A stretch of DNA of 64,000 nucleotides, taken from IMG/VR virus record IMGVR_UViG_3300012920_000022, positions 1 through 64,000 of that record, one strand, 5' to 3'. The stretch comes from a virus. The position numbers and the translations under genes were made by a program. The first letter of the stretch is position 1; each line of letters opens with the position of its first letter. The notes beneath the pieces are model-generated. The model saw only the letters and a program-made list of their open reading frames with translations, was not told the DNA's origin and made no database searches. Below are positions 1 through 64,000 of the stretch, piece by piece.

Positions 1-1
1 A

Positions 2-340
2 GAATTACATATGGATAATAATCATATAACTTACTTACCAGAATCCATTGGTAACCTGGGAAATTTAAGAGCATTATATTTATATGGGAATGAGATTACC
101 CATTTACCTGAATCCATTGGTAACCTGGGAAATTTAATGGATTTGTATGTAGACAGCAATAAAATTACTAAATTACCTGATAGCATGGGCAATTTAAGAA
201 ATCTAACCCGTTTATTTGTTCATAATAATAATTTAGATGAATACCCAAAATTTGTTGACAAGTTGGTAAATTTACAAAAATTTACCCATAGACAAAATAA
301 TTATAATAAAATTTATCACAGTAGAAGTATTAACTTATGA
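2..340 (+). CDS. Leucine-rich repeat protein, C-terminal part (5' end outside window)
   Basis: The frame is open to the left edge, so the ATG at 11 is probably internal: the codons before it continue an LRR pattern. What remains holds about three 23-residue repeats of the type LPESIGNLGNLRALYLYGNE, in which the repeat core is LPxSxGNLxNL, followed by a short Asn-rich tail. This is the bacterial/plant-like LRR consensus, a curved protein-binding solenoid. The repeat wording is nearly the same as in the gene at the right end of the window. It overlaps the next gene by ATGA, so the two are probably translated together. Binding partner and function are unknown. Confidence 0.8.
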   Translation, partial: ELHMDNNHITYLPESIGNLGNLRALYLYGNEITHLPESIGNLGNLMDLYVDSNKITKLPDSMGNLRNLTRLFVHNNNLDEYPKFVDKLVNLQKFTHRQNNYNKIYHSRSINL

Positions 341-789
341 AATTTACAGACGACATTATTTATGATTGGCTATTGAATCACATGAATAGCCGTAATGAAA
401 TCGATTACAAATTATTTGCAGATGAAATTGTAGATATATGTAATAAAAAGATGAAAAAAGATCCATCGGGTGAAGATGGAGTTTTCTCAATGGTGAAAAA
501 TTGCGCTAAAGTAGCTTGTGAAAAATTCAATAAAAAATTTGACACTGATATTAATTACATCACGGCATTTGATATTTTAAATGCCGAAGCTAAAATATTC
601 AAATATTTTAGAGATGTACTTGATTATGAAACTTTGAAATCAATATCTATTGGTCACAATGTAAGTTATCACGTAATTGATCATATGGCAAAATTAGATC
701 CCAAAGAACTCACTGTTGATAGGAGACCATTAATTGCCAGTGTTATCATAAACATCAAAAATGAGGAATCCAAAAAAGTGGGTGCATAA
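337..789 (+). CDS. Hypothetical protein, 150 aa
   Basis: The start codon overlaps the stop of the LRR gene (ATGA), which indicates translational coupling. The protein is mostly charged and predicted helical, with no signal peptide, membrane segment or motif I recognise. Being coupled to an LRR gene it may act with it, but this is inference. A strong hairpin follows the stop codon and ends this transcription unit. Confidence 0.7.
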   Translation: MKFTDDIIYDWLLNHMNSRNEIDYKLFADEIVDICNKKMKKDPSGEDGVFSMVKNCAKVACEKFNKKFDTDINYITAFDILNAEAKIFKYFRDVLDYETLKSISIGHNVSYHVIDHMAKLDPKELTVDRRPLIASVIINIKNEESKKVGA

Positions 790-793
790 TAAA

Positions 794-832
794 AGGGTTT
801 AGATACAGCTCACTATGCTGTATCTAAACCCT
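794..832. terminator. Bidirectional terminator hairpin between convergent genes
   Basis: Perfect 16-bp inverted repeat: AGGGTTTAGATACAGC, 7-nt loop, GCTGTATCTAAACCCT. It lies directly after the plus-strand gene ending at 789 and overlaps the last codons of the minus-strand gene ending at 813, so it can serve both convergent transcripts. There is an A-run on the left side, which is a T-run for the minus-strand transcript. Confidence 0.75.
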
Positions 833-1982
833 GTAAATGGATATATGCAATTTGATCATCACCATCTTCAAAAATTTCTAGTATTTTTGAGGGTATTATC
901 ATTTCTCCTATGGCTACTTCCAATGTATCGTTAGTCATAAATGACTCATTTAATACAACTGATAATACATTTTTAGATTTATAGTACTTAGTCCCATGGA
1001 TTTTTAAATCTAGAGATTGATTATCATAATACCCTTTAATATAATCCCCAGGCTTGACCAAATTAACGTCTTCATTAGCATAATCTATTTTATTCATTAG
1101 ATAATCACCATTATCAAGTACATCTGATACTATCAAATTTTGAATATTATCACCATAATCAGCAGCAATTATATCACCAGTTTCTAATGGATGGGATAAT
1201 TTAACTAAATAATGATCACCTTCCTGTAATATGGATGCATTATAAGTATCTTCGGCATACTTGATAGTTATAGATTTATATTCAGCATCATTAGATTGCT
1301 CATAAAATGACATTTGATTTTTCAATATGTCATCATAATTTATATCATCTAACAAACCTTCCCAATCATTTGATGTTAGTGGGTCATCAACAGCAGTGGC
1401 AACTTCATCATAATAACCAACTTCATCATTACCATCAAACAATACACAAAAGCATCCTTTGGGGGTTTTTAATGTAAACACTATCATGCCTTCCTTAACA
1501 TACTGATCCATATTAATTGGATCATACATGGAAACCATCTCATTAATTGTATGGGGGATGTATACGCTAATATCACCCTTAACAATATCTGGGGTTGATT
1601 TATTCTCAGCTATATAACCAGCCAATTCTAGATTATTTGAATTCTTAACATCTTTTTTGAATGCATTTATGTATGTCTGGGATATGTTACCATATGCATT
1701 CCCAAGGTATGCCTTACCAGTTTTCCAATCTATTTCACCTATCACTGCTCTACCAATGGTGGTCATTTTTATACATTCCCTATTAGAACGATTACCATAA
1801 TTAGTATTATCAATTTCTAATATTTCTTTGGGTGATGAATCACCAACCGATAAGTCACCAGATACAAAACTGGATATGAATTTTCTTTCAGATTGTTTTA
1901 TTCTGTATCCTTGTGCCTCATTGATACTGGTTTTATCACCTTTGGATACCCATTCGTCAAAATTAAGTACTTTGCTATTCAT
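813..1982 (-). CDS. Hypothetical, possible internal head/virion protein, 389 aa
   Basis: I do not recognise the family. The N-terminus (VLNFDEWVSKGDKTSINEAQ) resembles the short capsid-targeting sequences of T4 internal head proteins, which have an aromatic/acidic amphipathic helix followed by an [IL]xE cleavage site; here SINEA would fit cleavage by a gp21-type prohead protease. The rest is acidic and beta-rich, with no membrane segment. Its start overlaps the end of the 505-aa gene upstream by four bases (ATGA), so it belongs to the same late unit as the tail-completion gene further upstream. Virion location is an inference from the N-terminus and the neighbours. Confidence 0.55.
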   Translation of the reverse strand: MNSKVLNFDEWVSKGDKTSINEAQGYRIKQSERKFISSFVSGDLSVGDSSPKEILEIDNTNYGNRSNRECIKMTTIGRAVIGEIDWKTGKAYLGNAYGNISQTYINAFKKDVKNSNNLELAGYIAENKSTPDIVKGDISVYIPHTINEMVSMYDPINMDQYVKEGMIVFTLKTPKGCFCVLFDGNDEVGYYDEVATAVDDPLTSNDWEGLLDDINYDDILKNQMSFYEQSNDAEYKSITIKYAEDTYNASILQEGDHYLVKLSHPLETGDIIAADYGDNIQNLIVSDVLDNGDYLMNKIDYANEDVNLVKPGDYIKGYYDNQSLDLKIHGTKYYKSKNVLSVVLNESFMTNDTLEVAIGEMIIPSKILEIFEDGDDQIAYIHLQGLDTA

Positions 1983-3496
1983 ATTCCAAGTTCTTTTTCT
2001 AGTTCTAATTTTTTAGTTTTAGCTACTGATAAATTTTCTTGTAATTTACCATAATAAACCACCATATCAGGATCTGATTTAATAGAGGTATCTTGCGAAT
2101 CTATGTAGCGGATAGATTCATTAATATCATTAATATTTTTTATGATTTTTTCTAATTGTATGCTCTTTTGTCTTTTTGTATTCTTTTTATTATTCGAAAA
2201 AGAATTAGTATAGTTAAGTTTTTCAGATAAATCTATTTCGTGTTTCATTTTCATCTGGTTTATGAAACCAGATTTTTTAAGATTTTTATGTATAGCATCA
2301 TTGGGTTCATTTGATATTGATTCCAATACATCCACTGAACTACCTTTATCTATGACAAATACCTTATTATCATTATGATCACCATCCATTTTTAATATAT
2401 TTTCTGTTACAACAAAATTTTTATAGTTTTCTACTATAAAAATTATATCTCTATGAAAATTTTTTGGGGTATTGGTGAAAAACAGATCATCCGATAATTT
2501 AGATGCATTTTTATATTCAAATTTATCCTCGTCAATTTGAATATAAACCTTATCTTTATGTTCTGATATCGATATACCAGTAGATTTATGCAATATTTTG
2601 TTATCGCTCCAGGATATTTTGTTATTTATAGAAGAATCTTCCGCATATTTATATGGTATCAGAGTCTCATTAATAATTTCCATGTTATTAATGAGATCAA
2701 AATAAGAATTGCCTATTCTAATATATTTGTTTTTATTATCATTATAGATCAATGATACGTGGTGAGTAACATTTTTGGATTCCAACACAATATCGGCATA
2801 ACCTTTAGTATGGCTTATCATATGTTTATCATATGATCCAAGTTTATTATGCATTTGATCATACAATAAACATATAGATTCATGGTTATCTTTATGTTTT
2901 ACAACCTCTTTATAAACATATGCATAACATTGAAAAGGCGGTAAATGCATAGAAAAATTCAATCTGCAAATCAGTTTGTCATATAGATAACTATGGGGAT
3001 CATCACACAAATCATCTATACAGTTTTGTATAATTATATAAGGTTTATCATCAGTGAATTTTTGACTCAATTCATTATAAATAGATAATATCTCACCTAT
3101 ATCAGAATATTGATCTATGGATTCTAATAATCTACCAATTAGTCTATAGTCTGGTAAAAAATCATATTTTTTACCCACATATATTTCATTGATAATATCA
3201 AATATATCCAATGATTCTAATAAAGGTTTTTTACCCATCAATTCGGTCAAACTCTTACTTATTCCCATGTTGCTCAGCCTGTTCATAGTATTATGATATG
3301 ATTCATACATATCAATATCAGGATGAGCAATACCAGATATTTTCTTATGAGCAATTTGATTGGCTATATCAGAATCTAGATTATATTTTGTAATATCTAT
3401 CCCTGCTTCTTCTATTGTCTGTTTTATTAGATCAGATTTAGTATTTTCATACAACCATCTAATATTTTTGTTAAATTTATTGGTGATATTACCCAT
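1979..3496 (-). CDS. Hypothetical, likely virion-associated protein, 505 aa
   Basis: No family recognised. The body is mixed alpha/beta. The last about 90 residues are strongly charged and predicted coiled coil (Lys/Glu/Asn rich, ending KTKKLELEKELGI), after a low-complexity Asn/Lys segment. A late-promoter-like ATAAATAAC lies just upstream, inside the 3' end of the preceding tail-completion gene, so it can be expressed separately late in infection. It is co-directional with the gp15-like gene and overlaps the possible internal head protein by ATGA. A structural or assembly role is likely but not proven. Confidence 0.6.
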   Translation of the reverse strand: MGNITNKFNKNIRWLYENTKSDLIKQTIEEAGIDITKYNLDSDIANQIAHKKISGIAHPDIDMYESYHNTMNRLSNMGISKSLTELMGKKPLLESLDIFDIINEIYVGKKYDFLPDYRLIGRLLESIDQYSDIGEILSIYNELSQKFTDDKPYIIIQNCIDDLCDDPHSYLYDKLICRLNFSMHLPPFQCYAYVYKEVVKHKDNHESICLLYDQMHNKLGSYDKHMISHTKGYADIVLESKNVTHHVSLIYNDNKNKYIRIGNSYFDLINNMEIINETLIPYKYAEDSSINNKISWSDNKILHKSTGISISEHKDKVYIQIDEDKFEYKNASKLSDDLFFTNTPKNFHRDIIFIVENYKNFVVTENILKMDGDHNDNKVFVIDKGSSVDVLESISNEPNDAIHKNLKKSGFINQMKMKHEIDLSEKLNYTNSFSNNKKNTKRQKSIQLEKIIKNINDINESIRYIDSQDTSIKSDPDMVVYYGKLQENLSVAKTKKLELEKELGI

Positions 3497-3497
3497 A

Positions 3498-4202
3498 CTA
3501 TTCTGCTTTTTTGTTATTTATTTTTATATTGGACATTTTATTGCTTACGTTGAATGTGGAAGAATGATCAATATTAGGTAAATAGGTCAAAATACTAAAA
3601 GAAAATTCAAGTTGAGGTTTGTTACTACCATTATCAGGATACTGAAATACAAAATCTTTACTTATATCAAAATCATCTGGAAACCCTATCATAACTGGTA
3701 TACTATTAAATCCATTATATCTGATGTAAACTACATCAGTATTATACAATGCTTTAATGAGAGATTCAAATATTTTGAGCCTTTGTATATCACTTGAACA
3801 TATCACTTTTGAGCCAAAATCTAGTGATATTGGTATGTGATCAACCACAGATGATTTTGCATTGATTTGATTGCCATATTCATTTTCTTTACTCTCCATG
3901 TGTACACTTCTTATATACCTTTGAGTCATTTCATCAGATGATCTACCACCATTAGATATATGGAATATGCCTCTGGGAACCTTATCCACATTTCCATCAA
4001 TTCTTAAATTATTATAGTTTTTATCAGTAGATACGAAAAAATCAGTTAAAAATTGTTCTTCACCAGTCATAGAATAAAAAAAAGGCACATTTACTTGTTG
4101 AGTATCGTTATTTTTTGTGATGGTTATATGTATTCTTTTCCAAAAATAAGAAGAAATGCCCACAATTACATTTCTTAGAAGAACATCATCGTAATTATTC
4201 AT
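3498..4202 (-). CDS. 15: Tail sheath stabiliser/completion protein, gp15-like
   Basis: Overall layout follows T4 gp15, the hexameric terminator that caps tube and sheath and joins the tail to the neck. An N-terminal strand pair is followed by VNVPFFYSMTGEEQFL (about residues 37-52), where T4 has RVPITYASKEHFM. A KVPRGIFHI strand (74-82) stands in the place of the T4 ILPRINLHL segment, and a central strand/helix unit and a C-terminal beta segment (LEFSFSILTYLP) follow. Length (234 aa) is slightly below T4 gp15 (272). The match is by pattern, not by strict identity. It is the first gene of a minus-strand unit that includes two probable virion genes, and diverges from the spanin-like genes across an 85-bp A/T-rich gap. 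Confidence 0.55.
   Translation of the reverse strand: MNNYDDVLLRNVIVGISSYFWKRIHITITKNNDTQQVNVPFFYSMTGEEQFLTDFFVSTDKNYNNLRIDGNVDKVPRGIFHISNGGRSSDEMTQRYIRSVHMESKENEYGNQINAKSSVVDHIPISLDFGSKVICSSDIQRLKIFESLIKALYNTDVVYIRYNGFNSIPVMIGFPDDFDISKDFVFQYPDNGSNKPQLEFSFSILTYLPNIDHSSTFNVSNKMSNIKINNKKAE
3513..3521 (-). promoter_or_regulatory. Late-type promoter ATAAATAAC inside upstream CDS
   Basis: On the minus strand the sequence reads ATAAATAACAAAAAAGCAG about 17-25 nt before the ATG at 3496. The identical ATAAATAACAAAAAAG string recurs on both strands at 46002-46027. It resembles the T4 late -10 TATAAATA. It lies within the last codons of the 234-aa gene. Confidence 0.55.
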
Positions 4203-4287
4203 ATCTTAAATAATTATTTAAATATTATATATTTTAATAAATTTTCAAAATACATAATAAAATATGTTTTAAATAACAATTAAAATC

Positions 4288-4629
4288 ATGGAAAAACTCA
4301 ATGAATTTGCAAATAAACACATAGGAATCATATTAATAATATCCATAGTTATTAATATGATTATGCCAGTTAGATTAAATAGAAAAATCAATGTTAATCA
4401 CGGAGAGTATATTAAAAAACACATAGATAGTGTACAAAATAATTATAAAAAAATATACTCAGAATATATACGGAAACAGATAAAAAATAGACTCATAATA
4501 GAGCAACTCACAGAAACCATAGATACTGTGAACAAAAACAATAACAAATTGATCATAAACTATAATAAATTAAGAAATGAACTGGAAACTTCTAAAATTG
4601 ATCTTCCTCCTCTTGATAGTCTCAAATAA
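4288..4629 (+). CDS. Inner-membrane spanin-like protein (Rz-like), 113 aa
   Basis: One N-terminal membrane segment (about residues 11-29, IGIILIISIVINMIMPV) is followed by a hydrophilic, Lys/Asn/Glu-rich region with coiled-coil character up to a short Pro-containing end (LPPLDSLK). This is the type II topology of Rz-like i-spanins: cytoplasmic N-terminus and a long periplasmic helix. The next gene starts 53 bp before this one ends, in another frame, and encodes an exported protein. Such nesting is typical of Rz/Rz1 pairs. Spanins fuse inner and outer membrane in the last step of lysis. No sequence homology was recognised, so the call rests on architecture. Confidence 0.5.
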   Translation: MEKLNEFANKHIGIILIISIVINMIMPVRLNRKINVNHGEYIKKHIDSVQNNYKKIYSEYIRKQIKNRLIIEQLTETIDTVNKNNNKLIINYNKLRNELETSKIDLPPLDSLK

Positions 4630-5071
4630 TATTTCAATATCCCAAAATATAAGGAGATTCAATAAATCTAATTTTGATATTAACAAAATCCAATTCTATG
4701 ATTTTGTTATAATGAGTACCAACCAATATAAATTAATTAGGAAAAATTTTGGAGATAGGGATGTGCTCATTAAAAAATCAGATTCTATAAAAATATTATT
4801 GCTTCATGAAATTGGGTTGAAAGATTCATTGATTACAGTAAAAACCACAATGATAAATGATGCTAATAATCAAATAGATTCTTGTAATATAGCCAAAGAT
4901 AAAATCGTTAAATCTTCTAATGATTTAATAAAACTAAATAAAAAATTAGGGGAGAATATAGTTGATTTAACGAATGATTTAAATAAATATAAGATTAGGA
5001 ATAAGAGGAATAAAATCTTATATTTTTTAGGGGGTGTTTTAATAACATCAGCTATATTATTAAAAAATTAG
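4577..5071 (+). CDS. Exported spanin-like partner with C-terminal membrane segment, 164 aa
   Basis: The N-terminus is a signal peptide (residues 1 to about 22: MNWKLLKLIFLLLIVSNNIS), with no lipobox cysteine. The middle is helical and charged, with coiled-coil potential, and a C-terminal hydrophobic stretch (ILYFLGGVLITSAILL, about 147-162) can span a membrane. The gene begins inside the end of the type II membrane protein gene in a shifted frame, as outer spanins do. A protein held at both ends would also resemble a unimolecular spanin. Lysis function is inference; the endolysin is far away (50.1 kb). Confidence 0.5.
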   Translation: MNWKLLKLIFLLLIVSNNISISQNIRRFNKSNFDINKIQFYDFVIMSTNQYKLIRKNFGDRDVLIKKSDSIKILLLHEIGLKDSLITVKTTMINDANNQIDSCNIAKDKIVKSSNDLIKLNKKLGENIVDLTNDLNKYKIRNKRNKILYFLGGVLITSAILLKN

Positions 5072-6690
5072 GATGAACTACCAGTTGGGAATTCATTTCT
5101 AACAATTAATACATTATTATTATCAGCCACCAATAATTTATCTAACATATAATAGTTATTGGTGGTAAATACTGATGATACAACTGATAAAAATGTATTA
5201 CCTATGTAGTTTGTAGTAATTTCATCAGCACCTATTTTAACTAATATAGTATATTCATCACCCGATGATCCATTAGACAGAGATATATCAATAGATGGAT
5301 TTATAACAGCACCAGTGTCAGTGGATGTTAAATCTAATAAATGGTTTCTAGATAATGATAAGTCTATATTATAGGGTGTTAAATTGGCTGGTTGATGAGT
5401 GTGATAATTACCTTTAATTTTTCCATTGAAATATAGCATTCCTGGAAATGATACATCACCAGCATTACTTAGCAATAATCTATCACTTCCATTTGATTTT
5501 ATATCAATGAAATTGGTAGGATCATTAATACTATTAATGGAAATATTGGTGCTGTTGATAACCATCATTCCATCATTATCATCATTGGTTATTAGTTTAT
5601 TAGATATATTGGTTATCCCATTGATGTTAGATATTATGTTATTACCGAATATATTAACATAATTAGCATCATTATTAATATCAATAGTTGAACTAGAGCC
5701 AAATATGTTAATATATACACCAAATACATTTATTTGAGTAGTTGATGAATTACCCCATGATAAATGTATATTGATATCATTATTATCAACACCCAATCTA
5801 ACCACAGAATTATTGATTGATACTATTTTTGCAAATGTATTTGATCTTAACAATAATTCCTGTAATCCATCTACATTATTTATATTTATATTAGAATTAG
5901 TGGAGGTAACGCTGATAGTATTTGGTGATCTATCAATCTGAATTATTGAATGAATATAAAAACTATTATTCAACATATTAAATTCAACATTTTGGCTACC
6001 ACCCAAAAAAGTTAAGGTGTTGAATTTAATATTGGATGATATATTGGTAGTTGAGTCATCTTTAATATCAACATCCACACCATGCATATTAAAAATTACA
6101 TTGGATGTACCACCTATTGTAATTTTTGGATTATTTATACCTATCCAGTCTAATTCATTATAACTGATTGATGGATTATTGTCTACCCCTTCAATCACAA
6201 ACCCGATACCCAATGGATCATATAAATATATTGGATGTTGTTGAGATAATTGAGATGTGGCATATGCCAATATATTGGGTAAATCATTGGTAGTTCCATC
6301 TATGGGTGTTATGAATTCTCTATTTATGATTGTCCATATTGAATTAGCTGGTGAATTATCACTACAAATCCAATATGTGTGATTAGATGAATTATACCAA
6401 GTAGTACCAATAGATAATCCATCATCAGTATTGTTGGGGTTTCTACTTTCAATAATACCATCATTATTGAATATAGTATATTTACCAGAGATACCCACCC
6501 ATTTGGTATTTACTCCAACATTAGTATCTATAATATATTTGTCATCAGATACTAGTGTTGGAGATGTCTTTGTTTGATATAAGGTTTCATTTTCTTTTAT
6601 ATAGCATACGATGTTATCATCATTAGATAACTTAGCATCTGCTATTGTTTCAAATATTAAATTTCTTATATGTCTTTGATTGATCATCAC
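5068..6690 (-). CDS. Tail fibre/adhesin-like protein with beta-helix, 540 aa
   Basis: The N-terminal part (NETLYQTKTSP, VGVNTKWVGISGKY, GTTWYNSSNHTYWICSD) has the short beta motifs common at the attachment end of phage fibre proteins. The middle (about residues 180-400) is Asn/Ile/Ser-rich with regularly spaced hydrophobic residues (NITNISNKLI, NIFGSSSTIDI), the signature of a right-handed beta-helix. The C-terminal 130 residues form a different, probably receptor-facing domain starting near GKIKGNYHTHQPANLT. It is the distal gene of a minus-strand cluster of fibre genes and converges on the spanin-like gene, sharing four bases with its end. Confidence 0.65.
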   Translation of the reverse strand: MMINQRHIRNLIFETIADAKLSNDDNIVCYIKENETLYQTKTSPTLVSDDKYIIDTNVGVNTKWVGISGKYTIFNNDGIIESRNPNNTDDGLSIGTTWYNSSNHTYWICSDNSPANSIWTIINREFITPIDGTTNDLPNILAYATSQLSQQHPIYLYDPLGIGFVIEGVDNNPSISYNELDWIGINNPKITIGGTSNVIFNMHGVDVDIKDDSTTNISSNIKFNTLTFLGGSQNVEFNMLNNSFYIHSIIQIDRSPNTISVTSTNSNININNVDGLQELLLRSNTFAKIVSINNSVVRLGVDNNDINIHLSWGNSSTTQINVFGVYINIFGSSSTIDINNDANYVNIFGNNIISNINGITNISNKLITNDDNDGMMVINSTNISINSINDPTNFIDIKSNGSDRLLLSNAGDVSFPGMLYFNGKIKGNYHTHQPANLTPYNIDLSLSRNHLLDLTSTDTGAVINPSIDISLSNGSSGDEYTILVKIGADEITTNYIGNTFLSVVSSVFTTNNYYMLDKLLVADNNNVLIVRNEFPTGSSS

Positions 6691-6695
6691 AAATA

Positions 6696-7049
6696 TTATG
6701 GTTTATAAGTGCCCATTACACCTCTATCTTCTCTATCTCTTTTTCTTTCCTCTATCCAAAATAATGCCTCCTGTAATTTATGTATAGCATTAGATGTATG
6801 TATATTGTTTAATTCTGGGTGTTTATTTAAATGAGATAAATGACCAATTAGCATATTTAAAAGACCTTCAGTTATTATCCCATCTTGTCTAAATTTATTA
6901 CCGTCAATATCACCTTTCACAAATTCTATGTGTTGATATTCGTCTGTCTCCACCAAACCAGAACTAGTGATTCTCTTTTTTGGTATTTTATAAGATGCTC
7001 CTTTTACTACAGTTAGGTATTTTCTATTATTTGTGGTATCCATAATCAA
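6696..7049 (-). CDS. Small conserved phage protein with Acb2/Tad1-like helical hairpin, 117 aa
   Basis: An N-terminal beta part (residues 10-55) is followed by a helix with LLNMLIGHLSHLN and a C-terminal block HKLQEALFWIEERKRDREDRGVMGTYKP. The block T/HKLQEALxWLxxRxxDRxxRGVxGTYK is widespread in small phage proteins, and its helical pair resembles the Acb2/Tad1 hairpin that sponges cyclic-dinucleotide or gcADPR signals in anti-CBASS/anti-Thoeris proteins. It sits between fibre genes and overlaps its upstream neighbour by ATGA, so a virion role is equally possible. Membership of the phage family is fairly safe; anti-defence activity is speculation. Confidence 0.55.
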   Translation of the reverse strand: MIMDTTNNRKYLTVVKGASYKIPKKRITSSGLVETDEYQHIEFVKGDIDGNKFRQDGIITEGLLNMLIGHLSHLNKHPELNNIHTSNAIHKLQEALFWIEERKRDREDRGVMGTYKP

Positions 7050-7795
7050 ATATATGTTTGTATTTCTATTTTATCATTTTTATATACAGGCATTGATAAG
7101 GTAAATGTGGATGAATTGATGTAATTAAAATGATCCCCGTTAACCAGTTTTAATCCATTGATATATGCATAGATTTCATTAGTTAAAAAATTTGGTGATG
7201 TACCCAAATTTAATAAATCACCAGATACGCTAAATTCTGGGGTAGGAGAAGATGCATTTATATTACTACCAGAACTTATAGTAGATAATATAGATATATT
7301 GGTAACTTTCCTATTTCTAGGGGATGTACCAGGAACAATATAACTACCTATATATCTATACGCAGTGATTTTATATGGTTTTGGTAATCCGGTATCTTGT
7401 TGTATTATTAACACACCAGTTTTATAATCAAACAGCCATCCAATATCACTAGTTATCGGTATTTCATTATCTGTATTATCAAATAATCTACAAGAATATT
7501 TGAATCCATGTTTATCAGATATGAAATCACCAATTCTACCACCATCATTTACATAATAACATTCATAATCCGTTACTGAGGTTTCTCTGGTTAATGTATA
7601 TTTATCATATAGCTGACATATACCATTTGTTATCCCTTGATCAGGATCATCAAATGGAATATCACTTTGGCGTATATCTAATTTATCTAATTCCAATACT
7701 CTACCACCTAATTCTTCATAGTGAAATTTAGAATTATCGGTGACAAGTTTAGAAAGTAATTTTTTAAATGATATGTCTTCTTTATCCCAAGCCAA
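7046..7795 (-). CDS. Tail fibre/adhesin protein, paralogue of the 395-aa gene nearby
   Basis: The first about 150 residues align with the N-terminus of the protein at 8668-9855: KEDISFKKLL, FYEE/HYEELG, IPFDDPxQGITN, ISDKxG, LFDNxDNxI, WxFDYKTGxLxxQ/N and KPxKIxxYRYxG appear in the same order. Such a shared N-terminal module usually docks different fibres on the same baseplate site. The C-terminal about 90 residues are unique (FSVSGDLLNLGTSP, LVNGDHFNYINSSTFTLSMP) and look like a small beta-sandwich. It overlaps the hairpin-protein gene by ATGA. The recognised target is not predictable. Confidence 0.65.
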   Translation of the reverse strand: MAWDKEDISFKKLLSKLVTDNSKFHYEELGGRVLELDKLDIRQSDIPFDDPDQGITNGICQLYDKYTLTRETSVTDYECYYVNDGGRIGDFISDKHGFKYSCRLFDNTDNEIPITSDIGWLFDYKTGVLIIQQDTGLPKPYKITAYRYIGSYIVPGTSPRNRKVTNISILSTISSGSNINASSPTPEFSVSGDLLNLGTSPNFLTNEIYAYINGLKLVNGDHFNYINSSTFTLSMPVYKNDKIEIQTYI

Positions 7796-7813
7796 TTTTT
7801 AATATTTCTTTAA

Positions 7814-8668
7814 TTAGATTCTAATTATATTACTACTCCTAAATAATCTATATTCTGGAATATATTTATTTAGGAGATTACTAATAGTGTATACAAAATA
7901 CTCCCCATTAGATACCTTGGTACTATTATATAAAACTATGGTATTGGGTAATGATTTTTGGATTTCATATAAATCATGTTTTTCTATAATTTCATTACCA
8001 CCATTGCCCAAATCCAATATTTTAAGATTTTTGAGGTTAACTATCCATTGTGGAAATTCCAGTAATCCTCTACAATGGAATGCCAAATATTCCAAATTAC
8101 CAAGATTGAGCATTGATGAGGGCAATTCTGGATATATTCCATTACCCAGAATTAATACTCTTAGTTTATTCAAATTACCAATTGATTCTGGAATTTTGTT
8201 CATTTTGTTGGATAATCCAGTATTCAAATATATTAATTCACTAAGATTGCCTATATTTTTGGGTATTATTTTGATTTTATTACCACCAAAATCAAAATAT
8301 CTAAGCTTCGATAATTTAGTTATACTTTTTGGTAAACTGGTTATATTAGCAAAATTTAAATCTAACCATTCCAAATTAATAAAATTACTTATATGTGATG
8401 GTATAGTCCTATAAATAGTTTCTTTGACATGTTTATTTATATTTAATGATATAAACTTATCATTAAATATAAAATGTTCTGCACATTTAAATGGATAATT
8501 TAATATCTTTTCTTTTAATTCATCATTTATATTGAGAATGTTACTTGATAATATATGGAATGCTAAATCAATATTGTTATCATCATTTGAATTTAATAAT
8601 CTCATTAAATTATTAAATTCAATAGATTCCTCATTTATAAATTGACTAAAAGATGCAATTTGATTCAT
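7814..8668 (-). CDS. LRR protein with capsid-targeting-like N-terminus, 284 aa
   Basis: The first 15 residues, MNQIASFSQFINEES, match the style of T4 capsid-targeting peptides (MKTYQEFIAEA in IPIII), with an INE site suitable for the prohead protease. Then come a short helical domain containing NNIDLAFHIL (about 31-40), found in all LRR paralogues of this genome, the CAEHFIFND segment, and about seven LRRs from residue 95 (LEWLDLNFANITSLPKSI, LSELIYLNTGL, LEYLAF). This predicts a head-packaged protein injected with the DNA, or an internal head component. The gene lies between two fibre genes and shares one base with the upstream one (ends meet at 8668). Confidence 0.7.
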   Translation of the reverse strand: MNQIASFSQFINEESIEFNNLMRLLNSNDDNNIDLAFHILSSNILNINDELKEKILNYPFKCAEHFIFNDKFISLNINKHVKETIYRTIPSHISNFINLEWLDLNFANITSLPKSITKLSKLRYFDFGGNKIKIIPKNIGNLSELIYLNTGLSNKMNKIPESIGNLNKLRVLILGNGIYPELPSSMLNLGNLEYLAFHCRGLLEFPQWIVNLKNLKILDLGNGGNEIIEKHDLYEIQKSLPNTIVLYNSTKVSNGEYFVYTISNLLNKYIPEYRLFRSSNIIRI

Positions 8669-9855
8669 TAGTTAGTAAAATCTATTATTATTCTTAAAAT
8701 CCATCCATCAAAAAATGAATTGTTGGCAAATACTCTTAACATATCAGTAGTTGAGTTGTATTCACCATATAATATGTTGGTTCCATCATTGTATGGTAGT
8801 TTATATATCAGATTACCATTTAACACATAGCCAGTAAATTCATCAAAATATTGTGGGGTAAATGGTAATATGCTAAAATCGGTTGGTGTTGCACCGTTTA
8901 TATTAGTTGGTGGGAATTCATATCTCTTTACCCTTCTATATTCAGATCCAGTCCAAAACAGTTTATTGGTAGGAGCCAACATGCCAGATCTTACCAATTG
9001 ATCTAATGATTGGGGATTAGAAGTAGCACTATCATCAAAACCCACCAAAACCATTTTATCAGTTGATGCATTTAGATCAAATCCGGCATCTAGTCCATTC
9101 CAATATATGGTAGCACCATTAGTATCTGGTGTTGCCGATATACCACCATCATTGCTAAAAAACGCAAGACTGGTTATGTCAGTTTTACTTATCACATAAT
9201 GTGCGTGATTTATAAATAATAGCACTTGACCCACATATGATTTATTAGATATGGCACCAGTGTCTTGGGTATTACCAGTAGTATTATTTGGTGTGAATTC
9301 TTCTATTGTGAATTCGCCATTGTTGTTACCACCAACAAAATCTGATAATTTTTGACCCACATATCTATATCCACTTATTTTAAATGGTTTAGGATATGAG
9401 ATAGTATTAACATTACCATTGAATAATAATATACCAGTTTTATAATCAAATATCCAATCTGATTCATCAGTGGGGAATATTTGATTATCATTATTATCAA
9501 ATAATTTGATTTTGTATGATTCACCAAATTTATCACTAATCCAATTTTTTAGCCTAGGATTAGTGATGTCATCAGGTTTTGAAAAATCATATGGATCATT
9601 AGGATTAGTACATGTAAAATATGCTTGATTATTGGGTACCGTAATATTCTCTTTGAGCAAAAACAAGTTATATTCAGCTACAACATTATTCGTTATACCT
9701 TGTGTGGGATCATCAAATGGTATTTCTTCTGCAAATATGTCATTTGTAGATATTGTTAATGTAGAATCACCAAATTCTTCATAAAATTCTTTAATAGAAT
9801 CAGTAGTTCTTCTATTGATAAGCTTTTTAAATGAAATATCTTCCTTAGTCCACAT
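8668..9855 (-). CDS. Tail fibre/adhesin protein, 395 aa
   Basis: Residues 1 to about 160 are the same N-terminal module as in the 249-aa protein at 7046-7795 (WTKEDISFKKLI, EEIPFDDPTQGITNN, DWIFDYKTGILLF, YRYVGQKLSDFVGG). A Gly/Asn/Thr-rich linker (about 175-195) leads to a distinct C-terminal domain of about 200 residues with the repeated short beta segments usual in receptor-binding tips (LFWTGSEYRRVKRYEFPP, GWILRIIIDFTN). Two proteins sharing an anchor but differing in tip suggest a modular or bispecific fibre set. No catalytic motif is visible. Confidence 0.65.
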   Translation of the reverse strand: MWTKEDISFKKLINRRTTDSIKEFYEEFGDSTLTISTNDIFAEEIPFDDPTQGITNNVVAEYNLFLLKENITVPNNQAYFTCTNPNDPYDFSKPDDITNPRLKNWISDKFGESYKIKLFDNNDNQIFPTDESDWIFDYKTGILLFNGNVNTISYPKPFKISGYRYVGQKLSDFVGGNNNGEFTIEEFTPNNTTGNTQDTGAISNKSYVGQVLLFINHAHYVISKTDITSLAFFSNDGGISATPDTNGATIYWNGLDAGFDLNASTDKMVLVGFDDSATSNPQSLDQLVRSGMLAPTNKLFWTGSEYRRVKRYEFPPTNINGATPTDFSILPFTPQYFDEFTGYVLNGNLIYKLPYNDGTNILYGEYNSTTDMLRVFANNSFFDGWILRIIIDFTN

Positions 9856-9859
9856 AAAA

Positions 9860-11512
9860 TTATACTAACTCTATTTTTTCTATTGACTTGTTATTATTCT
9901 TTAATATGGCTATAATTTTAAATCTATCATTATTTAAAGAAGTGCTATTAGTTCCGAAAGTGAATGAAAATTCACTACCTTGAACTTGTACTTTGGCACC
10001 TATACTATTGGTTGGTGAATCACCAGTTCCAGTTCCATTTATATCTCCAAAAAATTTACTAATATCAAAATATAAATCTTGGGTTTCCAACCATAATAAT
10101 AAATTTAAATCACCAGTACCGTATGGGGATATATCACCATCTATTAAATTACCAAAATCTATGATACCACCATTGAGTATACCACTTTCTATAATTCTTT
10201 CATAGTATTGATCACCAGTCTTTAAAGGATAATCAATATCTCCATATACTAATTGACCACATCTAACTTGAGCTTCACCATTAGGTAATGATATTGTGGA
10301 GTCAAACGAAGTCATGGTACCTGATATTAATCTTCTATCTTCATCATGGAATAATTCTGTGATACCAGTACTGATTATACCAAAAGTGTTTATAGATTTA
10401 TTAAAATTACTATTTATATTAAATGAATCCACAGCAGCAGCATTGTTATTTGGTTTAGTTACCGTAACCTGTAATATTGGATTTAGATCACATATACCAG
10501 CATCATTTAATATTACTTCCGCATTGTTAACTGAAAATTGATCATTATATGCAGGGATTGTTTGTGGATCTACGTCCATGCCAGTAAACCCAGGGCATGA
10601 TATTTTAGTGACTCCGGATACGCTATAAACCTTATTAAATGCATCATCAACATCATAGCTAACCAAAAATTTAGTACCTATGGTTAAATATTGGATTCCA
10701 GATACATGCTTTATAACTTCATCTATGGGATTGAGTATAACTAATATAGGTGATACAAATGACGGCAATGTCAAATTATCATCATAATATGCATCCAACA
10801 AATCACTATTTCCGGAATCACTATGTCTAATCTGATAGGTGGTAAGTCCTTCAGAATATCCAGTATTACTTAATCTGCCTTGAGATTTATTCCAAAATGG
10901 GTTTGCATTTCCTATATTGAAAGCACTTATGATATTATTAGCACCAGTCCCGTCTATGCCACTGGTCATATCATAGAAATCTTCATCAACACCATCTATA
11001 TTACCATATATTATTCCAAATGTGGGGGGGTCATTGGCTGCACCAGCGAAAAAATCTGGTGATTCTATTACTATATTATTTAAATATATCAGATTTGAAA
11101 TGTTGGTACCAGCAGGTACTTTGGTATACCATGTGGGTGATAATCCAGATGGTAATATTCCCAAATATGTGGATGGAGATACTATTTCTATTAACGATAA
11201 AGATGGTGGTTCTGGTGGAATTAATAGGGAAATATGGTTAAGATTAATTCTGGTTTGATTTGCAAGTTTATCTAATGCATCTTCTACATTTAATGGTAAA
11301 GTTGTCCAATCCCACCATATAACATCATTTGTATTATATGTTACATTTTCAGCGTCTACAACTCCACCAACTCCACCTTCTAATGGTATTACATTGCCAT
11401 CGTCTTTTTTTACCTTAGTTATGTTGTCAGCATCTAAGAATATGGTAATTTTACCAGTTGGTGGAGTTGGTACTACATTAGCATCAGATTTTTTTAATAT
11501 TATCTTGGACAT
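9860..11512 (-). CDS. Tail fibre/structural protein, 550 aa
   Basis: The N-terminus (SKIILKKSDANV, GKITIFLDADNITKVKKDDG, VIPLEGG) is the two-strand motif often seen at the start of tail-fibre proteins, and occurs again at the start of the 684-aa fibre protein at 60364-62418. A proline-rich break near residue 105 (LIPPEPPSLSL) precedes a beta-rich body with TKVPAGTNISNLIYLNNIVIESP. No enzyme motif was seen. A late-type GATAAATAA lies 22-31 nt upstream, making this the first gene of a late fibre operon reaching down to 5068. Confidence 0.6.
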   Translation of the reverse strand: MSKIILKKSDANVVPTPPTGKITIFLDADNITKVKKDDGNVIPLEGGVGGVVDAENVTYNTNDVIWWDWTTLPLNVEDALDKLANQTRINLNHISLLIPPEPPSLSLIEIVSPSTYLGILPSGLSPTWYTKVPAGTNISNLIYLNNIVIESPDFFAGAANDPPTFGIIYGNIDGVDEDFYDMTSGIDGTGANNIISAFNIGNANPFWNKSQGRLSNTGYSEGLTTYQIRHSDSGNSDLLDAYYDDNLTLPSFVSPILVILNPIDEVIKHVSGIQYLTIGTKFLVSYDVDDAFNKVYSVSGVTKISCPGFTGMDVDPQTIPAYNDQFSVNNAEVILNDAGICDLNPILQVTVTKPNNNAAAVDSFNINSNFNKSINTFGIISTGITELFHDEDRRLISGTMTSFDSTISLPNGEAQVRCGQLVYGDIDYPLKTGDQYYERIIESGILNGGIIDFGNLIDGDISPYGTGDLNLLLWLETQDLYFDISKFFGDINGTGTGDSPTNSIGAKVQVQGSEFSFTFGTNSTSLNNDRFKIIAILKNNNKSIEKIELV

Positions 11513-11534
11513 GGACAGTATGTTTTAAATTACA

Positions 11535-11543
11535 TTATTTATC
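11535..11543 (-). promoter_or_regulatory. Late-type promoter GATAAATAA
   Basis: Minus-strand TGATAAATAATG lies 22-31 nt before the ATG at 11512, matching other late-type boxes in the window (for example TGATAAATAAC at 28093). An 8-bp inverted repeat GGACATGG/CCATGTCC flanks the region. Confidence 0.5.
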
Positions 11544-11595
11544 ACCACCCATGTCCAGTACACACCAATAATATTAATTTAAAACAATTTTTATG

Positions 11596-11979
11596 CTATC
11601 TTCTGATTACGTTATATAATTTACCATCTTCTATCATATCTTCAACGCCCCATTCATCAACCAATAACATATCTTGTAGTTTATTATCCTTAACCATGGT
11701 AATTGTTTCCTCCTCTGGTAGCGAATCAGGTATTAGTATTACAACCACTATCTCCATCTCGTTTATTTCTAACTGTGGATCTAAATCATATTCTTTTTTA
11801 ACATAATCCATCAATTCTTGACCTCTATTGAAATCAGCTACGGTGTTTTCATATGATTTTTTATAATCATCTAATTCACTAGCAAACCTTTTAGCAACCT
11901 TATTACCAGTGATGGTTGCAGTTTCGTTAATGGACATATTAAATTTTCCAAGTCTTTTTGGTAATTTTGTATTCTTCAT
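11596..11979 (-). CDS. Hypothetical protein, 127 aa
   Basis: No family recognised. The N-terminus is basic (KNTKLPKRLGKFNM), followed by a long helix (NKVAKRFASELDDYKKSYENTVADFNRG) and an acidic, beta-containing C-terminal half (NEMEIVVVILIPDSLPEEE). It lies three bases downstream of the 632-aa structural gene and is followed by an 83-bp gap holding the late promoter of the fibre operon, so it is probably the last gene of the preceding unit. Confidence 0.6.
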   Translation of the reverse strand: MKNTKLPKRLGKFNMSINETATITGNKVAKRFASELDDYKKSYENTVADFNRGQELMDYVKKEYDLDPQLEINEMEIVVVILIPDSLPEEETITMVKDNKLQDMLLVDEWGVEDMIEDGKLYNVIRR

Positions 11980-11982
11980 AAT

Positions 11983-13881
11983 CTATTGAAATTTAGATGG
12001 TTTATTATATTTTAAACTATCTTTACCTATGTCACCCAAATCATAATTTGGTGAACAATTATCTATTATATGAGTTTTACTAGAATTAGTTACATGAATG
12101 CTAGTTAAAATAGTATTATGATAATCTTCATTAACATAATTTTTCCACATTCTCATGTAGCCAATATATGATGATGTGGAAATATATTCTATGGGTAATT
12201 CATCAAATTTTAGGCAATCTGGTTCTATATTTTTATTATCAGTATATATCCTGTTAAGTTTGTTGATATATTTTTCTTCACCATCATATAAATTATAGAT
12301 ATCCAAGAATATTTTTGAATATTCTTTACTAATTGATAACACAATTCCATTCCATTTGTTAAATATATCTCCAACTTCAAATAATAAATAATCACCATTT
12401 AAATTTATAACTAAATGATTATTTGAATAATCCACAAATATTCCATTATCCTGATAAATTTTAATAATAGGATACGACTTATCATTGAAATTTATATTGC
12501 AATCTACATCTACATCACTATTTGAAATAATTACAAATGATATATTATCAACAATTTCAACAATTTTATATAATTGGTCACAAATTGTGACATATTCCAA
12601 TATTAACAAATGACAGTGATTAAATTCACTGTTCATCGTTACTTTTACTTTGTTGGGAGAAATTCTTTCAGATCCAGCCACAATAAAACTATAATCGGAT
12701 ACTGCATTTGCATATGATACATCTTTTATTGGATGAAACCACATAGATAATGTAATATCATAAGGTTTCACAGATTTGTTGAATCTTATAGCTATATCAT
12801 CTTTCCCCAATTTGGTCATATCATAATATGAATTCATTATGATATTAGAATTATTAGTGACTTCACATAATTCTATGTTGATCTCCTGATTTATATAGTT
12901 TCTTATATGGTCTTTATCGGATGATATGGGTGTGTTTTGAATGGGATTAGATATATCTTCCATTTCTGATAATAATAAATCATTGAATAAATCGTGTCTA
13001 CTATTAGATATTTCCCCTATAGAATTTATTATATCATCAGATTTGTCTATTGCAACTTCATCATCATATTTTACGAGGTTGAGTACATGATATAACGGCA
13101 AGCCATTTATGCCATTTTTGATATAGTGTGATTTAACACTATACATTCTTCTAAATTTTTTTATGTATATATAGTCTTTATTTCTAGGTTCATAATTACC
13201 ACCAAAAATTTCCATGAAATACACCATATCTATGAATATTTCGGTTTCCTCCCACTCATAACCCCATTCACTATATATAGGTCTCTCATCGGGAAAATCA
13301 TTATTCTCCCTAATAATTCTTATACATTTATTATCAACAGTATTATATAGACTATACTCACTTAAAAACACATCAACAGTATCCATATCTGGTTCTGTTC
13401 TAAAATAATGGCAGTCTATTACTGAAGATTTGTTAATCAAATAACTCATCTGCCTTTCAACAGAATAATTATTGAATAGGTCATTAATATTAGATATGCA
13501 CATGTTTAATGAAACTTCCATATTGCCTATTACTATGGAAGTTTCATTAGTGGGTAAATCAGTGTGTTTTGCTCTATCAACATTAATAATTAATTCATGT
13601 ATGGTTATCGATGATGAATCAGATAATAAGGTATATTTTATTTTAAAATAATGATTTTTTGGGATTAACCTAAGGTTGTTATTATTTAAAGGAATGTATG
13701 GAGACCATAATACTTGGTCGTGTGACCAAGAAAGCTGATATTGTAAGTCACAATCACCAGATAAATCATGATAATAATCTACAATATCCACGTCATTGGA
13801 TAAGAAAAATCTAAAAATATAGGATTGATCCTTTTTATCTAATTTTATATTTAAATTTTTATATTCAAATTCATAATTCAT
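11983..13881 (-). CDS. Virion protein with ConA/LamG-like lectin domain, 632 aa
   Basis: The C-terminal half (about residues 370-600) shows the LamG/concanavalin-A-like pattern: DITLSMWFHPI, a mid-domain NHLVINLNGDYLLFEV, NKWNGIVLSISKEYSKIFLDIYN and SSYIGYMRMWKNYVNEDY, where RMWxxY at the end is typical of carbohydrate-binding sandwiches. The N-terminal half is beta-rich and unassigned (YDLSGDCDLQYQLSWSHD). Such proteins are usually tail or capsid surface components. The gene diverges from the gp25-like baseplate gene at 13925 across a 43-bp spacer with the 11-bp dyad ATATCTAATAT/ATATTAGATAT. It carries a perfect 16-bp inverted repeat at 13507-13549. Confidence 0.6.
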   Translation of the reverse strand: MNYEFEYKNLNIKLDKKDQSYIFRFFLSNDVDIVDYYHDLSGDCDLQYQLSWSHDQVLWSPYIPLNNNNLRLIPKNHYFKIKYTLLSDSSSITIHELIINVDRAKHTDLPTNETSIVIGNMEVSLNMCISNINDLFNNYSVERQMSYLINKSSVIDCHYFRTEPDMDTVDVFLSEYSLYNTVDNKCIRIIRENNDFPDERPIYSEWGYEWEETEIFIDMVYFMEIFGGNYEPRNKDYIYIKKFRRMYSVKSHYIKNGINGLPLYHVLNLVKYDDEVAIDKSDDIINSIGEISNSRHDLFNDLLLSEMEDISNPIQNTPISSDKDHIRNYINQEINIELCEVTNNSNIIMNSYYDMTKLGKDDIAIRFNKSVKPYDITLSMWFHPIKDVSYANAVSDYSFIVAGSERISPNKVKVTMNSEFNHCHLLILEYVTICDQLYKIVEIVDNISFVIISNSDVDVDCNINFNDKSYPIIKIYQDNGIFVDYSNNHLVINLNGDYLLFEVGDIFNKWNGIVLSISKEYSKIFLDIYNLYDGEEKYINKLNRIYTDNKNIEPDCLKFDELPIEYISTSSYIGYMRMWKNYVNEDYHNTILTSIHVTNSSKTHIIDNCSPNYDLGDIGKDSLKYNKPSKFQ

Positions 13882-13924
13882 ATATCTAATATGAGTTTAA
13901 CTTTATATATTAGATATATAAAGT

Positions 13925-14287
13925 ATGATCAGTGAAATGTATTCAAAAGGTATATCTGATGCGGATTATAATGATGATAAATTAGATGAACATAATCCAA
14001 TAGAAATATACACCCAACAAATAAGAACTATATTCATTACTAGTGTTAATAGTGTTATGGGTGCTGGTGATATGGGTATAGATATTGAATCATTAGTATA
14101 TGAGCAAAATTTAAATGAAAAACAAATAGCCAATGATATAAGGGAAAAATTAGAATTATATGCAACTCTTTATAGAGATTTTAGGACTGATATTTCCGTT
14201 AATTTCCATAGAGGAATCAATAGAGATATTGCATATATCAATATAGTGGTGGATAATAATAGAAAATTATCATTTTTTATAAAATAG
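13925..14287 (+). CDS. 25: Baseplate wedge protein, gp25-like
   Basis: The protein follows the gp25/lysozyme-like baseplate family: IYTQQIRTIFITSVNSVMG (residues about 28-46), in place of the T4 segment with SIKNILLTKPGERVMEPEFG, then DIESLVYEQNLNEKQIANDIREKLELY, and a C-terminal beta hairpin (DIAYINIVVDNNRKLSFFI). gp25 joins gp6 and gp53 in the core wedge and nucleates sheath assembly. At 120 aa it is close to T4's 132. It heads a plus-strand baseplate run with the tube-like and gp26-like genes. Confidence 0.75.
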   Translation: MISEMYSKGISDADYNDDKLDEHNPIEIYTQQIRTIFITSVNSVMGAGDMGIDIESLVYEQNLNEKQIANDIREKLELYATLYRDFRTDISVNFHRGINRDIAYINIVVDNNRKLSFFIK

Positions 14288-14293
14288 TACCCA

Positions 14294-14887
14294 ATGAATG
14301 GATTATTAACCAAATATTTTAGTGGAAAATATATAACACAACTACCCCAGACGTTTTTCCTACCCAATACCTATGATAAATGGAATCGTGTAATAAAATC
14401 ACTGAACATGCTACCATTTGAAACTATGGCAGATTTTATTAATCAAGGGGCATTTGAAACTGAAATACCAGGATTAAGAGATGAAGGTACTGATAAACAG
14501 ATATTACCAAAATTCAATAAAAATAGCCGCGTAACCAATAGATCAAAAACATTTAAAGGTAGCATAGATTTACAGGAAAATATAGGGAAAGAATTAATTA
14601 TCAGTTATAGATTATCAGTTTTTAATTGGTTTGTATTATATGATAATTTTATTGAATTCCACGAAAACAAGGACTCACCTACTCACCTACCAGACGTTAG
14701 TACAAAATTACTAAATTTTAATAACGATATAGTGGGTTATATTGTATATAAAGGTATAAGAATGACTGAGCTATCTAGATTAAGGCTTGGATCATCTGAT
14801 AGTAACATTAATTCAAACACTTTTGAATTAAAATTATCATATAATGAATTCAAATTTGTTACTGGATTCGAAAAAACTAGAAATTAA
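14294..14887 (+). CDS. Tail tube-like protein (gp19/gp54 fold), 197 aa
   Basis: The second half carries the elements of a tail-tube subunit: a charged strand (TFKGSIDLQENI), ISYRLSVFNWFVLYDNFIEF in the position of the long tube-fold helix, then GYIVYKGIRMTELSRLRLGSS and a terminal NTFELKLSYNEFKFV strand, equivalent to T4 gp19 IKGLWPTNVGELQL and IQTFEVTLALDYWE. The N-terminal 60 residues are an extra arm. As it lies between gp25- and gp26-like genes it may be a tube-initiator or baseplate-hub tube protein rather than the major tube. The assignment is by pattern only. Confidence 0.45.
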   Translation: MNGLLTKYFSGKYITQLPQTFFLPNTYDKWNRVIKSLNMLPFETMADFINQGAFETEIPGLRDEGTDKQILPKFNKNSRVTNRSKTFKGSIDLQENIGKELIISYRLSVFNWFVLYDNFIEFHENKDSPTHLPDVSTKLLNFNNDIVGYIVYKGIRMTELSRLRLGSSDSNINSNTFELKLSYNEFKFVTGFEKTRN

Positions 14888-14888
14888 T

Positions 14889-15923
14889 ATGACAAATGAG
14901 GAAGAAAATGTATTTAATGATGAAAATGCATTAAATGAACTTAAAAATATCAGTAATCAAGAAGAGGTTACAGATAAATTAGGTAAAGTGGAAACGGAAT
15001 TTATCAAGAAGCAAAAATCCGTAGAAGAATCTAAAAAATTAGCCAAGAATATAGGTTGGAGAAAATTAGATATTGGATCATTACCATCCAAAGGAAGATT
15101 CAATAAACATGGCATGATATTAGAATATAGACCATTATCATTGAATGAAATAAAAGAATACTCTATGGGTATCGATGATAGTGATCCTATATCAATAAAT
15201 GACAGTCTTAACGGTATTCTTAAAAAATGCATTAGGATCAGATACCCAAATATGATGAGTGATTATAAGGATATCATAGACTATGATAGGTTATTTTTGA
15301 TATTTATCATTAGAGACATATCGATGATGAACCATCAAAGGGAAACCAAAATATATCAGGAAACCCCATGTAAATGTGGTCAAATTACCATAAAAAAAGA
15401 AATTACATCACAAGAATTTTCATTTTTAACAATTAAGCAAGGTCTTAATAAGTACTATGATGCCGGAATAAGAGGATTCAGATTAAATGATCCAAATAAT
15501 GATATAGATCTGTCATTTTTTATACCTTCAATAGGAGTATTTGAAGAAGTAAAAAAGTACATAAACGAGAAAAACAAAAAGAAAGAATTTGGTCAAAAAA
15601 ATCATTTTTATGATCTAAAATTCTTAGAATATTATCAGTTTATGGTATCAGATTGGAAAAAAATTAGTGAAAAATCCATAGATGAAGCATATATCAAATG
15701 GTTAAACGATACAAACATAGATGAAACATCACTAATAGTAAAGATGTGTGACATGCTATCTAAAATATCAATAAAAAGTGAAACCGATATCAAATGCACT
15801 AAGCAAGGATGCCAGGAGGTCACCAAAAAACCCATAGTATTTCAAGAAGGATATAGATCTATATTCGATTTTTCAGATATCTCTAAAGGCTTATTCTCAG
15901 ATGCGTTCGATGATGTTGATTAA
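14889..15923 (+). CDS. 26: Baseplate hub assembly protein, gp26-like, 344 aa
   Basis: After a charged helical N-terminus comes LDIGSLPSKGRF, the LPSxG motif at the head of T4-type gp26 baseplate proteins. It is followed by SLNEIKEYSMG, the LNGILKKCIRIRYPN helix, and DYDRLFLIFIIRDISM. A cysteine pair PCKCGQ (about residue 161) and a later CTKQGCQ (about 302) could form a zinc site. I start at the ATG at 14889, one base after the upstream stop, rather than at 14844, which would overlap that gene by 44 bp. gp26 acts in assembly of the central hub. Length is greater than T4 gp26 (208 aa) because of the extra N- and C-terminal parts. Confidence 0.65.
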   Translation: MTNEEENVFNDENALNELKNISNQEEVTDKLGKVETEFIKKQKSVEESKKLAKNIGWRKLDIGSLPSKGRFNKHGMILEYRPLSLNEIKEYSMGIDDSDPISINDSLNGILKKCIRIRYPNMMSDYKDIIDYDRLFLIFIIRDISMMNHQRETKIYQETPCKCGQITIKKEITSQEFSFLTIKQGLNKYYDAGIRGFRLNDPNNDIDLSFFIPSIGVFEEVKKYINEKNKKKEFGQKNHFYDLKFLEYYQFMVSDWKKISEKSIDEAYIKWLNDTNIDETSLIVKMCDMLSKISIKSETDIKCTKQGCQEVTKKPIVFQEGYRSIFDFSDISKGLFSDAFDDVD

Positions 15924-16140
15924 ATTCAACATACCATTTGAAAGTTTTTTAGAATTACCATATTATGAATATGGGTGGTTTATTAAAGAATTAAAAGATT
16001 ACGTTGATAAGCAATCAAATGAAGGTAATAATGAGCATGGGGAATATAGCAAAAACTATGTTAATGAATTGATGAGACAATCCAAAAACTTAGTTAAACA
16101 ACCTAAAATGCCTAAGATTAAGATGCCTAAGATTAAATAA
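15910..16140 (+). CDS. Small protein following gp26-like gene
   Basis: Short protein with IPFESFLELPYYEYGWFIKELKDYV, a motif (LPYYEYxW) seen in small proteins coded directly after gp26-like genes of other T4-type phages, where it marks a baseplate-hub partner. The Lys/Pro/Met tail ends in the repeat KMPKIKMPKIK, encoded by a 15-bp direct repeat. It overlaps the gp26-like gene by about 14 bp; starts at 15901, 15910 or 15913 are all possible, and I prefer the two clustered ATGs at 15910/15913. Confidence 0.6.
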   Translation: MMLIKFNIPFESFLELPYYEYGWFIKELKDYVDKQSNEGNNEHGEYSKNYVNELMRQSKNLVKQPKMPKIKMPKIK

Positions 16141-16171
16141 ACTTTAAAAATTCCATAATTATTCCATCCAA

Positions 16172-16585
16172 ATGAATAGACTAGAAGATTGGGATTTCAT
16201 AAAAACCTTAAATGAGGAAGATGTATCCAAAATACAGAGATTAATAGATACCAAAGATGTGAAAAATTTTAAGATATCTTGTACACTATTAATCTCTCTA
16301 AATATTGACAAACCCACCATACTAGCCTTTCTAATAAAATGTATAAAAGAATATAGAAAAACGGGCACATGGTATATTAATGATTCAAATAAGGCTTTCA
16401 TAAGTGATGGCATGTGTGCAATAAACATAAACACATATGAGAGGAGTACAGGAATATTTAGAACAGATGTTTGGATAAAAGCAGGAAATCATTATTATGC
16501 AAAAAGTTTTCAATCCAGTAATCCCAATGAACCCAAAGAATTAATTGATTTTTTAACAACCATAAAAATAGCATTAGATATATGA
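16172..16585 (+). CDS. Hypothetical protein, 137 aa
   Basis: No family recognised. The N-terminal half is helical (DWDFIKTLNEEDVSKIQRLI, then IDKPTILAFLIKCIKEYRKTG). The second half is a beta sheet (DGMCAININTYERSTGIFRTDVWIKAG). It is coupled by ATGA to the next gene and forms part of the co-directional chain of small genes leading to the phosphoesterase. Confidence 0.6.
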   Translation: MNRLEDWDFIKTLNEEDVSKIQRLIDTKDVKNFKISCTLLISLNIDKPTILAFLIKCIKEYRKTGTWYINDSNKAFISDGMCAININTYERSTGIFRTDVWIKAGNHYYAKSFQSSNPNEPKELIDFLTTIKIALDI

Positions 16586-16878
16586 TGTACTATGTTGGAA
16601 TTTTATCACTTAATGAAAATCAAAGCCAATCAGTAAATTCAATATTATTAAGAAAATTACTAGAACTCGCAGATTGCAACATAAACAAACCTGATATTAT
16701 ACCATCTTTTGCTAAAAGTTTGATAAAATTTAGATTTACCTCAGATAATAAAAATAAATCTTTGAAAGTTATTGATTTATTGTCATATATAAGTAATTTC
16801 GATACTTTATGTGAAGAAGTTAATAAACAAAGATATGATAATTTTATAACATATCTAGGAAAACAAACGATGACATGA
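16582..16878 (+). CDS. Hypothetical protein, 98 aa
   Basis: Helical protein without recognisable motif. The start overlaps the upstream stop (ATGA) and the end overlaps the phosphoesterase start by four bases, so three genes are translationally linked. Function is unknown; it may modulate or accompany the phosphoesterase (inference from coupling only). Confidence 0.55.
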   Translation: MMYYVGILSLNENQSQSVNSILLRKLLELADCNINKPDIIPSFAKSLIKFRFTSDNKNKSLKVIDLLSYISNFDTLCEEVNKQRYDNFITYLGKQTMT

Positions 16879-17429
16879 GCAAAATATTCTTCACTTCTGA
16901 TCATCATTTTGGACATAATAATATTATTAATCTTTGTAATCGCCCATTTAACAGTGTGGAGGAAATGAATCAAATAATGATTGATAGGTGGAATGATAGA
17001 ATCAGCCCAGATGATGAGGTTTATTATTTGGGTGATTTTGCTATAATCAAAGGTAAAGAAGAAGTTGCTCATATAATTGACCAACTTAATGGTATCAAAT
17101 ATTTGATTAAAGGTAACCACGATGGGTCTGCATTAAGTAACCCCAAAAAATTTAAATGGATTAAAGATTATCATGAACTTAAAGTAAAGGACTCTGAATG
17201 TGAAAATGGAATACAACGAATTATTTTATTCCATTATGCTATGCGCACATGGAGAGGATATTCACGTGGTAATTGGCATTTATATGGTCATAGCCATGGT
17301 AATTTACCGGATAATAAAAAACAACTGGCTTTTGATGTAGGCGTAGATTGTCATGACTATTATCCACTATCATATGAGGATGTAAAAACCATTATGAAAA
17401 CCAAAAATGGATTCCCATTGAATATTTAA
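16875..17429 (+). CDS. Calcineurin-like metallophosphoesterase, 184 aa
   Basis: All five metal-site blocks of the family are present: DxH within SDHHFGH (residues 8-14), GD at 53-54 (YLGDF), GNHD at 80-83, the His of FHYAMRTW (120), and GHSHG at 138-142. These ligate two metal ions that cleave phosphoester bonds. Phage members hydrolyse cyclic nucleotides, phosphodiesters or nucleic-acid ends; the substrate cannot be read here. The extended insert between blocks IV and V is small, as in compact phage and archaeal forms. Translationally coupled to the preceding small gene. Confidence 0.88.
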   Translation: MSKIFFTSDHHFGHNNIINLCNRPFNSVEEMNQIMIDRWNDRISPDDEVYYLGDFAIIKGKEEVAHIIDQLNGIKYLIKGNHDGSALSNPKKFKWIKDYHELKVKDSECENGIQRIILFHYAMRTWRGYSRGNWHLYGHSHGNLPDNKKQLAFDVGVDCHDYYPLSYEDVKTIMKTKNGFPLNI

Positions 17430-17452
17430 GCAATATAAATTAAGCAATAAAG

Positions 17453-18292
17453 TTGAAAAAGATAAAAACAGTTTATGATATAAATGAATGTGTAATTTTC
17501 CATAAAATGGAAAATGGAAAATCATTTATAGGTAAAAACAGGGACAGAACCTATTTTTCCAGCATATCAGTAGAAAGATCAAGTTATAATGATATAGAAA
17601 TAGTTGTGATAGTAGATCAAGATACTATGTGGATGGAAGGGATGAATTCCATGGGTATGGGTATTACTAACTCAGCATTGCTTGTTGGATTTGATGAAAA
17701 GGCGAAAAAATTGGCGAAAAAGAACTCTGTAACATCAAAAGATGGCATAATAATAAGAGAAGCATTAAAAATGAATAATATAGAATCCGCAATGACCTGC
17801 TTGAGATATCACATGGGGGGTGTTAGAGGTCACACCATAATTAGTAACAGAGATAGTGTGTATACCATAGAATCAAGCACATATCACGATTCTATAACTA
17901 GCAAAAAAGAATCCTCCATAGGGATTGTTAGAACTAATCACGGTCATGAATTTAGCGGCATTATTGGATATACTTCTGGGGATGATTTTATCAGTTCAAT
18001 TCTTAGAAAAGATCAGATGGGGAGAAATATAAGGGATAGAAATCACGATGATAAATGGTTTGATACCATGACTAAATCAAATTATGACAAAAACTCACCG
18101 TATAACATACGTAGAGATACCGATAAAATGAATACTACCAATCAACTGCTGATGAATTTACATGATCTAGAATTCCATATAAATATGATAAATGATAAAG
18201 GTGAATTTAACGAATTTGTAGACTTGAGTCCAGATATTGATAGGAAGATCAAACTATTTATACATGATAACAACAAAATAAAAGAGATATAA
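17453..18292 (+). CDS. C45-type Ntn-hydrolase (acyltransferase/acylase-like), TTG start
   Basis: The arrangement NECVIFHKMENGKSFIGKNRDR (Cys13, then GKN-R-D about 16 residues later) is that of the penicillin acylase/acyl-CoA:6-APA acyltransferase and choloylglycine hydrolase clan, in which the Cys becomes the N-terminal nucleophile after processing. The downstream TNHGHEF (161-167) is the conserved Asn/His block. The frame opens at a TTG at 17453; the first in-frame ATG lies past Cys13 and would delete the nucleophile, so TTG is the likely start. The family cleaves non-peptide amide bonds such as acyl-homoserine lactones, bile salts or beta-lactams. The phage substrate is unknown. Confidence 0.65.
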   Translation: MKKIKTVYDINECVIFHKMENGKSFIGKNRDRTYFSSISVERSSYNDIEIVVIVDQDTMWMEGMNSMGMGITNSALLVGFDEKAKKLAKKNSVTSKDGIIIREALKMNNIESAMTCLRYHMGGVRGHTIISNRDSVYTIESSTYHDSITSKKESSIGIVRTNHGHEFSGIIGYTSGDDFISSILRKDQMGRNIRDRNHDDKWFDTMTKSNYDKNSPYNIRRDTDKMNTTNQLLMNLHDLEFHINMINDKGEFNEFVDLSPDIDRKIKLFIHDNNKIKEI

Positions 18293-18365
18293 TTTTTAAT
18301 ACAAATCATATATTTTTAGAGGGAATCATACATTTTTAAAATTATTAATCTTTAAAAATTAAAAA

Positions 18366-18794
18366 ATGATGTATTATAACAAATTAGCTAATGACCATAA
18401 AACAATCAATGAAATAGTACAGCTGTTATTTAAAGATGGCATATTGGAAATGTCTGATGAATATGATGAAAACCTAATAGAAAAGGCTATAAATAGACTG
18501 GTAATAGAGCATAATAAAAAAATAACCACATTGGGAAATACCATATCTATGAGTTTATTCCATGAAGGTGGAAATAGAAGAACTGGTAGAACTACAAAAT
18601 TAGTTGACGAATACATAAATAAAATATTGTTGGGTGAGATGGTTGTATGTTATGATCACCATATGTATGTAGATAATGAACTCAATGATCAGGCATATAA
18701 TCTAGTTATTGACAGATTGAATAGAGAGTTTAATATTTCAATAGACAAATTAAGAACGGTAAAAAATGAATTAACTATAAATATTATACAATGA
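18366..18794 (+). CDS. Hypothetical protein with P-loop-like motif, 142 aa
   Basis: Helical N-terminal half, then GGNRRTGRTTKLVDEYINKIL (about 66-86), whose GxxRTGRTTKL resembles a Walker A motif at a strand-helix turn. No Walker B is visible and the protein is short, so it may be a degenerate NTPase or a nucleic-acid-binding fragment. It is preceded by a 73-bp A/T-rich gap with the repeated TCATA(C/T)ATTTTTA and linked by ATGA to the next gene. Confidence 0.55.
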   Translation: MMYYNKLANDHKTINEIVQLLFKDGILEMSDEYDENLIEKAINRLVIEHNKKITTLGNTISMSLFHEGGNRRTGRTTKLVDEYINKILLGEMVVCYDHHMYVDNELNDQAYNLVIDRLNREFNISIDKLRTVKNELTINIIQ

Positions 18795-19123
18795 GAAAAA
18801 ACAGATTATCAAAATTCAAGATAAATTCACCAAAATCTATAAATGAAAATGGTGTTGGTGAAGCTATAAAATATTTTGCCGATATAATAAAAGAATCTAA
18901 TACTATAATAGGTGTATTAAAACACATTAGTAAGAACCATAATGTTTCAACTAGAATAGAGCACCATGATGATGGCATAAATATACATGTGGATGTAGAA
19001 CCAGAAGACCATGAAAAATTATTATCTGACAAACAATTTATAAAACTTGTCAAAGATTATTACGATGAAGATGATCTGAAATTTACCTTAGAAAATACAG
19101 ACATGTTTAGTATGGGAATATGA
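18791..19123 (+). CDS. Hypothetical acidic protein, paralogue of 19668-20000
   Basis: The C-terminal half (RIEHHDDGINIHVDVEPEDHEKLLSDKQFIKLV) follows the same plan as the protein at 19668-20000 (SIEYNGHDDEILLRLPTKEDEQVLINDKKLRSLI): beta hairpin, acid, then a helix and YTF/KFTLE-type end. The two are probably diverged duplicates. Start is coupled by ATGA to the P-loop-like gene. Function unknown. Confidence 0.55.
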   Translation: MRKNRLSKFKINSPKSINENGVGEAIKYFADIIKESNTIIGVLKHISKNHNVSTRIEHHDDGINIHVDVEPEDHEKLLSDKQFIKLVKDYYDEDDLKFTLENTDMFSMGI

Positions 19124-19144
19124 ATAAAATGGTCAGCATTTTCT

Positions 19145-19288
19145 ATGATAACATATATGACATATAAAAGAAATATGACAAAAACATCTTCTACAATAAA
19201 TAAACCTGACATAAAACAACGAACTAAAACAAAAAGATTAATTAGAAATAATCCATATAAAAAAGAGGCTAAAAGACTCAAGAACTGA
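19145..19288 (+). CDS. Small very basic protein, 47 aa
   Basis: An ORF of 47 codons begins ATGATAACATATATGACATAT and encodes a peptide rich in Lys, Arg and Asn, with only one acidic residue (KRLIRNNPYKKEAKRLKN at the end). It fills the space between two genes with no overlap and shares codon habits with them. Peptides of this type often bind nucleic acid or RNA polymerase in phages, but I can assign no function. It may also be non-coding. Confidence 0.4.
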   Translation: MITYMTYKRNMTKTSSTINKPDIKQRTKTKRLIRNNPYKKEAKRLKN

Positions 19289-19352
19289 TGAGTGGATTAT
19301 TTCTAATTAATTAATAATATGATTTTAACCACATTTTTCAATCGAGGGAGTT

Positions 19353-19655
19353 ATGATGAACAACAAAATTAAAAGATTTGTAAGTAATGCAGAAAATGGA
19401 ATAGAAAATATACCGTTTATAAAGAGTGAGCTGATAAAAAACCAATCATTCACAAGAGACTGGATGGCGGAAATTCACAGGAATCATAACGACAATGACA
19501 ATGTAATAAATAGTCTTGTCAGATGTATTTTTCAACTAGAGGATGATGGTACCCACATGCAAACTAGAATAATTGTTATGGGTTCATTAACTAATAGAAA
19601 TGAGAATACCAGAAGATTAGCCACAGAATGTATGTCTAAATGGTCTAACAAATAA
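19353..19655 (+). CDS. Hypothetical protein, 100 aa
   Basis: Helical and charged, with no recognised family. The start is supported by one of the few Shine-Dalgarno-like sequences of the window (GAGGGAG, 4-5 nt before ATGATG). The preceding 64 bp hold an A/T-rich possible promoter (ATTAATTAATAATATG). Nothing more can be said of function. Confidence 0.55.
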   Translation: MMNNKIKRFVSNAENGIENIPFIKSELIKNQSFTRDWMAEIHRNHNDNDNVINSLVRCIFQLEDDGTHMQTRIIVMGSLTNRNENTRRLATECMSKWSNK

Positions 19656-19667
19656 AGCAATACCCAT

Positions 19668-20000
19668 ATGAAAAATATATTGAAGCCTTTCAATTATACA
19701 TCCAGAGTTGCAATTAAAGAAAATTTGGATGCACAAAATTTTTTTAACAAAATAGATGAAATTAAAAAGATACATGATTACTTTGTTAAAAAATATGATT
19801 CTAAACCGTCAATTGAATATAATGGTCACGATGATGAAATATTATTGAGATTACCCACCAAAGAAGATGAACAAGTATTAATTAATGATAAAAAATTAAG
19901 ATCATTAATTAATATGTCTGATGAAGATATGCTACATCAATTAAATACATTACCTGGGTTAGAATATACGTTTAAATTGAGTGATTTTACTAGTGATTAG
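19668..20000 (+). CDS. Hypothetical acidic protein, paralogue of 18791-19123
   Basis: Helix-rich N-terminus (AQNFFNKIDEIKKIHDYFVKKY), then a beta hairpin with HDDEILLRLPTKEDEQVLI and a helix with LRSLINMSDEDMLHQL. The second half parallels the 110-aa protein at 18791-19123. A terminator hairpin follows directly after the stop codon. Confidence 0.55.
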   Translation: MKNILKPFNYTSRVAIKENLDAQNFFNKIDEIKKIHDYFVKKYDSKPSIEYNGHDDEILLRLPTKEDEQVLINDKKLRSLINMSDEDMLHQLNTLPGLEYTFKLSDFTSD

Positions 20001-20017
20001 AAATTATAAACCCCCCT

Positions 20018-20069
20018 ATGATAAGCTTTCATATCTAGGCAGTTTTATTAATAGATGAAAGCTTATCAT
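20018..20069. terminator. Terminator hairpin between convergent genes
   Basis: Perfect 15-bp inverted repeat ATGATAAGCTTTCAT ... ATGAAAGCTTATCAT with a 22-nt loop. It lies between the plus-strand gene ending at 20000 and the portal gene on the minus strand ending at 20035, reaching into the portal's last codons. The loop is long, so efficiency is uncertain. Confidence 0.5.
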
Positions 20070-21645
20070 CTATTAATTTGTTTATCAATCTTTTGATCTT
20101 GAGACCATTATTTAAGGATTCATCAATATCCTGTTCTCCTTTAACATCATTAGACCATTCATCTAATTGCTTATCAGTATAACCAAATATCAATTTCAAT
20201 AAATACCTATCTGGATAAATTGGTTCACCACTACCATTATATGACAATCCTTGCATAGATTCAAAATAATCCATTTTCTGCCTATTTTCTTCAAATTGCT
20301 TGGCAAGAATTATATCATTTATAGAATAATGTTTTATACCTATATTATAAATTAAATCAGTATCATCAGATAATTCTGGTAAATTTGATTTAACCATGAG
20401 TTTTAATGCATTTACCATACATTTATCAAATTCTTTGGTAAGTCTATTTTTAAACTTAAAAAATGATATCTCATCATAAGGTACATCAGCATTAAATATA
20501 AATAAGTTACCACTTCCGTCCTCTCTATCAAATCTAGAAAATGGGAGATTTGAATCTCTCTGCAATTTTCTATCAAAATACTTAGGTATGTCCATATCAT
20601 TAAGATCAGTTCCATCATGTCTCACAGATTCAATTTCCGGAGTTTGCCCATTCCTGGATGGTAAAAATATATCGTTTTTATATGGGAACTTGGCACTTCC
20701 GTTTACATAAACCTCACCACTATTGCTGTCAATTACCATATTCTCTTTATATTTGTTTTTTATAACAGCAAGTATTTGTTTTGATTGCCCAGTACTACGG
20801 TTTCCCATAGGTATAATATATTTCATTTTATACCTGGAATGCATTATTACCCAAGCAACTTTTGCATTTTCAGTACTTCTCAACATATTGAATGATCTAA
20901 CCAATCTTTCCAGATATGATATTTTATTATAACCTGATGATACCCTATTATATGATATCATCACTATAGAATCATATGGGATTATTCTAGTCTTTATACC
21001 ATTGGGTGTTTCTATTTCCTGAATCCAAACTTTCCTCTCCTTACCCTCTGAATCTATTAAAACTTCTGGGAATAATGTAGATGAATCTACCTCCTCTATT
21101 CTAACAATTGTTTTAGGATTATCCTCATCATCCCATATATATTCAAATGATAAATAACCATCACTTAGCCATTTATAGAATAATCCCCATGCATATGTAC
21201 CATCATGGAAATTTAACATTCTATAAATGGACTTAAACCACATATTCAGTTTGTCTTTTACTTCATCATCCACATCCAATGATGAATTAATTTTTAATTC
21301 ACAAAAAGTTCCCCCATCTTTATAATCTATGGCTTCATTAGTTATAGTTTCCAATATAAATTCAAGCTCAGGATATTCTGAATATCTTCTGAGTATCTTC
21401 CTTTTAATTTTATATGAATAGTCATAATATGGTGTATAGTCATTGATATTTATATCATCATCTTCCATCAATGCATCATATGCACCGAATTCATCTTTAG
21501 CCATTCTAATATAGTCCTTTTTGGTTATAGATAAACTTTTACCCATAGCCTTATCTATATTAACACCTATGTTAGCAATGTTTAGTAGTCTATTGGGGAA
21601 TGACTTAAACCTGTACATGCTAATTTTCCTAATCATTCTATTCAT
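20035..21645 (-). CDS. 20: Portal vertex protein, gp20-like
   Basis: At 536 aa it matches the T4 gp20 size (524) and pattern: SEYPELEFILETITNEAI near residue 90, the wing with TLFPEVLIDSEGKERKVWIQEIE, IPYDSIVMISYN, SYLERLVRSFNMLRSTENAKVAWVI (about 245-270, the stem-helix region), the NGQTPEIESVRHDG loop, and MDIPKYFDRKLQRDSNLPFSRF with the conserved P-S-R. Twelve copies form the DNA channel at one capsid vertex and dock the terminase. A late-type ATAAATAAC lies just before the start. It stands alone on the minus strand between two plus-strand runs, which is unlike T4 where gp20 follows gp19. Confidence 0.9.
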   Translation of the reverse strand: MNRMIRKISMYRFKSFPNRLLNIANIGVNIDKAMGKSLSITKKDYIRMAKDEFGAYDALMEDDDININDYTPYYDYSYKIKRKILRRYSEYPELEFILETITNEAIDYKDGGTFCELKINSSLDVDDEVKDKLNMWFKSIYRMLNFHDGTYAWGLFYKWLSDGYLSFEYIWDDEDNPKTIVRIEEVDSSTLFPEVLIDSEGKERKVWIQEIETPNGIKTRIIPYDSIVMISYNRVSSGYNKISYLERLVRSFNMLRSTENAKVAWVIMHSRYKMKYIIPMGNRSTGQSKQILAVIKNKYKENMVIDSNSGEVYVNGSAKFPYKNDIFLPSRNGQTPEIESVRHDGTDLNDMDIPKYFDRKLQRDSNLPFSRFDREDGSGNLFIFNADVPYDEISFFKFKNRLTKEFDKCMVNALKLMVKSNLPELSDDTDLIYNIGIKHYSINDIILAKQFEENRQKMDYFESMQGLSYNGSGEPIYPDRYLLKLIFGYTDKQLDEWSNDVKGEQDIDESLNNGLKIKRLINKLIDDKLSSINKTA

Positions 21646-21647
21646 GC

Positions 21648-21656
21648 GTTATTTAT
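21648..21656 (-). promoter_or_regulatory. Late-type promoter ATAAATAAC of the portal gene
   Basis: Minus strand reads CAAATAAATAACGCATG, ending directly at the portal ATG. The box is the same as in front of the gp13-like and 505-aa genes; the leader would be only a few bases. Confidence 0.55.
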
Positions 21657-21681
21657 TTGTAAATAGATATGTAAAAAATAT

Positions 21682-22092
21682 ATGGAGAAAATCATATCAT
21701 TCATAAAAAGCTTCTGCATAAACAATACACACGATATATGTAAAAATTATACCATTAACAATGATATAATGGACGTAATAAATATCATTCATAGATCCAC
21801 AAATATTAGCAAAGATAAACTATATGATCATTATTCTTACCATGTGTCATCAGAACTAATAAGAAAACTGGATATCCCCATATCATTAAATTATACAATA
21901 AAATCAATTATATTATATGATATAAACATAACCATAAGATCAAACATGTTTATATCATATAATATATCAAATATCGATGAATATATTGATTATATATCAA
22001 AAAATATATCGAGCATTAGTAACTTAGAATATACAGATATATTATCATTATTGAAAGAGTTTCATGATGGATATAATCTCAAAAATAAATGA
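21682..22092 (+). CDS. Hypothetical protein, 136 aa
   Basis: Ile/Asn/Ser/Tyr-rich, helical protein without recognised family. It is the first gene of a plus-strand run leading into the LRR-like array and overlaps the next gene by ATGA. It diverges from the portal gene across 36 bp. Confidence 0.55.
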   Translation: MEKIISFIKSFCINNTHDICKNYTINNDIMDVINIIHRSTNISKDKLYDHYSYHVSSELIRKLDIPISLNYTIKSIILYDINITIRSNMFISYNISNIDEYIDYISKNISSISNLEYTDILSLLKEFHDGYNLKNK

Positions 22093-22358
22093 TAGAAGAT
22101 ATATTAAAGAAATTACAATCCAATATTAATGAATTATCATATGAAATCAGCTTAAAGAAAAATACCATAGACAGATCCAGTGTGATGATAAAAACTATGG
22201 TTGAAATTATATATCCGGACTATGATGGAACATTTCAGAAATTATTTGAATCCATGAATAACAATAACATGCCATTAGTAACATATAAAGATAATGATGT
22301 AATGGTAGTTAGTAATCATGGTAAACCAATAACTATAATAGAATGGCTATCAACATAG
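22089..22358 (+). CDS. Hypothetical protein, 89 aa
   Basis: N-terminal coiled-coil-like helix (EDILKKLQSNINELSYEISLKKNTI) followed by a small alpha/beta part ending in the beta strand VMVVSNHGKPITIIEWL. Coupled to its upstream neighbour by ATGA and overlapping the first gene of the LRR-like array by 16 bp. Function unknown. Confidence 0.55.
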   Translation: MIEDILKKLQSNINELSYEISLKKNTIDRSSVMIKTMVEIIYPDYDGTFQKLFESMNNNNMPLVTYKDNDVMVVSNHGKPITIIEWLST

Positions 22359-22882
22359 ATGAATTACTTTATTCAGGAAATAAAATCAGCGTGTCAATTG
22401 CTATAAAGGTAATATTCAGTAGCACAAAATCATATGATAAATATGCATCCTTATTAAAGGAGTATGCAGATTTGTTAAATGTGGATTACGATATAGAAGA
22501 GCATCTGATTTTTATGATGACAAATGATGACATTATAATTAGAGACAGGGTAGATGAATATGAAAAATTGCATATCATAAAAAGTATTAATGCGATTAAA
22601 TTTGATAAATCATCAAATATAACTAGACTACCCCCATGGTTGCTTAAATTTAATCTAAGATCACTTATGGTTGAATCTGATGAAATCACCGAATTATCAC
22701 CAATTGATTTACAAATGTTATCTAATATGAAAGAATTAGATTTTTTTCATGCTGTTGATGTTTACAATGAAAAACTCACTAATTATATGAAATCACTAGG
22801 TTTTGTGTCACATATCCCAGGTGTGTATACAAAAGATAGCTCACCATTCCATAAGGTTGCAAAATTTCAAAAACTATTTTAA
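22343..22882 (+). CDS. LRR-like paralogue 1 of a tandem array, 179 aa
   Basis: Member of a four-gene array sharing one plan: N-terminal DELLYSGNKISVSIAIKVIF helix pair, a middle KLHIIKSINAIKF strand, xLPPWLLKFNLRSLMVESDEITEL (a leucine-rich hairpin) and a closing MKxLGF block. The N-terminal helix pair corresponds to NNIDLAFHIL in the long LRR proteins of this phage, so the array appears to be a shortened LRR family with one or two degenerate repeats. Likely protein-binding; target unknown. Tandem duplication suggests diversification under selection. Confidence 0.6.
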   Translation: MAINIDELLYSGNKISVSIAIKVIFSSTKSYDKYASLLKEYADLLNVDYDIEEHLIFMMTNDDIIIRDRVDEYEKLHIIKSINAIKFDKSSNITRLPPWLLKFNLRSLMVESDEITELSPIDLQMLSNMKELDFFHAVDVYNEKLTNYMKSLGFVSHIPGVYTKDSSPFHKVAKFQKLF

Positions 22883-22887
22883 TAAAG

Positions 22888-23436
22888 ATGAGTAATATAG
22901 ATAGATTATTATACTCAGATGATCACGCAAACATCGCTTTGGCTATAGAAATCATATATGGTAATAGAAATATGTATAACCATTACATATCCATGATAAC
23001 TGATTATGCAAAGATAGTTCATATGAAATTCAATAGTAAAGATGATGCCATAGAACTAGTTGCAAACTCCACATTGCACATGTATGGAGATCTATGTCAA
23101 TATGAAAAATTGCATAGATTTAAAAATATTAAGGAAATCCATATTAAATATTCGGAAATCAAGAAATTACCATCATGGTTACCTAAATTCGATAACATAG
23201 AATCGATAACAATAGGTGATACCAATATAAAAAAATTCACCAGCAAAGATTTAAACATAATATCCAAACTAAAAAATTTAAATCACATATCAGCAAATAA
23301 TATTAGTGATATTAGATTCGGTAAACACATGAAAAATTTGGGATTTACTGGTGGAATGTCTATGTATTCAAAAAAAGATTCTAATTACTATAAATGTGTT
23401 AAGATACATACTAACAGTAGATATGGTAAATATTGA
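22888..23436 (+). CDS. LRR-like paralogue 2 of the tandem array, 182 aa
   Basis: Same plan as its neighbours: NIDRLLYSDDHANIALAIEIIYGN at the start, KLHRFKNIKEIHI, KLPSWLPKFDNIESITIGDTNI as the leucine-rich hairpin, FTSKDLNIISKLKNLNHI, and the closing GKHMKNLGFTGG. It starts five bases after the stop of paralogue 1 and overlaps paralogue 3 by 14 bp. Confidence 0.6.
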   Translation: MSNIDRLLYSDDHANIALAIEIIYGNRNMYNHYISMITDYAKIVHMKFNSKDDAIELVANSTLHMYGDLCQYEKLHRFKNIKEIHIKYSEIKKLPSWLPKFDNIESITIGDTNIKKFTSKDLNIISKLKNLNHISANNISDIRFGKHMKNLGFTGGMSMYSKKDSNYYKCVKIHTNSRYGKY

Positions 23437-23930
23437 AAAATTGTTGTTTTCAAATGACATCCAAAACACAATGGTGGGGATAGATATATTATTAAATAAC
23501 CCAGATGTGTTTGATACTTATACTGAAAAATTAAACGCATGTGGAGAAATATTTGGGATAGTTGATATTAATGAAAACAACTTATTAAAGTTAGTATCGG
23601 AATTTACCACCGTGATAATAGATGATAATATGGGTAGTATTAAAAAATTACATATACTAAAAAACATAAAAACAATTATATTAAACTCTGATAAAATTAA
23701 GAGATTACCAGGATGGTTATCAAATTTTGATAATTTAGAATCTCTGATTTTTAATAAAACTAATATAACCAAATTATCAATTAAAGAATTAAATACGATA
23801 TCTAGATTAAAAAAGTTAAAACGTATATTAGTGGATTTTTAGTGATAGGAAATTCATATCATACATAGAAAATTTGGGATTTGTTGGTAATGGATTATTA
23901 TTTAAAAAATTAGACAACACTCATGGATAG
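23423..23930 (+). pseudogene. LRR-like paralogue 3 of the tandem array, frameshifted near its end
   Basis: The ATG at 23423 (VNIEKLLFSNDIQNTMVGIDIL) matches the start of the other paralogues. The frame stops at 23842 after KRILVDF. Skipping one base in the T5 run just before the stop restores SDRKFISYIENLGFVGNGLLFKKL, which matches the closing block of paralogue 2 (RFGKHMKNLGFTGGM), and would end at 23930, overlapping the next ATG by eight bases as expected in this array. So one T is probably extra: a true frameshift, a sequencing error in a homopolymer, or rarely a phase-variable tract. The truncated product would lack about 30 residues. Confidence 0.65.
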
Positions 23931-24501
23931 TATAGAAAAACTGATGTTTTCCACCGATAGTGGAAACATACTATTGGCAATAGAAATAATGTTTGGTAAT
24001 CCAAGACAATATAGTCATTGGATTACCAAACTATCCAATATGTTGCCGATATTAAATATAGAAGAATCGGGCAAAGATGGTATATGTAAATTATTAAATA
24101 AAAACCACATAGTAATGTCAGATGATCTATCAAAATACGAAAAATTACACATATTAAAAAACATAAAATCAATAGATATTAGATCAAACTATGCCAAAAA
24201 ATTACCATCATGGCTGATCAAGTTTGATAACATAGAGACAATTGATATGAATTCATTTGGGGGGATGAACAAATTTACTGGTAAAGATCTAGAAATAATA
24301 GGTAATCTAAAAAATCTAACATGGTTACATACCATGGTACGCAGTGATAGATTACACAAATTTATGACAAATCTAAGATTCGCAAATGTTATGGGGATTT
24401 ATTATAAGCCAGTTATTAGCCAGTTATTAGCCAGTTATCAAAAAACATCAAAAAATATAACAATAATGGGTAGGGTTAGACAACCAATAACTAAAATTTA
24501 A
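23923..24501 (+). CDS. LRR-like paralogue 4 of the tandem array, 192 aa
   Basis: Begins DSIEKLMFSTDSGNILLAIEIMFGN, then KLHILKNIKSIDI, KLPSWLIKFDNIETIDM, FTGKDLEIIGNLKNLTWL and HKFMTNLRFANVMG, parallel to paralogues 1-3. The C-terminal extension (about 30 residues) is unique and includes a triple 11-bp DNA repeat (AGCCAGTTATT) encoding VISQLLASY. It converges with and overlaps the minus-strand gene ending at 24491. Confidence 0.6.
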   Translation: MDSIEKLMFSTDSGNILLAIEIMFGNPRQYSHWITKLSNMLPILNIEESGKDGICKLLNKNHIVMSDDLSKYEKLHILKNIKSIDIRSNYAKKLPSWLIKFDNIETIDMNSFGGMNKFTGKDLEIIGNLKNLTWLHTMVRSDRLHKFMTNLRFANVMGIYYKPVISQLLASYQKTSKNITIMGRVRQPITKI

Positions 24502-25156
24502 CTTTGGGGTCTCTTTTACCTATTCTATAAGTATCATCAATATTTTGTTTATATTTTACATATATAGCTTTTATATTCATTCTACTTATAAATTTGCTAG
24601 CAAATAAAGATATGGAATACCATCTAGAAAATTCCACCACCAGTGGCTTATTTTTTATTCTGGTTGGTATGTAGGATCTAATTGCAAATTCAAAACCGGA
24701 ATTCTTAACAAACAGTTTCATTTTTTCATAGTTAATATCTATGGCAGAATATTTCTTATTTTCCCTCAACCTAGCGTCATTTTTGTCTATATAATGACCA
24801 AATTTAGTTATTAATTTATCCAAAAATTTAATTCTTATTTTTGGTGGTAGATAAGAAATATTAATACCAATCATTCTCAACCCATTGCTAGTATTAATAT
24901 AACCCAAACAATAAACCATTGGCATACTATCATAAAAAGGTAAATAATAACTACCATTTTTATATTTTACATTTTTATATTCAGGATCATAATTGAAAAC
25001 ATATATATAACCAGACAAAAATTCACTAGTAGAAACTATACTTTTATCATTTCTATCTATATAGGAATAAATAAACCATTTATAAGAATCCCTTATAATG
25101 GATGTTTTACTCCTATTCCTTGTGAGTCTAGTTATGCTTTGACTAATTGTTTCCAT
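24491..25156 (-). CDS. Conserved T4-type phage protein of unknown function, 221 aa
   Basis: The stretch GYIYVFNYDPEYKN ... LPFYDSMPMVYCLGYINT, then GLRMIGINISYLPPKIRIKFLDKL, reproduces a block common to many T4-like and cyanophage genomes (pattern Y-x-Y-D-P-K-x-K-x-x-L-P-Y-Y-D-x-x-P-L-V and G-x-N-x-x-Y-L-P-x-x-x-R). I know the family only by this pattern and cannot name a tested function. The basic C-terminus (VKYKQNIDDTYRIGKRDPKVKF) fits nucleic-acid contact. Monocistronic on the minus strand between two plus-strand runs. Confidence 0.6.
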   Translation of the reverse strand: METISQSITRLTRNRSKTSIIRDSYKWFIYSYIDRNDKSIVSTSEFLSGYIYVFNYDPEYKNVKYKNGSYYLPFYDSMPMVYCLGYINTSNGLRMIGINISYLPPKIRIKFLDKLITKFGHYIDKNDARLRENKKYSAIDINYEKMKLFVKNSGFEFAIRSYIPTRIKNKPLVVEFSRWYSISLFASKFISRMNIKAIYVKYKQNIDDTYRIGKRDPKVKF

Positions 25157-25173
25157 AATATATATATTTTAAA

Positions 25174-25503
25174 ATGGAGGAGTTCTATAATATAATCAAT
25201 TCATATCAGAAAAAATATAATCTAAAATGCATACCATTTGGTGAAGTCATATATAGATTATCAGATGGAAATGGAGAACTATTTTCAAAATGGGACGATG
25301 GATCTAAAAAATCACTGATTGATAAATTGGGTGATGAAGATTTGGTACAAAATATCATAAATGATATAAATTCAGATCTATCAAATTCAGATGCAGATCC
25401 TGATACAAATAAAACAGGATTTTTATTTGTATCAGGATCTGCATATTCTAAACAACATGTGATTAAAATAACCAAAATCAAAAATAGAACATATCTACAC
25501 TGA
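25174..25503 (+). CDS. Hypothetical protein containing a coding hairpin, 109 aa
   Basis: Charged N-terminal half with EEFYNIINSYQKKYNLK and FSKWDDGSKKSLIDKLGDEDL. Nothing recognisable. The most striking point is in the DNA: a perfect 24-bp inverted repeat with a 6-nt loop (25391-25444) lies within the frame, encoding SDADPDTNK before the loop and FLFVSGSAY after it. The C-terminal 20 residues are basic. It ends two bases before the ART-like gene. Confidence 0.5.
   Translation: MEEFYNIINSYQKKYNLKCIPFGEVIYRLSDGNGELFSKWDDGSKKSLIDKLGDEDLVQNIINDINSDLSNSDADPDTNKTGFLFVSGSAYSKQHVIKITKIKNRTYLH
25391..25444. repeat. Perfect 24-bp inverted repeat inside a CDS
   Basis: Left arm 25391-25414 and right arm 25421-25444 are exact reverse complements around the loop CAGGAT; arms begin ATGCAGATCC and end GGATCTGCAT. 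No T-run follows, and it lies 59 bp before the end of the gene, so a terminator role is doubtful though possible. Confidence 0.9.
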
Positions 25504-25505
25504 TT

Positions 25506-26102
25506 ATGATAAAAACATTCAAAGAATTTATGACAGAAGCTGATGAGGAAGTGTGGTATCATGGAACTGATAAAAAATTATCTGGTAACTTAATGAAAAA
25601 TGCAGTTAAGAAAACCTGGGATGATTTCTTATCATTTGATGATTTCCTACCAGCATTCTTTGTAACCAAAGACATATCATGGGCAAAGATTTATACCAAA
25701 AATGATACAATATATGAAATATTAATATCTCCTGGATATAAATATTTGGATATGAGTAATATTAAAGAAAGCACTCATTTATCCAATAAGTTATTGATGA
25801 CTAACAAAAGTGGTATTGATAGTGAATTTATATTCCAGAATGATTTTGATGATTTTGCATTCACATGGATAAATAAGGAGAGAAAGAGGAACAATAAAAG
25901 ATTGTTTGATAAACAAGAATATTTTGATAGAGATATACATCTTCAATTCAAACCCAACTTACCAGACTGGTTTGATGGTGGTATAGGTGAAAAAGCATTA
26001 AAAGATTATGTAGAGCAAAACAAATTTGATACAATATTGTTTGAAAGAGAAATGATAATATTAAATACGGATATAATAAAAAGCTATAATATTATGCAAT
26101 AA
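25506..26102 (+). CDS. Probable head-packaged ADP-ribosyltransferase-like protein, 198 aa
   Basis: The first residues MIKTFKEFMTEADEE closely resemble T4 capsid-targeting peptides (MKTYQEFIAEA), suggesting packaging in the prohead and N-terminal trimming. The domain that follows has WYHGTDKKL (17-25), the YHGT/HGT strand of ADP-ribosyltransferases, then FFVTKDISWAKIYT (about 51-64), as in the nicotinamide-binding segment of these enzymes, and a C-terminal FDTILFEREMIILNTDIIKSY, where E plus IxN-x-x-IKS fits the last ART strand. T4 packages Alt, an ART that modifies host RNA polymerase. Activity and target are inferred; no catalytic residue has been tested by alignment. Confidence 0.55.
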   Translation: MIKTFKEFMTEADEEVWYHGTDKKLSGNLMKNAVKKTWDDFLSFDDFLPAFFVTKDISWAKIYTKNDTIYEILISPGYKYLDMSNIKESTHLSNKLLMTNKSGIDSEFIFQNDFDDFAFTWINKERKRNNKRLFDKQEYFDRDIHLQFKPNLPDWFDGGIGEKALKDYVEQNKFDTILFEREMIILNTDIIKSYNIMQ

Positions 26103-26506
26103 TGAGCAAATCTATAATAATATATGAAATAATTTCATTCATATTTTTAAAGAAAAATTGGGATGGTCATGATGCGAGTAAGGTAATGATTATAGTAATC
26201 ATTAATACCACATGGTTTATAATGAAATTAAATAAGCATTATGTGAAATTAATATATGATTTTTATCCAAACCCAGACGGTACTATATCAATAGAGTGGG
26301 GACATAAAATAGGCAGTACTATATCACTAGAGGTGGGTAAATATTATAGTTCATATTATACTGAAATTGGTGGTACAATTATTAACAAATATGATAATAT
26401 AAAGTTAAATAAAATCAATAAACCTATCTTATTAAAATCAATAGATTTATTATATGAAAATCAATCCAATAAAATGGTCAACCAAAAAATTAAAAGCGTT
26501 GATTGA
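26102..26506 (+). CDS. Hypothetical protein of a 'NWDGxxA ... PDGTIxxEW' family, 134 aa
   Basis: The string KKNWDGHDASK and the later FYPNPDGTISIEWGHK are the two hallmarks of a small protein family scattered in bacteria and phages (WDGxxA near the N-terminus, P-x-x-DGxIxxEW in the middle), whose function is not known to me. The C-terminal beta part (TISLEVGKYYSSYYTEIGG) fits that family. It starts at the stop of the ART-like gene and overlaps the terminase fragment gene by 53 bp. Confidence 0.5.
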   Translation: MSKSIIIYEIISFIFLKKNWDGHDASKVMIIVIINTTWFIMKLNKHYVKLIYDFYPNPDGTISIEWGHKIGSTISLEVGKYYSSYYTEIGGTIINKYDNIKLNKINKPILLKSIDLLYENQSNKMVNQKIKSVD

Positions 26507-26963
26507 AAAAATAGAATCTACTGGCACCATGCCAAGAAATAACCCATTCCATGACGGTGACCTTAGCTATAAATCAGAAGGGGTTAAATGGGTATATACA
26601 GAAGAAGAAGCAGAGGAATTGATAAGAATAAAAACTGATATATTTTATTTTGCCGAAAATGTGGCTAAAGTCATGACCGATAAAAAGGGGATTACCACAT
26701 TAAAAGAAGTTGGGGGATTAAGAGATTATCAAAAAAGCACACTACTTGATTTAGTCAGATACAGATTTAATATATGGCTTGCCTCGCGTCAGATAGGCAA
26801 GTGTGTATGTCCATATACCAAAATAACTATAAAAGATAACAAAGGTAATTTATCTATTATACCAATATTTGAATTATATTATACCAATGTTGCTAACATT
26901 GGTATAATAGATAAATTAAAACTAAATTTATATAGGATATCTTATAGACTTAGAAACCTATAG
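26454..26963 (+). CDS. 17: Terminase large subunit, N-terminal fragment fused to an N-terminal split intein
   Basis: Residues 1-116 are a T4 gp17-type N-terminus: NPFHDGDLSYKSEGVKWVYTEEE, DIFYFAENVAKVMTDKKGI, and LRDYQKSTLLDLVRYRFNIWLASRQIGK, where SRQIGK is the Walker A start (T4: SRQLGKTT). Instead of T/S comes Cys117 and CVCPYTKITIKDNKG, a canonical intein block A, then 38 further residues typical of phage inteins (IFELYYTNV, DKLKLNLYRISYRL) before the stop. Intein block B (TxxH) and the rest of TerL are absent, and the next gene is antisense. The protein must therefore be completed by trans-splicing with a partner encoded outside this window, as known for the AceL-TerL split intein. Confidence 0.85.
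   Translation: MKINPIKWSTKKLKALIEKIESTGTMPRNNPFHDGDLSYKSEGVKWVYTEEEAEELIRIKTDIFYFAENVAKVMTDKKGITTLKEVGGLRDYQKSTLLDLVRYRFNIWLASRQIGKCVCPYTKITIKDNKGNLSIIPIFELYYTNVANIGIIDKLKLNLYRISYRLRNL
26877..26909. repeat. Perfect 15-bp inverted repeat in the split-intein region
   Basis: TATTATACCAATGTT, loop GCT, AACATTGGTATAATA. It is inside the intein-N coding part, encoding YYTNVANIGII. It could fold in the mRNA or mark a former breakpoint. Confidence 0.9.
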
Positions 26964-28062
26964 ATTTGGATTGTTGATCATTATCAATATTATTGAATAT
27001 GGTTGCAAGTGTAACATCACAAGTAAATTCATTATCTATTTTGTTATTCATGGCTATTTTATTGGCATTGTCACTAGATATCCTATCAAATTTATGAGAT
27101 ATAGCTAACCTTCCAGGTCTCCTCAATGCTTTATCTATATTTGCTATGTCTGTATTAAAGGTTAGAATAATTTTAATATTAAGACCATCTGATAAAAGAC
27201 CATCCCCTATATTAAGTAAGCTATCAATTGATGATTTATCATGATCAAATTTCCTATCAGTAACCAAATTTTCGGATTCTTCTATTATAATAACTCTATT
27301 TTTCATATCTCTAAGCACTGGCATCAAATTAGCATTGTGCATATCCGGAATCATACTAGCTGGTAGATAAACAAAATCAATATCTTTACACTCGTTTATA
27401 ATATACCTAATATAATTTGTTTTACCAGTACCGGGTTCACCATGTAGTATAAAAATAGATCCATCACCAGACCTTAATTTAGCGATTATATTATTATGAA
27501 TCTTTTTAAACCCATTACCATAATACAAATCAAGATCTGGTATATTAGGTAATAATACCTGTTGATCCGAAAAATAGTGACCATTATTACTGAAATTCAA
27601 ATATTGTATTCTATTATATTTATTGATTCTTTCGCATTCTTTTATAAAAGATGATATGCTTTCTATTATATTCTCCAGTGGTGCTTGGTCAGCATAAATT
27701 ATGGGTATAGTATTTGGAGATACAATTACATCTTCTAGATTCATGGTGTCACAGTCTGATACAATGGACATAATCACATCATATTCACTACAATTATTGG
27801 TTTTAATTAATAATAACCAGCTAATATAATAATTATTTCTATGGTTGTCGTAATTAGTATAAGATTTCACCAATCTGACATCATTTAAGTCATTATTAGA
27901 AATACTTATTATGAATTCAGATAAATTAAATCTAGAATTAATATTAGTATATTCAAATCTATTAGATAAATCCTTAGTAACATATGATATGAACTCATTA
28001 GCCAAGAGATCATGGGATGACATGAACTCACCTATATTTATACCATCTGATTTTTCGGTCAT
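26950..28062 (-). CDS. AAA+ ATPase, 370 aa
   Basis: Walker A GEPGTGKT (208-215), Walker B RVIIIEE (256-262, Glu-Glu instead of Asp-Glu), sensor 1 ILTFNTDI, and RRPGRLA with the arginine-finger-type Arg. This is the Cdc48/FtsH-like AAA pattern without protease or zinc site. The N-terminal 190 residues are a separate, unassigned domain, as in the AAA proteins common in Bacteroidetes phages. It lacks a GAFTGA loop, so it is not a sigma-54 activator. Converges on the terminase fragment with 14 bp overlap and diverges from the gp6-like gene across 47 bp. Role (protein or DNA remodelling) unknown. Confidence 0.8.
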   Translation of the reverse strand: MTEKSDGINIGEFMSSHDLLANEFISYVTKDLSNRFEYTNINSRFNLSEFIISISNNDLNDVRLVKSYTNYDNHRNNYYISWLLLIKTNNCSEYDVIMSIVSDCDTMNLEDVIVSPNTIPIIYADQAPLENIIESISSFIKECERINKYNRIQYLNFSNNGHYFSDQQVLLPNIPDLDLYYGNGFKKIHNNIIAKLRSGDGSIFILHGEPGTGKTNYIRYIINECKDIDFVYLPASMIPDMHNANLMPVLRDMKNRVIIIEESENLVTDRKFDHDKSSIDSLLNIGDGLLSDGLNIKIILTFNTDIANIDKALRRPGRLAISHKFDRISSDNANKIAMNNKIDNEFTCDVTLATIFNNIDNDQQSKSIGF

Positions 28063-28092
28063 ATTATTCTGGGTTTTATTTTAAAAATTATG

Positions 28093-28101
28093 ATAAATAA
28101 C
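28093..28101 (+). promoter_or_regulatory. Late-type promoter ATAAATAAC of the gp6-like gene
   Basis: TGATAAATAACAATAAA lies 9-17 nt before the ATG at 28110, matching the late-box consensus of this window on the plus strand. Confidence 0.55.
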
Positions 28102-28109
28102 AATAAAAT

Positions 28110-29720
28110 ATGTGGTTTCCAGAATTCTTAAATAAATCCAGAATTAAAGCCAATGAAATAATAGATGATATGGTAGAATTCTTGGTTAAAAAATATAGGC
28201 AATCAAAAAAAATGTTTACACCAAGTACAAGCTATGGTCAAATACTAATGGTGTTATCAAATCATGTTCAACTAATATACTTCTATATTCAGAACTCAAT
28301 CTCAGAACTCAATTTTTATCAAGCATATAAAAATCAGAGCATATATGGTATGAGTGATCTCACTGGTCACATAAGAAAATTAGCCACATCAGCAAAGGGA
28401 GAAATAGTATTAACCCCAAAACCCAATTCATCATCTGGAATAATATATATACCCAACTATACTAAAATAACATGTTTAAATAATAACCTACCATATATCA
28501 TATCATTAAATAGTGATTATATTATTGTTGATAAATCATCAACTAAAAAATATCATATACCAATAATACAAGGGGAAATTGAAACAGCTAGATTCACTGG
28601 TACCGGAGAAGATTTACAATCATTTGAAGTGGATACAAGTAAAAATACGGTGGTGAGTGAGGATGGTATAGAGATTTTCGTTAATGGAGAAAAAGCAAAA
28701 GTTTATGATTCTATATATCCCATACCATTCAAAGAATTGGGGGCAGTAGTGAGAAATAGCATAACTTCACAACTAACAGTATTATTTGGATATGATATAA
28801 ATGCCAGGATACCACCACTGGGATCTGAAATAACAATAGACTATTTAACATGTGCAGGAATTGAGGGTAATATAAACGAAATCGAACTTATCGAATTTGA
28901 ATTTAAAGATACCGGAATTAATGATAGAGGAGAAACAATAGATCTAAACGATATTTTTAATATATCAATAGAAGAACCCATATTATTAGGATCTAGCCCA
29001 GAACCAGTTGGTATAACAAGGATAATTGCACCCATGTTTAATAAATCCGGATTAATATATGATTCTGAATCTGTTAGATACCATTTTTTAAAAATGAACA
29101 TGTTTAAATCTGTGATAACTTGGTATGAGTCTACAAATAATGTAGTCAATGTATTACCCATGGTGGATTTAAAAAATGTGATGAGAGGTGATGAAACATA
29201 TTTTTCAATAGATATCAATAAATTCTCACTAACAAATATAGAAACAACTAGAATACTAAATTCAATAGAAAGCTCCGGCAATAAATCTACAAATTTACAG
29301 ATAAACGTGATAAATCCCACCATAAAAAGATTTGTGATTTATTTAAATATAGAGGTATTTAGATCAATAAATGGTGTTAGTATCCCTAAAGAAAGTCTAA
29401 AAAATAAAATAAAATCAGAGATATCATCGTATCTCATAAGCAATAAAAGACATAACAAAATACCTACATCAGATATAATAAGAATATTAGATACTATGGA
29501 TGAAATAGACACTGCAACCATCACATTTATAGATGAAAATGGGGGGATAGATGAAAATGGTAATATAAATGTGGAAAATAATGAGATAGCAGTAATAAGG
29601 GGTGGATGGGAAGACGAAAATGGGGTATTCTATTTTGATAGCTTTGACATAACCAAAGATAGTAATCAAAGTATAAATATATTTATGACAACAATAAATC
29701 TAGATAGATCACAAATATGA
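28110..29720 (+). CDS. 6: Baseplate wedge protein, gp6/baseplate-J-like, 536 aa
   Basis: The N-terminus (SYGQILMVLSNHVQLIYFYIQNSISELNFYQAY) followed by SIYGMSDLTGHIRKLATSAKGEIVLTPKP is the arrangement of baseplate J/gp6 proteins: a helix pair, then the x-A-x-G-x-hxL beta insertion. The C-terminal half shows IKRFVIYLNIEVF, IPKESLKNKIKSEISSYLI and IPTSDIIRILDTMDEID, as in the C-terminal gp6 dimerisation part. gp6 forms the iris-like ring of the baseplate wedge. Its size is below T4 gp6 (660). It starts a short late unit with the 76-aa gene. Confidence 0.75.
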   Translation: MWFPEFLNKSRIKANEIIDDMVEFLVKKYRQSKKMFTPSTSYGQILMVLSNHVQLIYFYIQNSISELNFYQAYKNQSIYGMSDLTGHIRKLATSAKGEIVLTPKPNSSSGIIYIPNYTKITCLNNNLPYIISLNSDYIIVDKSSTKKYHIPIIQGEIETARFTGTGEDLQSFEVDTSKNTVVSEDGIEIFVNGEKAKVYDSIYPIPFKELGAVVRNSITSQLTVLFGYDINARIPPLGSEITIDYLTCAGIEGNINEIELIEFEFKDTGINDRGETIDLNDIFNISIEEPILLGSSPEPVGITRIIAPMFNKSGLIYDSESVRYHFLKMNMFKSVITWYESTNNVVNVLPMVDLKNVMRGDETYFSIDINKFSLTNIETTRILNSIESSGNKSTNLQINVINPTIKRFVIYLNIEVFRSINGVSIPKESLKNKIKSEISSYLISNKRHNKIPTSDIIRILDTMDEIDTATITFIDENGGIDENGNINVENNEIAVIRGGWEDENGVFYFDSFDITKDSNQSINIFMTTINLDRSQI

Positions 29721-29947
29721 AACGTAGTTTAATAGATATAACTAAAAACAGGCTAAATACTGATAATAGGTATAATTATAGGGGTAAAATAATGGAAAGA
29801 TCTGTATCTCCGGATCAATTCAGAAATCCCACTAAAAGAAAGTTTCTATATTACATCGATGATGTTATAGTAGAACTATTAGAAGCAGTCAAATTGATCA
29901 AAAAGTATATGAATCCATATATTAATATAAAAGATGATATTGATTAA
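29717..29947 (+). CDS. Small protein after the gp6-like gene, 76 aa
   Basis: Basic N-terminal half with RSLIDITKNRLN and SVSPDQFRNPTKRKFL, then a helix VIVELLEAVKLIKKYM. It is coupled to the gp6-like gene by ATGA, so a baseplate assembly role is possible. No family recognised. Confidence 0.55.
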   Translation: MKRSLIDITKNRLNTDNRYNYRGKIMERSVSPDQFRNPTKRKFLYYIDDVIVELLEAVKLIKKYMNPYINIKDDID

Positions 29948-29958
29948 TATCATAGAAA

Positions 29959-30261
29959 TCATTTTAAAAGATTATTTTTCATCATAAATATATAATGTCT
30001 GATCTCGCTTAGTTTATCTAAGTTTGGTGTATCGTTCCATGGTATTGTGTTATGGAACATATCATTATTAATAGTTATCGTAACTATATGGTCACCAGTA
30101 CCCCACCATGTTTCTCCATGATCTCCGTGATCTTGACGTTGGCTATATTCTAAACGATCTTCGGCATCATCAAACACACCCTCTTCTATATCAAACCCAG
30201 CATCAATCAACATGCTATATAGTTTGTTATGATTAATTGATTTTAATAATTGATTTATCAT
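29959..30261 (-). CDS. Hypothetical protein, 100 aa
   Basis: Last gene of a four-gene minus-strand chain starting with the sigma factor. It has an acidic middle part (DIEEGVFDDAEDRLEYSQRQDHGDHGE) and WWGTGDHIVTITINND in a beta segment. Coupled by ATGA to its upstream neighbour. Function unknown. Confidence 0.5.
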   Translation of the reverse strand: MINQLLKSINHNKLYSMLIDAGFDIEEGVFDDAEDRLEYSQRQDHGDHGETWWGTGDHIVTITINNDMFHNTIPWNDTPNLDKLSEIRHYIFMMKNNLLK

Positions 30262-30614
30262 TGGTCAATCTGAATTTTTATATGATAATTCGTTTTATCA
30301 ATAATTTTACCAAAATTCTCTGATATGCATTCAAACCATAGAAGATCCATAGAAGATCTGAATATGTATATAAATTCAATATTTTGTGATTTGAATTTAT
30401 TAAATAAATCATATATATGTAAAATAGTATTCCACATCATGGATCTACCGTGTGATCTACCACTTCTATGATATTCAATAGTATCATTAGATGAATTCAT
30501 TTTTACACTATCCAATATCATACTACTATTTATGATATTGGATATGTGATGAATATCATAAATATACACAGTATCAGAGTCTTCAACTTGTTTATATGAT
30601 ATTAAATCTTCCAT
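30258..30614 (-). CDS. Hypothetical protein, 118 aa
   Basis: Beta-rich first half (DTVYIYDIHHISNIINSSMI), then a helix and a beta-strand (IEFIYIFRSSMDLLWFECI). It overlaps both neighbours (ATGA type at the 3' side, 13 bp at the 5' side). A perfect 14-bp inverted repeat at 30509-30544 lies in the frame. Function unknown. Confidence 0.5.
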   Translation of the reverse strand: MEDLISYKQVEDSDTVYIYDIHHISNIINSSMILDSVKMNSSNDTIEYHRSGRSHGRSMMWNTILHIYDLFNKFKSQNIEFIYIFRSSMDLLWFECISENFGKIIDKTNYHIKIQIDQ

Positions 30615-30994
30615 TTTGGTTTATGTTTTCTATAATAATTTTTGTATGATTTAGTACATCCATATCCATCCATTCTAGATATGTGATTAGATATAGTAGA
30701 TCCAAAATTGATCTTTTCCATATATTCCATGAAATTATTAGTTTTCATATTAGACATAAATTTATAGTATATGTCTAATATGAAAACTAAATAATCACAT
30801 ATAGATTCATGACATTTCATGGATAAATCCAGAGATATGTCAACTGAGTTTATATAAATTGAGTCATCTACGATTATATGGTCTTCATAGACTGATATAA
30901 TATGAAGATTATATATGTTATTTATGGTTATATGGTCTTCATGGACTGATACATCTTTAACAAATTCATCATCAAAATATTTAAGATAATTCAT
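30602..30994 (-). CDS. Hypothetical protein with internal repeat, 130 aa
   Basis: The N-terminal part contains two near-copies of a short unit: SVHEDHITINN and SVYEDHIIVDD, reflected in a DNA repeat of ATGGTCTTCAT(A/G)GACTGAT(A). The rest is helical (SLDLSMKCHESICDYLVFIL) with a basic tail. A perfect 21-bp inverted repeat lies inside the frame (30738-30790). Overlaps the sigma-factor gene by 14 bp and so is co-expressed with it. Function unknown. Confidence 0.5.
   Translation of the reverse strand: MNYLKYFDDEFVKDVSVHEDHITINNIYNLHIISVYEDHIIVDDSIYINSVDISLDLSMKCHESICDYLVFILDIYYKFMSNMKTNNFMEYMEKINFGSTISNHISRMDGYGCTKSYKNYYRKHKPKWKI
30738..30790. repeat. Perfect 21-bp inverted repeat inside a CDS
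   Basis: Arms 30738-30758 (TTAGTTTTCATATTAGACATA) and 30770-30790 (reverse complement), 11-nt loop. It does not contain a stop in the coding frame. Confidence 0.85.
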
Positions 30995-31889
30995 ATTCTA
31001 AAAAGAATTCCTCATTAATCAATTCATCATCTTTGTATTCTGCAAGGTAACAAAGTTCATCATCTTCATACTCCTCCATTTTAGTAATATAGCCATTAAG
31101 ATAATATTTCCATTCACCCTGCTTTTTACCACATCCATATAAACCGACGGTTTTATGAACATTTTTATCGTTATCAACAGTGGTAATTTCATAATTACCA
31201 TCTAATTTACCATTTTTATATTTGGTAACAATTCTGTGATTATTCCTATTATAAGTTAAATCACCTGTGTAATCATATGGCAACTTATGATCCATCATTG
31301 AACTAGTAAGTTCTTTTTCATTTATCATAACCCTAAGCTTATTTCTTAATCTGAACTTTCTAAGTTTAACCGATGATACAGAATTTAAACCTTCTATTTC
31401 CATAAATTGTTGGCTAGATATTTCATCCAGTATATGACCCAAGGTTGTCAGTTGTTGTTCAGTCAATTGACTTAATGAATCATTTAAAAAGTTTAGTTTA
31501 GTTTCACATTTATTACCATCCAATATTTCTGATATACATTTATTATCGGAAGGCAATAAATTCTCTTGATTTATATCAGGAGAGGCTATCGGTTTTTGGT
31601 GGCTGGCTCTATTGTACTTTTTGTACATAACTTGTGATCTTGTTATGGCTATTCTGGCTATATATCCAGTATGGGGTTTATCAGGATTAAACACAAATTG
31701 GTTATTCATGTACATTTTTATCATACAATCCTGGGCAATTATTGTAGCATCATCGTGATTTTTCATCACAGATTTAGATAACCTATAGGCTATAGGGTAA
31801 TATGCAGCATAATAAGCATTAAAATTTTTCTCATTTTTCTCATTGAAAAATTTCTTGGCGATTTCTTGTTTATTGATGTTATTGTGCAT
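30981..31889 (-). CDS. RNA polymerase sigma factor (sigma-70/ECF type) fused to MORN-like repeats
   Basis: Residues about 22-95 fit sigma region 2 (YYAAYYPIAYRLSKSVMKNHDDATIIAQDCMIKMY, then TGYIARIAITRSQVMYKKYNR). Residues 138-190 fit region 4 (LSQLTEQQLTTLGHILDEIS, a turn, SSVKLRKFRLRNKLRVMI). The last about 80 residues are different: KYKNGKLDGNYEI, GKKQGEWKYYLNGYITKMEEY and EYKDDELINEEF, the MORN/YwqK-like beta-hairpin repeat. Its role may be that of T4 gp55, the late sigma that reads TATAAATA. The gene is preceded by the sigma-54-like composite promoter, and by the direct repeat TAGTTTTTAA in the leader. The fusion to MORN-type repeats is unusual. Confidence 0.7.
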   Translation of the reverse strand: MHNNINKQEIAKKFFNEKNEKNFNAYYAAYYPIAYRLSKSVMKNHDDATIIAQDCMIKMYMNNQFVFNPDKPHTGYIARIAITRSQVMYKKYNRASHQKPIASPDINQENLLPSDNKCISEILDGNKCETKLNFLNDSLSQLTEQQLTTLGHILDEISSQQFMEIEGLNSVSSVKLRKFRLRNKLRVMINEKELTSSMMDHKLPYDYTGDLTYNRNNHRIVTKYKNGKLDGNYEITTVDNDKNVHKTVGLYGCGKKQGEWKYYLNGYITKMEEYEDDELCYLAEYKDDELINEEFFLEYELS

Positions 31890-31926
31890 GATTTTAATAG
31901 TTTTTAATAGTTTTTAATATAAATAT

Positions 31927-31975
31927 TGCAAAGACCATACCAACATATAACATATGACAGGGTGTCATATGTTAT
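31927..31975 (-). promoter_or_regulatory. Composite sigma-54-like promoter with dyad operator, copy 3 (before sigma gene)
   Basis: On the minus strand: dyad TATGACA-CCC-TGTCATA (31953-31969, extended arms of 13 bp at 31947-31975), 8 bp, then TTGGTATGGTCTTTGCA (31927-31943). This agrees with the -24/-12 consensus TGGCAYR-N4-TTGCA, with the GG and GC elements 12 bp apart. The element lies 38 bp upstream of the sigma-factor ATG. Spacing and wording are those of copies 1 (47447) and 2 (63261). It also overlaps the stop codon of the gene at 31965. Confidence 0.65.
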
Positions 31976-32396
31976 TGATTAGCAAATAAAATTTATCTAT
32001 GATATTATTTGAATTAAAGGAGGGATATAGATAAAAACTATTCATATATCGTTGTTCGTTTTTGGTCAATTTATTCATAACCATATAATCTTCATTTTCA
32101 CAATTAATGTGGTCAATGTAGAAAGTTACATTAAATTTAATATGAGAATCATATGAAACACTTACTATATCATTTATATAACCAATATATCTAAGTGGTT
32201 TAGGATCTACATATATTCCCAAAATAACTTTAATTTTTTCTACATGGGGCGATTTCATAAATGTTCTATACAATATGGTGGGTATAGAATCAATTATGTT
32301 ATCCTCGTTATGTATATAACGAGGATAACGATTTATATCAGCATTGGGTGGAGTAGATGTATATAACTTAAAATTGTGTGACCCTACTATTTTCAT
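31965..32396 (-). CDS. Hypothetical protein, 143 aa
   Basis: Alpha/beta protein with KPLRYIGYINDIVSVSYDSHIKFNVTFYIDHINCE in the middle, possibly a small beta-barrel. No family recognised. It overlaps the end of the PurZ-like gene by 29 bp, and is probably co-expressed with it. The perfect 14-bp hairpin at 32298-32329 lies in the frame. Confidence 0.5.
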   Translation of the reverse strand: MKIVGSHNFKLYTSTPPNADINRYPRYIHNEDNIIDSIPTILYRTFMKSPHVEKIKVILGIYVDPKPLRYIGYINDIVSVSYDSHIKFNVTFYIDHINCENEDYMVMNKLTKNEQRYMNSFYLYPSFNSNNIIDKFYLLINNI

Positions 32397-33615
32397 CTAA
32401 AAATGTTTTATTATTAAGCAATACCATATCATCGGTATCAGCACCAGTTCCTACATATGATAATATCACATTATCATATGGATTAATATCTCTCATAATC
32501 TCATTTAGCCATTCTTTAGATTTGTTAGATAATTCCAAATAATCTGTAACACCTTCATCTTCCCCATTAACATAATTCATAAAGTTAATGGATATATGAA
32601 TAGTATGATTAGTCATGTTATGTGCAATGGCACTATGCATATTATCAAATGAGAAATTAAATACTCTTCTCGGTAGCTTGGTTAAGGTTGTAGTTTCCAT
32701 AACAGGTCTACCAACATTACTTGATATTTGATCCCAGGTAATTTCTTCCTGATCTTGATATCCTCCACCACTATCACTGTCTATCACTTCATACTCATAT
32801 TCATTACTTTGTACCTGATCCCAAGTTAAATGATTACCAGTAACTTTGTCTATATATTTTTTAGAACATATTCTTATGGGATATGTTCTAAAGTTGATTA
32901 TAACATCACCCAGATATGAAGGAGGTACCATCATATCATCAAAACCCCCAGCTATGGTGGAATTTCTGGAAGTAGTGTTGGGGTAAAAATCAGAGATTCC
33001 ATAACTCAACTGGAATCCTTGGGGAATTTCCATAACCCCAGATTCTCCTTGGTTCAATCTGCAAATTATATCATGTCCCACGTTACAAAGATATGGCTTT
33101 AACCAATCCACATCTCTTGCCAATAATAAATTAGACTTCCTCATGATTTTCCTGGCTCTTGCAGATCCAGAACCACTACATGTACTACCAGTTTTAATAG
33201 TACCATTGTGTTGTAATTCATTATTCAATAAATTACCTTCAAAATCATGGGTTCCTTTTTCATACCCTATATCTATATCTTGTATTATGGGTGCAAGATA
33301 GTCAATACCAACATCGATACCATTTTTTTCGGCTATTGATATCTCTTCTTTCAATGCTTGTAAATCTATCGCAGATCCATGACCAGCATATACTTTACTA
33401 ACAGAATTTGGTATTACTATAGCTGAGCTTAAATGTTTAAGCACAGTAGTTGTGCCACCAATTACTACTGTATGACTAGCATTGCTAGATCCATTACTAC
33501 AAGCAAAATCAAATTCATGATTTTTAAAAATATAAGAACCAATTTTAGCTTTACCAGATGATCCGGCTCCCCCATCTAATATGGCTAATATTTTACCTTT
33601 TTTTACTATACTCAT
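32368..33615 (-). CDS. purZ: PurZ-like adenylosuccinate synthetase homologue, 415 aa
   Basis: Adenylosuccinate synthetase fold: GSSGKAK P-loop (18-24), NASHTVV with the catalytic His48, IKTGSTCSGSG, QGFQLSYG, TSRNST, NFRTYPIRI, and QDQEEITWDQI ... TTLTKLPRRVFNFSFDNM. In PurA the P-loop is WGDEGKGK, whose Asp is the general base; here it is AGSSGKAK, i.e. Asp to Ser. That replacement and the DQEExTWxQ / TTxTKxxRRVFxFSF wording are those of phage PurZ (for example of phage phiVC8), which joins dGMP and aspartate on the way to 2-aminoadenine (Z). The gene alone does not prove a Z genome: DatZ, MazZ and DpoZ are not in this window. Confidence 0.75.
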   Translation of the reverse strand: MSIVKKGKILAILDGGAGSSGKAKIGSYIFKNHEFDFACSNGSSNASHTVVIGGTTTVLKHLSSAIVIPNSVSKVYAGHGSAIDLQALKEEISIAEKNGIDVGIDYLAPIIQDIDIGYEKGTHDFEGNLLNNELQHNGTIKTGSTCSGSGSARARKIMRKSNLLLARDVDWLKPYLCNVGHDIICRLNQGESGVMEIPQGFQLSYGISDFYPNTTSRNSTIAGGFDDMMVPPSYLGDVIINFRTYPIRICSKKYIDKVTGNHLTWDQVQSNEYEYEVIDSDSGGGYQDQEEITWDQISSNVGRPVMETTTLTKLPRRVFNFSFDNMHSAIAHNMTNHTIHISINFMNYVNGEDEGVTDYLELSNKSKEWLNEIMRDINPYDNVILSYVGTGADTDDMVLLNNKTFLDENSRVTQF

Positions 33616-33651
33616 ATATTACATCATTTTAATTGATATGCTAAATAATAA

Positions 33652-33682
33652 AAAAGGCACCATACTAAATATGGTGCCTTTT
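33652..33682. terminator. Terminator hairpin
   Basis: AAAAGGCACCATA, 5-nt loop, TATGGTGCCTTTT: perfect 13-bp stem with flanking A/T tracts, active in either direction. It separates the 170-aa gene (ending at 33722, minus) from the PurZ-like gene downstream. Confidence 0.8.
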
Positions 33683-33721
33683 GATTTATAACTTAAAAAC
33701 TATTAATATTAACTATCATGA

Positions 33722-34234
33722 TCAGTGACTAGGTATTGAACCAGTATCACGGAAATCATCGATGAGTTGAGTAAGTTGATCACTATCATATTCTTTAGAA
33801 TCACCATCCATGAATGCAATGTGCAATGTGCCACCATCATCCAAATGCCAATCATCTACAACGCCATCACTGCTATCACTAATTGATTTAACAAAATCCC
33901 CAATTAGTTCATTATATTCATTATGCTCATCAATATAATCTGAGAAACGCGGTATTAATTCTGGTTTATTTTCATTCATATTGAAAAACACTCTGAAATC
34001 ATTGAATCCACCAGCTAATGCAACTTTATCAAGTATTTTTAAAAATTTATCATCAGCTTCACCCACATAATCATCAGTATCGTATATATCATAATCTGGG
34101 TAATCTGCCATATGCTGATTAACTAAATCATTAAACATATGGCTCATTGTATCGCTAATATTATCAGATTTAAATTTACCATCTGGAAGATTAATATTGA
34201 ATATATTAGCGATATCTGATTTGGATATTTTCAT
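33722..34234 (-). CDS. Hypothetical acidic protein, 170 aa
   Basis: Very acidic (DNISDTM, YPDYDIYDTDDYVGEADDK, DDWHLDDGGTLHIAFMDGDSKEYDSD), low in Lys. No family recognised. The C-terminal part has a beta hairpin and a helix (LTQLIDDFRDTG). Acidic phage proteins of this type may mimic DNA, but this is speculation. It is followed by a strong terminator and preceded by a 61-bp gap with the 8-bp dyad CATATAAC/GTTATATG. Confidence 0.55.
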   Translation of the reverse strand: MKISKSDIANIFNINLPDGKFKSDNISDTMSHMFNDLVNQHMADYPDYDIYDTDDYVGEADDKFLKILDKVALAGGFNDFRVFFNMNENKPELIPRFSDYIDEHNEYNELIGDFVKSISDSSDGVVDDWHLDDGGTLHIAFMDGDSKEYDSDQLTQLIDDFRDTGSIPSH

Positions 34235-34295
34235 GAGTTCTTAATATTTTTGATAAAAATAATAACCATATAACATACACTTGGTTATATGAAAT

Positions 34296-34631
34296 TTATT
34301 GATTCAATAGTCTATCATCGCTTTCTCTGTTCCCAACTACCGCAGTAGATGCATCATCCCCACACAATACTCCAAGTATGCTGTGATATTTGATAATCAA
34401 ATACTCAGTATTGTTAACATTAGCATAAGTACCACCCATTTGACTAATAAGTACTCTATCACCCACGGACAATTCACAATTCTCAATATTAGGATCTATA
34501 GCCGCAACTACACCACTGTTTTGTCTGTTATGTTTTCTAGTGTCTATTTCAAAAACTATACCAGATTTAGTTTCAGTAACTACTCTATCCTCAATTATAA
34601 ATACATTATTCTTAATGGGTTCCATACACAC
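34296..34631 (-). CDS. GroES/gp31-like co-chaperonin, 111 aa
   Basis: The layout is that of GroES-type cochaperonins: PIKNNVFII near the start, TKSGIVFEID (residues about 21-30, the roof/mobile-loop region), SGVVAAIDPNI, LSVGDRVLISQMGGTYANVNNTEYLII, with the VGDRV strand characteristic of the fold. T4 gp31 replaces GroES for folding of the major capsid protein; the same role is likely. A C-terminal extension (GDDASTAVVGNRESDDRLLNQ) is unusual. Met at codon 3 could be the actual start. The gene overlaps the preceding 72-aa gene by 20 bp. Confidence 0.65.
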   Translation of the reverse strand: MCMEPIKNNVFIIEDRVVTETKSGIVFEIDTRKHNRQNSGVVAAIDPNIENCELSVGDRVLISQMGGTYANVNNTEYLIIKYHSILGVLCGDDASTAVVGNRESDDRLLNQ

Positions 34632-34830
34632 TATTACATTTATTAAATATTGTTGTTACATCATTTTTAGATACATTATTCAATATAATGGAATCACTAC
34701 CATTTAACACTGATAATTTTGTACCATCGGGTGATAACATGTATTTTTTATTCAATATGGTTATAACATAAGATTCATTATGTAATGATACATTGTTTTT
34801 AGTTATACCATTGAGTATTTTAGATACCAT
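34612..34830 (-). CDS. Hypothetical protein, 72 aa
   Basis: Small beta-rich protein (VSLHNESYVITILNKKYMLSPDGTKLSVL). It lies one base after the 318-aa gene and overlaps the cochaperonin gene. Function unknown. Confidence 0.5.
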   Translation of the reverse strand: MVSKILNGITKNNVSLHNESYVITILNKKYMLSPDGTKLSVLNGSDSIILNNVSKNDVTTIFNKCNSVYGTH

Positions 34831-34831
34831 A

Positions 34832-35788
34832 TTATTCAGATAATAATAATTGTATATTTATATTTATATCGCTGCTATTAAAAATCTCCAAAAATAGAAA
34901 TTTTTTACATTTATTAAAAGACTGTATAGTTAATGAATCACATATTTGATATTTAAGTGCAGATATAGTTGAATAATCCGCAATAAGATTGAATGATGGA
35001 TAGCCCTCGCTCAATGTGGAAGTGGTGTTAAATTCACCATATAATGTACCATTATGTTCACCACTAATATTGACTACTGCATTGGAATATTCCAAAGAAC
35101 TATTTTCTACATTCAACTCATCTATATCAAAAACCAGATTTAACTGAACATTTGCCTCATGGCAACCAACACACATGTATATAAGTTTGCTGATATCACA
35201 TTTTCCACCAACTATATCACAACTAATCTTACCAGATGATTCAAAATTTGGTAAAACCCAGTGGTCATTATACCCAAAATCAGTGAAAGTCTTCCAGGTA
35301 TAATGGGACATATGGTTCCACGAAGATCTATATTCACCATCTATAAGTTGAGTTTCTATATTATCCCAAGTAACATCTTGTAATAATTTATTATTTCTAT
35401 TCAAACTCAGAGTATAATTAAAAAATACATTATTACAAGATATTTTTTCTATTGATATATTTAACTCAAACTCATATCTAATTGCATAATATCTAATAAA
35501 ATTATCATCAATTAGATTATATTCAAAACTGGTTTCAGATAACATCGCTATAAATGCTATATTGTCGGTGGATAAATCCAGAGTATATAAACTATCAGGT
35601 TTAACAATTATTTTTTTATAATCTATTACTTCTGAATTTCTAAAATATCTTGATAAATCTATATATGGAGATTTATCATATACCAATTGGTTATCAGAGA
35701 AATATAGTTGTTTTCTCTGACTATCCAGACTACAATTAAAATCTATACCGTTACTGTTAACATTTGTGTTATCTGATTTAATCATCAT
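34832..35788 (-). CDS. Hypothetical, probable virion protein, 318 aa
   Basis: Beta-rich protein with YIDLSRYFRNSEVIDYKKIIVKPDSLYTLDLS and five or more Cys, several of them in CDIVGGKCDISKLIYMCVGCHE (about 190-212), which could bind a metal. The late-type ATAAATAAC 19-27 nt upstream argues for a structural protein. No family recognised. Confidence 0.55.
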   Translation of the reverse strand: MMIKSDNTNVNSNGIDFNCSLDSQRKQLYFSDNQLVYDKSPYIDLSRYFRNSEVIDYKKIIVKPDSLYTLDLSTDNIAFIAMLSETSFEYNLIDDNFIRYYAIRYEFELNISIEKISCNNVFFNYTLSLNRNNKLLQDVTWDNIETQLIDGEYRSSWNHMSHYTWKTFTDFGYNDHWVLPNFESSGKISCDIVGGKCDISKLIYMCVGCHEANVQLNLVFDIDELNVENSSLEYSNAVVNISGEHNGTLYGEFNTTSTLSEGYPSFNLIADYSTISALKYQICDSLTIQSFNKCKKFLFLEIFNSSDININIQLLLSE

Positions 35789-35806
35789 TGATTAGGTGTG
35801 ATATAC

Positions 35807-35815
35807 GTTATTTAT
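35807..35815 (-). promoter_or_regulatory. Late-type promoter ATAAATAAC
   Basis: Minus-strand AGAATAAATAACGTATATC precedes the 318-aa gene and lies in the stop region of the 41-aa gene. Same box as at 3513, 21648, 28093 and 46002. Confidence 0.5.
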
Positions 35816-35933
35816 TCTGATGTCTTTTAGAGAGAATTAATATGGCTTTAAATCCCGCAAATAAGAACATGGCAGTAAAAGGTATACCAAATATCACCAT
35901 AATATCATATATTAGCTTTGGATCTATCATCAT
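35808..35933 (-). CDS. Small membrane protein, 41 aa
   Basis: Short ORF MMIDPKLIYDIMVIFGIPFT ... AILILSKRHQNK. It has one membrane segment (about residues 9-32) and a basic C-terminus. The start overlaps the stop of the four-segment membrane protein gene (ATGA), which supports that it is translated. Possible holin-like, antiholin-like or superinfection-related peptide; nothing decides among these. Confidence 0.5.
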   Translation of the reverse strand: MMIDPKLIYDIMVIFGIPFTAMFLFAGFKAILILSKRHQNK

Positions 35934-36466
35934 TGATTGGGTGTGATACCATATGAATTATTTATCTCTCCCATATTCACACTATTTTCATCACTAAGAT
36001 ATTTCTGCAATGATTTTGATATTAATAGTGATATCAAAGGTATCGGTAATCCCATTATTATGGATAATAGGAACACATGACCATTACTGCTCAATGGATC
36101 AGCTATGGGACTAATTATGGTATCTATTATCTGGCTAAAATGGGATATATATTTACTGTTATCATCAATTTTATACTTAGTATATGAATATATGAAATAT
36201 ATGTTACCGAATATTTGGGTAAACAAAACTATATAAAATATAGACCAGACATAGGTTCTCTGAAGTCTACCCATAATTGATATGGCAAGTATAACAAATA
36301 TATTAATAATCTCATAGGTTATAGACATTAATATGGCAACCCAAAGATAATTACCCAAAGATAAAAATTTTATCATATGGATAAATGATATTACAGATGA
36401 TAATATGGGTATAGATAGATAAACCCATATTATCATCTGTCTAGTATTCTGTTTTTTGATGTTCAT
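35930..36466 (-). CDS. Multi-spanning membrane protein, 178 aa
   Basis: Four hydrophobic segments: about residues 11-32, 40-64, 71-92 and 130-150 (for example YLSIPILSSVISFIHMIKFL and HVFLLSIIMGLPIPLISLLI), with a hydrophilic C-terminal tail. No family recognised. It is translationally coupled on both sides (ATGA at 36463-36466 and at 35930-35933) with a 110-aa and a 41-aa gene, so a membrane complex is likely. Confidence 0.6.
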   Translation of the reverse strand: MNIKKQNTRQMIIWVYLSIPILSSVISFIHMIKFLSLGNYLWVAILMSITYEIINIFVILAISIMGRLQRTYVWSIFYIVLFTQIFGNIYFIYSYTKYKIDDNSKYISHFSQIIDTIISPIADPLSSNGHVFLLSIIMGLPIPLISLLISKSLQKYLSDENSVNMGEINNSYGITPNQ

Positions 36467-36795
36467 ATCACCAATTTTGGTAATTTTAAAGATTTATTGG
36501 ATAAATCTGTGAGTGAAAACATTGGATATCCTTTAAAATCAATAAACTGTATTGGATATCTCATCAGATAAATGAACCAATGTTTACCGATTTGTTCAGT
36601 GTAAAATTCACTTATTAAATTATCACCAATAATATTATTGATTTTATCTAGATTATCGATATGACCTTGTTCATCATATCCATCACCGTCAACAAAAATC
36701 TCTATTGAATATAGACCTGCTTTTCTGTGGATGGTGATATCTGTATCATGATCCAGGAACAAATTTTTAATATCAATTAGATTTATGTCATTCAT
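36463..36795 (-). CDS. Hypothetical protein, 110 aa
   Basis: Soluble alpha/beta protein: DIKNLFLDHDTDITIHRKAGLYSIEIFVDGDG, then an alpha part and FIYLMRYPIQFIDFKGYPMFSL. Translationally coupled to the membrane protein downstream by ATGA. Function unknown. Confidence 0.5.
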   Translation of the reverse strand: MNDINLIDIKNLFLDHDTDITIHRKAGLYSIEIFVDGDGYDEQGHIDNLDKINNIIGDNLISEFYTEQIGKHWFIYLMRYPIQFIDFKGYPMFSLTDLSNKSLKLPKLVI

Positions 36796-36804
36796 ATGTC
36801 ATAA

Positions 36805-37221
36805 TTAAAATATGGATTTAATAATAAAATAAATTGATGCTATAATTGTTGCATCAATAATAATAAATATGAGCAATTTTATTTTATTGATAGGGAATAT
36901 TGGGACATATTTTATCAATATTTTATGATCACCTTGATCATTATTATCATCCACGTATACATAATCATTCAATCTCACTAAACCTATCAATGATGCACGA
37001 ATAATATATTCGTGCATCATTGATAGGTAATTATTAAGTATATCCACATGCTTATCAACTGGTTTGTCATGGTTTATGGTATAAACAGAATAAATCATAC
37101 CAAATATATCGAAATTCCACCCATAGAATGAACCATAATCATGATCTTCAGCGCATATTATAAGTGAATTCCTAGCATGCCAATATAGCATAAAAGATTT
37201 TATAAAATAAAATATAGTCAT
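36805..37221 (-). CDS. Membrane-anchored protein, 138 aa
   Basis: Hydrophobic N-terminus (TIFYFIKSFMLYW) and a strong C-terminal membrane segment (LLIFIIIDATIIASIYFII, about 116-134). The middle carries a 22-bp perfect inverted repeat in the DNA (36982-37028), encoding LSMMHEYIIRASLIG. The start overlaps the stop of the ribonucleotide reductase gene by four bases. Confidence 0.5.
   Translation of the reverse strand: MTIFYFIKSFMLYWHARNSLIICAEDHDYGSFYGWNFDIFGMIYSVYTINHDKPVDKHVDILNNYLSMMHEYIIRASLIGLVRLNDYVYVDDNNDQGDHKILIKYVPIFPINKIKLLIFIIIDATIIASIYFIIKSIF
36982..37028. repeat. Perfect 22-bp inverted repeat inside a CDS
   Basis: Left arm begins ACCTATCAATGATGCACGA and right arm ends with its reverse complement TCGTGCATCATTGATAGGT; loop ATA. 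The frame stays open through it. Confidence 0.9.
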
Positions 37222-39230
37222 ATTATATCACAATAACCGCCAACACAGGCTAACTCATTTATTAATTCAGTATTATCACCATATTCCTTAATTAAGCTAA
37301 AATCAATATCAACCAACATAGATTTCAATCTATCATACTCAGTTTTGTCTATTTTGGCTAATGGGGCTTGATTATATGGCTCACGATTTAATGGTAGTAT
37401 GGTTATTCCAGAATAATAGTCTCGATTCTGCCATAACCAAGATTTAACAGAACCCCATTCACTATCAACATAAACAGTAGCTGATACATTATTAGTGTTT
37501 TTACCACTTCTATGACCAGCACACACCCATTCTGAATAAAAAAACTTTATTCTGTTCAAAGTATCTAGTGGTGATTCATGGGATATTCCATCAATGGTGT
37601 TGGGTGATACCATTGGATAATAGAAAATTGCAGTAGCTGATGGATTTATCATACAATCTTCTATTAAATCCGGCATAGAATTTAATAGTACATCATATAT
37701 TGGTAAATGCTTTTTTATTCTAATGGCTCTCTTAATATATTTGGAGTATGGTTCGTGAATACCAGAACCAGTAAGACCAGCCATTAATGTGGTTGTACCT
37801 TCGGGTTTTATGCAGGTGGTTCTAGAAGCTCTATTTATACCCAATATATCAGATATTCTGTCATTTTCTTCATTAACTACTCTAGCAGCATCACCGACAT
37901 TAAGCGACATTACATTACCATTACATATGCCAGTCATAGACACTCCTATCAAATATTCACTCTCAGTTATATTTTTCCAGTTTTTCCTTATGTAGTGGAA
38001 GGAGGTAAATCCGGCTTGTAGAGTTCCAAAAAAACTAGCTACCTTGGCACGATCATTTAATTCTTTTTGGGTTAGATTATCACCAACATTAATGGTAGTT
38101 AAATTACAAAATTGACCACCATTATTAGAAGTTAGGGATATTTCTCCACATGGATTAGTACCAATAGATATATCATTAGTCCAAAATATTCCAGGTTCAC
38201 CATACCCAGAATCTTTCATCATATCAAAATAATTATCAAACTCATTTTTGGTAACTTCACCTCTTATAAACACACCACTATTATTTGATCTGCTTCGTTG
38301 GGGATGAACTAAATACCAATGTATTTTTTTAGTTTTTTTAATTTGATCAAATGACTCTTTGGTAATATTTAATGTCAGACAATCACTATATGGTCTACTA
38401 TGGTGATTGTCTGACATAATTAAACGACATGAAAATAAGCCATCTGATAATTTACCACATATTTCTATGGATTTTACGTCTAGCATATATTTAGACTTCA
38501 CCATATTTATGTCATCTCTATCGAACAATGAAATCATAGCAGCTTCCCTAACGCCACCAGAATATATGCATTCAGCAATAAAGCAACATATGTCATGAAC
38601 TTCCAAAGTTGTTAATTTTCTACCAACTGCATTGCGTAAAACACCATCAACATGGGTCAAGGTTTTTTCCAAAGGTTCATATCCAGGTGATATGCCACCG
38701 GATTTTGTTATTGGTGATCCTTTAGCCCTAATATCACTATAATCAAATATGGGATAACTATTACCAAACATATATGATTTTATTAGGTACTTAAGACCAT
38801 CAGACCATCCCTCAATGGAATCTTGAACTAAATATCTAATGCTACTATCTGGTTGTTTTATGATCGGAAGTTGATTTACATGGTATGATTGCACACTATA
38901 GCCAACACCAACACCACACAATAATAAAAACATAATCTCATTAAATGATTTATAACTATCAATAGCTATATATGAGCAATTATAGATTTTTATAGGGTTA
39001 ATCTCTATCGGTAATCCGGAAAATTGCAACCCTCTCATGGACGGAAAAACTTTATTTTCATATAGATATTTGCCATTTCTATCTATATCATCAGACAGCA
39101 TAGGATATTTCCGTTTCATCATATCTATATAAGATGAAACGACCTCTGTGTGTGTTTGTCTTCTTCCTTTATTGGCATCATATGATGCATACTTCATGTA
39201 ATTGATTAAATTGGGGAGTAATTCTGACAT
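37218..39230 (-). CDS. nrdJ: Class II (adenosylcobalamin-dependent) ribonucleotide reductase, NrdJ
   Basis: 670 aa with all monomeric class II landmarks: GRRQTHTEVV near the start, the redox Cys85 in IYNCSYIAID, LLLCGVGVGYSV (103-114), the radical-site NPCGEISL (Asn359, Cys361, Glu363), the second redox Cys375 in GGQFCNLTTIN, the phosphate-binding KPEGTTTLMAGLTGSG, and the C-terminal shuttle pair ELACVGGYC (Cys662, Cys667). It reduces ribonucleotides, probably triphosphates, to deoxyribonucleotides using B12, with no need of a small subunit or of NrdB. It supplies precursors for phage DNA synthesis. Downstream of it, three or four membrane-associated genes follow in one unit. A perfect 15-bp inverted repeat lies at 38372-38417. 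Confidence 0.92.
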   Translation of the reverse strand: MSELLPNLINYMKYASYDANKGRRQTHTEVVSSYIDMMKRKYPMLSDDIDRNGKYLYENKVFPSMRGLQFSGLPIEINPIKIYNCSYIAIDSYKSFNEIMFLLLCGVGVGYSVQSYHVNQLPIIKQPDSSIRYLVQDSIEGWSDGLKYLIKSYMFGNSYPIFDYSDIRAKGSPITKSGGISPGYEPLEKTLTHVDGVLRNAVGRKLTTLEVHDICCFIAECIYSGGVREAAMISLFDRDDINMVKSKYMLDVKSIEICGKLSDGLFSCRLIMSDNHHSRPYSDCLTLNITKESFDQIKKTKKIHWYLVHPQRSRSNNSGVFIRGEVTKNEFDNYFDMMKDSGYGEPGIFWTNDISIGTNPCGEISLTSNNGGQFCNLTTINVGDNLTQKELNDRAKVASFFGTLQAGFTSFHYIRKNWKNITESEYLIGVSMTGICNGNVMSLNVGDAARVVNEENDRISDILGINRASRTTCIKPEGTTTLMAGLTGSGIHEPYSKYIKRAIRIKKHLPIYDVLLNSMPDLIEDCMINPSATAIFYYPMVSPNTIDGISHESPLDTLNRIKFFYSEWVCAGHRSGKNTNNVSATVYVDSEWGSVKSWLWQNRDYYSGITILPLNREPYNQAPLAKIDKTEYDRLKSMLVDIDFSLIKEYGDNTELINELACVGGYCDII

Positions 39231-39261
39231 ATACGGTAAATTTTATTTGCTCACAATCATT

Positions 39262-39290
39262 TTTCTTTATCTATCACACAGATAAAGAAA
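39262..39290. terminator. Terminator hairpin upstream of nrdJ
   Basis: TTTCTTTATCT, 7-nt loop, AGATAAAGAAA: an 11-bp stem between the 118-aa gene (39306, minus) and nrdJ. It could end the former transcript or attenuate the entry into nrdJ. Confidence 0.5.
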
Positions 39291-39305
39291 TTTAATAATG
39301 AATAG

Positions 39306-39662
39306 CTAATCTTCTACAAATTTTGGTATATAGCCTTTATCACTCCAATGATCAATTAATTTCAAATATGGTAAAATGAATTCATTGTGATACAAATCCT
39401 CCAGAGGTTTTTCAGCTATCTTGGCTATTGAGTCTTTTACTTTATCCCAGTTATCAGCATGAGAAATATGTATATTCCACCCAACCAAATCAAACCAGCT
39501 TTGCCATCCACTACCCAGTGCTTCTTCAATAGGCAATGTATTAATATCAATAGGCATGGCATATTCCTTTTGTTTAATAGGCACATTCCAAAATTCTGCA
39601 GATTCTTTATCCAAATCGTTTAATGAAATTGGCTCATTGTTAAATAAAATTTGAAATCCCAT
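39306..39662 (-). CDS. Hypothetical protein, 118 aa
   Basis: Trp-rich small protein (EFWNVPIKQKEYAMPID, GSGWQSWFDLVGWNIHISHADNWDKV). No family recognised. It stands alone on the minus strand between the spike operon and the nrdJ unit. Confidence 0.55.
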   Translation of the reverse strand: MGFQILFNNEPISLNDLDKESAEFWNVPIKQKEYAMPIDINTLPIEEALGSGWQSWFDLVGWNIHISHADNWDKVKDSIAKIAEKPLEDLYHNEFILPYLKLIDHWSDKGYIPKFVED

Positions 39663-39886
39663 TTTGTTATATCGTTTTGATGAATTAAAAACATAGATAT
39701 AGTGGATAATGAACAGTGGTTACAATATTATTAAGCAATTATTAAGCAATATTATAGTAACCCAATATTGTAACCAATACTATGTTTTGTGGAGGGAAAA
39801 GAAAAGCCGAATGATGTTTAAAGGGTGGGTGGTTTGGGAGTATGGAATACCATTACTGATAAATAATCAAAATACTATAAGATCAT
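39663..39886. other. 224-bp intergenic region with inverted and direct repeats
   Basis: No convincing gene: the plus-strand frame 39709-39903 (64 aa) has an unusual Trp/Cys-rich composition and overlaps the spike gene. It holds the 12-bp inverted repeat GGTTACAATATT (39718-39729) / AATATTGTAACC (39764-39775), the direct repeat ATTAAGCAAT at 39730 and 39741, and near its right end a late-type GATAAATAA. It looks like the control region of the divergent genes. Confidence 0.5.
39858..39866 (+). promoter_or_regulatory. Late-type promoter GATAAATAA before the spike gene
   Basis: CTGATAAATAATC lies 20-29 nt before the ATG at 39887 and equals the box of the fibre operon at 11535. Confidence 0.5.
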
Positions 39887-40651
39887 ATGATTGTACCTGT
39901 TGATAGATCATTCAAAAATACTAATAAAGACTATGTTGGTTTGGTCAAATCCATTGATGTTGATAATCAACAAGGTATATGTAAAATACTTGTTTATGGA
40001 ATTTTTAGTGATCAGATACCCATAGATAAGCTTCCAAATGCTTATCCTATTTATGACTTATCTTTTAATGATACTGGATCTGGTAGATTAATAGTACCAA
40101 AAATTGGGTCTAAAGTTAAGGTTAGATTTGATGGATCAATATATGAACCCAGATATTTTGGTGTAGAAGAACAAGATAATTCATCTACAATCAATAGTTC
40201 TTCATATGAAAATTCTAAATTGTTATTACAAGATGATTCTCAGAATCTATCCATATCATATAATGCTAACGATGGTATTTTTATTAAACACAATGATTCA
40301 TATTTTGTTATTAAACCAGATGGGTCAATAACATTAAATCATGTTAATAGTACCTCCACCATCCAATTAAAGGGTAACGATATAGATATTAACAGCAATG
40401 CCAATGTAGTGATTTCATCTACTAGTCAAGTTACTGTAAATTCAAATAATGTCCATGTTAATGGTTCTACCACTGATATTGGATCTAATCCCATATATAG
40501 TTCAGTTAATGGTGAGCCAATATTTGAACTATTAAATCTATTAGCTACAATAATTGACGCTAAATATCCTAGTAGTCCTGGAACTACCACATCAATCGTC
40601 GGTCAAATGAGAAATTTGATATTGAGTAATACAGTTAAAACATCTCCCTAA
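39887..40651 (+). CDS. 5: Baseplate central spike protein, gp5/VgrG-like
   Basis: N-terminal OB-fold (YVGLVKSIDVDNQQGICKILVYG, then VPKIGSKVKVRFDG, residues about 15-85) as in T4 gp5, followed by a Ser-rich linker and a beta-helix stretch of short repeats (ITLNHVNSTSTIQLKGNDIDINSNANVVISS, NNVHVNGSTTDIG). There is no lysozyme domain between them, unlike T4 gp5, so the cell wall is presumably opened by another enzyme. The C-terminal NGEPIFELLNLLATIIDAKYP part may hold the tip partner. The trimer forms the membrane-piercing needle. First gene of a late plus-strand unit. Confidence 0.85.
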   Translation: MIVPVDRSFKNTNKDYVGLVKSIDVDNQQGICKILVYGIFSDQIPIDKLPNAYPIYDLSFNDTGSGRLIVPKIGSKVKVRFDGSIYEPRYFGVEEQDNSSTINSSSYENSKLLLQDDSQNLSISYNANDGIFIKHNDSYFVIKPDGSITLNHVNSTSTIQLKGNDIDINSNANVVISSTSQVTVNSNNVHVNGSTTDIGSNPIYSSVNGEPIFELLNLLATIIDAKYPSSPGTTTSIVGQMRNLILSNTVKTSP

Positions 40652-40652
40652 T

Positions 40653-42119
40653 ATGGATATAAAAGATTTGATTAATAATATACCAAACTATGATTCTGCT
40701 AATCTATTAAAGATCATAGAAGATGCTAAAAATTTATCATATGATGATTGTGTGGATAGACCCAGTATTAACAAAATTACTGATGATTGTGTGGATACTG
40801 GAAGTTTATCTGAGTTTAAATTACCAACCATTGATTTAGGCAACATCATACAAAATGAGTTATCACAATGTCAATCACAATGCTTTAGCAATATCAAATC
40901 ACAGATAGATTCATTTGATACAAATATTGGTGATAACATTATGAAATTTTATGAACTTAATAGAATTTTCTATTTGTTTGTGATTCAATCATTTATAGAT
41001 TTATCATTAATAGTGTTAAATGGTGGATCTGGTGATGAAATTAAAAATACGTTTGCTAAGCTATTTCAATATATAGATGGTGGTGATAGATATATTGAAA
41101 TATTAAATAGTGTTATTAATACAAATGATGATCAACCTACCAATAGTTTTGATATTTCTAATATTATTTCTAATATATATGAATTGTTACCAGCAAACTA
41201 TGAATTAAATGATGATTTATCTATATTAGAGGGTAATGAGCAATTTGATGGCTCAATTAGTAATCCTTTGTATCATCAATTTATAGATTTTATGGGCGAT
41301 ATTGATATTAGCAAATTCAATGACATAAAGGATTTTTATAAATCTAAGATAAATGGTTTTGATCTGTTTCTTGGTAAGGTTTTTTCGTTGGGAACTACAA
41401 TATCCAACTATATAATTAATGAGAATTTTTCTATATCACCCATTGGTAAAGATTTTTCAGAATTCATTAATAAATTCACTAATCTATATGGTGAATTTAT
41501 TAATGTGTTTTCACTCACAATGCTTGATGAGACTACATTTGAATGTTGTGGTAACAATGAAATATCAATATCACAAGATCAATTATTGATAAACCAAACT
41601 GAAGATATTAATTTTAATTCCATACCTGATGATAGTATACCTGAAATTACTGAATTGGATTATTGGAAAAAATATTCTACTATCATAAATACTATAAATT
41701 TATTTCCACAATATTGGTCTAAGGGTTTCCCGACTCCCACTGGATTTGTGAATTTTCCCACGATATGGATACCATTATTAGCAATACCATTATTTGGTAA
41801 ATTATTTGTTGTGTTTATTACTATTAATGGAATTTTGATTAGTCCAGTTGTGTGGGAACTGTCCATGGATGGATCTCAGGATGTAAGCAGGTTTACATTG
41901 ATACTTAAAAATAGTGGTGAAATAATAAGTAATGTAACTAAAACCATATCCGATATTAATGTAATTGATGGTATAGACATTGATCCTATTCAATCGCTTT
42001 CTGTTGGATACATCAAGGATGATTTGCCCACATATAATAGGATCAGTTTAAATAATGCCAATTTAATTAAGTATATCAATGAATGGCTATTAGTTAGCTC
42101 TAAAAGTTTGGGCATTTAA
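40653..42119 (+). CDS. Virion/baseplate protein of unknown function, 488 aa
   Basis: Begins one base after the spike gene. The second half has YWKKYSTIINTINLFPQYWSKGFPTPTG ... FPTIWIPLLAIPLFGKLFVVFITINGILISPVVW (about 330-410), a wording found in large proteins coded next to the spike of related phages; the hydrophobic stretch may be packed in the baseplate rather than in a membrane. Cys-rich elements near the N-terminus (YDDCVDRPS, DDCVDTGS) repeat. Structural role inferred from position. Confidence 0.6.
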   Translation: MDIKDLINNIPNYDSANLLKIIEDAKNLSYDDCVDRPSINKITDDCVDTGSLSEFKLPTIDLGNIIQNELSQCQSQCFSNIKSQIDSFDTNIGDNIMKFYELNRIFYLFVIQSFIDLSLIVLNGGSGDEIKNTFAKLFQYIDGGDRYIEILNSVINTNDDQPTNSFDISNIISNIYELLPANYELNDDLSILEGNEQFDGSISNPLYHQFIDFMGDIDISKFNDIKDFYKSKINGFDLFLGKVFSLGTTISNYIINENFSISPIGKDFSEFINKFTNLYGEFINVFSLTMLDETTFECCGNNEISISQDQLLINQTEDINFNSIPDDSIPEITELDYWKKYSTIINTINLFPQYWSKGFPTPTGFVNFPTIWIPLLAIPLFGKLFVVFITINGILISPVVWELSMDGSQDVSRFTLILKNSGEIISNVTKTISDINVIDGIDIDPIQSLSVGYIKDDLPTYNRISLNNANLIKYINEWLLVSSKSLGI

Positions 42120-42122
42120 ATT

Positions 42123-42482
42123 ATGAATAAACAAATCAAAAAACTATTATCAACTGATGCTTATGATAAACATGAAATCAGTAAACTCATAGATGAAAAA
42201 TGTGATTTTACCACATTATTTCCTGGTGATAAATTGAGAATTCACTGGGATGTTAGTTTGAATGAAATTAAAATACATGATTTATGTTATGTTATTTCAT
42301 TACCCCACATGGAACCCACCCCGTTTAACTTTATATTACATTTCCCAATTCATGTTAATAGTGGTATGGATGAGAAGTCAATCAATCAATGGTTCCATAT
42401 TTATGAATTATTATCTGATCCCACGATTATTAAACTAACTAAGCTTGATGATGAAGATGATGAATATATGGGCGCATTATAG
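42123..42482 (+). CDS. Hypothetical protein, 119 aa
   Basis: Alpha/beta protein with DKLRIHWDVSLNEIKIHDLCYVISLPHMEPTPFNFILHFPI and an acidic C-terminus (LTKLDDEDDEYMG). It begins three bases after the 488-aa gene and converges with the gene at 42477, overlapping by six bases. Function unknown. Confidence 0.5.
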   Translation: MNKQIKKLLSTDAYDKHEISKLIDEKCDFTTLFPGDKLRIHWDVSLNEIKIHDLCYVISLPHMEPTPFNFILHFPIHVNSGMDEKSINQWFHIYELLSDPTIIKLTKLDDEDDEYMGAL

Positions 42483-42704
42483 ATCGTCATGTTTTATTAT
42501 ATGCGTATCTTTGTTTTCATCTATTAATATTATGTCATTTTCAGATATACCATAATAATCAATTAATTCTACCATGCATCTTTTATTAGATTTTTTGGTG
42601 TTTTTATTGAAGACCATATTATATATATCAATTGCATTGTTATCCAATACTTTTAATTCATGAATACTCGATAAATTAAAAGGTATATATGTTAATTTAC
42701 TCAT
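42477..42704 (-). CDS. Hypothetical protein, 75 aa
   Basis: Small alpha/beta protein (MVELIDYYGISENDIILIDENKDTHII). Single minus-strand gene in a plus-strand stretch. Function unknown. Confidence 0.45.
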   Translation of the reverse strand: MSKLTYIPFNLSSIHELKVLDNNAIDIYNMVFNKNTKKSNKRCMVELIDYYGISENDIILIDENKDTHIIKHDDL

Positions 42705-42723
42705 ATATTATGTAACGTAATTG

Positions 42724-42758
42724 TAAACTTATTCATAAGTTATATATGAATAAGTTTA
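42724..42758. promoter_or_regulatory. Hairpin covering the start codon of the 226-aa gene
   Basis: TAAACTTATTCATA, 7-nt loop, TATGAATAAGTTTA: a 14-bp perfect stem whose right arm includes the ATG at 42746. In the mRNA it would bury the start codon, suggesting translational control, although a purely DNA-level role (operator) is also possible. Confidence 0.5.
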
Positions 42759-43426
42759 TGATCATAAAAGATATTGAAGAAACTAGCAACTATATTTCTA
42801 GTGTGAAAAATCAATTTATAAACTATGCCAAATCCATAGGGTTTGATGTAATATTTTTTGATGGTGATGGTGTAGTGTATATAGATGGCGTTGCATTGAA
42901 ATGCACCATAGGGAAAACATACTTATTCATAGATAATTCTAACTGGTTCAATAATCCTATTAAGACCCAAATAAAATATAATACCCATCTTAATAATCGC
43001 AAATATAAATCTAAATTGGAATGGATTTATAAAACAACACTATTAAAGCAAAAGATATCTGTGGATTTTGATAATAGGTCAAGATATTTAAATATTTTAT
43101 CATCCGTAATTCAATCAATAGAACATTGGGGTGGGATATCTGGATATGAAATAATTGATGGAGGTGCATTAATATTCATATCAACTGGTGAATATTCTGT
43201 TGAATTACTATTGAAATATCCCAGTATGCTTTATGAAATATATATCACTGAGATTTTTGGAACCATCTTTAATAATCCTCTAAAATCTAGTAACGATTTT
43301 AAGTTAATATATGGTAGTATTAAAAAATTAGAGAAATCTATATTTTTAATATATTCAGCTATATGTTATAAAATTAAAGACCATGAGGACAATATATCTG
43401 AGCATACCCTATTACTTGAGGAATAA
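42746..43426 (+). CDS. Hypothetical protein, 226 aa
   Basis: Alpha/beta protein: FDVIFFDGDGVVYIDGVALKCTIGKTYLFI at the N-terminus (FFDGDG recalls HAD-type strands but without the DxD context), then WIYKTTLLKQKISVDFD and a helical C-terminus. No confident family. Its start is inside a 14-bp hairpin. It overlaps the next gene by 44 bp. Confidence 0.5.
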   Translation: MNKFMIIKDIEETSNYISSVKNQFINYAKSIGFDVIFFDGDGVVYIDGVALKCTIGKTYLFIDNSNWFNNPIKTQIKYNTHLNNRKYKSKLEWIYKTTLLKQKISVDFDNRSRYLNILSSVIQSIEHWGGISGYEIIDGGALIFISTGEYSVELLLKYPSMLYEIYITEIFGTIFNNPLKSSNDFKLIYGSIKKLEKSIFLIYSAICYKIKDHEDNISEHTLLLEE

Positions 43427-43718
43427 TATCAAGATCATAAACATACACGATAGACTATCGCTACATTTTAATATTATAAACCCATATCATATACCTTGGT
43501 TTAGCCACAAAACTCATATGGATATGATATTAAATTCAGATGCTATAGTATATCTGGGTGATAATGATTCTGTTACATTTGGTTGCTATAAAGAGATATT
43601 GATGTATTCTAAATTTGGCAAAACAAAAAAGATATTTGATAGTAAATTAAGGATATCAAAAATTTCACTTAAACCAAAATATAATAGATTAGATACTGCA
43701 ATATTAATTAACATATAA
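43383..43718 (+). CDS. Nucleoside deoxyribosyltransferase-like small protein, 111 aa
   Basis: The N-terminal RTIYLSIPYYLRNN strand-turn, the INPYHIPWF segment, the SDAIVYLGDND strand and the TFGCYKEILMYSKFGK helix with Gly-Cys and Glu resemble the nucleoside 2-deoxyribosyltransferase/DUF4406 group, in which the Glu is nucleophile or binds the sugar. Length is at the low end for the fold. The reaction would be base exchange or nucleotide salvage, but no residue can be confirmed. Overlaps the upstream gene by 44 bp. Confidence 0.4.
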   Translation: MRTIYLSIPYYLRNNIKIINIHDRLSLHFNIINPYHIPWFSHKTHMDMILNSDAIVYLGDNDSVTFGCYKEILMYSKFGKTKKIFDSKLRISKISLKPKYNRLDTAILINI

Positions 43719-43721
43719 ATA
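43714..43721 (+). promoter_or_regulatory. Late-type promoter TATAAATA before an LRR gene
   Basis: Exact T4 late -10 TATAAATA followed by ATAACAAGG and the ATG at 43731. Note the overlap with the stop of the preceding gene. Confidence 0.45.
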
Positions 43722-43730
43722 ATAACAAGG

Positions 43731-44429
43731 ATGACCATTAACAAGGATGATTTGGAAAGTGAGGTATTAGATTTAATAGTTTCCAATAACCCAGATAATA
43801 TTGATAAGGCTTTTCATATTTTACAAAATAATAAAGAATTAATAAACGAAGTTTTATTACCTTTATTACCCAATTACCCATACTATTGTGCGAAATATTG
43901 TATATGTAATGATTTAGTATATTCATTAACACTTCTCGATGATAGTTTTCCAGATTATTTGTTTAATTTACATAACCTTATTAGTATATCAATATATGAA
44001 AGAGGCACAATTAACACATCACTTGACTTTGTGAATAAGTTTCCTAAATTAGAATTTTTGGGTTTAAAGAATTTTGTATTTAGTAAATTTCCCAGATGCC
44101 TGTTTGATCATCCAAATCTTAAAGCCATAGATTTTTCTAATACCAATATATCTGAATTTAATTTTAGATTATCTAAAATTAATACCAATATTGTGTATAT
44201 TAATTTAGATAATACCAATTTAACAGAATTACCAAAATTTTTGTTTGATATTATCCATCTTAGTGAGTTGGATATACACAATAATCCTAATGTAAAATTA
44301 GATGGATTTGATAAATTACATGGATTGGTATCTCTGGGTGTTATTAATTGTGGAATAAATGATATACCTGCGTATATTAATTTACCACCTAGTTTTAAAA
44401 AGCTAAAATTAGGTAATAATTGTTATTAA
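43731..44429 (+). CDS. LRR protein, 232 aa
   Basis: Same plan as the LRR gene at 7814 but without the packaging peptide: a helical N-terminal part (SNNPDNIDKAFHILQNN), NYPYYCAKYCICND, then LRRs (FNLHNLISISIYERG, FPKLEFLGLKNFVFSKFP, HPNLKAIDFSNTNISEF, IVYINLDNTNLTELPKFLFDIIHLSELDIHNNPN). The leucine-rich solenoid has about six irregular turns. Preceded by a late-type TATAAATA. Probably a protein-protein interaction module; partner unknown. Confidence 0.7.
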   Translation: MTINKDDLESEVLDLIVSNNPDNIDKAFHILQNNKELINEVLLPLLPNYPYYCAKYCICNDLVYSLTLLDDSFPDYLFNLHNLISISIYERGTINTSLDFVNKFPKLEFLGLKNFVFSKFPRCLFDHPNLKAIDFSNTNISEFNFRLSKINTNIVYINLDNTNLTELPKFLFDIIHLSELDIHNNPNVKLDGFDKLHGLVSLGVINCGINDIPAYINLPPSFKKLKLGNNCY

Positions 44430-44430
44430 C

Positions 44431-45237
44431 ATGAATAGATTTTCTGGTCATAAAAATAAACTATGTAGTTCTTATTCATTGAATAGATATTATAAACTAT
44501 ACCCCATATCTGATCCTGTAACTGATTTGGGGATACCAAAAGTTTCATTCTCATCATTAAAATACTGGCTAACTACGTTTGGTCTGGTTAATAGTGATTA
44601 TTCTCCCAATTTTTTATATGATAAATTGATGGAAAAAGATCCTGAATTTTTAAATTGTGATACTTATGCATTGATTCATCATAATATGATTGTTAATTCC
44701 AGATCAATATTATACTATGAGATGTTTTCTGAGTTTATACCAACTAAGATAGATCATTTTACCACCAATCATCTACTTAGGTTTATTATCAACAAATATG
44801 GTAACGATAGCAATTATAATACTATTGCTAATGATATTAATATGGCATTAAAATTATACATTGATAACTCATCCCCATTTGATGATAAATTTACCATGAG
44901 TCAACTTAGATTATTAATAATTGATTACATTGATGAAGATAAGATTAATTATTTCAAGATGAACCCATATGTTAATTTATCTTTGAATATTATGCTATAT
45001 GCTATTATATGTCTTTGGGGTGGTAAAAGTATCATATCATTAAAGGAATATTTTAAATCACCATATTCTCCACACATAATATATGGGTTAAATATAGACA
45101 AATCTATGTCTCTATTAACCGAATTATCTAATAAATATAATGGTATAATTATAATTAACCCCCATGATAGGACTATCACCATAAATACTAGTCTGACTTG
45201 TAAAGATATGTTAATTAAATATTTGTGGGATAATTAG
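44431..45237 (+). CDS. DUF4007-like protein, 268 aa
   Basis: The N-terminus FSGHKNKLCSSYSLNRYY parallels F-x-GHxTFxxRxxWLxK of DUF4007; then DLGIPKVSFSSLKYWLTTFGLV stands where DUF4007 has LGVGKNMVRSIRYWxxATGLI, and DPEFLNCDTYALIHHNMIVNSRSILYYEMFSEF where it has DPxLEDxATLWLLHYHLAS...WYWLFNEF. Bacterial DUF4007 genes occur near DNA phosphorothioation (dnd-type) clusters; a role in recognising modified DNA or in countering a defence is possible. Here it is in a run with baseplate genes and an LRR gene. The recognition is by pattern. Confidence 0.5.
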   Translation: MNRFSGHKNKLCSSYSLNRYYKLYPISDPVTDLGIPKVSFSSLKYWLTTFGLVNSDYSPNFLYDKLMEKDPEFLNCDTYALIHHNMIVNSRSILYYEMFSEFIPTKIDHFTTNHLLRFIINKYGNDSNYNTIANDINMALKLYIDNSSPFDDKFTMSQLRLLIIDYIDEDKINYFKMNPYVNLSLNIMLYAIICLWGGKSIISLKEYFKSPYSPHIIYGLNIDKSMSLLTELSNKYNGIIIINPHDRTITINTSLTCKDMLIKYLWDN

Positions 45238-45983
45238 AATATAAAATCTCCATCTTGAGACATAAAAGGAGTATTACTGTTCTCTTCCATTTTCTTCTCC
45301 ACTTTGTCTATTTTTTTCTCCCCGCTATCTTTGATAACATTCCAATCTATTTCATATCCCCCAGGTAATTTTTGCTTGACTAATGCGTTTTGCTTATACA
45401 TGTCGATTTCACCAGTACCAATTACATATCGTTGGAAATCATAATTATCAAACAAAGACTCTTCATCTATATCTATATAACAAGTTGCCACTAAATCAAC
45501 TTGAAAATTTCTACCTTGTATTGTTAAATTTTTGGTATATGAATTATAATCAAATGCTACTGTTTTTATTATTGCAGAATCTAAAAAATCTTGGTATGAA
45601 TCTATTGCTATTGTATATACCAGATCTTCTGGTGATGTTCTGGTACCAATATATCTACCTGTATTACCTTTTCTGTAGTCCAAATCCTTGCTACTACTAA
45701 AGATTCCTCTACCACCAACTTCTGATAATCCGTATACATTCCTGGTGCACTTTGGCATTTTTATGTTTCTTCTGTTATTATTCTTGAAATCTTTGGTATT
45801 CATTGCTTTTGTGGGTATGATCATATATACAGATTCATTGGCTACTTCTGTCCAATTATCCCTAAACATTTCAAGAGTATCATCTATTATGTTATCTATG
45901 GCTTTACTGGTTAGATTTACTGGTATACCACATCCCTGGCTTATCCTTGATTTTATGAAACTTACGAAACTCAATCTATCCAT
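45234..45983 (-). CDS. 13: Neck protein, gp13-like, 249 aa
   Basis: Follows the T4 neck family: N-terminal helix (SFVSFIKSRISQGCG), a mid-part DLVYTIAIDSYQDFLDSAIIKTVAFDYNSYTKNLTIQGRNFQVDLVATCYIDIDEESLFDNYDFQRYVIGTGEIDMYKQN and LPGGYEIDWNVIKDSGEKKIDKVEKKM, where LFDxYxFQ, KxxLPGGxxIxWxxI agree with gp13/gp14-type proteins. These proteins lie between portal and tail (connector completion). It has a good GGAG Shine-Dalgarno and a late-type promoter, both copied in mirror form for the divergent kinase gene. Its stop overlaps that of the DUF4007-like gene. Confidence 0.6.
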   Translation of the reverse strand: MDRLSFVSFIKSRISQGCGIPVNLTSKAIDNIIDDTLEMFRDNWTEVANESVYMIIPTKAMNTKDFKNNNRRNIKMPKCTRNVYGLSEVGGRGIFSSSKDLDYRKGNTGRYIGTRTSPEDLVYTIAIDSYQDFLDSAIIKTVAFDYNSYTKNLTIQGRNFQVDLVATCYIDIDEESLFDNYDFQRYVIGTGEIDMYKQNALVKQKLPGGYEIDWNVIKDSGEKKIDKVEKKMEENSNTPFMSQDGDFIF

Positions 45984-45986
45984 TAT

Positions 45987-46042
45987 TAACTCTCCTTTTT
46001 TGTTATTTATTTTGTGGGATAAATAACAAAAAAGGAGAGTTA
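45987..46042. promoter_or_regulatory. Mirror-image divergent late promoter and RBS (24-bp perfect inverted repeat)
   Basis: The sequence between the gp13-like and kinase genes is a perfect inverted repeat with 24-bp arms and the loop TTTGTGGG. Each arm, read outward, gives ATAAATAAC (46002-46010 minus; 46019-46027 plus), an A-run and GGAGAG as Shine-Dalgarno. So identical promoters and ribosome binding sites point in both directions. Confidence 0.8.
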
Positions 46043-46043
46043 C

Positions 46044-47054
46044 GTGAATAATAAAACTCTATTAACACTACTGGATAATTTTCCAGATTGTGTAATATAT
46101 GTGTATGATTACGACTATATTGTTCAATATATTGGGGGTTCTGATTCAAATAATACAAATGATTATGGTAAACATTTAAACGATGTATTGGGTGATGATC
46201 TATATAGATATTTGGAATATTATATCTCTAAATCTATTAGAGATAACACTACTATAAAAATTAATCATAGTTTAGATGGTAGCACATATCTTAAGACAAT
46301 ATTTAATATAGGTGATGGTCTATTTGCCATGACTAGTATCAATACCTCTGATACTAGTTTTTATCAAAATATGTTGAGAGATAGCAATCACAATTTAAAA
46401 ATTAAAGATAGGCAGTTATATGAGTTATCAATAACTATATCACATCATGTTAGGAATAAAATAACAAATATGATATCTATTTTTGATTTATATGAAAGAG
46501 GATTATATCACGGTGGCAGACTTATAGATGATACATTTAATACCATAATGGAGCTACGTGCGGTTATATTACATTTATCAAAAGTATTGAGAATGAAAGT
46601 AACAGAAGAAGTATCTAGTGATATAAGCTTATTAAGTGTTTTAAATGAATCTAAAAGAAATTTGGTATCAGAATTGATATCATTTGGGGTTAATATATCC
46701 AATAATTTCACATATATGAGTTCGGTTAGTTTTAACAGGTTCTCATTAAGTGTTACATTTACTACTATTATAAAATTTTTGATAGAAAATACCGCATTGG
46801 TAGAAGATAAAGTTATAGACATAACTAGTTCTCGCGATAATGATGGTACCACCATAAATTTCAGGGCTAACTCTATATTATCAATTAATATAGAAAGTAT
46901 ATTTGATTATCAAACCTTCAATACAGATTCTCATGGTAATTTATTTACTATGAGAAATCAATTATCTGCTATGGATAGTGATATAAATATAGCTGTTGGA
47001 GATAATTATACAGATATTACATTAAAAATATGGGAGAATATGATATTAAATTAG
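46044..47054 (+). CDS. Two-component sensor histidine kinase-like protein with PAS-like domain, GTG start
   Basis: Residues about 1-105 form a PAS-like domain (FPDCVIYVYDYDYIVQYIGG). A helix leads to the H-box, ITISHHVRNKITNMISIFDLYE (131-152), in the style of Bacteroidetes kinases with His134 in S-H-x-x-R. The N-box is FLIENTALVEDK (Asn249). The G1/G2 boxes of the ATPase are degenerate (no DxGxG), so kinase activity is doubtful; it could act as a phosphatase or a decoy for a host regulator. No membrane segment. It starts with GTG right after GGAGAG and overlaps the response regulator by 25 bp. Such a pair is rare in phages. Confidence 0.65.
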   Translation: MNNKTLLTLLDNFPDCVIYVYDYDYIVQYIGGSDSNNTNDYGKHLNDVLGDDLYRYLEYYISKSIRDNTTIKINHSLDGSTYLKTIFNIGDGLFAMTSINTSDTSFYQNMLRDSNHNLKIKDRQLYELSITISHHVRNKITNMISIFDLYERGLYHGGRLIDDTFNTIMELRAVILHLSKVLRMKVTEEVSSDISLLSVLNESKRNLVSELISFGVNISNNFTYMSSVSFNRFSLSVTFTTIIKFLIENTALVEDKVIDITSSRDNDGTTINFRANSILSINIESIFDYQTFNTDSHGNLFTMRNQLSAMDSDINIAVGDNYTDITLKIWENMILN

Positions 47055-47443
47055 TTGTTGTGGACGCTGACAGTATGTCTACATATCTATTAGGGAAATA
47101 TGTAAATCATGTTGGAGACGAATTATCAATTAAAGTTGAATTCATCCCATTCCATAATATAGATGATGCATTCAACTATCTTACTAAATATGTTCCCAAC
47201 ATATTATTTATAGATCCCACAGACCCATCTAATTTCACATCATCAAACAAAACTGGGTGGGATATGTTAGATAAGTTACCGGATGGTATAATACCACCAT
47301 GTAAGGCATATATATTTACTTCTTATGAATATGGTCATGATTATGTTAGAGCTGAAACTCATGATAAGATTACTGGGTGTGTATTAAAACCATTGGATGT
47401 TGATGTGTTGACAAAGATCATAAAAGACTGTCAATCTGTTTAG
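47030..47443 (+). CDS. Response regulator receiver-like protein, 137 aa
   Basis: A single receiver domain: LVVVDADS (acidic pair at Asp12/Asp14, with Ala between), PNILFID (Asp62, phosphoacceptor), GWDMLDKLPD helix, AYIFTSYE (Thr97/Ser98), VLKPLD (Lys120). The wording ILFID-x-GWxxLD-IFTSxE-KPL is that of Bacteroidetes single-domain regulators (PDLIFLDINMPVMNGWEFL). The loop after Asp62 is extended (PTDPSNFTSSNK) and lacks MPxMDG. It has no output domain, so it must act through protein contacts. The frame overlaps the kinase gene and is followed four bases later by the sigma-54-like composite promoter. Confidence 0.7.
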   Translation: MGEYDIKLVVVDADSMSTYLLGKYVNHVGDELSIKVEFIPFHNIDDAFNYLTKYVPNILFIDPTDPSNFTSSNKTGWDMLDKLPDGIIPPCKAYIFTSYEYGHDYVRAETHDKITGCVLKPLDVDVLTKIIKDCQSV

Positions 47444-47446
47444 AAT

Positions 47447-47491
47447 CATATGACAATATGTCATATTGGATGAATTGGCACGATTTTTGTA
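47447..47491 (+). promoter_or_regulatory. Composite sigma-54-like promoter with dyad operator, copy 1
   Basis: Dyad CATATGACA-ATA-TGTCATAT (47447-47466), 8 bp, then TTGGCACGATTTTTGTA (47475-47491), which matches the sigma-54 consensus TTGGCACG-N4-TTGC(A/T) with one mismatch (GT for GC) and the exact 12-bp GG-to-GC spacing. It continues AATATTTTATGTAAAA, as in copy 2. It lies 25 bp before the ATG at 47517. Confidence 0.65.
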
Positions 47492-47516
47492 ATATTTTAT
47501 GTAAAAGATTCTTATT

Positions 47517-47768
47517 ATGATCAAAATCACTTATTTGTCATACACATATGCCACCATAATGAAAAATGGTGATGATACTGTTATCACTGTTGACCGTAAA
47601 TTGATATCGGCAAATGATTGGCATATCATTAGATTTGCTTTGGGTGCATTATCGGATACCAGAAAGGTGTTGGATAATCTCATGATTGAGTATACAATAA
47701 AGTCATATAATAGTGACATAGAATATATTGGAAAAGTTGTTAAAAAATTATTTTATTGGGTCAAATGA
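47517..47768 (+). CDS. Hypothetical protein, 83 aa, under the sigma-54-like promoter
   Basis: Small alpha/beta protein with IKITYLSYTYATIMKNGDDTVITVDRKLI and a helix ANDWHIIRFALGALSDTRKVLDNL. First gene after copy 1 of the composite promoter, directly downstream of the two-component pair. Overlaps the next gene by ATGA. Function unknown. Confidence 0.5.
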   Translation: MIKITYLSYTYATIMKNGDDTVITVDRKLISANDWHIIRFALGALSDTRKVLDNLMIEYTIKSYNSDIEYIGKVVKKLFYWVK

Positions 47769-47983
47769 TAGATACTAACACTCCCATTCTACATGAGTTT
47801 GATAATAAATTTATTATCAAACTAAGTCTTGATAATTCATATCAAATAGCATTAGCCAATTCTATGTTTGATGGAATTTATGTTAATAAAGAATCCATTG
47901 AAGAACTTAATATATTTACTTATGAATTTAATAAAGCTGATATAGATATTTATCAATTGAGTAATCTAATTAAATATCTATAA
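47765..47983 (+). CDS. Hypothetical protein, 72 aa
   Basis: MIDTNTPILHEFDNKFIIKL and SIEELNIFTYEFNKADIDIYQL. The ATG at 47765 overlaps the upstream stop (ATGA); a TTG at 47756 would only add three residues. Function unknown. Confidence 0.5.
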   Translation: MIDTNTPILHEFDNKFIIKLSLDNSYQIALANSMFDGIYVNKESIEELNIFTYEFNKADIDIYQLSNLIKYL

Positions 47984-48027
47984 CTGAGAATTTTCACATA
48001 TTTTATAACTTAAAAACAAAGATACAT

Positions 48028-49020
48028 ATGCATAATCTAGATTTCAATTCCGAAAGAAACACCTATTCTTATATGGGTACACAAAAAGCTTGGCATGGTC
48101 TTGGACAAATAGTAACCGAAGCTAAGACTGCTCAAGAAGCACTGGTACTTTCCAACATGGATTTTGATGTAATAAAAGTCCCTGTTCCAGCTGGTGAAGT
48201 TGAAATAAATGGTGAGAAATTTATGGTTAAAGATCCCACTAAGAATTATGTTATTAGAACTGACACTGCCGAAGTTTTAGGTACTGTTGGTAGTACCTAT
48301 ACAGTACTCCAGAATCGGGATGCATTTAGTTTTTTTGATAATATTGTTGATAAAGATGAAGCAATATACGAAACTGCTGGTGTTATTAGAGGTGGGAGAC
48401 GTATCTGGATTGCTGCTAAGATGCCAAGCTACATAAAAGTTGGTAATGAAGATATTGAGCAATATGTAGTAATTACTAATGGTCATGATGGTAAATCTGG
48501 TTGTACTGCATTCTTAACCCAAGTAAGAATAGTCTGTGAAAATACTTTGAGATATGGTATTAGCAGTGCTATGAATAAAGTTAGTATACCCCACAGAAGT
48601 AAAATTGCTGAAAAAATTAAAATGGCTCATCAAGTTCTTGGCATGTCCAATAAGTACAATGAAGAGATATCCGATATTTGGAATGCCATGGCTAAAAAGC
48701 AGGTCACTGAGAAGATTACCATGGATTATTTGTTAAAATTATACCCCACTCATGAAGATTCTTCTATAGTTACGGTTACCGATAAATTTAGAGAAGATAT
48801 AATGGAATATATCAATTCGGATGCAACTGTTCAAACTAAAGAAACTAAACATACTGTGTGGGGACTTGTTCAGTCTATCAATGGTTGGTATCAACACAAG
48901 AAAAAATACAGACCTACCAGTAATTTCACCGTAGAGGATGTTAAACTTAACAGCATCTGGGATGGATCAACTCAGAAGAAAAATCAACAAGCATTTGATT
49001 TAGCATTAACATTAATATAG
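48028..49020 (+). CDS. DUF932 (phage/plasmid TIGR03299) protein, 330 aa
   Basis: TYSYMGTQKAWHGLGQIVTEAKTAQEAL at the N-terminus, NYVIRTDTAEVLGTVGSTYTVLQNRDAFSFFD, GGRRIWIAAKMP, YVVITNGHDGKSGCTAFLTQVRIVCENTL and IPHRSKIAEKIKMAHQVLG are the standard blocks of DUF932, at typical length. The family occurs on plasmids and phages; its function is not known to me, though the fold has been linked to DNA-processing contexts. It has clearly higher GC codon third positions (for example CTTGGACAAATAG, GGTGGGAGACG) than its neighbours, so it may be highly expressed or acquired. Confidence 0.9.
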   Translation: MHNLDFNSERNTYSYMGTQKAWHGLGQIVTEAKTAQEALVLSNMDFDVIKVPVPAGEVEINGEKFMVKDPTKNYVIRTDTAEVLGTVGSTYTVLQNRDAFSFFDNIVDKDEAIYETAGVIRGGRRIWIAAKMPSYIKVGNEDIEQYVVITNGHDGKSGCTAFLTQVRIVCENTLRYGISSAMNKVSIPHRSKIAEKIKMAHQVLGMSNKYNEEISDIWNAMAKKQVTEKITMDYLLKLYPTHEDSSIVTVTDKFREDIMEYINSDATVQTKETKHTVWGLVQSINGWYQHKKKYRPTSNFTVEDVKLNSIWDGSTQKKNQQAFDLALTLI

Positions 49021-49028
49021 GATAATAC

Positions 49029-49544
49029 ATGGAAAAATATTTAATATCGTTTGATGTCTACGGGGAAGTAGACATCAAACGCCATACTAGAATTATATTT
49101 AGTAAAAGCTATAAACACGCATTGTTGCTTACTGAATATAAGGTTAAATCATTTTGTCTAGATGCCAATATTAGTATGGATCAGGTGGATGTTCATGAAC
49201 CTGAATTATATGAAAAATTTATTGAACATCAAGATCACAATACTGATTCTATGGATTTCATAGAATATGGTGATGTTGATAGGTCTGTATTTACTCACAT
49301 AGGTTCTATGAACCACATTGTTCAACTCAAGTATGATAATAAAACCAATAATGCATGTGTTGATCAATATCAGCCAAGAAGAAATACTGTTTGGTCTGGT
49401 GATATTGATATACCCAGAGATGAAATGTGTGAATTGTTGAAGGAAAATATAGAACGTATGAAGTTATATATAAATCTTCAATATGAGTTTATACTTGGTT
49501 ACATTGATGATATATATTATTGGGAATATGAAAACAGGGACTAA
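49029..49544 (+). CDS. Hypothetical protein, 171 aa
   Basis: Alpha/beta protein with YLISFDVYGEVDIKRHTRIIFSKSYKHALLLTEYKV and FTHIGSMNHIVQLKYDN. The first codons contain a perfect 14-bp hairpin (49048-49081) around GGGGAA, encoding FDVYGEVDIK, which might affect translation. Overlaps the next gene by 17 bp. Function unknown. Confidence 0.5.
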   Translation: MEKYLISFDVYGEVDIKRHTRIIFSKSYKHALLLTEYKVKSFCLDANISMDQVDVHEPELYEKFIEHQDHNTDSMDFIEYGDVDRSVFTHIGSMNHIVQLKYDNKTNNACVDQYQPRRNTVWSGDIDIPRDEMCELLKENIERMKLYINLQYEFILGYIDDIYYWEYENRD

Positions 49545-49905
49545 TATTGCTTATGTTACCGAATTATTGTGTGAATTGGGTAACGGCAACGGATATCACT
49601 ATCTGAATAGTATATTTGATGATTTTGATGGGGATACATATATTAATGTTAGAATCACTAGATGTGGTGAATACTATTATGTTTATGGTGATAGACCATT
49701 AACAGACATAGAAATATTTGATATTAGTCATGCTAGTAGATTAAAGACACCAGATGCATTTAAATTATTTGCTAGCCTGCTACATGAATTTAAGCAATAT
49801 TCTATAGATCAATTAGCCAAAGGAATTAATAAACTGGATGATTATGCAAATCTTTTATTGTCAGCTATTAACTCACTAGACAATTTTTATGATTTAAAGA
49901 TTTAA
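49528..49905 (+). CDS. Hypothetical protein, 125 aa
   Basis: I take the ATG at 49528 (KTGTNIAYVTELLCELGNGNGYHYL), which gives a 17-bp overlap with the previous gene, over the more distal start at 49483. Helical C-terminal half (HASRLKTPDAFKLFASLLHEFKQYSIDQLAKGINKL). Function unknown. Confidence 0.5.
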   Translation: MKTGTNIAYVTELLCELGNGNGYHYLNSIFDDFDGDTYINVRITRCGEYYYVYGDRPLTDIEIFDISHASRLKTPDAFKLFASLLHEFKQYSIDQLAKGINKLDDYANLLLSAINSLDNFYDLKI

Positions 49906-49909
49906 TGCA

Positions 49910-50065
49910 ATGAAGTCAGATGATAATTACCACATTAAACTGGATGAAGATGAATTTAAATTTTTATTGGATATACACACTATGGTGTCGCCATTTTTAT
50001 CTGATGAAAATATATCCACATACTTATCCATAGGATTTAAAATTAAAACAAATAGAACAGAATAA
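49910..50065 (+). CDS. Small acidic protein, 51 aa
   Basis: ORF MKSDDNYHIKLDEDEFKFLL ... IKTNRTE follows the previous gene by four bases, and is closed by a strong terminator, which places it as the last gene of this run. Acidic N-terminal half, no recognised family. Confidence 0.5.
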   Translation: MKSDDNYHIKLDEDEFKFLLDIHTMVSPFLSDENISTYLSIGFKIKTNRTE

Positions 50066-50067
50066 TA

Positions 50068-50105
50068 CAGAGGACGTGTAGTTACACGTCCTCTGCTGTT
50101 TTTGA
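50068..50105 (+). terminator. Rho-independent-type terminator
   Basis: CAGAGGACGTGTA, 2-nt loop (GT), TACACGTCCTCTG then CTGTTTTTG. A 13-bp GC-containing stem, the most GC-rich element in the neighbourhood, with a T-run on the plus strand. It separates the small-gene run from the endolysin gene. Confidence 0.85.
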
Positions 50106-50130
50106 TATATAATAGAAAACGCAAAATCAT

Positions 50131-50916
50131 ATGAATTCTATTGTAAGCAAAAACGCTGGTGGTACAAGATATGAAATATTATCTACTCTATTATCCTTAC
50201 ATGGGTTTGACTCCATAGAATCTTTTCAAAATCATGCTGGATTATTATCGGATGGACTATACGGAATGAAAACCCATGAAAAATTGTATTCACATATACT
50301 CGATGTTGATCATGTAGAATTTGCTGGTCATTATTATATGCAAGAATTTCCAAAAAAACAAATTGTACTACATCATAGTGCTGGTAGAGATAATTCTAGA
50401 AGTATGTTTGATTATTGGAAAAATGATGGTGTTTATCATGTGGCAACATCCATAGGCATTAATGATGATGGTAAAGTGGTAAAAGGCTATGATGAAAGAC
50501 ATTGGGGACATCATATAGGTATGCAAAATATCTATAATTTGGCTCGTAATAGAGAATCCGTGGCGGTTGAAATATGTAATTGGGGTGCTTTAAATGATGA
50601 TATGGTTAGTTGGGCAGGAGTTAGAGTGCCTGAAGATAAGGTCATAGAACTCAATTATAAAAACATTAAATATTTTGAGAAATACACTCAAAAGGAAATA
50701 GATTCATTGGAATTATGGATAGTCATTAATGCTATTAGATTTGATATACCACTTGATTATAATGAGAATGATATGTGGAAGGTATCACAGAACGCTATTG
50801 CTGGAACTCCAGGTATATACACTCATAATAGCTATATATCATGGAAGAGTGATATAAGTCCACAACCTAATATGATAAATATGTTATCTGGTTTGAAAGA
50901 TAAATACCTTTCATAA
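50131..50916 (+). CDS. Endolysin, N-acetylmuramoyl-L-alanine amidase (Amidase_2 type)
   Basis: N-terminal part with LLSDGLYGMKTHEKL looks like a short peptidoglycan-binding fold. The amidase core has QIVLHHSAGRDNSRSMFDYWKNDGVYHVATSIGINDDGKVVKGYDERHWGHHIG; HH of LHHSAG supplies one zinc ligand, and the later THNSYISWKSDISPQP the others. VAVEICNWG is the next conserved strand. It cuts the amide bond between muramic acid and L-alanine at the end of infection. No signal peptide, so a holin is needed; no clear holin gene is in this window. Confidence 0.88.
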   Translation: MNSIVSKNAGGTRYEILSTLLSLHGFDSIESFQNHAGLLSDGLYGMKTHEKLYSHILDVDHVEFAGHYYMQEFPKKQIVLHHSAGRDNSRSMFDYWKNDGVYHVATSIGINDDGKVVKGYDERHWGHHIGMQNIYNLARNRESVAVEICNWGALNDDMVSWAGVRVPEDKVIELNYKNIKYFEKYTQKEIDSLELWIVINAIRFDIPLDYNENDMWKVSQNAIAGTPGIYTHNSYISWKSDISPQPNMINMLSGLKDKYLS

Positions 50917-50937
50917 TATGGTAACTTAAAACATTTT

Positions 50938-50980
50938 TACAGTTTAACATTTTTTTACAGTTTAACATTTTTACATTTTT
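50938..50980. repeat. Short direct repeats upstream of the SSB gene
   Basis: CAGTTTAACATTTTT occurs at 50940 and 50958 with an 18-bp period, and partial copies (AACATTTTTAC) flank them. They lie within the leader of the ssDNA-binding protein gene and could be sites for its autoregulation in the mRNA, as T4 gp32 binds its own leader. Confidence 0.6.
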
Positions 50981-50983
50981 ATT

Positions 50984-52345
50984 ATGAATACAGAAGAACA
51001 AGAACTTTACGGTGACATAGACAAAATGTTTGAGGATTCAAGTGACATAAGCATTGGATCTCAAGGTGTGGTGCAAGGTGCAGGAGCTGTAGACCCCGAT
51101 TTATATACAGTTAGCTTAAACAATAATGACAAAATACCAAAAGATAAGAATGGGTCTCCATTCTATAATTCATTGGTGAGATTTGTTATGAACCCAAAGC
51201 TACACAATGGTAATTTTCTACATAGAATTACCAAATATGTGTATTATATGAAGGCATCTGGTGCCACTGACAATTCCCCTATTTGGTTAGATTGCCCAAG
51301 CACTATTGGTACTAATAAAAACCTCATGTCTGCCACTTTTTTTTATCTTAAAAATCTTGGTAGTAAACACTATTCAAACATTGCTTACTCTGATTTTTCC
51401 AGAAAGCTTTATAATTGGGCGATTATTTATATTGTTAAAGATGGTAACTTTCCGGATCTGGATAACACCTTTAAAGTGTTTAGATTCCCCAATACCATCA
51501 ATGACATGATAGATACCGAAGCTGCTGGTAATGAGCAATTTCAGCAACCTCCCGTGAATGTATTTCATCCCTTTTATGGTAAAAATCTATTATTGGATTT
51601 TCGTAGCAAAAAAATTAAAAATGATGATGGTCATGAAAGAACAGTATCCACATATGAGGGTAGTAAATTTGATGGCACTGTAAGCATGATACCAATACCT
51701 GGACTTGACTATCAAGTTTATCCTGTTATAGGTAATGGGCTATATTCTAAAGACCCCATTGAAAACGAAAAGTTTAAAGAACACAATAAGGTGGTTCAGC
51801 GAAAGCTTGGTAAATATATTCATGATAATGTACCGGATTTATCTAAATATTGTTATAAGGGATGGGATGATTCTACCGAAGAAATGATTATAGCATATAT
51901 CCAAGAAAGGATTTCTGACACCAAAGTCTACAAGGGTTTATTGAGACATTTTTATAGATCCAGATTATTTATCAGAAAATACACTAGCATAGAAAACGTA
52001 TTTGAAATGTCTGATAAAATTCAGTCTGATTATGGTGGGGTGGATGACATCGGTGATGAAGATAATGATACCGCAGCGAAGAGACCAGTTCATGATGATG
52101 AAGACATTAAAGATTTTAAGGCTTCATTGGAAAGTACTGGTGATGATGACTTACCAGATCTACCATTCGGAGATATGGATGATGAAACACCCAATAAACA
52201 AGAAAACACCCAAAATCAGCAAAATAATCCAAAACCATCACAAAATAGTCCAAACAAAACCAATCCAAATCCATCACAAAATTCAAGTGAAAACGATGAA
52301 GATTTTGATATAGGTAGTGATATAGACTGGTCTAGTGTTGGATAA
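50984..52345 (+). CDS. 32: Single-stranded DNA-binding protein, gp32-like
   Basis: 453 aa. The N-terminal about 40 residues are charged; a core with IWLDCPSTIGTNKNLMSATFFYLKNLGSKHY, YNWAIIYIVKDGNFPDLDNTFKVFRFPNTINDMID, VNVFHPFYGKNLLLDFRSKKIKND and TYEGSKFDGTVSMIPI has the order of gp32-like OB-fold proteins. The tail (about 370-453) is very acidic and Asn/Gln/Pro-rich, ending DFDIGSDIDWSSVG, the usual SSB tail for protein contacts. It lacks the zinc Cys set of T4 gp32. Primase follows immediately (stop/start TAATGG), giving a replication operon. Confidence 0.78.
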   Translation: MNTEEQELYGDIDKMFEDSSDISIGSQGVVQGAGAVDPDLYTVSLNNNDKIPKDKNGSPFYNSLVRFVMNPKLHNGNFLHRITKYVYYMKASGATDNSPIWLDCPSTIGTNKNLMSATFFYLKNLGSKHYSNIAYSDFSRKLYNWAIIYIVKDGNFPDLDNTFKVFRFPNTINDMIDTEAAGNEQFQQPPVNVFHPFYGKNLLLDFRSKKIKNDDGHERTVSTYEGSKFDGTVSMIPIPGLDYQVYPVIGNGLYSKDPIENEKFKEHNKVVQRKLGKYIHDNVPDLSKYCYKGWDDSTEEMIIAYIQERISDTKVYKGLLRHFYRSRLFIRKYTSIENVFEMSDKIQSDYGGVDDIGDEDNDTAAKRPVHDDEDIKDFKASLESTGDDDLPDLPFGDMDDETPNKQENTQNQQNNPKPSQNSPNKTNPNPSQNSSENDEDFDIGSDIDWSSVG

Positions 52346-53454
52346 TGGAGTTTGATAAATTAGATGAAAATTCTATGGATGGTGTGAATGATACGCACAT
52401 CATCCATATATTACACAAATCCATAACCAATATATTAAAATCTAAATTTCCCACCGATTACGAAAAACAATCTATATCACATAGAACTAACAGAATTAAT
52501 TTTGCATGTCCCATATGTGGTGATAGTAGTACTAGTAGTACCAAAAAGCGTGGCAACATTTACATAGGTAATGGATTTAGGTATATGTGCTATAATATTT
52601 GTGGTAGTATGCCATTATCACAATTTTTTAGATCGTTAAATGTAGAGTTCCCATTTGATGATAGATCATTATTATACATATCAAGCTCCCATAATAACTA
52701 TATATCGCACAATATTTCCAATAATAGGAACAATAATTATTTTAAGAACTTATTAGAAATAGATAAGTATGCAATACCAATACCAATAATAGAAAAATTA
52801 TTTAACTTAAAAAAAATACAGGATGATAAGGTAGCATATGAATTTATCAAATCTAGAAACCAATTATCTTATATAAGTAACCTTAGATCAAATAAATATG
52901 GAATATATATACTCAATATGTTTGATGATAAAGTTATAAGTCTGCAAACCAGATACTACAAAGGTGATTATAGATATTTATCCAAAAGATATTCTAGAAT
53001 ATTAAAACATATGAATGTCGATTCATCGAAAATAGATCCTCAATATTTATCTATGATGGATAATTTATCCAATTATTATGGAATATTTGGTGTTGATTTT
53101 TCCAAATCAGTATATGTATTTGAGGGTGCGTTCGATTCCCACCATATACCAAATTCTATAGCCACATTATCTGCTAGTAATGATATAATTTTTGATAATG
53201 CAGTGTATTTTTTTGATAATGACGATGCTGGTAGAAAAAAATCCATAGCAAAATTAGAGAAAGGTCATAAAGTGTTTTTATGGAGTTCATTTCTCAATGA
53301 TCATGGTAATTATAATCCTATGAAACCCAGGGATTATCATAAAGATATATATGATGGAATGGATTTGGATGATATTATAAGATTAAATCTTTGTGATATA
53401 CCCACATTGTATAAATATTTTTCTAACGATATTAGCGATATGTTGTATGTATGA
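52345..53454 (+). CDS. DNA primase, DnaG/gp61-like, 369 aa
   Basis: The zinc ribbon CPICGDS ... MCYNICG (Cys55, Cys58, Cys82, Cys86) is at the N-terminus. The Toprim domain has VYVFEGAFDSHHIPNSIATLSASN and FFDNDDAGRKKSIAKL, with the acidic EGxxD and DxDxxG-type residues. It makes RNA primers for lagging-strand synthesis. It shares one base with the SSB gene and overlaps the next small gene by 8 bp. There is no DnaB-type helicase domain in the protein, so that function must be elsewhere. Confidence 0.85.
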   Translation: MEFDKLDENSMDGVNDTHIIHILHKSITNILKSKFPTDYEKQSISHRTNRINFACPICGDSSTSSTKKRGNIYIGNGFRYMCYNICGSMPLSQFFRSLNVEFPFDDRSLLYISSSHNNYISHNISNNRNNNYFKNLLEIDKYAIPIPIIEKLFNLKKIQDDKVAYEFIKSRNQLSYISNLRSNKYGIYILNMFDDKVISLQTRYYKGDYRYLSKRYSRILKHMNVDSSKIDPQYLSMMDNLSNYYGIFGVDFSKSVYVFEGAFDSHHIPNSIATLSASNDIIFDNAVYFFDNDDAGRKKSIAKLEKGHKVFLWSSFLNDHGNYNPMKPRDYHKDIYDGMDLDDIIRLNLCDIPTLYKYFSNDISDMLYV

Positions 53455-53611
53455 TAATCCAAATATAATAATATTACCCAATATATTTGATATAGATATT
53501 AGTTTTAGTGATGATGATATTAGTGATATTAGTGATGATGATATTATTAAATCCTCCAATACTAATGTGATTGAAATTATCGATGATACTAACAAAAATA
53601 GCATTTTTTAA
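53447..53611 (+). CDS. Small acidic protein, 54 aa
   Basis: The ATG at 53447 overlaps the primase stop. The product is acidic with a repeated SDDDISDISDDDI segment, encoded by a (AGTGATGATGATATT)-like tandem repeat. It shares its last base with the next ATG. Function unknown; low-complexity acidic peptides may mimic DNA. Confidence 0.5.
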   Translation: MYDNPNIIILPNIFDIDISFSDDDISDISDDDIIKSSNTNVIEIIDDTNKNSIF

Positions 53612-54090
53612 TGGATAACGTAGAAAGTAATATCATTGATGGAATCAATGAACTAGCTGAAATAATAGATGAATGGGAATCATTATCTAAACTTAACATA
53701 GAGAAGAAACTTGATATATTATCTGGATATTTTACTAATATTGATCTGCTCCATGATAATAGGCATAAGTATTTTAAATTTAGGCAATCATTATTGAGCA
53801 AACAATATGATTATCAAACTACTTCTAACAAAATATCCAAAATATTTAATGAATATACGGATTATCGTAAAGTTAAATTAAAGAATCTCCTATCATCAGA
53901 TGATAAATCCATTAAACCAAGCAATCAAAAACAAAGAGATGACTATGTGACTATGGGTACCAATAATATAACCTATTATATCAATCAAATAGATCATATA
54001 ATAGGTTATATTATTGGTACTATAAAAAATGTAGATCACATGATGTATTCCATAGATTCTATTATAAAGCATAATGAAAAATATAGTTAA
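53611..54090 (+). CDS. Hypothetical helical protein, 159 aa
   Basis: Helical throughout: INELAEIIDEWESLSKLNIEKKLDILSGYF, KFRQSLLSKQYDYQTTSNKISKIFNEYT. No family recognised. Position in the replication operon suggests a role in DNA metabolism. A 12-bp inverted repeat (AACCTATTATAT / ATATAATAGGTT) lies in the frame near 53969-54007. Confidence 0.5.
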   Translation: MDNVESNIIDGINELAEIIDEWESLSKLNIEKKLDILSGYFTNIDLLHDNRHKYFKFRQSLLSKQYDYQTTSNKISKIFNEYTDYRKVKLKNLLSSDDKSIKPSNQKQRDDYVTMGTNNITYYINQIDHIIGYIIGTIKNVDHMMYSIDSIIKHNEKYS

Positions 54091-54099
54091 ATATTTTTC

Positions 54100-54330
54100 A
54101 TGACAGCATTTGAATTATGTCAAATTTATGATGGACAAAATTTTAGAGTTAAAGGAGGTATAGTTATATGGAATTTTATAAATTATAGATATAGAAATGA
54201 TAAATGTTTTGTTCAAAGGATAGTACCTGTAAGTGATTGGTATACTATCAAAAGTTCATATATTTCTCCTAATACCATGGTGGAGGTGGTAAAATTGAAC
54301 AGATCCAATGGTTTATATGAATTAATATAA
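54100..54330 (+). CDS. Hypothetical protein, 76 aa
   Basis: Small beta protein (FELCQIYDGQNFRVKGGIVIWNFINYRYRNDKCFVQRIVPVSDWYTI), SH3-like in appearance. Directly upstream of uvsW; the late-type TATAAATA overlaps its last codons. Confidence 0.5.
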   Translation: MTAFELCQIYDGQNFRVKGGIVIWNFINYRYRNDKCFVQRIVPVSDWYTIKSSYISPNTMVEVVKLNRSNGLYELI

Positions 54331-54333
54331 ATA
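54326..54333 (+). promoter_or_regulatory. Late-type promoter TATAAATA before uvsW
   Basis: Exact TATAAATA six bases before the ATG at 54339. In T4, uvsW is a late gene, so this fits, though the leader would be very short. Confidence 0.45.
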
Positions 54334-54338
54334 TTTTG

Positions 54339-55913
54339 ATGAATATGGTGAAAATTAATCTACATAAAGATAGAATAAATTTGATGATATTAACTGATAG
54401 TCCAGATACATCATCAAAATTGTTTGATCATTTTACCTTTAAAGAGAGCAATTGGAAGTTTTTAGCTAGAAAATACCCAGGTCACACTGGTGATGTTAGA
54501 TTTATAAAGTTCGCAAAAAAAGGTGAATTAACTAATTTAAAAACTTCCGTGGGATTTTATTATCATTTAATAAAATATTTGAATGATAATAATTTGCCAT
54601 ATGAAAGTGATGTATTGGAATCCATATATAGAAAGATTACAGATTTCCATTTTTTTTACAATAAATTGATAGAAAAAATGGGGTTTCAGTTTAGAGATAT
54701 GCAATACAACGCAGCTTTATCTGCATTGGAAAATGATTTTTGTATATTGCATCTGGATACTAATAGTGGTAAGACCTTTATCCTTTTTTCTATAGTAACT
54801 TATATGATATGGAAAAAAGAATGCAAACAAATATTAATAGTATGTACTGATTTGGGTTTAACTAAGCAAATGTTTGAAGATTTTGGGGAATATATGTCAG
54901 GTTTCCTAAATTATAAGGTATTAATCTGTCATGGTAAAGCTACTGTTAAATCATTTGAAGGTTACAAAGTCATCATATCCAATTTCCAGTATCTTGGTAA
55001 CAGAGATAAATCATTATTTAAAAATATATCACATGTGTTTTTTGATGAATGTGATTTATGTACTGCTAAAACATATGATAAAATAGTCAAAAAACTTCCA
55101 CCATCTGATAAAAGAATTGGTGTTACTGGAACACTACCATCTCCCAAATCCGTTAAATTCAACAAAATCAGAAAAAAGACTGGTGATGTAATGGCTAGAA
55201 TAAAAAAAGAAGACTTAATGGAGCTGGGATATTCTGCAAAACCCATAATAAAGGTTATTGAATTGGATTATTTATCTATAAACGATAGATTAGAAATATA
55301 TGATTGTAAAATCAATATAGAAGATGAAGACCAAATGTTTAGAGTAAAAATGTTGGAATCTTCTAAACTTAGAGATAGCCAACTTAGGTTAGATTATATA
55401 TCTAACCTAGCTGTAAACAGTATTGGTAATGGTGTTATATTTTGTTCTGATAAAAAATATGGATATGGTTTAAAAATAAAGGAATATTTATTATCTTTGA
55501 ATTCTGGTAAGGAAATATATTATGCTGATGGTGATACAAAATCATCTGATAGACAAACCTATACCAATAGAATGAGAACCGGAAATAACAGGATATTAAT
55601 AGTCACTTATAGTATTTGGGGTAGAGGTATATCTGTACCTAATCTATCATGGATAATCGCAGCAGAACCAAAGAAAAACGAAACTACCTTGGATCAGGCT
55701 ATGGGTAGAGGTGAGAGAATAAAGGATGGTAAAAATCACTATATATGGTATGATATAGTTGATAATTTTGATATAAATAAACAAAATTATCCTAGTTTAT
55801 ATGATGATGGTATCACATATAAGAGTTATATGATGAAAAACTTCTCCAATAGAAAATCATTCTATAAATCTAAAAATTGGGATATAGATATTCACGAAAA
55901 GGTTACCTTATAA
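54339..55913 (+). CDS. uvsW: UvsW-like superfamily 2 DNA/RNA helicase
   Basis: Helicase motifs in order: Q-like FQFRDMQYNAALSAL, motif I LDTNSGKT, motif Ia ILIVCTDLGLTKQMFEDF, motif II FFDECDLC (DECD in place of DEAH), motif III GVTGTLPSP, IV NGVIFCSDKKYG, V ILIVTYSIWGRGISVPN, VI LDQAMGRGERI. The N-terminal about 120 residues are the usual UvsW extension. UvsW unwinds R-loops and branched DNA and shifts replication from origin- to recombination-driven. The ATG at 54339 is preferred to the TTG at 54336. Overlaps the convergent 1121-aa gene by six bases. Confidence 0.88.
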   Translation: MNMVKINLHKDRINLMILTDSPDTSSKLFDHFTFKESNWKFLARKYPGHTGDVRFIKFAKKGELTNLKTSVGFYYHLIKYLNDNNLPYESDVLESIYRKITDFHFFYNKLIEKMGFQFRDMQYNAALSALENDFCILHLDTNSGKTFILFSIVTYMIWKKECKQILIVCTDLGLTKQMFEDFGEYMSGFLNYKVLICHGKATVKSFEGYKVIISNFQYLGNRDKSLFKNISHVFFDECDLCTAKTYDKIVKKLPPSDKRIGVTGTLPSPKSVKFNKIRKKTGDVMARIKKEDLMELGYSAKPIIKVIELDYLSINDRLEIYDCKINIEDEDQMFRVKMLESSKLRDSQLRLDYISNLAVNSIGNGVIFCSDKKYGYGLKIKEYLLSLNSGKEIYYADGDTKSSDRQTYTNRMRTGNNRILIVTYSIWGRGISVPNLSWIIAAEPKKNETTLDQAMGRGERIKDGKNHYIWYDIVDNFDINKQNYPSLYDDGITYKSYMMKNFSNRKSFYKSKNWDIDIHEKVTL

Positions 55914-58900
55914 TCTAATTGAATCTAATGAATCTCTCTTATACTTCATGGTAACTGATATGTCGAATGAAAATATATCATCATTTCTAACATTAATATC
56001 AAATCCCATTTTTTTGGTATATACTAAATTATTATTAGTATTATTTACTATTCCTCCTAAATTACCATTCCCAGAATTTCCTGACCCATCATAATCTGTA
56101 AATCTTGATTGAAATATTATGGGTATTCTTATCTTAAAAGAATCACCATTCTTTATTACTTTGGTGGAGTTATATGTGGCACTACCTATGGTTATTTGTT
56201 TTTCATCTTGTGGTGCCATAAACAAATAAGACCCACATGTATTTTTTCCTATTAAATATGTGTCATCATTCCCGAAACCTATTTTTCTTGGAAAATTTAA
56301 TTCAGTGGGACTACCAGAAGGTAATTTTTCTATTTGCCTATAGTTGAGTTGTTTATAATAATTCTCTTTTGTATCATCTAATTCAAAATATTTTGATTGA
56401 GAGAATACTGGATAGAAAAATCTTGAATTATTTAATATAACTGATGGTATGCCTCTAACTAATAGTCCATTTGAGTTAAAAGTATATGATGAAAACAAAT
56501 CATTATAGTTTTGCAAGAAATCACTACCAGATTGTAATTCTGGGTGGTCTATGTGAACGCAAAAATCCGTTATATTTCCATTGCCACTACCCAAACTATC
56601 ACCATTCCACACATATGGTCTATTTCCATTACCGTTGTTATCAAATGTTGGCATATAGAAATCATCTTTTTGGTCATTGGGTGTTATATATAAGCTATCT
56701 CCTAGAGTAATATCCCTATTTCTTGCATATATGAATTGACCTTTGGTTTGTGATGACTGGAATGCAGAGATATTTATATATGGATCTACTGCATTGTTGT
56801 ATTTGGATATCAATATATCATTATTGGCAGTATTCCTATATGATGCCGGAGTTTGCCAGTATTTTCTATATAACCTATATTCATCTTTGTTTATTAAATA
56901 ACCATCATAGTCTATTGATGGTAAATCCACTATTGGTAATTTTTCGTTTACTCCTGGTACATATGATAATAATTCTAGATCTGATGTATCTGTCAAATTT
57001 GATATTTCTATATAGTATATTTTTGATATTATTTGACCCTTTTTAACTTGTAATGTCTCTATTTCATCCACATAATATCCACCAAATATGCTGATTTCGG
57101 AGTTATTTGATACTGTAGCGAGTACATTGTCGTTTTCATCTATTATTTTAACCGACATTTCTGGTATAGATGATGTTACTAATGATTTTAATTCACTTAT
57201 TATACCCTCCATTTCCACTATTTTCTCTTCTAGTGTTTTTGGTCTATTATCTTTAATTTCGCTTGTTCCTATATTATTTGCAAAATGATAATAGGTTTTA
57301 CCAAGTACTTTGGTACTTTCTGATACATGATCATATACTCCTCTGTTAGTTAATTCAGTATTCAGTTCATTTTTTATTGATTCTATTAATGTGGAGTTGG
57401 TTATGTTGGGTGTTTCTGATAATATGCTTTCATCAAATGGTACATTCAGAGAATCAGACCAATCTGATTCTATGGGGGTTGGATATCCCACTTCACCAAT
57501 TGTTTTTACTCGTATTTCTACCTGCTCATTTTGAGTTATTGGTATGCTGATTTCATTTATATTTAGTTCATCAGCACTCTCTTGGTTGTCTATTACCCAA
57601 ATTACATTATTATTGCTATCAATCTGTCTGGTTTTAATAGGTGTATTAAAACTTATCCATTTTGATTTGTTGGCTTTTTGGGTGTTATCTTGATCATCAG
57701 TATATTTATATTCATTTGATTGTATAGAATTACCATCATTGGTTAAATATCTATACTGGATTTTCATACCTATTACTTCATATTTGTATTCTGGTAATGG
57801 TATAAATCCTTCTATTCTATATTTTGGTGAAAAATTATCTATATCTTGTATAGTTGCGTTTATTTCATCTATTAGTGAGCTGTAATCTGATTCTATTGCT
57901 GATAATCGATTTTGCTTATCTTGTAGATTTCTCCTATCTTTGTCTAATTCTTCTGTTGTGTCATATTCTGTTGTGGATATTCTAGTTTTCAGCGACTCTA
58001 TTTCAACCGATAATTCAGATATTTGTTCTTTTAATCTTATTTTTTCATTGTTTTTTTTCCTTAGTTCATCATTCTGAGTACCTTGCTTATGTCTGTTAAC
58101 TATGTTTATTGATAGACTATCAATTGATAGGTTTGGTGGTGCTGGTTTGTCATTTATATCAGTTGGTGGTATAAATGTGTTTTTAAGACTGTTACTAATA
58201 CCATTTTGATAGTCAATAACATTACTATTATCAAAATCGTTTAAATTCTGATTGTTTAAACTAAACATATCAGATGATATGGATATGCCTTCACCCCATT
58301 CATTTGGTACTATACCAAAATTTTTTATTATGGGTTTAATGAATATTATCATATATTCATTGTTGGCTATTTCAATTGGTAGTTTGGATTCGTTTATTTT
58401 CTGATATAGACCAAATATATTTGATCCTATTCTTATCGGGTCAAATCCTTCTATGAGTTTTAATGATACTTCATTAGTTTCTGGTATTATGTTAGTTATT
58501 TCATAACATGTTGTTTTTTCGTTATTGTAATCTATAACTAAACTATCACCAGAAGATAATAGTTTAGTCGATCCCCCATTATCAATATATTGTATTGTAT
58601 TTAATTTATAATATGTTCCATCGTTGGTTTTTCTAAACGATTCTACGGAAAATCTATTATTGGAATTAATGTTTAATACATCTATAAATTCTCTATATTC
58701 CAATAATTCAAATGATATATTATTTGTCGATAATTGGTCTATTTCTGATATATTTATGTCATTTCTACCTCTTATGTTTTCATCGAAATATAGTATATCA
58801 TTTGAATCGTTTAATAATAGCTTATATGATCTAATTAGATACTCATTTACATCATCGAGATATGGTAGATTGATGTTGAAATAAGTTTGTGGATATCTAG

Positions 58901-59273
58901 ATGATGTAAATGGTTTTTGGTTTTTAATGTTAAATTCATTACTTGTTGTTAGCGCATTAGATGGATTTTTTGGATATGGTAAGTTTGATTTTGTGAGAGA
59001 TCTTCTTATTCCATCGCTCCCCACCAATGATACATTCCTATATGATACACCAGATATCGCATCCATATTGCTTTCTACTACATTTAATCTTGATAGTAGA
59101 TAACCATATGATGGTATTTGGATTTCTGATTCTACACCATTTGCATCCTCATATACTACTACCAATGACTCATCATTGGTAGTTAATGAATTGCTAAATT
59201 GCTGAATCAATTCATTACTGTTTTTCTCTCTTCTAAGGATTTCCTTTATAAGACCATCTAAACTATTAGTCAT
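55908..59273 (-). CDS. Large virion protein (baseplate/fibre base), 1121 aa
   Basis: The N-terminus is helical (NSLDGLIKEILRREKNSNELIQQFSNSL) with a beta part (LVVVYEDANGVESEIQIPSYGYLLSRLNVVESNM), a wording common to very large baseplate-associated proteins of T4-type phages. A coiled coil lies near residues 395-465 (NDELRKKNNEKIRLKEQISELSVEIESLKTRISTTE). The C-terminal half has fibre-like beta modules (QRYPxx, YRLYRKYWQTPASYRN). No enzyme motif. It is at the downstream end of a fibre cluster of five minus-strand genes; role as wedge arm or fibre attachment protein is inferred. Confidence 0.6.
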   Translation of the reverse strand: MTNSLDGLIKEILRREKNSNELIQQFSNSLTTNDESLVVVYEDANGVESEIQIPSYGYLLSRLNVVESNMDAISGVSYRNVSLVGSDGIRRSLTKSNLPYPKNPSNALTTSNEFNIKNQKPFTSSRYPQTYFNINLPYLDDVNEYLIRSYKLLLNDSNDILYFDENIRGRNDINISEIDQLSTNNISFELLEYREFIDVLNINSNNRFSVESFRKTNDGTYYKLNTIQYIDNGGSTKLLSSGDSLVIDYNNEKTTCYEITNIIPETNEVSLKLIEGFDPIRIGSNIFGLYQKINESKLPIEIANNEYMIIFIKPIIKNFGIVPNEWGEGISISSDMFSLNNQNLNDFDNSNVIDYQNGISNSLKNTFIPPTDINDKPAPPNLSIDSLSINIVNRHKQGTQNDELRKKNNEKIRLKEQISELSVEIESLKTRISTTEYDTTEELDKDRRNLQDKQNRLSAIESDYSSLIDEINATIQDIDNFSPKYRIEGFIPLPEYKYEVIGMKIQYRYLTNDGNSIQSNEYKYTDDQDNTQKANKSKWISFNTPIKTRQIDSNNNVIWVIDNQESADELNINEISIPITQNEQVEIRVKTIGEVGYPTPIESDWSDSLNVPFDESILSETPNITNSTLIESIKNELNTELTNRGVYDHVSESTKVLGKTYYHFANNIGTSEIKDNRPKTLEEKIVEMEGIISELKSLVTSSIPEMSVKIIDENDNVLATVSNNSEISIFGGYYVDEIETLQVKKGQIISKIYYIEISNLTDTSDLELLSYVPGVNEKLPIVDLPSIDYDGYLINKDEYRLYRKYWQTPASYRNTANNDILISKYNNAVDPYINISAFQSSQTKGQFIYARNRDITLGDSLYITPNDQKDDFYMPTFDNNGNGNRPYVWNGDSLGSGNGNITDFCVHIDHPELQSGSDFLQNYNDLFSSYTFNSNGLLVRGIPSVILNNSRFFYPVFSQSKYFELDDTKENYYKQLNYRQIEKLPSGSPTELNFPRKIGFGNDDTYLIGKNTCGSYLFMAPQDEKQITIGSATYNSTKVIKNGDSFKIRIPIIFQSRFTDYDGSGNSGNGNLGGIVNNTNNNLVYTKKMGFDINVRNDDIFSFDISVTMKYKRDSLDSIRL

Positions 59274-59288
59274 TTGATTGATTGGTTA

Positions 59289-60128
59289 TTATGATACACC
59301 AGTGACATTTTTACTATCTATCACCAAGAATTTAAATATACCGCCACCAATGTTAGTCCACCTAATTTTTAGATAAGATTTTGTATCTACTGCGGTTGGT
59401 ACAAATTCTGGTGATACTGTGTTAGATATTATGGTTATACCAGTACCAGTGGGGTTAATATATGCAAATATTTCGTCTCCAGAAGTTCCATTATACAGTT
59501 TTTGATTTCCAGAAGTACTTGTAGTCAAGCAATGTAATTCAAATTCTTGACCTTCTGTTATATTAGATGTATCTAGATTCAATCCATCAGTTGATGTTAC
59601 GGCTGAATAGTTTAATAAAATAGTTGAATTATATTGAATATCCAATGGATTTGGTGCTGATGCACCAAAATTAGCGTCTGTTAGATCTATGGTATCTAAT
59701 TTTTTTATCACTTTGGTATTAGTGCCAGATAAATTTAAATTACCTGCTAATACTATCTCATTAACATTTAATATTTCTAATACATCCACTGTATTAAATA
59801 CAGATTTATCTGTATTTCCAGTACCATTGGCTATTAGTGATTTTGCTGTTAAATTACCAAGGTTATCTATGGTTAATATGTTACCAGCTCCTGCGGGTGA
59901 TACTGATATTACATTACCACTTTGACCAGTTATGGCTATAGTTGCAGCTTCTATACTGTTAGATGGTATAGAGAGAAAATTTGTCAACTTAAGCTTATTA
60001 TCTGTTATTGATAATAAGCTTAATTGATTATTTATAGTATTCTCTAATATATCATAATTTTGATTAAATAAATCAGGTGCGGATTTTATAGCTTCAGCCG
60101 AATTAATCCTGGTTAATGTTATGCTCAT
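59289..60128 (-). CDS. Fibre-associated structural protein, 279 aa
   Basis: The N-terminus SITLTRINSAEAIKSAPDLFNQNYDILENTINNQLSLL resembles the start of the protein at 62420 (SLIKINGKISEIG ... NENFKNLIPVLE), an assembly or trimerisation helix. The body is a beta-structure of Thr/Asn/Gly-rich repeats (ITGQSGNVISVSPAGAGNILTIDNLGNLTAKSLIANGTG). The end is a small domain with YLKIRWTNIGGGIFKFLVID. A perfect 14-bp inverted repeat is at 59989-60023. Confidence 0.6.
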   Translation of the reverse strand: MSITLTRINSAEAIKSAPDLFNQNYDILENTINNQLSLLSITDNKLKLTNFLSIPSNSIEAATIAITGQSGNVISVSPAGAGNILTIDNLGNLTAKSLIANGTGNTDKSVFNTVDVLEILNVNEIVLAGNLNLSGTNTKVIKKLDTIDLTDANFGASAPNPLDIQYNSTILLNYSAVTSTDGLNLDTSNITEGQEFELHCLTTSTSGNQKLYNGTSGDEIFAYINPTGTGITIISNTVSPEFVPTAVDTKSYLKIRWTNIGGGIFKFLVIDSKNVTGVS

Positions 60129-60136
60129 TGTTTAAT

Positions 60137-60361
60137 CTATGTTTTAATTTTTTCTAAATTATCCATGGATCTTTGTATTAATCCAGATTTATATGACATA
60201 CCTTCGTTGTCTAATTCAGATATCCAACCCTGTAAAGTTGATAACATTGTATTTACCATGTCATTTGTGATATTTTCCGATATTTTTGGGCTAGTATCCT
60301 CATTGTCTTTGTCATCATCCCCACCATCTTCTTCATATAAATTTGTATTTATTGTTTTCAT
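60137..60361 (-). CDS. Small acidic protein in the fibre cluster, 74 aa
   Basis: An acidic N-terminal half (EEDGGDDDKDNEDTS) followed by an amphipathic helix (NDMVNTMLSTLQGWISELDNEG) with Trp. Two bases separate it from the upstream fibre gene. Possible fibre chaperone or assembly factor; no homologue known to me. Confidence 0.55.
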   Translation of the reverse strand: MKTINTNLYEEDGGDDDKDNEDTSPKISENITNDMVNTMLSTLQGWISELDNEGMSYKSGLIQRSMDNLEKIKT

Positions 60362-60363
60362 GG

Positions 60364-62418
60364 CTAATTAAAATAATTTTCTACATACCAATTATTGTCA
60401 ATATTTATCATATCCACAAAATGACCAACACTAGTTAAAGATATATTATTACCATCATTGGTAAATATTTTTATTGGTGCACTTGAATTATTTATTATGT
60501 CCACATTACCGGAACCTTTGTGGATTAATCTAATTTTTGATAAATTTTTTATATTATTATAACTTAATGATTCAATGGTAATATTACCATTGAATAATAA
60601 AAATATGTTCCTAATATTAGTGATATCTATTGATCCATTTTGAATCTCTAATATTGGATTTGATTGATGCTCGATTGACTGGCTTAATGTTTCACTAGAT
60701 AATTTTGGTTCATTGAATATGATTCCATCTGATTCACTTAACATATCTATCATACCAGAGTGTATCATTATATAAATCTGTGATATTGTGGATATGTTAT
60801 TGTTGTTTAATTTAACTGATATTGGTGGTGTGTCTGCTGTATTATCATTATTTGTATCAAATGATATATATAGTGGTTTATCTTCAAGGGGCAATGAAAA
60901 ATTTATTTTCATTACCCCATCTGATATGTCATTTGATGAACACAGTATATTTTGTGAGTTACTACTAACATTTCTACTTATCTCATTAGACTCTCTATAT
61001 AAATTTTTCCCAGTGATGTTATTAACTGTACTGTTATTACATTCATATAATGATACATTAGATACATTATATGATGTGGATATAAATGTTTTTAAGATAT
61101 TATGATTTGAATTATTATGTGATATTATATGATCACTATCATCTAATCTAACCATACTATTATTAATTAAATTAGATTCATTGGATTGTCTAATTTCAAC
61201 ATCACTACTAGATAGTATTGAAATATTAAAAGAATTTTTTATAGAAATATCATTAGACTGTTTAATTTCAATATTATTGCTAGATAGTATTGAAATATTG
61301 AAAGAATTTTTTATAGAAATATTATTTAATAAACTGGTATTATCATATGACATCATGTGATCACAATTTAACAATGACATTCTTCTCACATTGTTAAATC
61401 TCACATTATCACAATTTTTTATGATTATCGAACTGTTATTATTGGATGTGCAATTTGTTAATGATATATTAGTAGAATTTTCTATGATTAAGTTATTACA
61501 ATTATGGAATGAATTTCTACCATTACTTATACCGTGATCATCATAACTTGGGTGATTTGAGTTTGGAACCAATATTCTTATATTCTTACAGGTTCCACCA
61601 CTGGGGGAATTATCGAAAGTATAAATTTGTGATTTATTTGATATGAATTCCGGTGAACTTATATCAGAATATGTATTTAATCCCAGTGTGTTATCTAAAC
61701 CTTTTTCAAATTTTACATATCTCCAATCATAATTTGCCGATAGATTTTTTATGGTGCATATTCTATCAGTTATATGTTCTGATGTAATATCTAATGATAT
61801 TAGATCATTAGGATAAGTCAATGAGTTGAACCTATTGATGAATGTGTTATTGGATGTGGCTTTTATCAATAGGCTTTGGTTTATTGAAGATGTTATTACA
61901 CTACCATTTATTGTATATTTTGATTTAAATGATACTATATAGATTTTATTGGCTATTAGACCACTACTATTTATTAATGATTTAAAACCATTTAGATCCA
62001 TTGAGTCCACCTTTATACCATCCATACCAATAATAATTGCACTATTGTCTTTTATAGCTATTGGTAAAATAATATCAGATAACTCATTTACGTTAAATGC
62101 AGATTTATCTGGTTTAACTAAATCATAATAATTTCCATTTATGTTTATTAATATTTGTTTTTTGTCATTTTGATCATTTATTGATATATAGAACTCTTTG
62201 CCTATATCTGGTGTTCCATTTAATTGATATATGTTATGAGTTGCATTTGATGTTTTAGTAGAATCGAATATTGTTTGATTGTTTTGATTTATGAATATTA
62301 TAGATCCATCTGATTTCATTAATTTCAGATTACCATCAGTATCATCTATAAATATAATACCATATCCTGAATTGGGTGTATCTATGGATAATGGATTTTT
62401 AGCTTTTAAGTTTATCAT
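60364..62418 (-). CDS. Tail fibre protein with beta-helix, 684 aa
   Basis: Starts with INLKAKNPLSIDTPNSGYGIIFIDDTDGNLKLMKSDG, the fibre-start motif also present at 9860-11512 (GKITIFLDADNITKVKKDDG). The middle holds short rungs of NISIKN, NIEIKQSN, DVEIRQS and IIIKNCDNVRFNNV, the pattern of a right-handed beta-helix. A 66-bp tandem duplication (around 61200-61335) encodes two nearly equal 22-residue rungs (IKNSFNISILSS). Receptor binding or depolymerase function is possible but no catalytic residues were identified. Confidence 0.65.
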   Translation of the reverse strand: MINLKAKNPLSIDTPNSGYGIIFIDDTDGNLKLMKSDGSIIFINQNNQTIFDSTKTSNATHNIYQLNGTPDIGKEFYISINDQNDKKQILININGNYYDLVKPDKSAFNVNELSDIILPIAIKDNSAIIIGMDGIKVDSMDLNGFKSLINSSGLIANKIYIVSFKSKYTINGSVITSSINQSLLIKATSNNTFINRFNSLTYPNDLISLDITSEHITDRICTIKNLSANYDWRYVKFEKGLDNTLGLNTYSDISSPEFISNKSQIYTFDNSPSGGTCKNIRILVPNSNHPSYDDHGISNGRNSFHNCNNLIIENSTNISLTNCTSNNNSSIIIKNCDNVRFNNVRRMSLLNCDHMMSYDNTSLLNNISIKNSFNISILSSNNIEIKQSNDISIKNSFNISILSSSDVEIRQSNESNLINNSMVRLDDSDHIISHNNSNHNILKTFISTSYNVSNVSLYECNNSTVNNITGKNLYRESNEISRNVSSNSQNILCSSNDISDGVMKINFSLPLEDKPLYISFDTNNDNTADTPPISVKLNNNNISTISQIYIMIHSGMIDMLSESDGIIFNEPKLSSETLSQSIEHQSNPILEIQNGSIDITNIRNIFLLFNGNITIESLSYNNIKNLSKIRLIHKGSGNVDIINNSSAPIKIFTNDGNNISLTSVGHFVDMINIDNNWYVENYFN

Positions 62419-62419
62419 G

Positions 62420-63226
62420 CTATAGTATTACTAGTTCACCATCTATATTAAATTCACCATCTATTGTTATAGATTGATGAACTATATATTGATAATCTTC
62501 ATTTACATTTACAATTAGAGTATCAGGTATATAATTTCTAATACCATCAACTCCATCTGCATCAACCAATTCATATTCAGACCCATTGTATCTTAATAGA
62601 TAGTTATTATTAGATAATGGAGTTGGTGGTAGCACTATATCATTTATTAATGATAACGTTATTAATTTAAATAACACATTAGATCCATCAAATGTGAGAA
62701 ATGAATCTGCGGTATTTGCTGGTGCAAAGTTTATCTCACCACTATCGTTTCTGGTTATTGCACCATTAAGATTTATGGCATTATTTATATCTACTTCTGA
62801 TAGTGAATAAAATGAGTAGTCTCTATCATACCATATATTATCATTAACATCATAAACCAGTATTCTATTATCACCAGACAATGGATAGTTAAAATCATCT
62901 ACATCATCCAAATCTTTCAGGTATTGGGCACCTCCTCCACCACTACCGGAGGAATTTATCGGTTTCCACTTTGCCCCATCCCATCCCAATACTTGACCTA
63001 CGGTTGGTGCATCCGCGTTTTCAGTAGACACATCTGAATGTAAATTTATTGAACCTAATCCTTGGTTTATTGAATCCAATATTGCATCAAATGTACATTC
63101 ATATGATTCCAATACAGGTATCAAATTCTTAAAATTTTCATTTATGGTAAGTCTCATCTTGGAATTACTGGAATTGCTACCAATTTCAGATATCTTACCA
63201 TTTATTTTTATTAATGATATTGGCAT
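62420..63226 (-). CDS. Tail fibre/structural protein, 268 aa
   Basis: N-terminal helix and strand (SLIKINGKISEIGSNSSNSKMRLTINENFKNLIPVLE), then fibre-type modules VLGWDGAKWKPINSSGSGGGGAQYLKDLDDV, YLLRYNGSEYELVDAD, and the C-terminal HQSITIDGEFNIDGELVIL, a motif seen at the ends of many phage fibre proteins. It is the first gene of the minus-strand fibre cluster and has an exact TATAAATA right upstream. Confidence 0.65.
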   Translation of the reverse strand: MPISLIKINGKISEIGSNSSNSKMRLTINENFKNLIPVLESYECTFDAILDSINQGLGSINLHSDVSTENADAPTVGQVLGWDGAKWKPINSSGSGGGGAQYLKDLDDVDDFNYPLSGDNRILVYDVNDNIWYDRDYSFYSLSEVDINNAINLNGAITRNDSGEINFAPANTADSFLTFDGSNVLFKLITLSLINDIVLPPTPLSNNNYLLRYNGSEYELVDADGVDGIRNYIPDTLIVNVNEDYQYIVHQSITIDGEFNIDGELVIL

Positions 63227-63234
63227 GTATTATT

Positions 63235-63242
63235 TATTTATA
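63235..63242 (-). promoter_or_regulatory. Late-type promoter TATAAATA of the fibre cluster
   Basis: Minus strand reads TTATAAATAAATAATACATG, ending at the ATG at 63226. Exact T4 late -10 box. Confidence 0.6.
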
Positions 63243-63260
63243 ACATTAATTCTGTTGTGT

Positions 63261-63305
63261 TATATGACAATCTGTCATATAATATCCATTGGTACGATTT
63301 TTGTA
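63261..63305 (+). promoter_or_regulatory. Composite sigma-54-like promoter with dyad operator, copy 2 (before LRR gene)
   Basis: Dyad TATATGACA-ATC-TGTCATATA (63261-63281), then TTGGTACGATTTTTGTA (63289-63305), followed by ATATTTTATGTAAAA as in copy 1. Eight bases separate TGTCATAT from TTGG in all three copies. It lies 28 bp upstream of the ATG at 63334. Confidence 0.65.
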
Positions 63306-63333
63306 ATATTTTATGTAAAAAACCATTATCGTA

Positions 63334-64000
63334 ATGAATAACATTATAAAGTTGCTACGCAGTGGCATAGATTGTAATATAAAATTGGCATTTACTTTTG
63401 CATCATCATTGAAGTATAATACTGATGTATCTGTGGAATTAAGAAAATTTCCATTATATTGTTTGGAATATGGTGTGGAAATGGGTTACATGATGGAGTT
63501 AAAAAGTTTATGGTTAGATGAATTAAGTTTAACTGAGTTACCAGAATCAATTGGTAATCTGAAAAAATTAACTAGATTGCATGTTAGTTATAACCACTTA
63601 ACTAAATTACCAGAATCAGTTGGTAATTTGAAAAATTTGGAATGGCTATATGTTAATAATAACCACTTAACTAAATTACCAGAATCAGTTGGTAATTTAG
63701 AATCGCTAACTAGATTGTATATTAATGGTAACCACTTAACTAAATTGCCAGAATCAGTTGGTAATTTGAAAAATTTGGAATGGCTATATGTTGGTTATAA
63801 TGATTTAAACGAATTACCAGAATCAATAGGCAATTTAAAAAATTTGGAATTATTATATGTTAGTCATAACCGATTAACTAAATTGCCAGAATCAGTTGGT
63901 AATTTGAAAAAACTAGTTGAATTGTATGTTAGTCATAACCGATTAACTAAATTGCCAGAATCAGTTGGTAATTTGAAAAAACTAGTTGAATTGTATGTCA
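63334..64000 (+). CDS. Leucine-rich repeat protein, N-terminal part (3' end outside window)
   Basis: Starts NNIIKLLRSGIDCNIKLAF, the helix pair shared by the LRR family, then VELRKFPLYCLEYGVEM and from about residue 50 a run of 23-residue repeats with consensus LTKLPESVGNLKNLEWLYV. At least six full repeats are visible and the frame is open at the window edge. The DNA repeat unit is 69 bp and nearly exact, so gene conversion or slippage may change the copy number. It has the composite sigma-54-like promoter. Likely protein-binding solenoid; target unknown. Confidence 0.85.
   Translation, partial: MNNIIKLLRSGIDCNIKLAFTFASSLKYNTDVSVELRKFPLYCLEYGVEMGYMMELKSLWLDELSLTELPESIGNLKKLTRLHVSYNHLTKLPESVGNLKNLEWLYVNNNHLTKLPESVGNLESLTRLYINGNHLTKLPESVGNLKNLEWLYVGYNDLNELPESIGNLKNLELLYVSHNRLTKLPESVGNLKKLVELYVSHNRLTKLPESVGNLKKLVELYV
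63526..64000 (+). repeat. Tandem 69-bp repeats encoding LRRs
   Basis: The unit includes ACTAAATTACCAGAATC and GTTGGTAATTTGAAAAA; each copy gives one 23-residue LRR. About seven copies are visible, with the last two almost identical over 69 bp. The same wording recurs at 2-200. Confidence 0.9.

What the first reader, a model, noticed from the sequence alone, without database searches (positions are those of the whole stretch)
26454..26963. Atypically split intein inserted in the Walker A motif of the terminase large subunit
The TerL N-terminus runs to SRQIGK, then Cys117 opens an intein block A (CVCPYTKITIKDNKG) and the gene stops after 53 intein residues, before block B. The antisense strand codes for an AAA+ protein, so the frame cannot continue here. 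No gene in the window encodes the rest of TerL or a C-terminal intein. The packaging motor must be built by protein trans-splicing from two unlinked genes. The AceL-TerL split intein, known from metagenomic DNA, is the nearest precedent; this gives it a phage context and a different break point.
Basis: partly seen in the sequence, partly recalled or inferred. Interest (0 to 1): 0.92.

Follow-up and report, generated by a model that had tools for sequence, protein, structure and literature searches.

The report
Half a phage packaging motor gene
This phage gene encodes only the front part of the DNA-packaging motor, ending in half of a self-splicing protein element; in related giant phages the other half is encoded 9-12 kb away, so the motor is probably joined together after translation.

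Summary
ORF 26454-26963 is the N-terminal part of a T4-type terminase large subunit (TerL) up to SRQIGK, followed by a 53-residue intein N-fragment from Cys117. The intein part is significant alone: E 8e-6 with a profile excluding this ORF; 23.5 bits against at most 12.3 in 2000 shuffles. The C-half (IntC-TerL) is absent from the whole 135,755-base record, but both record ends cut open frames in repeats, so it is a fragment. Relatives support the mechanism: in a 735-kb phage record (LR756501) and two viral contigs the same two genes lie 9-12.4 kb apart with opposite-strand genes between. Elsewhere the halves flank a Vsr-like homing endonuclease, sit side by side, or are fused. The break is not truly new: it lies in the block A/B gap of AceL/GOS-TerL, with an added tail helix; a fused relative (AF2 pLDDT 86) places it in the loop of a helical hairpin. 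Verdict: a new member of the atypically split TerL inteins, in a dispersed variant. Side finding: in eight contigs the endonuclease is overprinted in the +1 frame of a fused intein, a plausible route to splitting.

The parts
26454..26801 (+). TerL N-extein, residues 1-116, ending SRQIGK (first part of Walker A)
   Evidence: PHROG 5989 E 1.2e-12; T4 gp17 alignment
26802..26960 (+). Intein N-fragment (IntN), residues 117-169, from catalytic Cys117
   Evidence: IntN-only profile without the window, E 7.9e-6 and shuffle test; alignment with six relatives
26802..26846 (+). Intein block A, CVCPYTKITIKDNKG
   Evidence: alignment with fused inteins of Magnus and Kuja TerL at the same site
26904..26957 (+). 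Predicted tail helix of IntN (residues 151-168, IIDKLKLNLYRISYRLRN); counterpart of helix 1 of the helical hairpin in the fused relative L032
   Evidence: AF2, low confidence; L032 model; alignment
26961..26963 (+). TAG stop that ends the N-terminal gene before intein block B
26950..28062 (-). Convergent AAA+ ATPase gene; not part of TerL, shows that the frame does not continue here

Best explanation
The ORF is the N-terminal gene of a terminase large subunit split at Walker A by a naturally split intein of the AceL/GOS-TerL type. Its 53-residue IntN carries block A, the following conserved element and a tail helix. A second gene, not in this fragment, should encode IntC (block B to block G, probably with a matching head helix) followed by Thr or Ser, the rest of the ATPase and the nuclease. 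The two products meet, probably through the tail and head helices, complete the HINT fold, excise the intein and ligate GK to T/S. This restores Walker A and makes an active motor. Shown here: the N-extein, the IntN homology, the break between blocks A and B, and dispersed halves in relatives. Inferred: the partner in this genome, the helix docking, and splicing itself.
For: IntN significant on its own. Relatives with the matching second half: LR756500 with an endonuclease between, LR756501 12.4 kb apart with opposite-strand genes between, contigs G003 and G001 about 9.0 and 11.2 kb apart, L013 adjacent, L007 with two split inteins in one TerL. IntC profile matches engineered Cat (6dsl), gp41-1 and VidaL inteins at E 1e-11 to 1e-9. 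Fused relative folds as an intein with a helical hairpin at the break. Record ends cut open frames in repeats, so the missing partner is expected; relatives have 168-735 kb.
Against: The partner has not been seen in this genome. IntN fragments are short and the AF2 model of the window protein is poor (mean pLDDT 56). The IntN profile finds no intein in the PDB by sequence. No splicing data exist.
Confidence: 0.88

Rival explanations
1. The gene is a decayed remnant: TerL was broken by deletion or rearrangement and packaging uses another, intact terminase elsewhere in the genome.
For: No second half in the record. Related giant phages carry a second TerL-like gene.
Against: The N-gene is intact from ATG to a stop at a position homologous to the IntN ends of relatives, and its tail is conserved. 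The second TerL-like genes seen in relatives have a degenerate Walker A (SRQMGI) and lack the nuclease part. No other TerL is found in this record.
Confidence: 0.05
2. Assembly artefact: the contig joins the IntN gene to an unrelated stretch, and the true neighbour is an endonuclease plus IntC-TerL as in LR756500.
For: Reads could not be inspected; the record is a metagenomic contig. In LR756500, L007 and L031 the IntC gene follows within about 1.1 kb.
Against: The IntN gene ends with its own stop, the next gene is complete and convergent, and three other records show the same kind of separation.
Confidence: 0.04
3. TerL works as two non-covalent subunits, as a split DNA polymerase does in the same genome, and the intein remnant is not used.
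For: The same record encodes DNA polymerase in two distant genes on opposite strands, with no intein block visible at the end of the first.
Against: The break lies inside Walker A and is followed by an intein block A with catalytic Cys. A P-loop divided between two chains with intein pieces attached is not expected to work (inference).
Confidence: 0.02

Closest known systems
AceL-TerL and GOS-TerL atypically split inteins (consensus-engineered Cat, PDB 6dsl)
   Same: TerL host protein, short IntN cut between blocks A and B, IntC profile matches CatC at E 1e-10.
   Different: IntN of 53 residues with a tail helix instead of 25 or 37; partner gene not close by; dispersed halves in relatives.
'Fractured genes' with split inteins and a Vsr-like homing endonuclease (Dassa et al. 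2009, cited in PMC6892783; paper itself not held)
   Same: L007, L017, L031 and L045 have IntN, endonuclease, IntC in this order; endonucleases hit Vsr/DUF559/MTES_1575-type models.
   Different: The window has no endonuclease and no IntC next to IntN; in eight contigs the endonuclease is instead overprinted in a fused intein.
Fused TerL inteins of Ackermannviridae phages (Klebsiella phage Magnus, Vibrio phage Kuja)
   Same: Same insertion site GK|C...HN|T in Walker A.
   Different: One continuous 159- or 173-residue mini-intein, not split.
Cyanobacterial DnaE split intein (from general knowledge, not tested here)
   Same: Two halves encoded by distant genes and joined by trans-splicing.
   Different: Cellular polymerase subunit, canonical break point, not phage.

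Membership tests
Atypically split TerL inteins (AceL/GOS type) | Host protein TerL, insertion in Walker A after GK | tested here: met
Atypically split TerL inteins (AceL/GOS type) | IntN with Cys1 and block A, ending before block B | tested here: met
Atypically split TerL inteins (AceL/GOS type) | Complementary IntC-TerL gene in the same genome | tested here: inconclusive
   absent from the 135,755-base fragment; present in relatives
Atypically split TerL inteins (AceL/GOS type) | Trans-splicing activity | not testable with these tools
   needs co-expression of both halves
Fractured-gene arrangement (IntN - homing endonuclease - IntC) | Free-standing endonuclease gene between the two halves | tested here: not met
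   the next gene is a convergent AAA+ ATPase
T4-type TerL (gp17) | N-terminal region up to Walker A | tested here: met
T4-type TerL (gp17) | Rest of the ATPase and C-terminal nuclease | tested here: not met
   not in this ORF or record; expected on the missing partner gene

The most novel reading that the evidence does not exclude
At one TerL site phages show a series: a fused intein; a fused intein with a homing endonuclease overprinted in the +1 frame; a split intein around the endonuclease; adjacent halves without it; and dispersed halves in separate transcription units. Splitting would arise when the intein frame over the overprinted endonuclease gains stops, and dispersal would fix an obligatory trans-spliced packaging motor that can no longer home.
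Probability: 0.45. Interest if true: 0.78.

Novelty: new variant of a known kind. Interest (0 to 1): 0.63.

Why it matters
The naturally split TerL inteins are used as protein-labelling tools, but their biology has little genome context. Here they sit in giant-phage genomes with the halves in separate transcription units, so an essential motor would depend on trans-splicing at its catalytic P-loop. Fused, overprinted, split and dispersed forms at one site make the origin of split inteins testable, and they offer new IntN/IntC pairs with possible helix-based docking for protein engineering.

Tried and rejected
Searches for the partner with single TerLs, IntC-TerL proteins, a combined profile at maximum sensitivity, PF03237 and PHROG 5989 gave nothing in the record. 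A weak tblastn match at 18274-18324 resembling block B lies in a frame full of stops and was dropped. HN[CST] motifs in the record are not in TerL-like proteins. TAG readthrough was rejected. A portal search in viral contigs found no close relative of this phage. Alignment A2 had no stretch conserved enough for a collection scan. A scan of bacterial and archaeal genomes with the IntC-TerL alignment gave one contig. The IntN profile finds no intein in the PDB, so the IntN call rests on relatives and context. MAFFT misplaced the IntN pieces when aligned together with IntC, so they were aligned apart. No terminator or promoter signal stands out near the ORF.

Full report
What is there. ORF 26454-26963 (+) is 169 aa. 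Its first 116 residues are the start of a T4-type terminase large subunit: PHROG 5989 at E 1.2e-12 and T4 gp17 chains at E 0.001-0.002, aligned through SRQ-GK. Where Walker A should continue with S/T the frame runs into Cys117 and 52 more residues. To test that stretch alone I built a profile from seven related split IntNs and three fused inteins, without the window. The window ORF is the best frame in the record (E 7.9e-6, next 0.14), and the real 53 residues score 23.5 bits against a maximum of 12.3 in 2000 shuffles. The stop is genuine.

Where is the rest. The window lies in a virus record of 135,755 bases, which I read completely. Neither Terminase_6N, PHROG 5989, nor a profile of IntC-TerL and intact TerL C-parts at maximum sensitivity finds a partner; the same profile scores controls at E 1e-81 to 1e-149. 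The left end of the record cuts a leucine-rich-repeat frame and the right end cuts a frame of DEPTEPVK repeats, with no terminal repeats. Related phages have 168-735 kb. So the record is a fragment and absence of the partner proves little. If the assembly is right, the partner lies more than 26 kb upstream or more than 108 kb downstream of the N-gene.

Relatives. LR756500.1 (462 kb) has TerL-IntN, a 366-aa endonuclease, then IntC-TerL. LR756501.1 (735 kb, deposited as an uncultured phage chromosome; closure not verified here) has TerL-IntN and, 12.4 kb further on the same strand, IntC-TerL; between them five ORFs at 13.3-16.8 kb of locus L027, and one at 8.0 kb, run on the opposite strand. Two viral contigs repeat this: G003 with about 9.0 kb and G001 with about 11.2 kb, the N-gene of G001 being cut by the contig end. 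L007 has TerL in three pieces, with split inteins at Walker A and Walker B and an endonuclease in each gap. L013 has adjacent halves with no endonuclease. L031 and L045 have an endonuclease between the halves. Intact TerLs occur in L009, L010, L020 and L021.

Where the intein is cut. Magnus and Kuja phages have a fused intein at exactly the same site. Contig L032 has a fused 197-aa intein in which the tail helix of IntN and the head helix of IntC form one hairpin. AF2 predicts it at pLDDT 86 with helices 19-49 and 55-72 before the beta-rich HINT part; Foldseek matches VidaL, gp41-1 and Cat inteins. The long split forms are therefore cut in the loop of this hairpin, in the block A/B gap used by AceL (25 aa) and GOS-TerL (37 aa; PMC11766414). 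L045, with a 34-aa IntN and no tail, is the short type. The window tail is predicted helical, with low confidence, and is moderately amphipathic (2.6% of shuffles as high).

Junction residues vary: IntC ends SHN, NLN, SLN or SSQ. The +1 residue is Thr or Ser, the Walker A residue after Lys, so each half should be catalytically dead until spliced (inference from P-loop chemistry).

Mechanism. Shown: the N-extein, IntN, the break point, and relatives with complementary halves in distant genes. Inferred: docking by the helices, splicing, and the partner in this genome.

Overprinted endonuclease. In L035, L036, L037, L040, L041, L046 and L047, and in 5'-truncated L039 judging by its open frame, the fused intein is 421-422 aa because a 278-279-aa endonuclease is encoded in the +1 frame (checked in detail in L035, L037, L040, L046). 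Its start lies in the intein's IGEFY/IGDFY codons, which read ATAGGAGA...ATG, a ribosome-binding-site-like sequence and start. The intein frame has 0 stops over the endonuclease; re-drawing the endonuclease codons synonymously gives 15-19 on average, minimum 6 in 2000. Between the two diverged groups the endonuclease frame is 59% identical and the intein frame 32%, so the endonuclease is constrained and the intein frame is mainly kept open. The endonuclease has Vsr/DUF559/MTES_1575-type hits like those between the split halves. A search of the held library for such an overprint found nothing, which is weak evidence of novelty.

Judgement. The finding is real and its central inference is likely, but it belongs to a known intein family. 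What is new is the giant-phage context with dispersed halves and the helical-hairpin break, plus the overprinted forms in relatives.

Noticed in passing
L037:4764-5603; L046:5174-6010; also L035, L036, L039, L040, L041, L047: A Vsr-like homing endonuclease is encoded in the +1 frame inside a fused 421-422-aa TerL intein: no stop in the intein frame against 15-19 expected. Possible dual coding and a route to split inteins.
   Followed up: partly
record G000: 96490-97944 (+) and 131541-132719 (-): DNA polymerase B is encoded in two distant genes on opposite strands, with no intein block visible at the end of the first.
   Followed up: partly
L007:66-5777: One TerL in three pieces: two split inteins (Walker A and Walker B sites), each with an endonuclease gene of a different family in the gap.
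   Followed up: partly
L064 (LR756501.1 near 700.2-701.0 kb) and L017:11624-12436: Giant phages with split TerL also carry a TerL-like paralogue with a degenerate Walker A (SRQMGI) and no nuclease part.
   Followed up: no
window 26877-26909: Perfect 15-bp inverted repeat with a 3-base loop inside the IntN codons (fold z-score -4.7 for 26870-26990); some 36 perfect hairpins of at least 12 bp occur in the record, one with 33-bp arms at 95369-95439.
   Followed up: partly
window 22343-24501 and record positions such as 63334, 66947, 71643, 73617, 74711, 75553, 89293: A large family of related proteins starting like LLxSGDDxNIxLAFxL, several with leucine-rich repeats, is expanded across this genome.
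   Followed up: no
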